Below are positions 1 to 39,196 of a DNA stretch of 39,196 nucleotides, in pieces. Within the stretch, counting starts at the first letter, position 1; the number at the start of each line of letters is the position of its first letter. The notes below the pieces were generated by a model. It worked only from the letters and a program-made list of their open reading frames with translations, made no database searches and had not been told where the DNA came from. The position numbers and the translations under genes are program-made. This stretch comes from Candidatus Poribacteria bacterium (GTDB lineage Bacteria > Poribacteria > WGA-4E > WGA-3G): positions 1 through 39,196 of the forward strand of contig JAJEAG010000004.1 in assembly GCA_022824265.1 (NCBI GenBank), given 5' to 3'.

Positions 1-75
1 GGCAGCTTCGGCTTTTTTCCCGCCAGCTTCAATAAAATCTAAAACGCGTTTACGTAAATCTGTTGAATATGCCAT
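1..75 (-). CDS. IS630-family transposase, N-terminal fragment (runs off the left edge)
   Basis: Reading leftwards from an ATG whose complement ends at 75, the first 25 codons give MAYSTDLRKRVLDFIEAGGK followed by KAEAA, which is the typical opening of IS630-type transposases: the first helix of the helix-turn-helix domain that binds the terminal inverted repeat. The reading frame is open to the window edge, so the DDE catalytic domain and the far end of the element are not visible. I could not identify a terminal inverted repeat with confidence in the 460 bases to the right. It could also be an orphan helix-turn-helix remnant rather than an intact insertion sequence. Confidence 0.7.
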   Translation of the reverse strand, partial: MAYSTDLRKRVLDFIEAGGKKAEAA

Positions 76-339
76 AATAGATACATTCTATAACAAAATA
101 CAAAAAATGTCTCTTTAATTCTGATGGTCACTATAGTTTTCGGTTTTTCTGATATATTTTTCACAATTCAATAGATACTTTGTAAGTCGGGTTTCACTAC
201 CGCTCTACCAGACCTACAATATAAACGTTTAGTAACACTTATCTACTTACAAATCTTAAAACTAAATAACCCTGATTAACAACCCTGTGGGATGACATCA
301 AACGTTAAATCTGTTTAACCTAATAAGATTTGAAATGAA

Positions 340-355
340 CGCACAAGAATGTGCA
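340..355. promoter_or_regulatory. 16-bp palindromic activator site, distal copy (P1)
   Basis: CGCACA-AGAA-TGTGCA matches the pattern TGCACA-N4-TGTGCA with one mismatch. It lies 30 bp upstream of a second copy (370-385), placing both on the same face of the helix, and about 108 bp upstream of the -24 element of the sigma-54 promoter. This is the usual place for upstream activating sequences of enhancer-binding proteins. The same pair at the same 30-bp spacing recurs at 6280/6310. Confidence 0.65.
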
Positions 356-369
356 TCGTCCATTATATA

Positions 370-385
370 TGCACATACTTGTGCA
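370..385. promoter_or_regulatory. 16-bp palindromic activator site, proximal copy (P1)
   Basis: TGCACA-TACT-TGTGCA is a perfect 6+4+6 palindrome. It is centred about 78 bp upstream of the TGGCAC element of the sigma-54 promoter at 448. A run of T follows shortly after (389-395), so a terminator function for rightward transcripts is formally possible, but no + strand gene lies to the left. Confidence 0.7.
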
Positions 386-447
386 ACAGATTTTTAGTCC
401 ATTCTATCGGATATTGAAGAATATAGTCTTTCCTACCTAACCCTTTC

Positions 448-463
448 TGGCACGAAAATTGCT
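448..463 (+). promoter_or_regulatory. Sigma-54 (RpoN) promoter P1 for gene 537
   Basis: TGGCACGAAAATTGCT matches the -24/-12 consensus TGGCAC-N5-TTGC, with exactly ten bases between the GG (449-450) and GC (461-462). The predicted transcription start is near 474, giving a 5' leader of about 63 nt before the ATG at 537. Such promoters need an ATP-driven enhancer-binding protein; the palindromes at 340 and 370 are the candidate sites. Confidence 0.8.
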
Positions 464-536
464 CTAAACAATATATCTCGTCAATCAAATTGATACCAAC
501 GCGCGCGCAATTAGTTGACTTTAATTAGGTTTTGAT

Positions 537-3500
537 ATGAACATATATAAACGCACAATCCATTCTCTGCATATTATCAACTGTATTCTTTGCATGTTTC
601 TGTTTTACGGTTGTGGTGCGGATAGTCTTGGACCGCATAAGGATCTGTTGCCTATGGTTGATGGGGATAAGAAATTCTCGGATAGATATAGATTAGAAGA
701 AGAACCACAATTTTATTATGACCTCTATGGTAAAGAGGTTATTGAAGGCAGTGAACTCAGCAGATACGATGAAAACAAGCAATTTGACAAAGACGGAAAG
801 TTAGTTGTTGGTTGGTCAGGTCAACTTGATAGTCTACGGTTCACAGCACAATTGGATAGGACAATTATTGTAGAAGAAACTTTTCTCGGTAGACATACTG
901 AGTTTGCTATTGGTGACCACATACGGCTTAAACCTGACACCCTTTTCCCAAACCAATATATCGTTTCTAAAACAGAATTTGATGGATTGCGATGGGATAT
1001 AACTTTTGCTCAAGAACATCACCTATTTACAATTCTTCATTCACGTATTTCTAACCCTATTAGGCTATCAGATAATCCACCGGGTCAACGACTTGGATTT
1101 GAACTTGGTCGTCGTAACGGCTTGAATCAACTATCGGGTGTAAGGCATATTGAGAACTCACGTCTGGTAGGTATCCGAGGGCAGGCACTATTAACAGAAA
1201 ATTTTCGTATTGGATATACTTATCTCAATCTACATAAAGAACATCCTGAACGCTTGTTGACATCTTTAATGGGTACAGTTGCGAACACACCTCCTGAATC
1301 AATATCAATCGTCTTTCGTGATGACTCACCGGAGGATAATCACACAAGTGCTTTAACTGGTTTTGATAATTATGATTCTGAACTACACGGTAACAATCTT
1401 CAAGAAGGGGTCGGTGCAGCGTTTAAAAGTATGAAAATTACGATTGTCACACAAGCACTTGAGGATTTACATATTGATGATATTAAGGAAGGTCTTGAAC
1501 CCAAACTACTGGCAGAACAGACACATCATTTTAATGTTACTGCTGATCAAGTTATCCCATTACATCTTGGTAATCGTGAATCTAAAGTGCGCACCTCAGT
1601 TGATGGAGAGTGGAAAATAGTTAACGGCTTCAATAAAATGAAATATGACTTTAATCTATTGGATAGTGATATTAACATTGACCCACGCACAGTAAAGTCA
1701 GTTGTATTTGACATGATTGTTGCGGGGGATTACAACATCGCAGTGATTGGATTTAGTGAGGCAAACAAATCGGAGACTGATCCCGATCTACAAGAATGGA
1801 TAAAAACTGAAGACGGTCATCTTGAGATGCCATACCGTGATATTATTGAAGCACCAGGGAACTATGGACAATCTCCAGAGTATAGAAATAATAGAAGGGA
1901 ACTTCAAGACAATCCAAGTAAATGGAAGGATGAAGGAAGACCTCGCAAAGTAAAATATCGTTATGGTGCTGCGCGGGCAGCAACCCTATATGGAATTGAT
2001 CTTGAAGGAACTATTGCTAATGTTTTTATTAGGACTCACTACTCCACAAATGGTAAATTCAAGCAGTATCCTACTATACCAAAAGATAAGGTTGGATTTA
2101 GCCGTACCAAAACTACTGTAAAGACTCCTACTGGTGAGGAACCAACTGGTGTTTCTATTGATTCGCAGACCAGACTTCCAGTAGATAGCAATGGTATCCC
2201 CACCTATTCTGAAACCGAAGGTGAACGTTTTGAAGCATTTTTAGGTGGAGATGGAACAGATTTAGAGGGTGACGGAAAACTTGGTAGGGAAAGGGCATGG
2301 TTTATACAACTAAAGGCACGTTTTAATAAACTTCTTTTAGAAGGTGTTTTGTATCACATTGACCCAGGATACACGACCAGTTACTACAATTTCGGTGTAC
2401 ATCCGAACCGAGGACAAATTTATATGATTGATCCTTTAAATCAACAAGAATTTGCAACGGAGATTGAATCATGGGATGGAAATAATTATGCACTGGTTGA
2501 GGACGACGATGATGGGGATGGTTGGCCCGATGACATAGACTTTGATGGTGTAATACCCGAAGTAGACGACCGAGATCAAAATGGCGTATTAGATTTCCAA
2601 GAGGATTTTCTCATTTTTGATGCTGACCCAGCTATGTTTAAGGGTATTATAGATATGAATAATAATGGTACTGTTGATACAATAGAAGATAATTTTGAAC
2701 CTGAATACGAATACGGTATTGATCGGAAAGGTTATCATATAACTGCCGATTACGATATACTTGATAATCTTACACTAAAATTGGGATGGTTAAATGAAAG
2801 CGAAGTTTCAAGTAGACGACATAACAATAATAAATACATACACCTAATTTATCAACGTGACATCCCCGAAGTAGGTAGTTTTCTTTTTCAAAACCGATAT
2901 GTACGAGTACAAGATGATATACCTGATTATACAATTACGTTACCCGTAGGCGAATTAGAACCCATTTCCATAAGTGATGAACTTGATTTTTATAACGCAC
3001 GAATAAATACAACAACTCTCCAATTCCTATATTCAGGCATTCGTAACTTAACACTTGAAGCGAAAAGTCTTGTTGTCATGCAAAGACAGTTTGAACAAAA
3101 AAAAGAAAACGCCCTATTCACAGATATTATATACGACCCAGTAAAGGAAAGATATGAACCCGATGAACGCGTAGACTTTATGATTCCCATCGATCAGGTT
3201 CGTACTCAAGGATTTAGACGAGTAAACCCTTTCTATCCTGACCATGGCATATATGTGCTTGATCCGGGTGACACTGGTATAATTTATGACGCAGAAAACT
3301 GGAAAATACGACGATATCCTGAACGTGTCATGCGTAATCAGTTGACTATTTTAAAAGCAAGATACGAAATTCAACTTGGTGATTTACCTTATATTACAAG
3401 AATCGCTGAAGATATAGTACTGACACCAATGGTAAAATATGTATGGGATCGTGCTTTTGACAGAACTGCTGAAGAAATACCACTAACACTCAACCCCGAA

Positions 3501-3875
3501 TTGTTCATACCAACTGATATTGAGCCTTATGAATATCTGCGATTCAATCGACGTAGCCGCGAGGATATACTCGGTGTACGTCTTGACTATCATTTTAGTC
3601 CGAAAGTAAAAATACTTGGTGGATTCCAATATAGGAAATTCGTTAACCGAGATAAGAATTACAAGAACTACATAAGCCAATTTCCTGCTGACCAAAAAAT
3701 ACCATTCATTTTTCGACCAGACATCAGAACTCGGATTCTTGAGATCCAATCCATCAACCGTGGTGAATATCTCGGTTTTTATATTGTCACACTTGCAGGC
3801 TTCCGAAGAACAACCAATCTATCCCAAAATGTAGTTAGCCATACACTGTTTGTTCGAACCATGATAGGATTTTAA
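537..3875 (+). CDS. Large putative outer-membrane beta-barrel protein with acidic calcium-binding-like insert
   Basis: 1112 residues, no family recognised with certainty. Residues 1-26 form an export signal ending FYGC, so Cys26 could be a lipidation site, although the -3 position is Phe rather than Leu/Val/Ile. Much of the length shows alternating hydrophobic/polar stretches typical of beta strands, and the protein ends HTLFVRTMIGF, a terminal aromatic strand like the BAM recognition signal of outer-membrane barrels. At about 655-721 there is an Asp-rich stretch (DDDDGDGWPDD, DRDQNGVLD, DMNNNGTVD) resembling EF-hand or dockerin loops that bind calcium. Only weak Shine-Dalgarno (AGG). It is followed after 40 nt by a secreted WD40 protein with a type IX-type tail, so I infer a surface assembly or transport role. 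Placement in the outer membrane is inference. Confidence 0.6.
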   Translation: MNIYKRTIHSLHIINCILCMFLFYGCGADSLGPHKDLLPMVDGDKKFSDRYRLEEEPQFYYDLYGKEVIEGSELSRYDENKQFDKDGKLVVGWSGQLDSLRFTAQLDRTIIVEETFLGRHTEFAIGDHIRLKPDTLFPNQYIVSKTEFDGLRWDITFAQEHHLFTILHSRISNPIRLSDNPPGQRLGFELGRRNGLNQLSGVRHIENSRLVGIRGQALLTENFRIGYTYLNLHKEHPERLLTSLMGTVANTPPESISIVFRDDSPEDNHTSALTGFDNYDSELHGNNLQEGVGAAFKSMKITIVTQALEDLHIDDIKEGLEPKLLAEQTHHFNVTADQVIPLHLGNRESKVRTSVDGEWKIVNGFNKMKYDFNLLDSDINIDPRTVKSVVFDMIVAGDYNIAVIGFSEANKSETDPDLQEWIKTEDGHLEMPYRDIIEAPGNYGQSPEYRNNRRELQDNPSKWKDEGRPRKVKYRYGAARAATLYGIDLEGTIANVFIRTHYSTNGKFKQYPTIPKDKVGFSRTKTTVKTPTGEEPTGVSIDSQTRLPVDSNGIPTYSETEGERFEAFLGGDGTDLEGDGKLGRERAWFIQLKARFNKLLLEGVLYHIDPGYTTSYYNFGVHPNRGQIYMIDPLNQQEFATEIESWDGNNYALVEDDDDGDGWPDDIDFDGVIPEVDDRDQNGVLDFQEDFLIFDADPAMFKGIIDMNNNGTVDTIEDNFEPEYEYGIDRKGYHITADYDILDNLTLKLGWLNESEVSSRRHNNNKYIHLIYQRDIPEVGSFLFQNRYVRVQDDIPDYTITLPVGELEPISISDELDFYNARINTTTLQFLYSGIRNLTLEAKSLVVMQRQFEQKKENALFTDIIYDPVKERYEPDERVDFMIPIDQVRTQGFRRVNPFYPDHGIYVLDPGDTGIIYDAENWKIRRYPERVMRNQLTILKARYEIQLGDLPYITRIAEDIVLTPMVKYVWDRAFDRTAEEIPLTLNPELFIPTDIEPYEYLRFNRRSREDILGVRLDYHFSPKVKILGGFQYRKFVNRDKNYKNYISQFPADQKIPFIFRPDIRTRILEIQSINRGEYLGFYIVTLAGFRRTTNLSQNVVSHTLFVRTMIGF

Positions 3876-3915
3876 AAGTGATAAACATTAAGATAGAATA
3901 GACTGGAGATATGAA

Positions 3916-6198
3916 ATGACAACCTTCACAACTAATCTTAAACGATATACATGGGTTTTTGTTATACTGGTTTGCATCACATGCATGCCATGTATAGTAT
4001 TTGCAATTGAACCGATTACGACAATTGGGAATGCACTCCCTCAAAAACAGGTATTTCTCAACGATGAAACTATACTCCGTGTTAATTGGACGAATATACA
4101 AATTGTTGATGTTGCTACAAATACAGTGATGGATGAATTTGGAGAAAAAGAATATTATGATGATGTTGTATTCAGTTCAGATGCAGAACATTTAGCAATT
4201 CTAAGGTTTAATTCTGATTCAAGAATCACCACTGTCACTATATGGAGTGTTAATGACAAAAAGCTGGTCGCTCAGTGGAAGATAGCATCGCGAATTGATG
4301 AAAATGATGCCGCATTTAGTCCTACACAACCCATATTGGCAACATACTTGCCAGATGAAATACATCTATGGAATTGGGAAAATGGAGAATCAATCGGAAA
4401 GATGGAACGTGAAAACTTTCCATCTTTAGTTTCAATGGAGTTTACCCGGGACGGAGAACATCTATTCATTGCATCAAGGTATGAAATAGAGATATGGAAT
4501 ATTGAATCACGTCTTTTAGAAGCTACATTTCCCGATCTTGGTTTTGATAAGCTTAAAAGCATTGCTGTCAGTCCAAATAATAAATATGTTGCAGCACATA
4601 GACGCAATACCGCATTTTTTTATATTTGGGATGTGGAAACCCATCAACAGTTATGGCGTGACAAGAGTGGTATTGGTAGAATTGCAAATATGGTATTCAG
4701 TTCCGATAGTCAATCATTATATGTTGCTACAAGAACAGCTGGCTTGAGTAGAAAAGGGGACGTACCCTATACTGGTTGGGATGATACAGTACGTATCTGG
4801 GATATCCAGTCAGGTAAACAGATAGATTCCTTCGGAACAGAATTTAATTTTTTAGAGTCTATGACACTATCTCCAAATGAGAAAACTGCACTATTAGAAT
4901 ATTGGGATGTAGATGTAGTCTATGATATAGAAAAGAAAGAGACAAAACACGTATGGGCAGATTATGTCTCAAGTCGGTTCACTAATGATGTTGTGATGAG
5001 TTCAGATGGAAATTCGTTAGCCTCAATATCTTTAACAACACTTAAGACCTGGGATACTACATCGCAACAGATGCTTACCACGGATACATCAGATGGCTAT
5101 ATATTTTCTGGATTAGCAATATCTCCAGATAATCAGAATATAGCAATCGGTAAGAATTTAAGAGTAGAATTGCGTGATATACGAAGTGGTAGAGTAACAT
5201 CGCGTTTTCCACATTATCTATCTGATGTAGACAGCATTTCATTCAGTCCTTCGGGTAGATGGCTTGCAGTGGTGAATGATTGGGGAGATCTCATCATATT
5301 AGATTCAAAAAGAACTGATAGGATTCAGAGATTAAATCGGAAATTAGATTTACAGACACCAAACTATCATTCTATTGCTTTCAGCAGAAATGAAGAGTAT
5401 TTGGCAGCGTCAGGCACCACAGCAAAGAATAACATTACGAAATATTGGATTGTGATATGGAAACGTATTAAGGATATTTACAGATTCCAATACGAGATGT
5501 CAACACAAAAACTTGCCGATAATCTTACATTTACTAACATTAAAGATGGTTCATTAGTGTTAGCAACATCTATTGATAAAGAAGTCCACGTAATGAAAGT
5601 TTTCTTAAACAGCCTTCGTCTCTTAACTACAGTAGATGGAGAATATCCGTTAGGATTTTATGATAATGGTCGTTATCTTTTTGTTAATAATAGAGATCAC
5701 TCTCAAATCTGGGATTGGCAGAAAGGCAAATCTATCAAACACGCACAACTTCCAAAGGTATCATCTATAAGCGATGATTGTTCTGTTATTGGGTCCTATA
5801 ATGCAAATGGACAGTTCTCTATCTGGAATACAAGTAATGTCCTATCTCTTTTACCTTATTCAGTTGAACCAAATGGCAAGCAGTTTGTTACACTCGGACA
5901 GATAAAACGAAATCAACTCCTACAAAACTTCCCGAATCCATTCAATCCTGAAACATGGATTCCCTTCAAACTTGCTGATGAGAGTAATGTAACAATTGAG
6001 ATTCGCAGTGCCACGGGAGAACTTGTTCGATCAATATCACCGGGAACAATGAAGGCTGGAGACTATTCAAACCAATCGCAGGCGGTTCACTGGAATGGTC
6101 AGAATAACGATGGTGAATCTGTGAGTAGTGGTGTATATTTCTATACCATAAACGCAGGTGAATACTCAGCAACAAGAAAAATGATTATCAAAAAATGA
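3916..6198 (+). CDS. Secreted WD40-repeat propeller protein with C-terminal FlgD-like/type IX sorting domain
   Basis: 760 residues. A signal peptide of about 34 residues ends near VFA/IEPI. The body consists of WD40-like repeats (for example IRIWDI-, IWNIES- and SFSPSGRWLAV-type strands), probably two propellers. The C-terminal ~90 residues begin NFPNPFNPETWIPF and end ATRKMIIKK, the FlgD-Ig-like domain used as a type A sorting signal by type IX secretion and common at the end of secreted proteins in Poribacteria and FCB bacteria. RBS GGAG about 7 nt before the ATG. It is close to gene 537 and likely co-transcribed from the sigma-54 promoter P1. Its neighbour at 6495 is a paralogue sharing the N-terminal EPI motif, the repeat layout and the tail. 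Ligand unknown. Confidence 0.8.
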   Translation: MTTFTTNLKRYTWVFVILVCITCMPCIVFAIEPITTIGNALPQKQVFLNDETILRVNWTNIQIVDVATNTVMDEFGEKEYYDDVVFSSDAEHLAILRFNSDSRITTVTIWSVNDKKLVAQWKIASRIDENDAAFSPTQPILATYLPDEIHLWNWENGESIGKMERENFPSLVSMEFTRDGEHLFIASRYEIEIWNIESRLLEATFPDLGFDKLKSIAVSPNNKYVAAHRRNTAFFYIWDVETHQQLWRDKSGIGRIANMVFSSDSQSLYVATRTAGLSRKGDVPYTGWDDTVRIWDIQSGKQIDSFGTEFNFLESMTLSPNEKTALLEYWDVDVVYDIEKKETKHVWADYVSSRFTNDVVMSSDGNSLASISLTTLKTWDTTSQQMLTTDTSDGYIFSGLAISPDNQNIAIGKNLRVELRDIRSGRVTSRFPHYLSDVDSISFSPSGRWLAVVNDWGDLIILDSKRTDRIQRLNRKLDLQTPNYHSIAFSRNEEYLAASGTTAKNNITKYWIVIWKRIKDIYRFQYEMSTQKLADNLTFTNIKDGSLVLATSIDKEVHVMKVFLNSLRLLTTVDGEYPLGFYDNGRYLFVNNRDHSQIWDWQKGKSIKHAQLPKVSSISDDCSVIGSYNANGQFSIWNTSNVLSLLPYSVEPNGKQFVTLGQIKRNQLLQNFPNPFNPETWIPFKLADESNVTIEIRSATGELVRSISPGTMKAGDYSNQSQAVHWNGQNNDGESVSSGVYFYTINAGEYSATRKMIIKK

Positions 6199-6279
6199 GA
6201 TGGAATTGTGGAGTTGGAAAACATGTAAGTCCAATGTTTTACAGGCACAACATTGATATATTAGCATAATTTTGATGTA

Positions 6280-6295
6280 TGTACAATATTGTGCA
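6280..6295. promoter_or_regulatory. 16-bp palindromic activator site, distal copy (P2)
   Basis: TGTACA-ATAT-TGTGCA matches TGCACA-N4-TGTGCA with one mismatch. It starts exactly 30 bp upstream of the second copy at 6310, the same spacing as in the P1 control region. Confidence 0.6.
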
Positions 6296-6301
6296 TCATC
6301 T

Positions 6302-6339
6302 AAATCAGCTGCACATCCACGTGCAGCTGATTTCTTTTT
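6302..6339 (+). terminator. Rho-independent terminator after gene 3916, overlapping an activator site
   Basis: AAATCAGCTGCAC (6302-6314) pairs perfectly over 13 bp with GTGCAGCTGATTT (6321-6333) around a 6-nt loop, followed by CTTTTT. It lies about 100 nt after the stop of the WD40 gene. The upper part of the stem is also TGCACA-TCCA-CGTGCA (6310-6325), the proximal activator palindrome of promoter P2, so one sequence may serve both as RNA terminator and as DNA operator. Confidence 0.75.
6310..6325. promoter_or_regulatory. 16-bp palindromic activator site, proximal copy (P2)
   Basis: TGCACA-TCCA-CGTGCA is one base off the TGCACA-N4-TGTGCA pattern and starts 75 bp upstream of the TGGCAC element at 6385 (78 bp in P1). 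It sits within the terminator hairpin 6302-6339. Confidence 0.55.
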
Positions 6340-6384
6340 ATACTTTCTAACACTATAATTGTAGGGTTTTACAGGAATTATCTT

Positions 6385-6400
6385 TGGCACAATAATTGCT
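6385..6400 (+). promoter_or_regulatory. Sigma-54 (RpoN) promoter P2 for gene 6495
   Basis: TGGCACAATAATTGCT fits TGGCAC-N5-TTGC with ten bases between GG (6386-6387) and GC (6398-6399). The predicted start near 6411 leaves an ~84-nt leader. It has the same architecture as P1, with two upstream palindromes. Transcription may continue through the YWTD array. Confidence 0.8.
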
Positions 6401-6494
6401 GTTATAAATACATTTGTGTGATGTGCTGGAAACAATTATTACAATAAGTGTAATATACAGATTCTATTCATCATTCATATTTTGGAGAATCGTC

Positions 6495-8858
6495 ATGCAT
6501 AACAAATTGAACCGAATATTTCGCAAATTGTTCATTTATTCCACTTTGATTATCTTACTTTGTAGAACTGACATTGTGTTTGCAAATGAACCTATCGCAC
6601 AGATTGGACAACCCTATCCAATGCAAAATGCCTTCCTGAATAATGATACGGTTGTTCGTGTTCTCGCCTCAAAGATGCAGATTGTTGATGCTAACACAGA
6701 CGTAATAAAAGATGAATTTGGTGATTTGGAATACTACTTTAATAGTGTAATAAGTGATACAGGTTCCCATGTCGTAATTCAGGATTATTCCAGCAGTACA
6801 AAGACTTATGAATTAACCATTTGGGATGTAAACGCGAGGGAACAAATATCTTCATGGGGGCATGATGACAATTTTAGAACCGCAGCATTTAGTCCCACAG
6901 AAACATTACTCGCAACCTCAGTTAATGACAAGATTCATCTATGGAATTGGCAAACCGGGAACCTTATTGGTACAATGGGGGGTGAACGTCGTCCGATTGA
7001 GCAATGCAATTATTATACGGCTCCCAATGGAAAACGGTATAAGACTTCTTGTTCATTTCAAGCACGCAGTCATGATATGTTGTTTACTCAGGATGGTAAG
7101 TATCTAATCGTAGCATCACAACGACCAGACATAGAGGTCTGGAATGTGGAAACTCTCCAATTGGTAGGACATTTAGGTATGCATTCGGGTAGTTGGGTAA
7201 ATGGTGTAGCTGTTAGTCCAGATGGAACATACATCGCTTCCTATGATAGCGAACCCGGTTCTGTATATTTGTGGAATTTGCAGTCAGGACAACTTGTATG
7301 GAAGCAAAAAAGTGCAATTGGAAGAATATCGGATTTAATATTCAGTCCTGATAGTCAACTCTTGTATGTTGCGACAGATACGTACGGGCTAAGTAGGTCA
7401 GGTCAGGATCCTTTAGTAGGGTGGAAAGGATGGTATGATAAAGTAAAGGTATTTGATATCCAATCCGGACAACAGATAGATATATTCCAGACACAATTTA
7501 AGTCAATACAATCTTTACGAATTTCACCTGACGGAAAAAAGTTACTATTACTCTATTTGGATGGTGAAATAGTGTGGGACATTGAAAATAAACGAATACA
7601 CAAGTCATGGACAGACTTTGCCTATGAGTGGTCTTATTCAAGAGATGTTGATTTAAGCCCAGATGGAAAAACTGTACTTGCTATGTCAGGAAGTTTTATT
7701 AAATCTTGGGACGTTTCTTCACAACAGATGCAACTACTCATTCCTTCCGAAAACTATACATATAATACGATTGCAATCTCTCATAACAGTAAACGTTTTG
7801 CTGTTAGTAGAGAACCTTTAGTTGAAATACGAGACCTACATACCGGTGAAGTTGAAACGCAATTTCCGCATTCCTTCTTACTTCCTGAAAATATTACCTT
7901 CAGTTCATCTGGAAAATGGCTTGCAGTGAAAGGTCATTGGGGACATGTAGATATCTTGAATACCGATTTACCAGAAAATAAACAACGTCTTGAACCGCCC
8001 TTTAAACTTCAATTACCCGGTGGACACTACCCAATAGGTTTCAGTGAAAATGAACAATATTTTGCAACTTCAGGACACACAAAAATAGATAATGATAAAT
8101 CAAAATATTGGATTCTGTTGTGGGAACGGGTGGAGGACACATTTGTCTTTAAATACGCGTGGTTGGGAGGTTTTGCTGCACAACCTATATTCAAGACCGA
8201 TGCAGATGGTTCAACCGTTTTAGCTGGAAACGGGAGAGATGGTATCCATATATGGAAACTCTTACCAAAAGAACCGATTCTACTATCATCGTTTGATGGA
8301 GAATATCCCCTACAATTTAGTGAAGATGGTCGCTATCTATTTGCCTACAGTGAAAACAACTTTCAAATCTGGGACTGGCGGAGGAGCAAACTTGTTAATC
8401 AAGCTCCTTTCCCTTGGTATAAGTCTATCAGTCAGGATGGATCATTTTTATTAACAGCTGGTGTGTCGGGACAATATCAGATCTGGGATTTAACTCACCT
8501 GTTGTCCTTCTTACCATATTCAGTTGAACCTGAAGGAAAACAACTTGTTACCCTTGGTCAGATAAAACGAAACCAACTGATGCAGAACTTCCCGAACCCT
8601 TTCAATCCTGAAACATGGATTCCCTTCAAACTTGCTGATGAGAGCACTGTAACAATTGACATTCACAGTTCCACAGGTGAACTCATTCGCTCAATATCAC
8701 CGGGAACAATGAAGGCAGGAGACTATTCTGGTCAATCGGATGCAGTTTATTGGGATGGTAATAACAACGACGGTGAACCTGTGAGTAGTGGCGTATATTT
8801 CTATACAATTAACACTGATGGCTTTTCTGCTACACGAAAAATGATTATAAGGAAATGA
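6495..8858 (+). CDS. Secreted WD40-repeat propeller protein with C-terminal FlgD-like/type IX sorting domain (paralogue of 3916)
   Basis: 787 residues from the ATG at 6495, chosen over an in-frame ATG-like start 81 nt earlier because GGAG stands 7 nt before it and the protein then starts with a clean signal peptide (hydrophobic core, cut near VFA/NEPI). WD40-like repeats follow, then the ~90-residue tail beginning NFPNPFNPETWIPF and ending ATRKMIIRK. It aligns with the upstream gene through most of its length but carries an extra segment around residues 145-175 containing two Cys (EQCNYYTAPNGK region). Driven by the sigma-54 promoter P2. The two proteins are tandem duplicates that have diverged clearly in the propeller and little in the tail. 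Confidence 0.8.
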   Translation: MHNKLNRIFRKLFIYSTLIILLCRTDIVFANEPIAQIGQPYPMQNAFLNNDTVVRVLASKMQIVDANTDVIKDEFGDLEYYFNSVISDTGSHVVIQDYSSSTKTYELTIWDVNAREQISSWGHDDNFRTAAFSPTETLLATSVNDKIHLWNWQTGNLIGTMGGERRPIEQCNYYTAPNGKRYKTSCSFQARSHDMLFTQDGKYLIVASQRPDIEVWNVETLQLVGHLGMHSGSWVNGVAVSPDGTYIASYDSEPGSVYLWNLQSGQLVWKQKSAIGRISDLIFSPDSQLLYVATDTYGLSRSGQDPLVGWKGWYDKVKVFDIQSGQQIDIFQTQFKSIQSLRISPDGKKLLLLYLDGEIVWDIENKRIHKSWTDFAYEWSYSRDVDLSPDGKTVLAMSGSFIKSWDVSSQQMQLLIPSENYTYNTIAISHNSKRFAVSREPLVEIRDLHTGEVETQFPHSFLLPENITFSSSGKWLAVKGHWGHVDILNTDLPENKQRLEPPFKLQLPGGHYPIGFSENEQYFATSGHTKIDNDKSKYWILLWERVEDTFVFKYAWLGGFAAQPIFKTDADGSTVLAGNGRDGIHIWKLLPKEPILLSSFDGEYPLQFSEDGRYLFAYSENNFQIWDWRRSKLVNQAPFPWYKSISQDGSFLLTAGVSGQYQIWDLTHLLSFLPYSVEPEGKQLVTLGQIKRNQLMQNFPNPFNPETWIPFKLADESTVTIDIHSSTGELIRSISPGTMKAGDYSGQSDAVYWDGNNNDGEPVSSGVYFYTINTDGFSATRKMIIRK

Positions 8859-8900
8859 GAAGTTATCATCATATATTTCTATATAATGGGGTTTAAAACT

Positions 8901-9854
8901 ATGGTCATTCATAATATCAAACGAAACCGATTATTACTGATTTTCATTGTATTCTTGACAATTTATTTCGTTCAAGAAATACATTACGCTCATGCAAGAG
9001 GTAAGATGTTTTGGACAGAATCTTCATGGAACTGGCAGACGAATGAAGGCAAAATCAAACGGGCTAACCTAAACGGAACTGGGGTAGAAGATTTAGTTAC
9101 AGGATTGTACAAACCTATAGATATTGAATTAGACCTGCAAAACCACAAGATGTACTGGGTAGACAATACTGCAAAGTTGATACAACGAGCAAACCTTGAT
9201 GGTACAAATGTTGAAGATATCTTGATAGGTAAAAGAATTACCTCTCTTGCCATAGATGTTGAATCGGAAAAACTATATTGGGGAAATGAGATTTTAGAAG
9301 TTATTCAATGTGCAAAACTTGACGGCACTAAAATTGAAAACATTGATATTAACAAAATGTGGATTACTGCTGCGAACATTGAACTGGATATAGATTCTGG
9401 TAAGATTTACTGGACAGATTATTTTGAAGATGTAATCGCCCGGGCAAATCTGGACGGAACTGAAACTGAAAACCTCGTAACCAATGTTGAAGGAGTTAAC
9501 GACTTAGCATTAGACCTAAGCAACCGTAAGATGTACTGGACGGATGTAATACATGGTAAAATTCATCGCGCAAACCTTAACGGTATGCAGATTAAAGACA
9601 TTGTTACAGGACTAAAAAAACCGTTCGGTATTACTTTGGATTTGAACTCTCAAAAGATATATTGGGTAGATTGGGATTGGGACACTGATACATATAAGAT
9701 TCAGCGTGCCGATCTTGATGGTGCCAATGTTCGAGATTTATTCACTGGTTTGAATCGTCCATCAGAAATAGTATTGGACACGGATGGATTTTACGATGTT
9801 ATTCCAGATGCAAACAAGGTAACAACCACGTGGGCAAAAGTGAAGTCCAAGTAA
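8901..9854 (+). CDS. Secreted six-bladed YWTD (LDL-receptor class B-like) propeller, array member 1
   Basis: 317 residues from the ATG at 8901; an earlier in-frame ATG at 8886 lacks any Shine-Dalgarno, while GGGG stands 9 nt before 8901. A signal peptide ends near YAHA/RGK. Six blades are marked by MFWTE, MYWVD, LYWGN, IYWTD, MYWTD and IYWVD, each followed by a 'RANLDGT' type strand, the hallmark of YWTD/LDLR class B propellers, which bind protein or carbohydrate ligands outside the cell. The C terminus is NKVTTTWAKVKSK, a tail shared with all array members and with the LamG protein at 17836. It starts 42 nt after gene 6495 and is probably in the same transcript. Confidence 0.8.
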   Translation: MVIHNIKRNRLLLIFIVFLTIYFVQEIHYAHARGKMFWTESSWNWQTNEGKIKRANLNGTGVEDLVTGLYKPIDIELDLQNHKMYWVDNTAKLIQRANLDGTNVEDILIGKRITSLAIDVESEKLYWGNEILEVIQCAKLDGTKIENIDINKMWITAANIELDIDSGKIYWTDYFEDVIARANLDGTETENLVTNVEGVNDLALDLSNRKMYWTDVIHGKIHRANLNGMQIKDIVTGLKKPFGITLDLNSQKIYWVDWDWDTDTYKIQRADLDGANVRDLFTGLNRPSEIVLDTDGFYDVIPDANKVTTTWAKVKSK

Positions 9855-9879
9855 TGTCAATAAAGAACGATTGTATGAG

Positions 9880-10863
9880 ATGAATATTCAATTGATGACT
9901 TACAAACGGATCGCTATATTCTCTGTGATAGTTTTGTTGACTTCTGTTGTACAGACTATCGGTTTTGCACAGGGAAGTCCAAAGATATATTGGACAGAAT
10001 CTGATAAAATAAAACGGGCTAACTTTGACGGCACTAATGTGGAAAATGTCTTGACGAATGATAAAGGAATAAGGAATATCGCTTTGGATATTCAGAACCA
10101 CAAGATTTACTGGATTGGATGGACACATAACATCAAACGTGCAAACCTTGATGGAACGGATGTTGAAACTATTTACAATCCACAAGCATTAAATCCAGAT
10201 AAAGTTGAACGGATACATTCTCCAATCACCATTGCCTTAGATACAAGTGCAAAACATATATATTGGGGTAATATGTGGGCACCATGGGGTATTACACGGG
10301 CTAACTTTGATGGGTCTAATATAGAAGATTTTACAATATTACCTGTAGATGGCGGTGTCTTTAATATAAGAGTAGATGCTGAAGACATTAAACTTGACGT
10401 GAAGGAAGGTAAGATATATTTCCAAGATTCTCTAAATGATAATATAGCGCGTGTTGACATGGACGGGTCAAATTATGAGATAATACGTGGTGGTATTATA
10501 CATCACAATAGACTTGCACTTGATTTGACAAACAAAAGAATATATTGGTCAACAATTATGCGGGATGAAATACGATCATCTTTCCTTAATGGAAAAAATA
10601 TTGATATTCTCCTTACAAATTTGAACTATCCTACTGAAATAGCTTTGGATATTCACTCACAAAAGATTTACTGGACAGAAAGGAATTTCAAAACAGAGAA
10701 GAGCATGATCCGATGTGCTAATCTTGACGGTTCAAATGTAACTGATATTCTGATTGGATCGAATAATGTCGGAAGTATCGCTTTGGATACAGAAGGTGTT
10801 TACGGTGTAAATCCTGACAAGGATAAAATAACAACCACTTGGGCTAATGTTAAAACCCAGTGA
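9880..10863 (+). CDS. Secreted six-bladed YWTD propeller, array member 2
   Basis: About 327 residues; the ATG at 9880 is preferred over an in-frame TTG at 9871, and a later ATG at 9895 is possible since no clear ribosome site decides. The signal peptide is cut near GFA/QGS. Blade motifs are IYWTE, IYWIG, IYWGN, IYFQD, IYWST and IYWTE; blade 4 has Phe for Trp. The tail is DKITTTWANVKTQ. It lies 25 nt after member 1 and its stop overlaps a possible GTG start of member 3, so translation may be coupled. Confidence 0.8.
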   Translation: MNIQLMTYKRIAIFSVIVLLTSVVQTIGFAQGSPKIYWTESDKIKRANFDGTNVENVLTNDKGIRNIALDIQNHKIYWIGWTHNIKRANLDGTDVETIYNPQALNPDKVERIHSPITIALDTSAKHIYWGNMWAPWGITRANFDGSNIEDFTILPVDGGVFNIRVDAEDIKLDVKEGKIYFQDSLNDNIARVDMDGSNYEIIRGGIIHHNRLALDLTNKRIYWSTIMRDEIRSSFLNGKNIDILLTNLNYPTEIALDIHSQKIYWTERNFKTEKSMIRCANLDGSNVTDILIGSNNVGSIALDTEGVYGVNPDKDKITTTWANVKTQ

Positions 10864-10886
10864 TTCCTAATGGTGTGAGAAAAAGT

Positions 10887-11852
10887 ATGGGTAATCAAGT
10901 TATCACACTCAAACGTATAGCGTTTATTACAGTGACGGTATTATTGATTTCTATTTTTCAAGGATTGTGTTATGGACAAGGAAGAGGAAAGATATATTTT
11001 GCAGGATCCGGGAAGATCAGACGGGCAAATCTAAATGGGACTGCTGTTGAAGATGTCATCACCGATCTGGAATCACCGTTTGATATAAAATTAGACTTAC
11101 ATAACAGTAAATTGTATTGGGTTAACTTCCGTCCACCAAAGATCTATCGTGCTAACTTAGACGGTTCAAATATTGAGTTAATCATTGACGGTGGAAATGA
11201 AAATGAAATGGATAAGGACATGCTAAAGTTTCCATACTCCATTGCCATTGACACTGATGCAAAAAAGATATACTGGGGTAGAAAAGCATTCCCTTGGAAA
11301 ATACGACGTGCAGACTTTGATGGAAATAATATAGAAGATGTTTTATTCAGACCGATGGTTGATGCTGAAAATCTTGTGCTTGATTTAAAAGGTGGTAAGA
11401 TATACTTGACAGATTCTTTTAATGATAACATCACACGCTTAAACCTTGACGGATCTGATTATGAAGAACTTGGTATTTTGCGACCTGCACCAAGTGGACT
11501 TGCACTCGATCTAAACAATCGTAATTTGTATTGGACCGATATCTGGCTTGGTAGAATTGAAAAGTACTCGATTAATGAAAAAAAAGTTGTAACCCTTATT
11601 AAAGAATTGCTCAGACCAGATGATATCGCTTTACATATCCGCTCTGGTAAGATGTACTGGGTTGAAGGGGAAAGAGAAACACATAAAGAAAAAATCAGAA
11701 GCGCAAAACTTGACGGTTCTAATGTAACTGATATACTGACTGGATTTGATCATATAACTGGTATTGCCATAGCCCCTGGTGAACTTTACGATGTATCACC
11801 AGACACAAATAAAATAACAACCACTTGGGCAAATTTGAAAACGGTAGACTAA
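10887..11852 (+). CDS. Secreted six-bladed YWTD propeller, array member 3
   Basis: 321 residues from the ATG at 10887, with a weak GAGA ribosome site 7 nt upstream. An in-frame GTG at 10860 overlaps the previous stop codon (GTGA) and would add nine residues. The signal peptide is cut near CYG/QGR. Blade motifs are IYFAG, LYWVN, IYWGR, IYLTD, LYWTD and MYWVE, so blades 1 and 4 have lost the Trp. The C terminus is NKITTTWANLKTVD. Confidence 0.8.
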   Translation: MGNQVITLKRIAFITVTVLLISIFQGLCYGQGRGKIYFAGSGKIRRANLNGTAVEDVITDLESPFDIKLDLHNSKLYWVNFRPPKIYRANLDGSNIELIIDGGNENEMDKDMLKFPYSIAIDTDAKKIYWGRKAFPWKIRRADFDGNNIEDVLFRPMVDAENLVLDLKGGKIYLTDSFNDNITRLNLDGSDYEELGILRPAPSGLALDLNNRNLYWTDIWLGRIEKYSINEKKVVTLIKELLRPDDIALHIRSGKMYWVEGERETHKEKIRSAKLDGSNVTDILTGFDHITGIAIAPGELYDVSPDTNKITTTWANLKTVD

Positions 11853-11996
11853 ACATAAATCTGTTAAATAATAACTCCTAAAGCACCCACCTGATAAGAT
11901 CCCAACTCTATTTTTACTGAACAAATAGATTGCCTCCTTTCGCATACTGTGGTAATTTGTGCATTACATTGTACACCGAAAGAAGGGGTAAAATGT

Positions 11997-12950
11997 ATGT
12001 ATGCCACGGAATTATGTAAAGTACGGTATGTGTTTATATTAATCACACTACTGTTGACGATTGTTTTCCAAGGTAGAACTGACGCAGTAGGAAAAGGCAA
12101 AATATATTGGTCGGAAGGGAATAAAATCAGGCAAGCGAACCTTGATGGATCGCATGTTAAAGACCTATTAACTGGACTAAGATTCCCGCGGGACATTACC
12201 TTAGACATTAGTAATGGTAAGATGTATTGGATTGGACATTTCCAGACTAAGATAATGCGAGCAAATCTTGATGGTTCCGAAGTTGAAACCATCTATACTA
12301 ATAAGGGAAACAGATTAAGAATTCATTCAATTGAGTGTATTGCAGTAGACAGTAACACAAGCAAGATTTATTGGGCTGGAGCCCCCTTTCTGCATTTTTA
12401 TCGCGCCAACCTTGACGGAACAAATGTTCAAGAATTTGAAACCAATGTAAGAATTGCTATAGCTAAAGATATTGAACTTGATCCGAAAGCACGAAAAATT
12501 TACTGGCTTAACCTATCACCGCGAGTTGTCATCTCACGTACGAATCTAAATGGGACCAACATAAAACATATTATCCACGGAAGGACTCTTTCAGACGGAT
12601 TTGCATTGGATATTCAGGCAGACAAGATTTATTGGTCTGACAAATTCAGAGGAAGAATACAAAATTCCTCTCTCAATTGGGATAATATTGAAGACACCGT
12701 CACTGGATTAAGATTTCCTAAACTAATTGCTTTAGATAAACGTTCACGCAAGATTTATTGGACAGAGAACGAAATGGCAGGACCACATTTCAGAATCGGT
12801 AGAGCAAACCTTGATGGAACAAATGTTACTAATGTACTTACAGGTTTGAATAACGTTACTGGTATCGCTTTACACCTCATTGGTACTTATGATGTTACGT
12901 CTGACGTAAATAAATTGACAACTACATGGGCAAACATAAAAGCACAATAA
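11997..12950 (+). CDS. Secreted six-bladed YWTD propeller, array member 4
   Basis: 317 residues from the ATG at 11997, chosen because AAGAAGGGG stands about 8 nt upstream and the product starts directly with a signal peptide; an in-frame GTG at 11949 would add 16 unlikely residues. Blade motifs are IYWSE, MYWIG, IYWAG, IYWLN, IYWSD and IYWTE. The tail is NKLTTTWANIKAQ. The 144-nt gap before it is the longest inside the array and could hold a separate promoter, though I see no good -35/-10 pair. Confidence 0.8.
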   Translation: MYATELCKVRYVFILITLLLTIVFQGRTDAVGKGKIYWSEGNKIRQANLDGSHVKDLLTGLRFPRDITLDISNGKMYWIGHFQTKIMRANLDGSEVETIYTNKGNRLRIHSIECIAVDSNTSKIYWAGAPFLHFYRANLDGTNVQEFETNVRIAIAKDIELDPKARKIYWLNLSPRVVISRTNLNGTNIKHIIHGRTLSDGFALDIQADKIYWSDKFRGRIQNSSLNWDNIEDTVTGLRFPKLIALDKRSRKIYWTENEMAGPHFRIGRANLDGTNVTNVLTGLNNVTGIALHLIGTYDVTSDVNKLTTTWANIKAQ

Positions 12951-13018
12951 TACTTTCTCTACTTGATGCCAGTACAATAAATTGACATTATTTTTTCTTA
13001 TAAAACGAAGGAGATGAT

Positions 13019-13966
13019 ATGAATATTATGAATCAAACACATAAACTATACATATCGATTGCGATTACTTTTTTATTGAGTCTTTTTGTTCTAAGTTTAA
13101 AAAACGCACAAGGCAAAAGTAAAATATACTGGTCTGAAAACGGAAAAATACGACGTGCTAACCTTAATGGAACTTCGGTTGAAGACATTGCAGTTTTTAA
13201 TACAAAACCGAAAGATATCGCTATTGATTCGCAAAATGGAATAATTTTTTGGATCAGTCCAGAAGGAACAACGATACAACGAGCGAATCTTGATGGTACA
13301 AATATTGACATTGTTGTGTCTAACATTTCATCACCTTGCATAGCAATAGATATTAAGAATAAGAAAATATATTGGTCACCTATAATAAATAAAGGTATTT
13401 ACCATGCAAACTTTGACGGTTCCGAAATCACTGATATTATGAAAAGGAAACCTAAAGAGGATTTCCTTGGAATTAATATTGTAACTAATATGGAGGTGGA
13501 TTCAAATGGAAAAAGGATATATTGGACAGGCTTTTTGAATCAAAATATCAAACGTGTCAAATTTGATGGCACTGAACTTAAAGATATTGAAATGAACGCA
13601 GGAATTAGACCTATTGGGTTAGCATTGGATGTGAATAATGGTCATCTATATCGGTCTACTAATATAGGGATGATTCAACGGTCTTCCTTAAATGGTTGGG
13701 ATGTCAAAACCCTAATCAGTGGACTGGATTATATAACCGACATAAAATTAGACCTGCATTCTCAAAAGATATACTGGTCGAGTAAGAATAAACAGTCGAT
13801 GCAGAGTAAAATTCAACGCGCCAATCTTGACGGCTCAAAAATCAAAGATATTCTAACTGGATTGGAGGATGTCAACTCAATTGCTTTATATATAGAGGAA
13901 CTATATGATGTAACACCAGATACACATAAGTTGACAACTACTTGGGCAAATATAAAAACACAATAA
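13019..13966 (+). CDS. Secreted six-bladed YWTD propeller, array member 5
   Basis: 315 residues. AAGGAG is placed 5-6 nt before the ATG, the strongest ribosome site in the array. The signal peptide is cut near KNAQ/GKS. Blade motifs are IYWSE, IFWIS, IYWSP, IYWTG, LYRST and IYWSS; blade 5 has Arg in place of Trp, so this copy is the most diverged. The tail is HKLTTTWANIKTQ. It is the last gene of the array and is followed after 32 nt by a strong terminator. Confidence 0.8.
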   Translation: MNIMNQTHKLYISIAITFLLSLFVLSLKNAQGKSKIYWSENGKIRRANLNGTSVEDIAVFNTKPKDIAIDSQNGIIFWISPEGTTIQRANLDGTNIDIVVSNISSPCIAIDIKNKKIYWSPIINKGIYHANFDGSEITDIMKRKPKEDFLGINIVTNMEVDSNGKRIYWTGFLNQNIKRVKFDGTELKDIEMNAGIRPIGLALDVNNGHLYRSTNIGMIQRSSLNGWDVKTLISGLDYITDIKLDLHSQKIYWSSKNKQSMQSKIQRANLDGSKIKDILTGLEDVNSIALYIEELYDVTPDTHKLTTTWANIKTQ

Positions 13967-13998
13967 TTGAGACAATCACACGATAGACTTCCCAATTT

Positions 13999-14027
13999 GG
14001 TACGGCAACTTAGCCGTACCATTTTTT
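13999..14027 (+). terminator. Rho-independent terminator closing the YWTD array
   Basis: GGTACGGC (13999-14006) and GCCGTACC (14013-14020) form a perfect 8-bp stem with a 6-nt loop, followed by ATTTTTT. It separates the surface-propeller locus from the oxidoreductase gene. Confidence 0.85.
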
Positions 14028-14094
14028 ATTGCACTTTCATATTTTAGTTGTTATTATGGTTGCAGATAAGAATAGAACATCATCGGAGACTTGT

Positions 14095-15222
14095 ATGAAA
14101 AAATATCGTATTGCAATTATCGGCTTAGGTGGTATGGGTGGACATCATGCACAAGCAGCAAAGTTAGAAACAAACTGTGAACTTGTCACAGGCGCAGAGA
14201 TAAATCCTGATCGAGCAAAAGCATGGGGTGAACGATTCGGAGTCAATGCAATCTATGATGACTATGAAAAGATGCTTGATGAGCAGAAACCGGATATTGT
14301 AATCATACCCACGCAAGCACCTATGCACCACCCGCCTACAATTGCAGCTGCACAACGTGGTATCCACGTCTTCTGTGAAAAACCGATCGCACTCAACCTC
14401 ATTCAAGCTGATGAAATGGTAGAAACCTGTGATCGAAACAGTGTAAAGTTTGCCATTAACCACATCAAACGTGCAAGTCCTTACAATCGCCATGTCCTTT
14501 CACTCATTGAGAAAGGTGAAATCGGTGATGTTATTCTCATGAAAGCAACCGATAAAGGTGGACGTAAAGTAGGCAATTCATTGATGGAAATGGGCACACA
14601 TCTCTACGATTGGTTGCGACTATTTGGTGGAGATGTTGAATGGACACATGCTCACCTTGTGCAATTGGATGGACAGGAATCAACCGTTGATGACATAAAA
14701 CATACACAAGAGGTACACCCAAATGACCGTGATGCTGGACTTGTTCTCGGTGAACGCGGACACGTAGCCTTTCGGTTTAAGAACGGTATTCACGCAGATG
14801 TGCAATTCTTAGCACAACCCCAAACAAATGATAATGCTTACGGAATTGATATAATCGGAACAGAAGGTCGCATCGCAATCCGAGAAAGTGTTGGCACTAC
14901 AATGTTCATCCATAAAAGACAACATAAAACACCAGCGCAAGCATGGGAACAAGTGCATCTTACAGAAGAAGATTTAGATGAAAATGGAAGACAACGGGAT
15001 AAAGGTTCTATTCGTCTTCTATTACAACGTTTAATGCTACGCGATCTCATTATAGCAATAGAAGAAAACCGAGATCCTTTTGCAAGTGGAAGAGATGGTA
15101 AAGATTGTCTTGAAATGATACACGCCACTTGGGAATCACATCGGCAAAAAGGTCGGGTGTATATGCCATTAACGCCACGCGAACACCCGCTTGAAAGATG
15201 GAAGACAGAGGTAAACAATTAA
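14095..15222 (+). CDS. Gfo/Idh/MocA-family NAD(P)-dependent oxidoreductase
   Basis: 375 residues from the ATG at 14095, which has GGAG 6 nt upstream. The N-terminal Rossmann fold shows GLGGMG at residues 10-15, and the family motif EKP is at 95-97, where the Lys takes part in catalysis. The C-terminal alpha/beta domain includes the MEMGTHLYDWLRLFGG stretch typical of sugar dehydrogenases of this group. Members oxidise or reduce sugars, inositols or sugar derivatives in the cytoplasm; the substrate cannot be told from sequence. It has its own transcription unit after the terminator at 13999. With the enolase-superfamily gene and aldehyde dehydrogenase downstream it suggests sugar or sugar-acid catabolism. 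Confidence 0.88.
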   Translation: MKKYRIAIIGLGGMGGHHAQAAKLETNCELVTGAEINPDRAKAWGERFGVNAIYDDYEKMLDEQKPDIVIIPTQAPMHHPPTIAAAQRGIHVFCEKPIALNLIQADEMVETCDRNSVKFAINHIKRASPYNRHVLSLIEKGEIGDVILMKATDKGGRKVGNSLMEMGTHLYDWLRLFGGDVEWTHAHLVQLDGQESTVDDIKHTQEVHPNDRDAGLVLGERGHVAFRFKNGIHADVQFLAQPQTNDNAYGIDIIGTEGRIAIRESVGTTMFIHKRQHKTPAQAWEQVHLTEEDLDENGRQRDKGSIRLLLQRLMLRDLIIAIEENRDPFASGRDGKDCLEMIHATWESHRQKGRVYMPLTPREHPLERWKTEVNN

Positions 15223-15283
15223 ATGTATTCATTAATCAATTTTTAATTTTACTAACATAAATATATATGAGGAAAATATCAAT

Positions 15284-15538
15284 ATGGATACATTGAAGTG
15301 CACAAGGTGTGGTTCTGAAAAAATAATCCCTAACATAAGGATTGTTGATCGTTTTGGAGATTTTGAGGATGATTACTTGGCAATTGAAATCAAACAGAAC
15401 CCTAAGGCATTGATATTCAAGGATACTCACAGAGAGCTAATAAGTGCTGATGTATGTGGGGAATGTGGATATGTCAGTCTTTCTGTTGATAACCCAAAGG
15501 GACTATGGGATGCTTATGTTAAAAAACAAAATTCATAA
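15284..15538 (+). CDS. Small zinc-ribbon protein
   Basis: 84 residues with two CxxC knuckles (Cys6/Cys9 and Cys58/Cys61) about 50 residues apart, as in zinc ribbons, and no signal peptide or membrane segment. GAGGA ribosome site about 10 nt before the ATG. It is followed after 18 nt by an unknown gene (15557), so the two are likely one operon. The function is not recognised; cysteine spacing supports only metal binding. Confidence 0.7.
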   Translation: MDTLKCTRCGSEKIIPNIRIVDRFGDFEDDYLAIEIKQNPKALIFKDTHRELISADVCGECGYVSLSVDNPKGLWDAYVKKQNS

Positions 15539-15556
15539 AGTAATATGGAGTAAAAG

Positions 15557-16171
15557 ATGAAAAAACGAAAGTCTTTTTTTGGTCCTTCTAAGGATGAAAT
15601 TTGGTCTCAGATTGCTACTGACATCGATGGAGAATTTATAGACGGGGGATTTTGGAAAAAAGATGTACTCATTTATAAATATGAAGAATGGCAAATTTTG
15701 CTTGATACATATACAGTTTCAACTGGTACTTCATCACAGATATATACTCGGATGCGAGCACCATTTATAAACAAAGACGGTCTATATTTCAAGATTTCAC
15801 GTGAAGGATTCTTCAGTTCAATCGGTAAATTCTTCGGAATGCAGGATATAATAATAGACGATAAATTTTTTGATGACCAGTTTGTTATCAAAGGCAATAA
15901 CCCTGAAAAGATAAAGTTATTACTTGCAGAACCGAAGATTAAGGAATTATGTCAGAAACAACCACATATACACTTCTCTATCAAAGATGATGAAGGTTGG
16001 TTCGGTACTGAATTTCCTGAAGGTGTTGATGAATTATATTTTATTTGTGGCGGGGTTATCAAAGAAACTGAACGATTAAAGAATCTGTTTGGCTTGTTCT
16101 GTATAACCTTACAAAGATTGGTTCAAATAGACTCCGCCTATGAGAATGATCCGCAAGTTCAGTTGAAATAG
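15557..16171 (+). CDS. Hypothetical protein, co-transcribed with the zinc-ribbon gene
   Basis: 204 residues, no confident family. No signal peptide; basic N terminus (KKRKS). The stretches DTYTVSTG and TRMRAPF, followed by FDDQFVIKGNN and a hydrophobic segment near residues 185-195, recall uncharacterised proteins in which a beta-rich domain is compared with a stored value, but I cannot name a domain. GGAG 6 nt before the ATG. It sits 18 nt after the zinc-ribbon gene, so the pair probably acts together in the cytoplasm. Confidence 0.7.
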   Translation: MKKRKSFFGPSKDEIWSQIATDIDGEFIDGGFWKKDVLIYKYEEWQILLDTYTVSTGTSSQIYTRMRAPFINKDGLYFKISREGFFSSIGKFFGMQDIIIDDKFFDDQFVIKGNNPEKIKLLLAEPKIKELCQKQPHIHFSIKDDEGWFGTEFPEGVDELYFICGGVIKETERLKNLFGLFCITLQRLVQIDSAYENDPQVQLK

Positions 16172-16193
16172 ATATTGCCAAAAGACAAAAAAG

Positions 16194-16222
16194 TTGACAC
16201 ATAGAAATATATATGATAGACT
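16194..16222 (+). promoter_or_regulatory. Candidate sigma-70-type promoter for the GspG-like gene
   Basis: TTGACA (16194-16199), a 17-nt spacer, then TAGACT (16217-16222). This is a consensus -35 with a four-of-six -10 hexamer, about 50 nt before the GTG start at 16276. Confidence 0.4.
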
Positions 16223-16275
16223 TCTAAACGCTATCGGAACATATCTCAAAATGGATAAAACACGGAGTCACATTT

Positions 16276-16728
16276 GTGAAACAGATTGATTCAAACCAAT
16301 CAGGTTTAACCCTGGTACAAATACTAATAGTTGTAGTTATAATAGTGGTCATTGCTGCTGTTTTATTGGCACCACGGTTGCTTGGACAAGCAGGTCGCGC
16401 GCTCCAAACACGTGCTGCTGAAGATATTGAGACACTTGGCATTGCACTTGATCGGTATGCAAAAGACAGTGGGGATTATCCATCTACAGAACAAGGTTTG
16501 AAGGCATTATGGGAAACCCCTGAAGAACCTCCAATACCGATTAATTGGTTAGGTCCATATCTTCAAATCCCTATAACTGAGGACCCTTGGGGAAATCAAT
16601 ATATTTATATTCGTCCAGGTGTTCATGACCCTTATGGTTATGACCTGCTCTCATTCGGGAGTGATGGCGTAGAAGGTGGATCAGGTGAAGCTGAAGATGT
16701 TGTCAGTTGGATTCGTCGTGATGAATAA
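16276..16728 (+). CDS. GspG-like type II secretion major pseudopilin (orphan)
   Basis: 150 residues from a GTG start with GGAG 8 nt upstream. A short N terminus ends in Gly10, followed by LTLVQILIVVVIIVVI, the class III prepilin signal and hydrophobic helix. The globular part matches GspG: DRYAKDSGDYPSTEQGLKAL, then DPWGNQYIYI and DLLSFGSDGVEGG, the calcium-site region. The product is processed by prepilin peptidase and builds the pseudopilus in the periplasm. The conserved Glu at mature position +5 is Gln15 here, and no other type II secretion gene is in the window. It is embedded among metabolic genes. Confidence 0.85.
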   Translation: MKQIDSNQSGLTLVQILIVVVIIVVIAAVLLAPRLLGQAGRALQTRAAEDIETLGIALDRYAKDSGDYPSTEQGLKALWETPEEPPIPINWLGPYLQIPITEDPWGNQYIYIRPGVHDPYGYDLLSFGSDGVEGGSGEAEDVVSWIRRDE

Positions 16729-16803
16729 CATAATCTATGTCAATACACTGTTATACTCAACGATGCCATAAAGCAATTGTTTATTGTGAAGGGAATAATT
16801 AAC

Positions 16804-17808
16804 ATGAAAATAACCGATATAGAAGTAATTAAGGTTCGAGTGCCGTATCACGATGGCATATATGAATTGATGACTCGTCGAAATCTTTATCAGATTGATC
16901 ATGTTTACAAAGTACATACTGATGATGGTATCACCGGAATTGGTGACGGTTCATTTCAATCTGATGAATCAATTCAGCGATTTATAGGCAGAAATCCTTT
17001 TGAGTTTATGAGTGGTTGGGCTCCAACACCTCTTCAGCAGGCTTTTTACGATATTATGGGTAAAGCACTTGGTGTACCAGTGCATCAACTATTAGGAGAA
17101 AAAGTTAACGACAAAGCATCTTTCGGCTACTGGTCGATTGATATGACTCCTGAGGAATGGGCTGCTGAGGCTAAACATGCTTACTCCATCGGATATCGAC
17201 TCCATAAAATCAAAGCACGACCTTGGTTTGAGGTACGTGAGCAAGTTGAAGCTATCACAGAAGTCGTCCCAGATGATTTCCAACTTCGTGTAGATGCTAA
17301 CGACTCATTTGAGACTCCAGAACGTACGCTTGAGGTCGTCCGTCAACTAAAAGATTTCAATATTGAATCATTTGAAACACCGATTCCCCAGTCCGATATA
17401 GCAGGATACCAAGAGATAAAACGACACACAGATATGCCGATTACAATACACTTCGGCAATCCTGATCCAGTGAAAGCTATTCGTGCAAAAATGAACGATT
17501 CTTTTATAATTGCCTATCCTGATTCACGCGCAGCAAATGCTAAACGGGAAGCAATTATCTCTGACGCTGCACATCTACCGGTATGGATTCAGATTGTCGG
17601 TCTTGGTATTACGACGTGTTATGTCATGCATCTCGCTGCAGTAATGAAAAATGCAACAATGCCTGCGATTACTTTAAATGCATTACGCGCTTATGATATT
17701 GTTACCCCTTCGACCATTCCACTCAATGAAGGATACGCCACAATACCTGATAAACCGGGGTTGGGAGTTGAATTGGATGAAAACGCACTTGACAACTGTC
17801 GTGTTTAA
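16804..17808 (+). CDS. Enolase-superfamily (mandelate racemase/muconate lactonizing-like) protein
   Basis: 334 residues from the ATG at 16804; GAAGGGA lies about 9 nt upstream, while an in-frame TTG at 16777 has none. The capping domain is residues 1-105, then the TIM-barrel: KIK at 135-137 is the KxK general base, Asp154 (RVDAND) and Glu181 (FETP) fit the first two magnesium ligands. Where the third acidic ligand is expected the sequence reads MPITIHFGNP, with His206 and no Glu or Asp. Family members abstract a proton alpha to a carboxylate in sugar-acid dehydration, racemisation or cycloisomerisation. Activity here is uncertain because of the missing ligand. Confidence 0.8.
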   Translation: MKITDIEVIKVRVPYHDGIYELMTRRNLYQIDHVYKVHTDDGITGIGDGSFQSDESIQRFIGRNPFEFMSGWAPTPLQQAFYDIMGKALGVPVHQLLGEKVNDKASFGYWSIDMTPEEWAAEAKHAYSIGYRLHKIKARPWFEVREQVEAITEVVPDDFQLRVDANDSFETPERTLEVVRQLKDFNIESFETPIPQSDIAGYQEIKRHTDMPITIHFGNPDPVKAIRAKMNDSFIIAYPDSRAANAKREAIISDAAHLPVWIQIVGLGITTCYVMHLAAVMKNATMPAITLNALRAYDIVTPSTIPLNEGYATIPDKPGLGVELDENALDNCRV

Positions 17809-17835
17809 TTGCATTCTGACATAAAGGGAGGAAAT

Positions 17836-18606
17836 ATGATGAAAACAGCCATATTGTGTTTATCAATTCTAATGTTCGGAGTAGTTTTTTCTGTTCGAGC
17901 AGCTAAACTTGGCTTAGCAAGCGCATGGTTATTTGAAGAAAATGGTGGAAAAGTAGCTAAAGATATTGTCAGTGGACACGATGGTGATATCAAAGGTTCA
18001 GTGGAATGGACAGATAACGGAAAATTTGGTGGAGCATTAGATTTTCCTGGCAAAGGTGATAGTTACATCCGTATTGACCACGATGCCGTTTTCAATTCAG
18101 ACCCGTATACTTTTGTCGCTTGGGTTAAGTTAAATGCTGCCTCGTGGCAATACGTTGTCTGGCGGAATGGAGATGTATGGCCAGAATTAAACAATGTCCG
18201 ACATCTTGATATATGGATACACCAAGATGACTTCCCTGTGTTTATGTGGCATGTTAACGGACAAGTTGGTCGAATTGATGGAAAAACCATCGTTGCGGAT
18301 GGTGAATGGCATCATATTGCCAAAGTCTATGATGGTAAGAAGGTTCAGATGTTCATTGATGGTAAACTTGATGGAGATGCCGCAAGTGGTGGTAAACTTG
18401 ATACCAGTGATTCACCGATTTGGATAGGTGCGCGTCCCGGAGATGTCGCTGCTACCGGACTCTTTGATGAGGTAGGGTTCTTTACAAAAGCACTTACTGA
18501 AGCACAGGTAAATGATGTCATGGATAACGGGTTAGAAGATTATGCTGCTGTTGAGGCGGCAGGAAAAGCAACCACAACTTGGGGGTTGCTGAAAACCAAA
18601 AAGTAA
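17836..18606 (+). CDS. Secreted LamG/concanavalin A-like domain protein with Thr-Thr-Trp tail
   Basis: 256 residues from the ATG at 17836 (a second ATG follows immediately); GGGAGG 4-7 nt upstream. The signal peptide is cut near VRA/AKLG. The LamG fold is clear: WLFEENGG, GGALDFPGKGDSYIRI, FTFVAWVKL-type strand, DGEWHHIAKVYDG, MFIDGKLDG, PIWIGARPG and LFDEVGFF. Such domains bind glycans or serve as surface modules. The C terminus is GKATTTWGLLKTKK, the same tail that ends the five YWTD proteins. It is 27 nt after the enolase-superfamily gene, so probably in one operon. Confidence 0.85.
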   Translation: MMKTAILCLSILMFGVVFSVRAAKLGLASAWLFEENGGKVAKDIVSGHDGDIKGSVEWTDNGKFGGALDFPGKGDSYIRIDHDAVFNSDPYTFVAWVKLNAASWQYVVWRNGDVWPELNNVRHLDIWIHQDDFPVFMWHVNGQVGRIDGKTIVADGEWHHIAKVYDGKKVQMFIDGKLDGDAASGGKLDTSDSPIWIGARPGDVAATGLFDEVGFFTKALTEAQVNDVMDNGLEDYAAVEAAGKATTTWGLLKTKK

Positions 18607-18612
18607 ATGAAG

Positions 18613-18631
18613 TAGACACATTGTGTGTCTA
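18613..18631. other. Small hairpin in the LamG-aldehyde dehydrogenase gap
   Basis: TAGACACA and TGTGTCTA are an 8-bp perfect inverted repeat with a 3-nt loop. There is no T tract, so it is more likely an mRNA stabilising or processing structure than a terminator. Confidence 0.35.
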
Positions 18632-18653
18632 ACAGAAATGGAGATAACGAAAT

Positions 18654-20072
18654 ATGCAAATGCACGTTGGTGGTCGATGGGTTGATAAATCAAATAAAAT
18701 AGACGTACTGAGTCCTTTTGACGGTTCTGTTGTTGATACTGTTCCGAAAGGTGATGCCAGCGACGTTGAAACAGCAATACAAACCGCGGAACGCGGCGCA
18801 AAAATCATGGCGGAGTTGACTGGATATGAACGTTATGAGATATTACGGAAAGTCGCTGACTTGATGATAGAAAAGGCAGATGAACTTGCCGAGGTTATCA
18901 CTCGCGAAGAAGGAAAGATAATAGGAGAGGCAACAGTTGAAGCTACACGTGCTTCAGAAATTATCGCACTTTCTGCAGAAGAAGCGAAACGATTAACTGG
19001 TGAAACAATACCGCTTGAAGGAGCACCAGGTGTAAAAAACAAACTCGGATTTACAGTGCGCGTACCTTGTGGTATTGTCGCAGGTATCAGTCCGTTCAAT
19101 TTTCCGTTACACCTTGTCTGCCATAAAGCCGGTCCAGCGATTGCTGGTGGTAATGCTATCATCATCAAACCAGCCACAGACACACCACTATCCGCACTGA
19201 AGTTAGTTGAACTATTTCTGGAAGCAGGCACACCTCCAGAAGCGATTCAGTGTGTTACAGGTCCCGGAGGAGAAATTGGAGATACACTTTGTGCTGATCG
19301 ACGCGTTAGGAAGATTACCTTTACTGGCAGCCGTGATGTTGGTGAACATATTTGTAAGGTAGCAGGATTGAAACGGGTTACAATGGAACTCGGATCGAAC
19401 TCACCACTAATCGTTATGCCAGATGCAGATCCGGAAAAGGTAGCACGCGCTGCAGCAGCGTCCGGATACTCTAATGCGGGTCAGGTCTGTATCTCTACGC
19501 AACGTGTCATCGCACACGAAAAAATATACGGTGATTTCTTGGATGCGTTCCAAGCGGAAGTATCACAAATCGGTATTGGAAATCCATTAGAGTCGGGTGT
19601 TCGCATGGGACCGATGATACGAGAAGGTGATGCTACAAGAGTTACCGAATGGATTAAGGAGGCTGTTGCCGATGGTGCAGAACTCCTCACAGGTGGTGAA
19701 AAGCAGGATCAGTTTGTTACACCCGCTATCCTTGCTAACGTCAAACCGGAAATGAAAATCTCCTGTGATGAAGTATTCGGTCCTGCTGTCGGTGTGACGC
19801 GTGTCAACGACATTGACGAAGCAATCGCACTTGCTAACGATACAAACTACGGACTCAGTGCAGCAATCTTCACACAGAATGTTGACTGGGCAATGCGGTT
19901 CGTCCGTGAGGTAGACTCTGGCAACCTTATGGTGAACTGGGGTACCCAGTGGCGTGCAGACTTGATGCCGTATGGTGGTGTTAAAGAAAGCGGTATGGGT
20001 AAAGAAGGTCCGAAATACGCTATTGAAGAGATGACTGAGTTGAAGATGGCTATCTTCCATTTGAATAGTTAG
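18654..20072 (+). CDS. Aldehyde dehydrogenase family protein
   Basis: 472 residues. All catalytic residues are present: Asn149 (SPFNFPL), Glu245 (MELGSNSP), Cys279 (GQVCIS), and the NAD-binding FTGSRDVG stretch at 223-230. The product oxidises aldehydes to acids with NAD(P) in the cytoplasm. The sequence resembles the lactaldehyde/glyceraldehyde-type group, but I cannot name the substrate. GGAG about 10 nt before the ATG. As last gene of the + strand cluster containing an oxidoreductase and an enolase-superfamily protein, it may finish a sugar or sugar-acid pathway. Confidence 0.9.
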   Translation: MQMHVGGRWVDKSNKIDVLSPFDGSVVDTVPKGDASDVETAIQTAERGAKIMAELTGYERYEILRKVADLMIEKADELAEVITREEGKIIGEATVEATRASEIIALSAEEAKRLTGETIPLEGAPGVKNKLGFTVRVPCGIVAGISPFNFPLHLVCHKAGPAIAGGNAIIIKPATDTPLSALKLVELFLEAGTPPEAIQCVTGPGGEIGDTLCADRRVRKITFTGSRDVGEHICKVAGLKRVTMELGSNSPLIVMPDADPEKVARAAAASGYSNAGQVCISTQRVIAHEKIYGDFLDAFQAEVSQIGIGNPLESGVRMGPMIREGDATRVTEWIKEAVADGAELLTGGEKQDQFVTPAILANVKPEMKISCDEVFGPAVGVTRVNDIDEAIALANDTNYGLSAAIFTQNVDWAMRFVREVDSGNLMVNWGTQWRADLMPYGGVKESGMGKEGPKYAIEEMTELKMAIFHLNS

Positions 20073-20095
20073 ACACGTACTCTGATAGTTAAACC

Positions 20096-20129
20096 TAACC
20101 CGCTGTTGATGAGAATTGATGGCGGGTTA
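20096..20129. terminator. Candidate terminator between convergent genes
   Basis: TAACCCGC (20096-20103) pairs with GCGGGTTA (20122-20129) around an 18-nt loop. It is followed by a weak T-containing stretch and lies between the convergent aldehyde dehydrogenase and SUMF1 genes. Confidence 0.45.
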
Positions 20130-20180
20130 ATGTTTGGTATTACATTCTTACCTCAACATAGGATGTAAATTTTCAGGAAT

Positions 20181-21323
20181 TTATTCTTTTAAAGGTGTTG
20201 CATTGCGTGATTTCACGCATCGGAATCCCTCATTAGGGTTCGTGTCGGTTGGTTTGCGCCAGTTACGTTTTGCAATACGAGAACTTTGAGCACTACTAAG
20301 CCAAGAACCTCCTCGTAATACGCGGTTGTTCTTTAGAGTAATGAAATTATTCAGGACATCATCAAGACTGTTTACACTCGAAATCGGATTGTCCCGCGGT
20401 GAATTGACATAGTAATTCTCATTATACATATCCAGACACCACTCACGCACGTTGCCTACCATATCGTATAATCCATATTTGTTGGCTGGATAAGTTCCAA
20501 CAGGAGTAATTTCCTTGTCCGTTCCATCAAAATAATTCGCATTGGTTGGATCAATTGTATTTCCCCAAGGAAACTTATTACCTACCAATCCACCACGTGC
20601 TGCTTTCTCCCATTCAGCCTCTGTCGGCAAACGTTTTCCTGTCCATTTTGCATAAGCCATCGCAGCATACCAACTCACATATACAACGGGATACTCGCTC
20701 TTACCAGCAGGGAAGTCATTACCAAACCAATCCGCTAAGTAATATCCATCATGATATTCACTTAGAATCTGGTCTTTCCGCCAACGTGGGTTAGCATCAA
20801 TGAACTGCTTATATTGCCCATTCGTCACCTCGAATCTGTCTATATAATAAGCATCAAGGTAGACTGCATGTATAGGTTTTTCATCAAGACTACCATTACT
20901 GCTACCCATCTGGAATTCGCCTGCTGGAATGAGTACCATATCAGGAAGATTGCCCTCCAACTTGAATTCATAAGGTATTTTTACCAAAAAACTAATTGGT
21001 TTACCTTCACGTGTTGCAGGATGAAAGGTGGATTTCTTTAGTGCTTCAATCGAAGCTTCTTCCAACCCAAAACCGAGTTGAGTAAGTGCCTTAATGTCGA
21101 CTGCCTTACCACTTTCATCAATAGTCGCTGACAGAAATACTTTACCTTCCTTTTGTGCTATTTGTGCTTCCTTCGGATAAACTGGCTTTTGTGGATTTTT
21201 GAAACGAGGGGGTATCACACCAGAGGGCTTGTTGGAAATATCTGGAACTATGTCAGCTGCCAAACAGTTTGAGAACAGAAACATAAGACAGATAATTGTA
21301 GATATTAAATTGATACCTTTCAT
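20181..21323 (-). CDS. TonB C-terminal domain fused to a SUMF1/FGE-like domain lacking catalytic cysteines
   Basis: 380 residues. A signal peptide ends near CLA/ADI. Residues 44-122 are a TonB-C fold (VYPKEAQ, GKVFLSATID, FHPATREGKP). Residues 129-372 are the formylglycine-generating-enzyme-like fold: MVLIPAGEFQMGS, DRFEVTNGQY, KRLPTEAEWEKAARGG, YGLYDMVGNVREW, RVLRGGSW, GFRC. In true FGE two cysteines follow the GGS motif; here those positions are Ser343 and Ser348, so sulfatase activation is unlikely. The domain may instead bind ligand or peptidoglycan, as in many secreted SUMF1 relatives. TonB-C may contact an outer-membrane receptor. The fusion is periplasmic or exported. Confidence 0.85.
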   Translation of the reverse strand: MKGINLISTIICLMFLFSNCLAADIVPDISNKPSGVIPPRFKNPQKPVYPKEAQIAQKEGKVFLSATIDESGKAVDIKALTQLGFGLEEASIEALKKSTFHPATREGKPISFLVKIPYEFKLEGNLPDMVLIPAGEFQMGSSNGSLDEKPIHAVYLDAYYIDRFEVTNGQYKQFIDANPRWRKDQILSEYHDGYYLADWFGNDFPAGKSEYPVVYVSWYAAMAYAKWTGKRLPTEAEWEKAARGGLVGNKFPWGNTIDPTNANYFDGTDKEITPVGTYPANKYGLYDMVGNVREWCLDMYNENYYVNSPRDNPISSVNSLDDVLNNFITLKNNRVLRGGSWLSSAQSSRIAKRNWRKPTDTNPNEGFRCVKSRNATPLKE

Positions 21324-21357
21324 TATGTCTCCGATTTGGTGTTAAATAATAAAATAA

Positions 21358-21389
21358 TAGGCGCGTCCTCTGTAGAAGGAGTGCGCCTA
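21358..21389 (-). terminator. Candidate terminator after the EF-G-like gene
   Basis: TAGGCGC (21358-21364) and GCGCCTA (21383-21389) form a 7-bp stem with partly paired interior. On the minus strand it is followed by an AT-rich tail (TATTATTTTATTATTT). It lies 47 nt after the stop of the gene at 21436-23514. Confidence 0.55.
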
Positions 21390-21435
21390 CCTTATACGAA
21401 TGCTTGTGTTGACTGACAGAAAATGTAGCAGCGTA

Positions 21436-23514
21436 TTACGCTTCTTCTTCTTCTTCCGTTTTAGATGCAGCAATAACTTTCTGTGCAACATCATCGGGAA
21501 CGATCTCATAACGAGCGAATTCCGTAGTGAAGTTCCCACGTGCACTTGTCATAGATTTCAAATCAATAGAATAACGGAGCATCTCGGATTGCGGGACCAT
21601 AGCCTGTATAATCTGTTTTTTACCGACCTGTTCAACACCCATCACTTGTCCCCGTCTTCCATTCAGGTCACCGATGATGTTACCCATATATTGTTCAGGA
21701 ACAGAAATTGAGACATTCATGATCGGTTCAAGCAAACATGGTTCTGCTTGTTGTACAGCAGTTGCAAAAGCCATTGATCCTGCGATTTGGAACGCCATAT
21801 CCGATGAATCAACATCATGGTATTTTCCATCATGAAGGTCAATCTCGATATCTACTAATGGATAACCTGCGAGAACACCAAGTCCCATTCTTTGACGTAT
21901 ACCTTTCTCTACAGCGGGAATATAGTTGGATGGAATCACGCCACCTTTAATGCTGTTAATAAACTCAAATCCTTCACCGCGTCCCAAAGGTGCAAGATTA
22001 ATGGTAACATCTCCGAATTGTCCTTTACCGCCTGATTGTTTTTTGTGCCGTTCTTGAATGTTTTGTACACGTCTGCGAACAGTTTCACGATAAGGTACTT
22101 TAGGGGTCGCAACCTGTGTCTCAACACCGAATTTCTCTACAATCCGATCACGATTCACTGTAATATGGAGATCACCAAGACCTGAAACTAAGAGCTGCTT
22201 TGTTACGTCATTCCGTTCAATCTGAAAGGATGGGTCCTCTTCGCTTATTCGTGTTAGAGCAGTCATAAGTTTCTCGTCATCACCTTCCCGTGCTGGCGAA
22301 ATAGCATAGGAAATAACCGTGTTTGGAAACTCAATCCCTGGTAATTTAATAGTTGCATCTCTGTCACACAATGTGTCTCCAGTATGTGTTGCAGTGAGTT
22401 TTGTCAATGCACCGATATCACCAGCGGGGATATTAGGGGTGTTGATGGCTTGCTTACCGTTCATGAATGTTGGTTTACCAAGTCGTTCTGTACCACCTTT
22501 TGTAGAATTTGCTACTTGTATATCTCCTGCTAAAGACCCAGAATAGACACGGAAGAGACTAAGTTGCCCTGAAAAGGGATCTGCAATTGTTTTGAATACC
22601 AAAGCAGACAGAGGTGCTTCTGTTGAGGGTTCACGCGTTTTGGATTCGTCTTCAACATCTTCAACAGCACCAACTTGAACAGGGGATGGACAACAACTAA
22701 CAATCATATCCAACAATTGTTGAACACCTATATTTTTCAACGCAGAACCACATAATACTGGTACAAACTGGTTTTCAGAAATACCTGTTTGTAAACCGTT
22801 TTGTATTTCCTCCTCAGAGAGTTCACCTTCAAAGAACTTCTCAATGAGTTCATCGTCGCTTTCTGCTGCAACTTCAACAAGAGCTTCACGGTATTCTTCC
22901 GCGACACCTGCTAAGTCGTCAGGTATATCGGTTTTTGCGACCGGCGCATTTCCGTTAGGTTCAAGAAACGCTGCATTCTGAATTACATCCACAACCCCTG
23001 AAAATTGTTCCTCTTTCCCAATTGGGATTTGGACAGGGACAGCACGTGTTTCTAATATATCTGATATACTTGCTAAAGCGTTATCGAAACTTGCATTCTC
23101 TTTATCCATCTTGTTGATGAAGAGGAGTCGTGGCAGTTCATATTTATCTGCTACTTCCCATACCTTTTCAGTTCCACCTTCTACTCCTGTTGTAGCATCC
23201 ACTACGACGATAACAGCGTCAACGACTCGTAGCACACCGTGAAGATCACCATAAAAATCCTCTGCTCCGGGAGTATCAATAAGGTTGAGTTTATGTTCTC
23301 CCCATTCCGATATACACACTGAACAATTGAGTGAAGTTTTGCGTTCTATCTCATCAGAGGCATAGTCAGCTACCGTGTTTCCGTCATCCACGGAACCCAT
23401 TCGCTCAATGGCACCGCCGTTATAGAGCATTGCTTCAATTAGGGATGTCTTACCGGATCCCGAATGAGCAATTATACCGATATTCCGAATTTCTTCTGTT
23501 CTGTATTGTCTCAT
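21436..23514 (-). CDS. EF-G-2-like translational GTPase
   Basis: 692 residues, the normal EF-G length with five domains. The P loop AHSGSGKTS is at 16-24, G3 is DTPGA (80-84) and G4 is NKMD. The GSGKT form of the P loop and the loss of the RGIT motif place it with the EF-G paralogues (EF-G-2 type) rather than the canonical fusA product (AHIDAGKTT, DTPGH). Domain IV has the usual GKGQFGDV stretch. The catalytic His of the G3 loop is Ala84. The acidic C terminus is SKTEEEEEA. Its role on the ribosome is cytoplasmic and not known in detail. AGGA lies 4-5 nt before the ATG, with a stronger AAAGGAG further up. Confidence 0.85.
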   Translation of the reverse strand: MRQYRTEEIRNIGIIAHSGSGKTSLIEAMLYNGGAIERMGSVDDGNTVADYASDEIERKTSLNCSVCISEWGEHKLNLIDTPGAEDFYGDLHGVLRVVDAVIVVVDATTGVEGGTEKVWEVADKYELPRLLFINKMDKENASFDNALASISDILETRAVPVQIPIGKEEQFSGVVDVIQNAAFLEPNGNAPVAKTDIPDDLAGVAEEYREALVEVAAESDDELIEKFFEGELSEEEIQNGLQTGISENQFVPVLCGSALKNIGVQQLLDMIVSCCPSPVQVGAVEDVEDESKTREPSTEAPLSALVFKTIADPFSGQLSLFRVYSGSLAGDIQVANSTKGGTERLGKPTFMNGKQAINTPNIPAGDIGALTKLTATHTGDTLCDRDATIKLPGIEFPNTVISYAISPAREGDDEKLMTALTRISEEDPSFQIERNDVTKQLLVSGLGDLHITVNRDRIVEKFGVETQVATPKVPYRETVRRRVQNIQERHKKQSGGKGQFGDVTINLAPLGRGEGFEFINSIKGGVIPSNYIPAVEKGIRQRMGLGVLAGYPLVDIEIDLHDGKYHDVDSSDMAFQIAGSMAFATAVQQAEPCLLEPIMNVSISVPEQYMGNIIGDLNGRRGQVMGVEQVGKKQIIQAMVPQSEMLRYSIDLKSMTSARGNFTTEFARYEIVPDDVAQKVIAASKTEEEEEA

Positions 23515-23731
23515 TTTATCCTATGTTCTCCTTTTGTCACCATACGGAATAGGTCAAACTATGCCGTTTAAAGATATTATATTTTAGCATATATGACATT
23601 TAAATTTCAACAAAAACCTACACGCTAATTTACATTTTGGTTTGAACGGTTTTATTTTAACATTCAATACCAAATTCTATCTTTATAGGATATAATGTAC
23701 ACCAATCTAATAGTATATAAAGGATATTAAA

Positions 23732-24100
23732 ATGAATGTGTTATTCTTTGCACTCGGTTCAGGTTTTAGTCTTCTGAGTGTGTTATTTGGTGCTTTCGGG
23801 GCACATACACTCAAGAAGCAACTAACACCAGAGATGTTGGATATATTTGAGGTTGCGGTGCGATATCAGATGTATCACAGTATAGGATTAATTGTTGTTG
23901 CTTGGGCAATATCGCAGTGGCAAAACTCACTCACAAATGCTGCAGGATGGTGCTTTGTTGCCGGTATCCTTATTTTTTCAGGTAGTCTATATATCCTTAG
24001 TCTGACAGAGATTCGTTGGCTTGGTGCAATAACACCTATTGGTGGATTGGCATTTATCGCTGGTTGGGGATGTTTGGTAGCTGCAGCCTTTCGCCAGTAA
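23732..24100 (+). CDS. DUF423-family small membrane protein
   Basis: 122 residues, four predicted membrane segments. The family pattern is clear: LFGAFGAHTLKKQLTPEML, then VRYQMYHSIGLI, FSGSLYILSLT and ITPIGGLAFIAGW. Homologues are called DUF423/YgdD/TMEM256; they sit in the inner membrane and have no settled function. Only -10-like TATAAT at 23691-23696 is seen upstream. It is divergent from the EF-G-like gene and convergent with the WD40 gene at 24158. Confidence 0.88.
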   Translation: MNVLFFALGSGFSLLSVLFGAFGAHTLKKQLTPEMLDIFEVAVRYQMYHSIGLIVVAWAISQWQNSLTNAAGWCFVAGILIFSGSLYILSLTEIRWLGAITPIGGLAFIAGWGCLVAAAFRQ

Positions 24101-24157
24101 CCACAGACATAACAAGGAATTTACCTCTACTGTATAAATACATAGTAAGAAGTAAGT

Positions 24158-26239
24158 TCAAGGATTCCTTCGTGAGATTTTGTCCCAATCCCAGAGGACA
24201 ATTGTTCCGTCTTCGCAGGCACTTACTAATGTCTTTCCTCCGTCAATAAAAACCATGTCTGTTATCTGATGGAGCCAACTACTATGTCCTGTATGTGTTG
24301 ACAGAAGTTGACAAGTCTGTACGTCATATAATTGAAATTTATCCCATTCCCCAACCACAAGTGTTTTGCTATCAGGTGAAAATAAAATAATATAATTACC
24401 AACATCGGTTTTGCATTTTCTAAGCAGCATACGATTAGTTAGATCCCATAAGTAGACCGTCCCATACCCCGAACTTGCGAGAATCTTTCCGTCAGGTGAA
24501 AATGCTAAAGCACTTGTATATCTATTATGACCAGTGAGTGTAAATTTGAGGTCACCTGTATCTACATTCCATAGGTTTATTTGTTTACTTTTACCTCCAC
24601 TTGCAAGTAACTTTCCACTATGAGAAAATGTTAAAGCATCTACCTCATTTTCGTGTCCATTAAGTGTATATATGGGACGATTAGTGTTAGATTTTGTGAC
24701 ATGTCTCTCCAAGAATGACTGCGGTGGGTCTGTAATATCCCACAATTGAATTGTTCCAATTTGATTATTTTTTGAAGTGATAGCTAACATTTTTTCATCT
24801 GGAGAAAATTCAAACAACAATCTGGAACGATTTTTTGGATACCCATGCTTCTTTATGCTTCCATGGTATCTGTTTTTGTTGATATCCAACAACCTAATAT
24901 CTTTACCGAAAGCGTCTTTCATTGCGAGTATTGAGGCATTTGGTGAAATAGTCTCATCAGTTACATATCCTTTCAAGTATGATACCGATTTTTGATGTCC
25001 TGTATCTACATTCCAGTGTTGAATCTGAGAATGAAAGTTAGTTAAACTTATAATTGTATTTTCATCAATTGATGCTGCTATACCTGAGATCTCATCTATA
25101 TATCCTGTACAAATGAATTGAAGATTACCTGTGGAAGTTTCCCAGCCACGGATTGTGTTATCTTCACTCGCTGAGAGTAAAAGTTCTCCATCTGGTGAAA
25201 ATGCTAACGCAGTTATCTCGTCTTTGTGTCCTTTGAGTTCTAACGTGGGATAATATTTACCAATAAAACCTCTCAAACCTTGTTGATTCTGTGTAGCATT
25301 CCATAAGGATATAACACCCTTATCTCCGCCCCCTGCTAAAAGTTTACCATTCGGGGAAAAGATGAGTGTGTTGAAACCAGATACATCACTAAATGTTGCC
25401 CGATGTATTGTTGTATCAATGTCCCATATTTTGATACTATAATTATCGCAACTTGCTAAGGATTTTCCATCATGTGAAAACGCTAAATCAGATAACAATC
25501 TTTGTTTATGACTCGTCAAGGTTAACAGATGTTCTCCAGTATCAGTCTTCCAAACATTAATTCGATCGTCTTTTTTTCTTTTGTAGTATGATGTCGCCAG
25601 AAAACGACCATCTGGTGAAATTACGATACCGTCAATATCCTCTTCCTTAAAGTCCATATCTATTTTTTTAACTGTTGGCATTTCTGTTGCATTTTCTTCG
25701 AGAGACTTGACGTATACTTTTTCAATGATACCGTCTCCTTTACTTAGTAAGTCTGTTGTAACAAGTATTGTTCCATCTTCAGAGAAATGCGCGGAGTGAA
25801 AGGATTGGCGTTTTTCTTTTGGGATAATGCCAACAAGTTCTCCAGAATCTGTTTTCCAACGTGAAATTGTACCTGCAGAACTTGCACCAGTAAGGATCTT
25901 TCCATCCGCTGAAAAGGCAATGTTTTTGATATTCTGTCTTTCTCTCTTGAATAAAGCGATTTCCTTTCCAGTATTAGCATCGTGCATCCATACTCCGATA
26001 GTTGTTGCAACTGCAAACCGAGTATTATCTGGTGACACCTTGATGTCATTTACCTTTCCTTTACCGAGACGTGCTTTTGCTCCGTATGGCAATTCCCAGT
26101 TGGAGTAGTCAACCTCGGATGGCTGAAGGGTTATGGTTGATAAACCCCCTCGTTTTGGCACACCGCGAATGAAGAAAGTCAATAGAAGGACAACAAAAAC
26201 TACTAAGAAAATTGTGAAGAAGAGACGTGTTGATTTCAC
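24158..26239 (-). CDS. Membrane-anchored WD40-repeat protein
   Basis: 693 residues from a GTG start; AAAGGAG about 8 nt upstream supports it. Residues 5-25 form an uncleaved signal anchor. The rest is at least ten WD40-like repeats, for example VYLWDLTNR, IQLWDITDP, INLWNVDTG, each with a FSPDGK-type turn, ending LWDWDKISRRNP. Two propellers are likely on the outer face of the inner membrane. Unlike the paralogues at 3916/6495 it has no type IX-type tail. It carries the same WELPYGAKARLGKGK and C-terminal motifs as the short gene at 26887. The ligand is unknown; such propellers are scaffolds. Confidence 0.82.
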   Translation of the reverse strand: MKSTRLFFTIFLVVFVVLLLTFFIRGVPKRGGLSTITLQPSEVDYSNWELPYGAKARLGKGKVNDIKVSPDNTRFAVATTIGVWMHDANTGKEIALFKRERQNIKNIAFSADGKILTGASSAGTISRWKTDSGELVGIIPKEKRQSFHSAHFSEDGTILVTTDLLSKGDGIIEKVYVKSLEENATEMPTVKKIDMDFKEEDIDGIVISPDGRFLATSYYKRKKDDRINVWKTDTGEHLLTLTSHKQRLLSDLAFSHDGKSLASCDNYSIKIWDIDTTIHRATFSDVSGFNTLIFSPNGKLLAGGGDKGVISLWNATQNQQGLRGFIGKYYPTLELKGHKDEITALAFSPDGELLLSASEDNTIRGWETSTGNLQFICTGYIDEISGIAASIDENTIISLTNFHSQIQHWNVDTGHQKSVSYLKGYVTDETISPNASILAMKDAFGKDIRLLDINKNRYHGSIKKHGYPKNRSRLLFEFSPDEKMLAITSKNNQIGTIQLWDITDPPQSFLERHVTKSNTNRPIYTLNGHENEVDALTFSHSGKLLASGGKSKQINLWNVDTGDLKFTLTGHNRYTSALAFSPDGKILASSGYGTVYLWDLTNRMLLRKCKTDVGNYIILFSPDSKTLVVGEWDKFQLYDVQTCQLLSTHTGHSSWLHQITDMVFIDGGKTLVSACEDGTIVLWDWDKISRRNP

Positions 26240-26264
26240 CTTAAATTGCTCCTTTGCAAAATAA

Positions 26265-26294
26265 ATTATACCATTTCTAATAAATAAAGTGTCA
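26265..26294 (-). promoter_or_regulatory. Candidate promoter of the WD40 gene inside a repeat end
   Basis: On the minus strand TGACAC (26289-26294), an 18-nt spacer and TATAAT (26265-26270). The -10 lies within a sequence (26265-26288) that matches 22 of 24 bases of the left end of the repeat element at 28031-28165, so a repeat terminus may supply this promoter. Confidence 0.45.
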
Positions 26295-26511
26295 TTTTCG
26301 GGGAGTACTTATAGGATCTACCTTGAATCAACGTCAAATTGCGTTTATGGCATTCCCCGGTTATAAACGTCTTATCTCATGGATCGTAATTTTTACCTAA
26401 TGAAATTGTGACCTTTTGTTACGTCACAATGACGTTATGAATCCAGTCAGAACAAGGAATGTGACGCGAATTTCGCTTTTTTATTTTGCATTTTTTCTAT
26501 ATCGTTTGAAC

Positions 26512-26649
26512 TGTCTGAATCACTGAAGGCACTGAAAACGCGGAAAACACTGAAGGAGTTTCTGATATTTCAATGTGGTGTTCATAGGATTAACATTTCA
26601 GCATGATATAGGAATACTACCGTCTTCTATGTTTTTTGTGATTCAGACA
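26512..26649. repeat. Small TIR-bounded repeat element, family TGTCTGAAYC
   Basis: TGTCTGAATCAC (26512-26523) and GTGATTCAGACA (26638-26649) are perfect 12-bp terminal inverted repeats bounding 138 bp. The left half has three copies of CACTGAA. It has no coding capacity. A related element with TCTGAACC/GGTTCAGA ends lies at 27564-27721. It looks like a non-autonomous (MITE-like) or other dispersed repeat. Confidence 0.55.
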
Positions 26650-26700
26650 ATTATGAATATATTTTGAAACATGACCGAATATGAATTAAATTGCTTTGAA

Positions 26701-26826
26701 AAAAACGTACCAAAAAAGGGTGTTTTTCGGTTTTTGGTTCGTTTTGAATTTCGGGTTTATGCCTATCTGAAACTGGGTTTATAGGTGTGTACGATATTTT
26801 TAGAATTTTCATTTTGGTTCGTTTTT
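26701..26826 (+). repeat. 126-bp dispersed repeat with hairpin, copy A
   Basis: Aligns end to end with 27812-27938 (same orientation, roughly three quarters identical). The left arm AAAACGTACCAAAAA (26702-26716) pairs with TTTTTGGTTCGTTTT (26731-26745), 14 of 15 positions; the right end repeats the inverted arm (ATTTTGGTTCGTTTTT). The shared centre reads TATGCCT-TCTG--CTGGGTTTAT. Stem differences between copies are compensated, which suggests selection on or recent origin from a structured unit. Confidence 0.6.
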
Positions 26827-26886
26827 CCTTTTCGGCTTTTTTTCATATTCAGTCGTTAGTATTCGGACTACAGATATAGTATACTA

Positions 26887-27426
26887 TTAATTTCTGACAT
26901 GTGAGATTTTTTCCCAATCCCATAGAAGCATCGTGCCATCCATGCTTGCGCTGATTAAGGTTTTTCCGTCATCTGTAAATGCCAAAGCATTTACCCAACT
27001 GGTATGTCCTATGTGTGTTGAATATAAACGACACGAATGTGCATCAAATAACTGGATTTTACCGCTATAGGTACCACTTATAAGCTTTTTGCCATCAGGA
27101 GTATACTTCAGGACATTAGGTGTTTCCACATTAGGATTTTCAGTTAACTGCTTTCCAGTTGTGACATCCCACAAATTAATAGACCGATTATCACCCCCAC
27201 TTGCGAGTATTCTTCCGTTTGGTGAAAACTTAATATCGTTTATTTTTCCTTTACCGAGACGTGCTTTTGCTCCTTCGGGTAACTCCCATCGTGAAAATTC
27301 AGTATTTGATGTATGTATTGTAACCTCTGAAGTATCTCGATTTGTTAAGATGCGAACAAACACAGTTAGGATGAGGATGGCAACCATTATAAAAAGTATG
27401 ATTAAAAAGAGGCGCGATGTTCTCAT
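26887..27426 (-). CDS. Short WD40-repeat protein, internally deleted paralogue of 24158
   Basis: 179 residues from the ATG whose complement ends at 27426 (AGGA 7 nt upstream); a GTG just before it is possible. The N-terminal signal anchor and the WELPEGAKARLGKGK stretch match the start of the 693-residue protein, and residues 125-179 (SCRLYSTHIGHTSWVNAL, MLLWDWEKIS) match its end, while about 500 residues of repeats are absent. Only about three WD repeats remain, too few for a closed propeller unless it oligomerises. The frame is intact, so it may be a functional short form or a decaying duplicate. Confidence 0.65.
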   Translation of the reverse strand: MRTSRLFLIILFIMVAILILTVFVRILTNRDTSEVTIHTSNTEFSRWELPEGAKARLGKGKINDIKFSPNGRILASGGDNRSINLWDVTTGKQLTENPNVETPNVLKYTPDGKKLISGTYSGKIQLFDAHSCRLYSTHIGHTSWVNALAFTDDGKTLISASMDGTMLLWDWEKISHVRN

Positions 27427-27512
27427 CACAAATTCCTATATAAAAAAGTTCTCAATTAGTTTACCACAAATTCCGTTATGGTAAAATTCGCAATTCCTTG
27501 GACACTTTGGTA

Positions 27513-27534
27513 GGTTCGGTTTCCTAACCGAACC
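27513..27534. repeat. Palindromic hairpin GGTTCGGTT/AACCGAACC
   Basis: Perfect 9-bp arms (27513-27521, 27526-27534) around TCCT. It has no T tract and is 80-110 nt upstream of the short WD40 gene's start. It looks like a dispersed palindrome rather than a terminator. Confidence 0.45.
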
Positions 27535-27563
27535 ATAAGCGTCAATTTAGTGATTCTTGTCCA

Positions 27564-27721
27564 TCTGAACCAGGATTTTCAGGATTTCAGGATTTTCAGG
27601 ATTAGGAGTTGGTGAGTATATATTTCATTGTAAAGGACGAAGGACTACCTTTTGCAAAGGAACATTGGCATACAAATCTCTTATCCTGAAAATCCTATAA
27701 TCCTGTCCATCCCGGTTCAGA
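27564..27721. repeat. TIR-bounded repeat with internal GGATTTTCAGGATT repeats
   Basis: TCTGAACC (27564-27571) and GGTTCAGA (27714-27721) bound 158 bp. Inside each end are CAGGATTTTCAGGAT (left, repeated) and its complement ATCCTGAAAATCCT (right), so the ends are long imperfect inverted repeats. It is related at the tips to the element at 26512-26649. Confidence 0.55.
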
Positions 27722-27811
27722 CATAATACATGTCGGAGGTCACTATGCTTGCTCCGATCTACGTTTAATGTTTGTGTTTTGCTTGTAAGGACATCGATTT
27801 TTGCTCCTTTT

Positions 27812-27938
27812 AAAAACGTACACAAAACGGGCATTTTTCGTTTCTGTGTACGTTTTGATTTTTGGGGTTATGCCTGTCTGGGTCTGGGTTTATCAGTGTG
27901 TACGAAACTTTTTGAAAATTCCACTTTTGTACGTTTTT
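27812..27938 (+). repeat. 127-bp dispersed repeat with hairpin, copy B
   Basis: Second copy of the unit at 26701-26826. The left arm AAAACGTACACA (27813-27824) pairs perfectly over 12 bp with TGTGTACGTTTT (27845-27856), and the inner AAACG/CGTTT extend the stem. The right end is CTTTTGTACGTTTTT. Small ORFs crossing it are not credible genes. Confidence 0.6.
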
Positions 27939-28030
27939 ATTTACTTGATTATGAACAGTTTTTGGCTGACAGGTGTGGGTTTTTGTTGAGAATGTGAGGT
28001 GTGTGCGGTTTTCGTTTTTCATGGTGGTAG

Positions 28031-28165
28031 TATTATACCAATTCTAACAAATAAATCCACATTTGAAGTTCAAATACTAATCCAAATGTAAGAGGCGCAA
28101 TGAATTGCGCGACTACGAACGCGTTTTTTGTTAATGAGAAGTTATTATTTAGAATGGTATTATAA
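28031..28165. repeat. TIR-bounded repeat element with central GCGCAAT/ATTGCGC palindrome
   Basis: The left end TATTATACCAATTCTAAC (28031-28048) and the right end TTTAGAATGGTATTATAA (28148-28165) are imperfect inverted repeats. The centre carries GCGCAAT-GA-ATTGCGC (28095-28110). 135 bp, non-coding. A solitary copy of the left end occurs at 26265-26288. Confidence 0.5.
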
Positions 28166-28237
28166 CATGTGTTGGAGTGTATTGGGAGGGTTTGCGGGGA
28201 TTGGAACAATATGTTTCATGTATGTTTGGTGTAGTTT

Positions 28238-28258
28238 TCAGTTATCAGTTGTCAGTAT
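28238..28258. repeat. Tandem heptamer repeat (TCAGTTA-type, three units)
   Basis: TCAGTTA, TCAGTTG and TCAGTAT follow each other directly, about 40 nt beyond the end of the pbpC-like gene. It resembles the heptamer repeats scattered in repeat-rich bacterial genomes. Confidence 0.45.
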
Positions 28259-28296
28259 TTGTCTGAATTGCTAAACCAATTGCGTAGATTGCTTTG

Positions 28297-30795
28297 TTAT
28301 TCCTGCGCAACGATGGTTAAGGGTAGACTTGTTGATCTACCAGCACCATCTATACATGTCAATTCATGTTTTCCAGCAACGGGGGTTAGGAATATTGGTT
28401 CTACTGCTTTTCCTTTAAATACGAGTTCTCCGTTTAGAAACCAAAAGATATCTTGTGTATCACCCGAAACAGAAGCGGATAAGCGAATTTTTTGATACTC
28501 AGGTGGGATATTACTACGGATATGATAGACAGTGTCACGAGATGGTGACAGAATTATTGGTCGGGTACCAGTAATTAGTCTCGTACAATCTGCATTGTGT
28601 TTAGGTAGAAGAGGCACTCCGAATCCATTTGCATTCATCCATGTCGCAACATCTGCTGGTAACACCGCAATTTTCTGGTCACTGTACTGTTTCCCATGAC
28701 GACACGATGAACAGAGTCGTTCACCAGTGGTATCATCTACCTGAATAGTTTTGTGTATGTGACATTCTCTTATAGTGGAAACACCGGGAATATAAACATC
28801 TGAAATTGAAGTTAGGCAGTGGGAAGATAGTGGTAAGCCACTCAGAGCACAAACAAGACGGTTTTTTAAAGATGGTGGTTTGACAAACCAATTATTCGAC
28901 TTATCACCAGAGAGTGCTGTGAATAAAGCAAATAGGATTGGTGCCGCTGCATCAGCACCGCTGAGTATTGGGTTGCCAGTTGCATTGAAGTTTCCGATCC
29001 AGACCCCGATAGTCAGTTCTGGAGAGTACCCTATACTCCATGCGTCTCTATGTCCATAGGAAGTTCCTGTTTTCCATGCCACTTTTGGCATAGTACTGGT
29101 CAGTTCATAAGTTTCAGGATAATCAGGTCGTTTTAAGTTTGTTAGCATTTCAGTGACGATCCAACATGTCTCTGGTCGTAATAGTTGTGGTACGGGTGAG
29201 GGAGTGGATATGGACTGAAGAGAATAAGGATTGTGGAAATTAGTCTTTTTCTGTTTATTTTCCTGTTGATCAAGTATCATTTGATAGGGTGCGAACACTC
29301 CCATATTTGCTAAGCCAGCATAGAGATTTGTCAATTCAATCAGATTTATTCCGCATCCACCAAGTACAAAAGAGAGTCCATAATCTCCTTTCTTAGAAAG
29401 TGTGGAAATATATGCGTGTCTAAGAAATTCATAAAGACTGTCCTTTGGCATTTTTGCATGAAGATTGACTGCGGGGACATTTAGAGAATGTGCTAAAGCA
29501 TTACTGGCAGTAATGAGTCCTGTATGTTTACCATCAAAATTTACAGGTGAGTATCCGTTATAATCTACAGGCACATCAAACAACAGTGTCTGAGGTGTGA
29601 TATATCCTTTATCAATTGCAAGTGCATAGATAAATGGTTTGAGTGTTGATCCTGGTGATCGGATTGCAAGTGTTCCGTTGACTTGTCCATCCGCTTCTGT
29701 ATCAAAAAAATCAGGGGAACCGACCATTGCAAGGACTTCACGACTTTTTGTATCAAGGACGACAATGGAACCTGCTGATATACCCTGTGCTTGGAGAGGA
29801 CGCATATATTCACGTAATATTCGTTTAGCGGTTTCTTGATAGCGTTGACTAATAGTTGTCTGTATCCGATAGTTGTTTATATTTTGAGATGTGCCATTTT
29901 GCTGATTGTTTGCAATTAATCGTGATAAATGGGGTGCTTTGAAAGGTAGTGTATATCGTTTTGATGGAATTGGTTCTTGTAGAGCTTCCTGAAGTCGTTG
30001 TTCGTTTATTTTTCCAGCATCTTTCATTCTATTCAACACTTTTTGTCTTGCCTTACGCGCCTTTTCAGGATAGCGGTCAGGTCGTAGGTATTCAGGTGAA
30101 TTAGGAATCGCTGCTAATAGTGCAGCTTCTCCAAGGCTGAGTGCACTTTGTGGTTTATTAAAATAAAGACGTGCTGCCGCACCAGAACCTACAATGTTTC
30201 CACCATAGGGTAGTAGGTTAAAGTATAATATTAATATCTCAGTTTTTGTGTAAGTTAATTCAAGTTGAAATGCCCGAAATATTTCAATACATTTGTTTGG
30301 CATAGTACGATCTTTTGGTTCCATAAGACGTGCAAGCTGCATTGTAATTGTAGAACCACCGCGAACGATTCTTCCTGCTTTGAAGTTGTCAATAGCAGCA
30401 AATACCAGTGAAACGGGGTTAATCCCCCAGTGCTGATAAAACCATTTATCTTCATAGGTTAGCATGGCGGTTTGGAACAAAGGAGAAACATTATCAAGTG
30501 ATGTTTCTGGAAAACGCCACATTTCATCTGGAGTTGTGAAAGCACGTAGCCATTCACCGTTTCTATCTAATACGACAGTAGATGGTGTAGGTTGGAGTTT
30601 ATGCTTTGGAAGTGGAAAAATCCAGTTGGCAAGAATAAACAGACACACTGGAAATAGTGGGATTGCAAAGAAGATTCTTCTTTTCTGAATGAACTTGATT
30701 AACTTGTTCTGCAAAATGGAATTGATTAAGCGATTATGACGTTTCATAGTTGGTAATACGAAGGAAGAGAAGTGGAAAGAGGATAAACCCACCAT
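28297..30795 (-). CDS. pbpC: Penicillin-binding protein 1C (glycosyltransferase/transpeptidase)
   Basis: 832 residues. A basic N terminus and a membrane anchor (about 41-62) are followed by the GT51 domain with catalytic Glu115 (YEDKWFYQHWG) and RGGSTITMQLAR. The transpeptidase domain has Ser383-xx-Lys386 (PGSTLKPF), SLN and Lys575-Thr-Gly. The C-terminal region has the BiPBP-C type domain (about 745-830) typical of PBP1C. It polymerises and may cross-link peptidoglycan on the periplasmic side. AGGAAGAG immediately precedes the ATG at 30795. It lies 58 nt after the alpha-2-macroglobulin gene, the same pairing as yfhM-pbpC in Enterobacteria. A Cys-rich stretch (CALSG, CLTS, CHIH, CSSC) at about 655-710 could be metal binding. 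Confidence 0.92.
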   Translation of the reverse strand: MVGLSSFHFSSFVLPTMKRHNRLINSILQNKLIKFIQKRRIFFAIPLFPVCLFILANWIFPLPKHKLQPTPSTVVLDRNGEWLRAFTTPDEMWRFPETSLDNVSPLFQTAMLTYEDKWFYQHWGINPVSLVFAAIDNFKAGRIVRGGSTITMQLARLMEPKDRTMPNKCIEIFRAFQLELTYTKTEILILYFNLLPYGGNIVGSGAAARLYFNKPQSALSLGEAALLAAIPNSPEYLRPDRYPEKARKARQKVLNRMKDAGKINEQRLQEALQEPIPSKRYTLPFKAPHLSRLIANNQQNGTSQNINNYRIQTTISQRYQETAKRILREYMRPLQAQGISAGSIVVLDTKSREVLAMVGSPDFFDTEADGQVNGTLAIRSPGSTLKPFIYALAIDKGYITPQTLLFDVPVDYNGYSPVNFDGKHTGLITASNALAHSLNVPAVNLHAKMPKDSLYEFLRHAYISTLSKKGDYGLSFVLGGCGINLIELTNLYAGLANMGVFAPYQMILDQQENKQKKTNFHNPYSLQSISTPSPVPQLLRPETCWIVTEMLTNLKRPDYPETYELTSTMPKVAWKTGTSYGHRDAWSIGYSPELTIGVWIGNFNATGNPILSGADAAAPILFALFTALSGDKSNNWFVKPPSLKNRLVCALSGLPLSSHCLTSISDVYIPGVSTIRECHIHKTIQVDDTTGERLCSSCRHGKQYSDQKIAVLPADVATWMNANGFGVPLLPKHNADCTRLITGTRPIILSPSRDTVYHIRSNIPPEYQKIRLSASVSGDTQDIFWFLNGELVFKGKAVEPIFLTPVAGKHELTCIDGAGRSTSLPLTIVAQE

Positions 30796-30853
30796 CTCTT
30801 CCTATTATGCCCGCGAGTTTGGGCGTAGCATAATCTTTAGTATTTATTTGAAA

Positions 30854-33800
30854 TTACTCAATTACCTTTATTTTTCCGCTACTGGCAACCGATGAATTAG
30901 ATGGATCATACATTGCTTCCGCAGATATAGGTGGTAGTGTAAAATCTCCACGAGTTACAGCACGTAATGCATAATGGAATTTACGTTCTCTCTGGCGCGG
31001 GAATGCCCCGAAAAAGATGAGTCGATCATCACGAATATCTACGTAATCAGGTTTAAAATTATCTGTTTTCAACCACGGTATTCCTACGCGAGATGCTAAT
31101 CTCGCGTTTTCTATTTCAAATCCCGCAGGTAACATATCTACAACAACTACGTTTTCAAGGTTCCAGTTTAGTGATTTGACCGTTATTTCTGCAATCACTA
31201 AATCGCCATGCGGAAATTCGCTATCAAAAGGTATCCCATCTTGGTTTAAATAACGTCTACGCACCTGAATATCTCGATCATATTCCTCAATAAAGGAATC
31301 ACGTCGGACTCCAAATGCAGACCAATAGTAATAACAGTTACCCTCACCTTCAATAGAGATTTTCACTTGAGCTCCATCCCAATCGTTATTTGTGAAACGA
31401 ACAGATGGACTTGTTGAATCAAAATCAGCGAGATGAATATCATTGACTGTAATCTTGCCCGTATAATCGCCATCCATTTTCTTCCTAAGTATTTTCCCTA
31501 ATGCAAGGAAAGCAAATGCATTTTCCTGCGTTGTACCCCACCGTTTTCTTTTTGAAGCGGCATCACTAAGATTCGTAACAAGCACAGGTATTGAAGGATG
31601 GTTTTCATTGACTTCCGCCAGTACATCCAAGATAATTGCTTGTGCCCGAATAGGAGAATTGAAATTATTTCCAGATTCCCTTTTTCCACCGTTCTGTTGT
31701 GCGACAGAAACAGGTAGCATTGAAAGTGCCGTTTCTAAGTCACCACTGAGCGCAAAGGCACCGGCTAATTGAAACTGACTATAGTTTGTAAGTCTACTTA
31801 GAAGATTATTCTTAAGGTAGTTCATTACACCTTTTTCAGGTTCTCCAGCATCCGCTAACACATAGCATGCATAAACTGCGCGTTCAATTTCATGCCTTTT
31901 GATTTTATCAGCATCTATATTATTGACTGATACTTGTTTTACTTGTTCTCTTAATCCTTCAAGCATGCCTGTATAGACTCGGTCTGACACCTCATAACCC
32001 GCTTTTCGTGCTTCAACCATAAAATGAGATGCATATATACTGCTCCAGCGATTTATGTAACTACCACTGGGCCAATATGCAAAATGGTTTTGTGGTGTGA
32101 ACATACTTTCAAGCCTATTAATACCGGAAGTAATGTAGTAATCCACGCGGTCATCTGAAGCGAGGTCCTCACCGACTGCACTCGCGACATCACTAAAGTA
32201 AAGTAACGGAAATACTCTACTCGTGGTTTGTTCAATACATCCATAAGGATACTTGATTAGATAACTAATACCTCCAGCAAATTCAATTGCGGGGAATGGG
32301 GATATGGTAAGTGTAAATTCGGATGACTCTGGAATTATATTTGAAGGAAATACGAATTCAGTTGGCTCATCTGCGTTGGTAACACCATTTCCCGTTTCCG
32401 TTACAGGTGGTGCCGCGGATCGTATTGGGAGTTGGACAGACATCTGTGAACTTTCATCGTTACCTGATGCAGTAACTGTGAAAGATGCTTTACCTATTGA
32501 ATCGTGCGTAAGAAGTTCAAATAATAATTGTTCCTGCCTTCCTGATGTTATCTCAGTTTTTTTAATGATGTGGTCTTTCTGTACCCGAATTTCATTATCG
32601 GTGTTGTTTGATAGGAATTGAACATCACCAGTTGCCCGTAATTCAACACGAAACTCACCATCTTCTCCAGTACCATTATGAACATTAATTGGAAATAGAA
32701 TCCGGTCCCCACCAGAAAGGAAGCGAGGGAAGGTTGGGGTTATCACTATAGGTTCTCGAACTGTAATATTCTTTTCTGCAGAACCGTAGTATCCACCTGA
32801 AAAAGCGACCGCCATCAGACGTAACGATCCATTGAACTGTGGAATTTGGAAACTTGCAGTACCTCTACCGTATTGATCTGTTTTCAGGATTCCTGACCAG
32901 AGTGAAATAGGTTTTACCCGCATAACACTTGCAGTGTTAAGCCGTTTTGCAAGTCCTCTTGAGAAAGCTGCGTCTCCACCAGTGCTGGATTCTTCTTGTA
33001 CAGTTTCAATTTCGGGTAATATTGTGGAGTATAAGTCATAAACTTGAGTTTTTAATCCACGTTGTCGATAAAAATAACTGTGTGGATTAGGTGAACGGAA
33101 ATTGGTTAATTGAAGAATACCTTCATCAACAGCGGCAATGGTTACATGTGAATAAGCACTTTGTCTTCCACGTACACGAAACTTTACTGTTAATTCGTTA
33201 TTCGGACGAATCTCCTCAGGTGCATCAAACTCAATTGCAAAACTGTTTGCTTTAGCATCCAATTTTAGAGGAATTACACCGAATGCACGAGCAGGTGTAT
33301 GCTCATTTAGGGAGTCCGTTGACCGAATTAATGTGCCAGAAAGGTAAATGTTGGGTTTGTAACCGTAATTAACAGGGATATTTAAGCTGGCAGTATTACC
33401 TTCTAAAGTTACAGTACGGTATTTCAATATTTTTTCACGTTCAATTGTTAATAATAATTTACCGGGAAATGGTGATTTAATATTAAGTTTTGCTGTTTCT
33501 CCTGGCTTATACGTTGGCTTGTCTAAAGTCATCTCCAATAGACTTGGGTTTTCCATTGATCGAGGTATGGAACCCCAACCTGAAGTTTCGATTCTGAGTT
33601 CTGTTTTGGCACCGGATACAACATCCTCTAACTGAATACGGTATTCCCCGTATTCAGTTGGTAGATAACTGAATGTTCCCATCTCTTCGGTTGTAATCAG
33701 TTGGCGGGTTTCTAATGTTGTAATCTGTTTATCAGAGATGTATCGGTATTGACCCCTGGAATTTCGTCGTAAGATGGTATTCCAATGAACTTTGTTTATC

Positions 33801-36292
33801 TTGAGTTCTAAATTACGATTAGCAACAGCAACTCCAGTGTTAGCTACTGCGATGTAGTTGAAAGTAACATCTTGATTCGGTTTGATCTGACCAGTATTAG
33901 TGCGTTTGATCCCGACATAATGTGAATAAGGATGAATAACCACGTTGTGTGAAGCAGTTACTGCTCTACCACCAGGTTCCCTTACTGTCGCTGATAGTAT
34001 TGCGTTTAGTAGGGATGGAGCTTTGATTGATTTTGGAAGTGTAAATTTATAATTTACTTTACCATCGGCATCAGTTTTACTTTCCTGTAGAGTTGTTCGT
34101 TGTCTTTCAAATGAAATTTCACTGGAAAATTTGAATGAATTCCATTTCTCATTTGGGACATAAGGGACTGCTTCAAGCATGTAGGAAGCCGTTACTTTCC
34201 GATTTGCTGCAGGTGGTCCAAATAAACTGACAGCAGAAACATCCATATTTACATCATCACCCAAGCTATACTCAGATTTTGACGTATTAATAGTGACTTT
34301 CGTCCTGTCAGGCATAAACTCTTCTATTTGAAATGTGGTTCTACCAATTTCTTTCCCCGCAATAGTCATTTTTGCAATATAACTTCCAGTTTGTGCATAA
34401 GCAGCAATAGGGACGGTTACTGAGCATCCCCCACGTCTGTCTGTTTTTTGCTGTAGTTCATTTACAATACGACCATCAGGTGCTATTATTTGAATTTGTG
34501 CGGGAAGAGATGGAGGCGTTTTATTTTGTTTCCCACGTACAATCCCTGCAATATCAACTTTTTCACCGGGGCGATATACACCACGACTTGGGTAAAGAAA
34601 TGCTTCATAACCTGTTTCCAAGTAAGACGGACCGCTTACATTGAAATCTCCAGTGGAGATTTGATGTTTATTTAACTGAATAAACGATAAGTCATCACCT
34701 TTTTCAACTGTTAACATATACGGAGAAAAATTCTCAGTTTTTTGAGCAAAAGATGTGAACTTGATCAATCCATCCCAATTTGTCTTTCCAGTAAGAAGCG
34801 TTTGGTTATTATCACTGATTAGTTTCACTGTGGCTTGGGATATAGGTTTTAGGTTAGAAAGTGAATTAACCCAAACCCACAATTCATCACCAGCTTTTTT
34901 GGTTACGATACCGAGATCAGTCAGCATCACCCATTTATTCCTGTACACCCAACTGCGATTTTCATCACGAACAGTGACTTTAAATATCCCGACATGTTCA
35001 TCATCCAGATATTTCCCTAAATTAATCGGTGTACGGACTTCTTCATTTAATTTTGAAGAAATAGCCACTGATTCTGTATGTATTGGTTTACCCAAATTTC
35101 TTGTCCATGAACTCCAGTTCGCTATACGAGAAACATAAAACAGGTTGTTACCGAAAACCTTTTCTATATAAAGATTTACATTGTCTACATTAACTGTTGT
35201 CAAGCCGAGATTCATATTCTGATTACGAGTGAGGAAATACCCTTGACCTACAAAACGAAGTTGGGCAGGAACATCAGGGATTCTAAGTCTGCGAGAATAA
35301 GGTTTCTTTAGAACAGACCCATCTGGAGCAGTTAGACCCTCTCCTACTGTAATTACATAATATGAACGTCGTTTGAAATTACCGTGAATTTCAATCTCAC
35401 CGTATCGAGAAATAATTTGGGTGTCTAAATCTGGTTCAACTTGAATGAAAGGTTCTATTGTCTCTATAGGGATGTTAGAACTAAATCGCAACGAGATATG
35501 AGGTCTCCCTGAATCTTCCTGGACACTGGCGTTCGTTACACCGAGAGTGCCGTGTCCTGTCAAAGTCAGGTCTCTCACATTTGCTTCTTTAAGACCGAAT
35601 TGCCCTCCTGTACACTTGAAACCTTTTTCAATACGCACCTTCAGACTTTGGTCTCCAAGGAGTCGTGGTATCTCTTCTGTTTCTATATTAATTTCTCTTG
35701 CGATTCCATTTTGTGGTTGAAGTGTGTATGGTATTTCAACATCTTCTTGAAGTCGAATAGATAAGTTTGCACGTAAATCTGCAATATTAACAGGATAATT
35801 AAATGTTAATTTTCCTACCATCTTTGCATGTGTTTTTGTATATTTGAATTCAAGTTGTCTATTTATCAAACGGAAACGTTCTGTAGAAAAATTAAACTTT
35901 CTGTCACCCGTGATGACAAAACCGAGAGAACTTTGGCGTAATTTTGGAGAGAGTTCAACGGTGTAATTTGAGGAAGGAGCTAAAGGGCTTTCTAAGAAGA
36001 AACGGATTGTGTCCCGCGCTGTCCATCGTGCTGTGCCTTGGACGGTAGGCGTGAAATGGATAGCACGAATCGGCAGTTCAGTGTTAATGACAGAATTGTC
36101 AATAACCGGTTCAGAAAATGTAAACGTGAAATCAACCCACTGCGGTACTTTTTCTCCTTTAGGTGTAATTGACTTAACAGTAACACGTGTCTTTTCCCCT
36201 GATGTCAAACTATGTATATAGAGTGAACCGATTAATAAAATGAGGAATGTCAAAAGTGCAATAACACCGATCAAAAACTTTTTGCTACTCAT
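30854..36292 (-). CDS. yfhM: Bacterial alpha-2-macroglobulin (YfhM-like) protease trap
   Basis: 1812 residues. A hydrophobic segment at residues 5-30 without a lipobox Cys suggests a membrane anchor instead of the lipoprotein form found in E. coli. MG domains follow, including the YRPGEKVDIAGIVRG motif. A flexible Glu/Ser-rich stretch (ETVQEESSTGG) near residue 1100 may be the bait region. The thioester motif is intact: YGCIEQ with Cys1352 and Gln1355, so it should covalently bind proteases. A terpenoid-cyclase-like thioester domain and a C-terminal receptor-like domain follow. It acts in the periplasm, together with PBP1C, in defence of the envelope. GGGAGAAGAG is the ribosome site. Preceded by a sigma-54 promoter at 36372. 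Confidence 0.9.
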   Translation of the reverse strand: MSSKKFLIGVIALLTFLILLIGSLYIHSLTSGEKTRVTVKSITPKGEKVPQWVDFTFTFSEPVIDNSVINTELPIRAIHFTPTVQGTARWTARDTIRFFLESPLAPSSNYTVELSPKLRQSSLGFVITGDRKFNFSTERFRLINRQLEFKYTKTHAKMVGKLTFNYPVNIADLRANLSIRLQEDVEIPYTLQPQNGIAREINIETEEIPRLLGDQSLKVRIEKGFKCTGGQFGLKEANVRDLTLTGHGTLGVTNASVQEDSGRPHISLRFSSNIPIETIEPFIQVEPDLDTQIISRYGEIEIHGNFKRRSYYVITVGEGLTAPDGSVLKKPYSRRLRIPDVPAQLRFVGQGYFLTRNQNMNLGLTTVNVDNVNLYIEKVFGNNLFYVSRIANWSSWTRNLGKPIHTESVAISSKLNEEVRTPINLGKYLDDEHVGIFKVTVRDENRSWVYRNKWVMLTDLGIVTKKAGDELWVWVNSLSNLKPISQATVKLISDNNQTLLTGKTNWDGLIKFTSFAQKTENFSPYMLTVEKGDDLSFIQLNKHQISTGDFNVSGPSYLETGYEAFLYPSRGVYRPGEKVDIAGIVRGKQNKTPPSLPAQIQIIAPDGRIVNELQQKTDRRGGCSVTVPIAAYAQTGSYIAKMTIAGKEIGRTTFQIEEFMPDRTKVTINTSKSEYSLGDDVNMDVSAVSLFGPPAANRKVTASYMLEAVPYVPNEKWNSFKFSSEISFERQRTTLQESKTDADGKVNYKFTLPKSIKAPSLLNAILSATVREPGGRAVTASHNVVIHPYSHYVGIKRTNTGQIKPNQDVTFNYIAVANTGVAVANRNLELKINKVHWNTILRRNSRGQYRYISDKQITTLETRQLITTEEMGTFSYLPTEYGEYRIQLEDVVSGAKTELRIETSGWGSIPRSMENPSLLEMTLDKPTYKPGETAKLNIKSPFPGKLLLTIEREKILKYRTVTLEGNTASLNIPVNYGYKPNIYLSGTLIRSTDSLNEHTPARAFGVIPLKLDAKANSFAIEFDAPEEIRPNNELTVKFRVRGRQSAYSHVTIAAVDEGILQLTNFRSPNPHSYFYRQRGLKTQVYDLYSTILPEIETVQEESSTGGDAAFSRGLAKRLNTASVMRVKPISLWSGILKTDQYGRGTASFQIPQFNGSLRLMAVAFSGGYYGSAEKNITVREPIVITPTFPRFLSGGDRILFPINVHNGTGEDGEFRVELRATGDVQFLSNNTDNEIRVQKDHIIKKTEITSGRQEQLLFELLTHDSIGKASFTVTASGNDESSQMSVQLPIRSAAPPVTETGNGVTNADEPTEFVFPSNIIPESSEFTLTISPFPAIEFAGGISYLIKYPYGCIEQTTSRVFPLLYFSDVASAVGEDLASDDRVDYYITSGINRLESMFTPQNHFAYWPSGSYINRWSSIYASHFMVEARKAGYEVSDRVYTGMLEGLREQVKQVSVNNIDADKIKRHEIERAVYACYVLADAGEPEKGVMNYLKNNLLSRLTNYSQFQLAGAFALSGDLETALSMLPVSVAQQNGGKRESGNNFNSPIRAQAIILDVLAEVNENHPSIPVLVTNLSDAASKRKRWGTTQENAFAFLALGKILRKKMDGDYTGKITVNDIHLADFDSTSPSVRFTNNDWDGAQVKISIEGEGNCYYYWSAFGVRRDSFIEEYDRDIQVRRRYLNQDGIPFDSEFPHGDLVIAEITVKSLNWNLENVVVVDMLPAGFEIENARLASRVGIPWLKTDNFKPDYVDIRDDRLIFFGAFPRQRERKFHYALRAVTRGDFTLPPISAEAMYDPSNSSVASSGKIKVIE

Positions 36293-36371
36293 ATCTCTTC
36301 TCCCTATAACTATTTTTACAACTATCTATTTTTCTGTATATTGTGCAGTAATTTTGTTATGACAGATATTG

Positions 36372-36387
36372 AGCAAATTTCGTGCCA
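36372..36387 (-). promoter_or_regulatory. Sigma-54 (RpoN) promoter P3 for the alpha-2-macroglobulin/pbpC operon
   Basis: On the minus strand TGGCACGAAATTTGCT fits TGGCAC-N5-TTGC with ten bases between GG and GC. The predicted start is near 36361, giving a leader of about 69 nt before the ATG at 36292. It has the same -24/-12 core as P1. Confidence 0.78.
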
Positions 36388-36433
36388 ATTTTCAGGTGAC
36401 CCACATTTCCAAGTGGTTCATGTTCTTTTAATG

Positions 36434-36461
36434 GTCTGTACAATAGGTCTTTTATACAGAC
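36434..36461. promoter_or_regulatory. Inverted repeat, possible activator site for P3
   Basis: GTCTGTA (36434-36440) and TACAGAC (36455-36461) are perfect 7-bp arms with a 14-nt spacer, centred about 86 bp upstream of the predicted P3 start. This differs from the TGCACA palindromes of P1/P2, so another activator may be used. Confidence 0.35.
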
Positions 36462-36568
36462 AACAGAAGAATAAAGACTTTAATTCAGATTATATTAGTG
36501 TGTATTGTTCCATATATAGTAGCCATTATTGGACAGTTGTATAAATAAGAATATAAATATAGAAAGAG

Positions 36569-36599
36569 AACGCTGAATGCGGTCTCTACATTCAGCGTT
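36569..36599. terminator. Strong hairpin, possible terminator
   Basis: AACGCTGAATG (36569-36579) and CATTCAGCGTT (36589-36599) pair perfectly over 11 bp around a 9-nt loop. Flanks are AT-rich on both sides without a clean T run. It lies between the cytochrome-porin gene (stop at 36817) and the alpha-2-macroglobulin promoter and could insulate them. Confidence 0.45.
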
Positions 36600-36816
36600 A
36601 TTTTATAAATATATTTAGTTTTCTACTTGCAGGGTGTAATTTCAATGTATATTAGAATTACATTACCCTATTTTTGATTTCATATTTAGCAACCAAATAT
36701 TTACACATTCCACAGATTCTGAATATATATAATTACCTTAATGTAGAAATGATCCTTACAGATTATTATGTGTAAAAAATAACACACATAAAATTATAAA
36801 AAACAGAAAAACCAAA

Positions 36817-38028
36817 TTAGAACCAAAATCGTGACATTAAAATAATCTGATTCGACCCTTCAAGTTGTCTTAACATTCCTTTGTTGGGAATTTCTTCATC
36901 AGGTTTTCTATCAGCATTTGGTAGGTTTGCCCAATAGAACAAAGAAATTGCACCGTTTTCAATAAAGTTGTATTGTGCAATAAATGTTAACCGTTTGCCA
37001 GCATCACCTAATACTGTTCTGTCTGGATCAAACAAACCGTAACGTCCGGCTATAGAGAGTTGGGGTAGCACCCGATACTTTGCCCCGACATAGTATCCTT
37101 TTGAATTGATATCATCAGTTGAAAAAGAACTAACTTCTCCGGTATTGCCAAAGTTGAATTCACCTTCTAAACTTAATCCAGAATAAGAAGCAGTAATAAA
37201 TGCTCCAACAAGACGTTCCCACTCTTCGTCAGGTTTATCATAGATACAGGAGACACCTGCACGTATTGGACCGAGTTGTCCTCCAACAGTTCCAAGTACA
37301 CCGTTGGCTGTTGCGTTATCTGCGTTAAAGTATGCAGCGTTGTAAAACACTTTTCCCAAACTACCACCGAGTTCAATACCGACATCGCGTGTGTTAGAAC
37401 CGAGTTCGTAGCCCTGACGAACAAGGATATTGTGATCCTTCTGTTTGATTCCAAACGGCAAACGAAATTGTCCTACTTTAGCATAAAGATGCTTTGGAAC
37501 AGCATCAACAGTCGCAAATGCAGTTATTGTGTTTCTGACAAAGTTATTGGATAGGGTTAAACGCACGCGATCTGTTGCTTGAGCGTTGAATGTCACTTCA
37601 GCTTGCATAAGGAGAAAACTGTCAACAGACGAATGACATGAAGCACAAGATGCTCCAGTATTTTCTTCTGTGTCTACGTGCATTGGCTTTATAAATGCTG
37701 TTTGGAGATCAAGTGAAGTCGTAAGCTGCTTAACAACCTCTTTAGATTCCTCTGTAACTGCGTCCATATCAAAATCTTCGGGAAACTCAAAATAGTTCTC
37801 TTCAAAGATTTCTCCGACTCGGTTTCTCGGACCTCCACCTGCAGGGTCAATGTGGCAAAAATTGCAATCTTTATCTAATTCTGTCGCAAATTCAGGTCGT
37901 GCTTCTGCGGTATTAGTCCAATTGCCAATGATTGTCAAGAATAGTAACAAGAATGTTATTGTACTATAACGTATCAAGGTTCTCATCCTGTGAATACATT
38001 TGATATAACGATTTTGATATTTCTTCAA
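36817..38028 (-). CDS. Diheme c-type cytochrome-porin fusion (Cyc2-like outer-membrane protein)
   Basis: 403 residues from a TTG start whose complement ends at 38028, chosen because AGGAGG stands 6 nt upstream; a GTG two codons earlier would abut that site. The signal peptide is cut near AEA/RPEF. Residues 55-59 are CNFCH, followed by a GGGPRNRVGEIFE stretch typical of cytochrome-porins; residues 128-132 are a second heme motif, CASCH. The remaining ~265 residues are alternating amphipathic strands (HLYAKVGQFRLPFGIKQKDH, GYELGSNTRDVGIELGG) ending SRFWF, the outer-membrane barrel signature. This suggests electron transfer across the outer membrane, as for Cyc2, which has one heme. A P460-type lipoprotein gene lies upstream. 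Substrate unknown. Confidence 0.75.
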   Translation of the reverse strand: MKKYQNRYIKCIHRMRTLIRYSTITFLLLFLTIIGNWTNTAEARPEFATELDKDCNFCHIDPAGGGPRNRVGEIFEENYFEFPEDFDMDAVTEESKEVVKQLTTSLDLQTAFIKPMHVDTEENTGASCASCHSSVDSFLLMQAEVTFNAQATDRVRLTLSNNFVRNTITAFATVDAVPKHLYAKVGQFRLPFGIKQKDHNILVRQGYELGSNTRDVGIELGGSLGKVFYNAAYFNADNATANGVLGTVGGQLGPIRAGVSCIYDKPDEEWERLVGAFITASYSGLSLEGEFNFGNTGEVSSFSTDDINSKGYYVGAKYRVLPQLSIAGRYGLFDPDRTVLGDAGKRLTFIAQYNFIENGAISLFYWANLPNADRKPDEEIPNKGMLRQLEGSNQIILMSRFWF

Positions 38029-38095
38029 AAGCACCCTCCTATATATCAGGAAACATAGTATAATATATTTTCAAAATAGATGATGTTAAAATTAA

Positions 38096-38220
38096 GAAAG
38101 ATTCTGAGCCAATTATTATTAGTGTAGTGTAGTGTAGTGTAATATGTACCGTATGTCTTTCCTACCCGACTTCTTAGACAAGTTTTGGTATAGTGTTGTG
38201 AAACTAACTCAGAATCTTTC
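38096..38220. repeat. 125-bp segment bounded by perfect 13-bp inverted repeats
   Basis: GAAAGATTCTGAG (38096-38108) and CTCAGAATCTTTC (38208-38220) are perfect inverted repeats upstream of the cytochrome-porin gene. The segment contains four tandem AGTGT units (38121-38140). It could be a MITE-like element or a regulatory segment between the two cytochrome genes. Confidence 0.5.
38121..38140. repeat. Tandem pentamer AGTGT x 4
   Basis: Four exact copies of AGTGT lie about 95-110 bp upstream of the start of the cytochrome-porin gene and inside the 38096-38220 inverted-repeat segment. The copy number could vary by slippage. Confidence 0.6.
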
Positions 38221-38296
38221 AAGTGTTTGTGTAAAGTAATGAACTTTTTGTGTTAATTGAACAACAGTATGCATAATCATAGCACGACACTGAAAT

Positions 38297-38875
38297 TCAT
38301 TCAAGTTCTGTGAAAACATAGTCTATATCTTCTACTCTGGCATGACATCCCCAACAAATTCTACCGGATGCAATTACTGCAAATTCTTTATCTGGATCGT
38401 TTCGTGTATATTCAATGAATTCCCAATCATTATGGTCCGGATCACTACCTGCTTTTTTTCGCATGATAGCGATTAGCCCTATGTAATCCTTATTGGGTCG
38501 GGTTGCTTCTTTTACAACGATACTTCCATCAGGATATGGAAACACTTGTTCACCGTCCGGTGCTATGTCATCCCGTGTTTGATTGACATAGACATTCTTA
38601 TCACCATTATGCGGATCTCCACCTGCCACTGGTGGTATAGGCTCAGCATTTAGCTTAAGCCAACGTTCATAGCCAGCCACATCATCAGGAAGTCCTGGAA
38701 GTGCGACAACAGGTTCTTCCGTTTCCTGTTCAGGTTGTTCTTGATCTCCTTGTTGAACAATATCGTCTAATTGTTTTTCTTCTACACAAGCCATGAACAT
38801 CATCAATGGTAATAGCATTACTGCGGTCCAGGCAATTACATTCGTTTTGATCTGTATATGTCTTTTACTTTTCAT
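38297..38875 (-). CDS. Cytochrome P460-family lipoprotein-like protein
   Basis: 192 residues. The signal sequence ends MMFMAC with Cys30 as likely lipidation site (position -3 is Phe, so the lipobox is imperfect). An acidic linker follows (QQGDQEQPEQETEEP). The globular domain fits cytochrome P460: FPYPDGSIVVKEATR, YIGLIAIMRKKAG, WEFIEYT and the C-terminal heme motif CWGCH (174-178) followed by DIDYVFTELE. Family members oxidise hydroxylamine or detoxify NO, but many are uncharacterised. AGGAGGT precedes the ATG by 5 nt. It stands about 270 nt upstream of the diheme porin on the same strand, which suggests a shared envelope redox function. Confidence 0.8.
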   Translation of the reverse strand: MKSKRHIQIKTNVIAWTAVMLLPLMMFMACVEEKQLDDIVQQGDQEQPEQETEEPVVALPGLPDDVAGYERWLKLNAEPIPPVAGGDPHNGDKNVYVNQTRDDIAPDGEQVFPYPDGSIVVKEATRPNKDYIGLIAIMRKKAGSDPDHNDWEFIEYTRNDPDKEFAVIASGRICWGCHARVEDIDYVFTELE

Positions 38876-39067
38876 TATATACCTCCTAATTTACCTTAAG
38901 TATACAGCATAAAAATTTTACCGTCATTTTATTTTTATATATGGACTAACTTTTGATGTTTAACGTTCAATGCCATTATTATTTTACAGACAGAGAAAAA
39001 ACAGGTGGAAGTAGGAAGAAAATTGTGGTGGATTTTAGATTAAATTATTACATACATAGAAGTCATA

Positions 39068-39096
39068 TTGAGTAAAACCTATAAATGTGGTAAAAT
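39068..39096 (+). promoter_or_regulatory. Candidate sigma-70-type promoter for the right-edge gene
   Basis: TTGAGT (39068-39073), a 17-nt spacer and TAAAAT (39091-39096). The predicted start near 39103 leaves a 46-nt leader before the ATG at 39149. Confidence 0.45.
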
Positions 39097-39148
39097 ATAG
39101 ATATATAAACAATAATGTAGGTGCTATTTTTTTCTTAGAGGTTCTCTT

Positions 39149-39196
39149 ATGGCTGACACAACTGAAAAACAACACAACTTCAATTGTCTTCCGAAA
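39149..39196 (+). CDS. Start of a gene running off the right edge
   Basis: ATG at 39149 with AGAGG 7 nt upstream and a plausible promoter at 39068. The 16 visible codons read MADTTEKQHNFNCLPK without a stop. Too short to assign a function; hydrophilic, no signal peptide. Confidence 0.5.
   Translation, partial: MADTTEKQHNFNCLPK

Follow-up and report, generated by a model that had tools for sequence, protein, structure and literature searches.

Paired palindromes upstream of sigma-54 promoters mark a putative envelope-protein regulon in Poribacteria

How are the surface-propeller genes of Poribacteria switched on? These dominant uncultured sponge-associated bacteria carry many eukaryote-like repeat proteins (WD40, LDL-receptor-like and TPR) that are suspected to act at the surface or toward the host. 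We found no description in the literature of how these proteins are regulated, and a literature search on sigma-54, RpoN and enhancer-binding proteins in Poribacteria returned nothing relevant. A 2014 paper drew attention to poribacterial WD40 and LDL-receptor-like proteins, many of which carry Por tails; its text does not mention promoters or sigma factors (PMC3909097). Here, we analyse one contig (C4, 39,196 nucleotides, which in its entirety is the window) of a Candidatus Poribacteria bacterium genome of 4.45 Mb that is 97% complete. The window contains two promoter regions of the same architecture. We consider it highly probable (about 0.88) that both are sigma-54 (RpoN) promoters of an envelope/surface regulon driven by an enhancer-binding protein (bEBP) via paired palindromes. 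The sites are as follows.

340 to 355, no strand: predicted distal activator site (UAS) of promoter 1, CGCACAAGAATGTGCA (half-sites CGCACA and TGTGCA around AGAA; one mismatch)
370 to 385, no strand: predicted proximal activator site of promoter 1, TGCACATACTTGTGCA (half-sites TGCACA and TGTGCA around TACT), starting 30 bp from the 340 site
448 to 462, + strand: sigma-54 -24/-12 element of promoter 1, TGGCACGAAAATTGC (TGGCAC and TTGC around GAAAA), predicted +1 at 474
6280 to 6295, no strand: predicted distal activator site of promoter 2, TGTACAATATTGTGCA (half-sites TGTACA and TGTGCA around ATAT; one mismatch)
6310 to 6325, no strand: predicted proximal activator site of promoter 2, TGCACATCCACGTGCA (half-sites TGCACA and CGTGCA around TCCA; one mismatch), starting 30 bp from the 6280 site
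6385 to 6399, + strand: sigma-54 -24/-12 element of promoter 2, TGGCACAATAATTGC (TGGCAC and TTGC around AATAA), predicted +1 at 6411

Much of this had been proposed in an earlier, sequence-only reading of the same DNA. Direct reading of the sequence confirmed that the -24/-12 elements at 448 and 6385 are exact, with the claimed ten bases separating GG from GC at both, and the start sites predicted at 474 and 6411 agree with the usual -24/-12 counting. Two 16-bp palindromes 30 bp apart do precede each promoter; however, the form given for them, TGCACA-N4-TGTGCA, is perfect only at 370, and the 340, 6280 and 6310 sites each depart from it once. Likewise, the distances of 78 and 75 bp are obtained by counting from the first base of the proximal palindrome up to the -24 T, but the true gaps are 62 and 59 bp. 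These four are the only palindromes with at most one mismatch in the window, and they make up four of the five such single sites in 130 kb of the organism's own genome. Over the 24 fixed positions of the paired arrangement, the two pairs have 1 and 2 mismatches, against 8 for the next best place in the window and 6 for the best in 300 dinucleotide shuffles. The two-palindrome, 30-bp arrangement is thus far beyond chance. The 340 site is also kept at the orthologous loci of two relatives (G009 and G002). A further TGGCAC-N5-TTGC match at 16367 lies within coding sequence and was rejected as a promoter, being taken as chance.

In the mechanism that we propose, a dimeric bEBP would bind both palindromes of a pair, which are usually separated by 30 bp (about three turns of the helix) and located 43 to 81 bp upstream of the -24 element, and would oligomerise across the pair. 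It would then loop over and use ATP to open the RNAP-sigma54 complex at TGGCAY-N5-TTGC. We infer the binding, the activation, the sharing of one common activator and its identity from the evidence below.

The same signature recurs elsewhere in the genome. We searched with a pair pattern of 24 fixed bases (TGCMC allowed, at most three mismatches) and found five places in the 4.45 Mb, compared with none for the reversed pattern used as a control. All five pairs (5/5) precede an exact TGGCAY-N5-TTGC. This promoter element occurs at 54 sites in the genome versus 10 for its reversed control, and five further sites among the 54 have a palindrome pair spaced at 29 or 31 bp. The total is about ten promoters with paired sites.

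C4:448, found by the pair pattern: window promoter 1
C4:6385, found by the pair pattern: window promoter 2
C74:176164, found by the pair pattern: TPR protein
C81:31793, found by the pair pattern: secreted WD40 protein
C97:99603, found by the pair pattern: LVIVD lipoprotein
C80:46184, pair at 29/31 bp: protein with a TonB-like N-terminus, DUF4159
C39:1858, pair at 29/31 bp: protein with an N-terminus similar to the C80 TonB-like protein
C85:77103, pair at 29/31 bp: CarboxypepD_reg/lectin-like exported protein
C3:38126, pair at 29/31 bp: dioxygenase-like protein, not exported
C89:18698, pair at 29/31 bp: YibE/F

Pairs were also present in 36 of 60 relatives, concentrated in the same family, whereas the control matched in one genome. 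These genomes are incomplete assemblies, and all results are derived from sequence. An exact TGGCAY-N5-TTGC follows 69 of the 78 distinct pairs at a distance of 43 to 81 bp, against a chance linkage of ~7e-5 per pair. The five promoters with 29- or 31-bp spacing are a description and not an unbiased test of linkage, because they were found through the sigma-54 scan; without them, overall linkage is 64/73. The other nine pairs have no recognisable promoter, and two of these nine, from another family, are probably coincidental. The palindromes are therefore rare and tightly linked to promoters; the opposite outcome, frequent and unlinked palindromes, is what the sequence-only reading had named as counting against itself.

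The position of the pairs is strongly phased. Measured between the proximal palindrome and the -24 T, distances fall into four clusters about 11 bp apart (43-45, 53-55, 64-69 and 75-81 bp), with nothing between them, and phase concentration at 11 bp is high (R = 0.78, p ~1e-5; medians of 19 ortholog groups, which are not fully independent). With respect to the promoter, the upstream palindromes thus share one face of the helix. Furthermore, orthologous promoters differ by whole helical turns within single groups: distances are 43, 44, 44, 45, 53, 66 and 66 bp among PD40 propellers, and 54, 55 and 66-68 bp among LVIVD lipoproteins. Such shifts are expected from selection on helical face, that is, from an activator that loops the DNA. 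For sigma-54 systems, it is established that such phasing points to looping. The consensus of 138 sites is TGCMC-N6-GKGCA, in which G2, C5, G12 and C15 are invariant, and that of the promoters is TGGCAYRNAAATTGC.

Two features leave some room for a different account, in which the palindromes bind a repressor or other regulator and the -24/-12 element is used independently, or in which several activators share the site type: the activator itself is only inferred, and the half-sites vary (TGCACA, TGCACG, TGCCCC). Nevertheless, sites at 43 to 81 bp upstream of the -24 element occupy the position of an activator and not of an operator, their phasing is of the looping type, and genes with no relation to one another retain pairs of this kind. 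We therefore regard this account as unlikely and favour activation by a bEBP.

The genes downstream of the two promoters, and the hairpins that follow them, are listed below.

537 to 3875, + strand: 1112-aa putative lipoprotein with a conserved lipobox, FYGC (ORF); first gene of unit 1
3916 to 6198, + strand: 760-aa secreted WD40-type propeller with a FlgD_ig / Por_Secre_tail (type IX sorting) C-terminus (ORF and profiles)
6302 to 6333, + strand: intrinsic-terminator hairpin of 13 pairs with a T-run, containing the proximal site of promoter 2
6495 to 8858, + strand: 787-aa secreted WD40 propeller with a FlgD_ig / Por_Secre_tail C-terminus (ORF and profiles)
8886 to 13966, + strand: five closely spaced YWTD (LDL-receptor class B-like) propeller ORFs (8886-9854, 9871-10863, 10860-11852, 11949-12950 and 13019-13966)
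13998 to 14021, + strand: intrinsic-terminator hairpin followed by TTTTTT (from the sequence)

Unit 1 (~474-6333), which comprises the lipoprotein and a WD40 propeller, would be switched on from promoter 1 and probably ends at the hairpin at 6302 to 6333. Unit 2 (~6411-14021) would be switched on from promoter 2 and comprises the second WD40 propeller, for which we prefer an ATG start at 6495 over a TTG at 6414, and the five YWTD genes, which probably continue it to a probable end at the 13998 to 14021 hairpin. The first YWTD ORF matches Ldl_recept_b (1.5e-29), and the other four were assigned from their similar sequence. Both WD40 proteins end in a Por_Secre_tail / TIGR04183 domain, as type IX/Por cargo does; the tail of the second scores just under the Pfam cut-off and over that of NCBIfam. 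The 1112-aa protein had no match in Pfam or NCBIfam, and its AlphaFold model is unusable (mean pLDDT 35), so we do not call it a beta-barrel. It is 64-85% identical in other Poribacteria, some of which have several copies (loci L099-L149), and its close relatives all come from genomes labelled Candidatus Poribacteria or uncultured Poribacteria. Most of the paralogs have no sigma-54 site immediately upstream, and at those loci whose paired sites were followed up, a WD40 gene comes first after the sites.

The hairpin at 6302 to 6333 bears on a further alternative, namely that the palindromes are intrinsic terminators, or form some other RNA structure belonging to the genes before them, and lie near -24/-12 elements only incidentally. 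The 6310 site is indeed nested in this strong hairpin with its T-run, and the structure is conserved in two relatives (G009 and, slightly shorter, G002). However, at least four extra stem pairs occur in only 16 of the 138 sites, few of them with a T-run, and terminators would leave the fixed 30-bp pairing, the helical phasing, the four invariant bases and the 69/78 linkage unexplained. This explanation has very little probability in our view, and we retain the sites as predicted bEBP targets. The single palindrome at 6310 may serve two operons, as terminator of the one before it and as activator site of the one after it.

The genes that follow the pairs encode mostly exported proteins. An N-terminal hydrophobic export or membrane segment, called by a crude hydrophobicity measure and not by SignalP, is present in 17 of 19 target groups compared with 18 of 59 background genes (p = 8e-6). 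The groups include WD40, LVIVD, PD40, regulator-type and PQQ-type propellers, TPR and LamG proteins, lipoproteins and YibE/F, with some names assigned from sequence rather than from profile matches. The shared regulon of secreted propellers envisaged earlier is thus supported as a regulon, but 'propellers' proved too narrow a term, since the targets are exported and envelope proteins generally. These data support the view that the signature marks an envelope/surface-protein regulon, with scores of candidate promoters in relatives, almost all before exported proteins. The TonB-like DUF4159 protein (L157; loci L330-L349) shows 74-88% identity across the entire order. Its gene keeps the paired sites and promoter in four genera of the family (g1-g4), and in families f2 and f4 it has TGCACC...GGTGCA-like sites about 33 bp apart (spacing by eye). 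The kept paired sites appear to mark it as a core target.

Which protein might act at these sites? As the sequence-only reading anticipated, the genome has an rpoN gene (contig C8; Sigma54_DBD 9.9e-61, 607-aa frame) and enhancer-binding-type proteins. There are six AAA+ sigma-54 activator-type proteins; a weak seventh match is ClpB-like by sequence and is not an EBP. The sequence-only reading's expectation of an EBP gene with a similar palindrome upstream was not borne out in this genome, where no EBP gene has the palindrome upstream and no sign of auto-regulation was seen. Four of the six carry HTH_8, with the loop motif GAFTGA in L006 and L008, GAFSGA in L010 and GAFTDA in L007. L009 (GAFTSA) has no recognisable Fis HTH and was rejected. 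L011 (G000:C94) is an NtrC-type response regulator that has lost the GAFTGA loop from its AAA+ domain; it is therefore unlikely to activate sigma-54 and was also set aside. L006 (L327, G000:C44) is a receiver-less PspF-like EBP encoded after secDF and a gene of an unknown family. It is absent from two similar genomes, G001 and G005, and we disfavour it because these are the genomes richest in site pairs.

The remaining three are ancient and occur almost throughout the order. For each, one or two incomplete genomes lack the gene but keep the sites (L010 is lacking in G014, 96% complete; L008 in G008, 90%; L007 in G004, 81%), so presence and absence do not single one out. We propose the NtrC-like orphan response regulator L008 (contig C88) as the leading candidate, with close to an even chance of being correct, because it is the EBP closest to NtrC (TIGR01818, 479.7 bits full-length against a cut-off of 558.6), the half-sites are NtrC-like, and in two species of genus g5 it lies ~2 kb from the DUF4159 target. 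Against it counts that no site lies near its own gene in this genome. The degenerate-receiver EBP L010 (contig C90) comes next, as a doubtful candidate. The recognition helix of L008 is changed in G006, G013 and G015; we rejected its co-evolution with site loss, because G006 and G013 keep canonical DUF4159-promoter sites at 31-bp spacing.

At glnAp2 of enterobacteria, two palindromes about three helical turns apart lie ~100 bp upstream of the -24/-12 element. The present promoters resemble this NtrC system in their paired palindromes, three-turn spacing, ~100 bp position and TGCAC...GTGCA half-sites. They differ from it in the 16-bp TGCMC-N6-GKGCA site, in having exported targets rather than nitrogen genes, and in distances that vary by whole turns between targets. 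The sites could be ordinary NtrC boxes and the surface proteins nitrogen-starvation genes, a reading favoured by the TGCACC...GGTGCA half-sites of the f2 DUF4159 promoter, by the placement of two sites, separated by about three turns, before sigma-54 elements, and by the rank of L008 as best NtrC match. Yet the NtrC box, TGCACCAnnnTGGTGCA, with its TGCAC...GTGCA half-sites (PMC8743547), is 17 bp long and so exceeds the present site by one base, the sigma-54 promoter of glnA in this genome lacks the pair, L008 falls under the ntrC equivalog cut-off and no other EBP passes it, and the targets are envelope proteins. For the first three of these reasons we do not file the regulon under NtrC, a reading that we judge quite improbable, and we keep to a distinct envelope regulon.

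Other bEBPs (AtoC, LuxO and VasH) combine a Fis-type DNA-binding domain with sites that have TGCA-type inverted half-sites and other core lengths. They share this half-site type with the present sites and differ in core length, a comparison made by profile ranking only. A published survey describes the exterior of bacteria as frequently under sigma-54 control (Francke et al. 2011, PMC3162934), and the poribacterial targets are likewise components of the cell exterior. That survey covers EPS, LPS, flagella, lipoproteins and wall precursors; its text mentions neither Poribacteria nor TonB and, in the portion accessible, describes no beta-propeller/TonB-like regulon with the present site. A second study predicts sigma-54 control of TonB in Flavobacteriia and of chaperones in Bacteroidota and Planctomycetota (PMC12316311), in line with the TonB-like and chaperone genes that have sigma-54 elements here; its regulons by phylum include no Poribacteria and, in the portion accessible, no class of activator sites. 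Regulons of the sigma-54/bEBP kind are thus already known, and in the literature searched we found no description of the present site type and target set.

A broader reading is conceivable, with the odds somewhat against it: a lineage-specific sigma-54 circuit, with its own bEBP and 16-bp site type, would command the whole surface-display programme (TonB-like DUF4159 protein, propellers and lipoproteins), be conserved across at least the family and probably the order of Poribacteria, and in places use one palindrome as both terminator and enhancer. The enhancer-promoter signature yields a list of putatively co-regulated surface proteins from sequence alone, narrows the activators to a small set, and makes unit-wise switching of the surface repertoire testable. 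The orthologous promoters with sites moved by whole turns are also a strong natural case of helical phasing.

Some exact sigma-54 elements have no pair. A third one in the window, TGGCACGAAATTTGC at 36387-36373 on the minus strand, lies upstream of an alpha-2-macroglobulin-like / penicillin-binding-protein 1C-like gene pair. Elsewhere, such elements precede dnaK-like (L088), groES-like (L159), ClpB-like (L079) and glnA-like (L160) genes, and two precede an hsp20-like gene (L070/L071), the chaperone and glnA names being assigned by sequence reading. The dnaK and groES upstream regions have a different palindrome type, TGTGnCAAA(a/t)TGnCA, and this difference suggests that a sigma-54 heat-shock group answers to a second activator.
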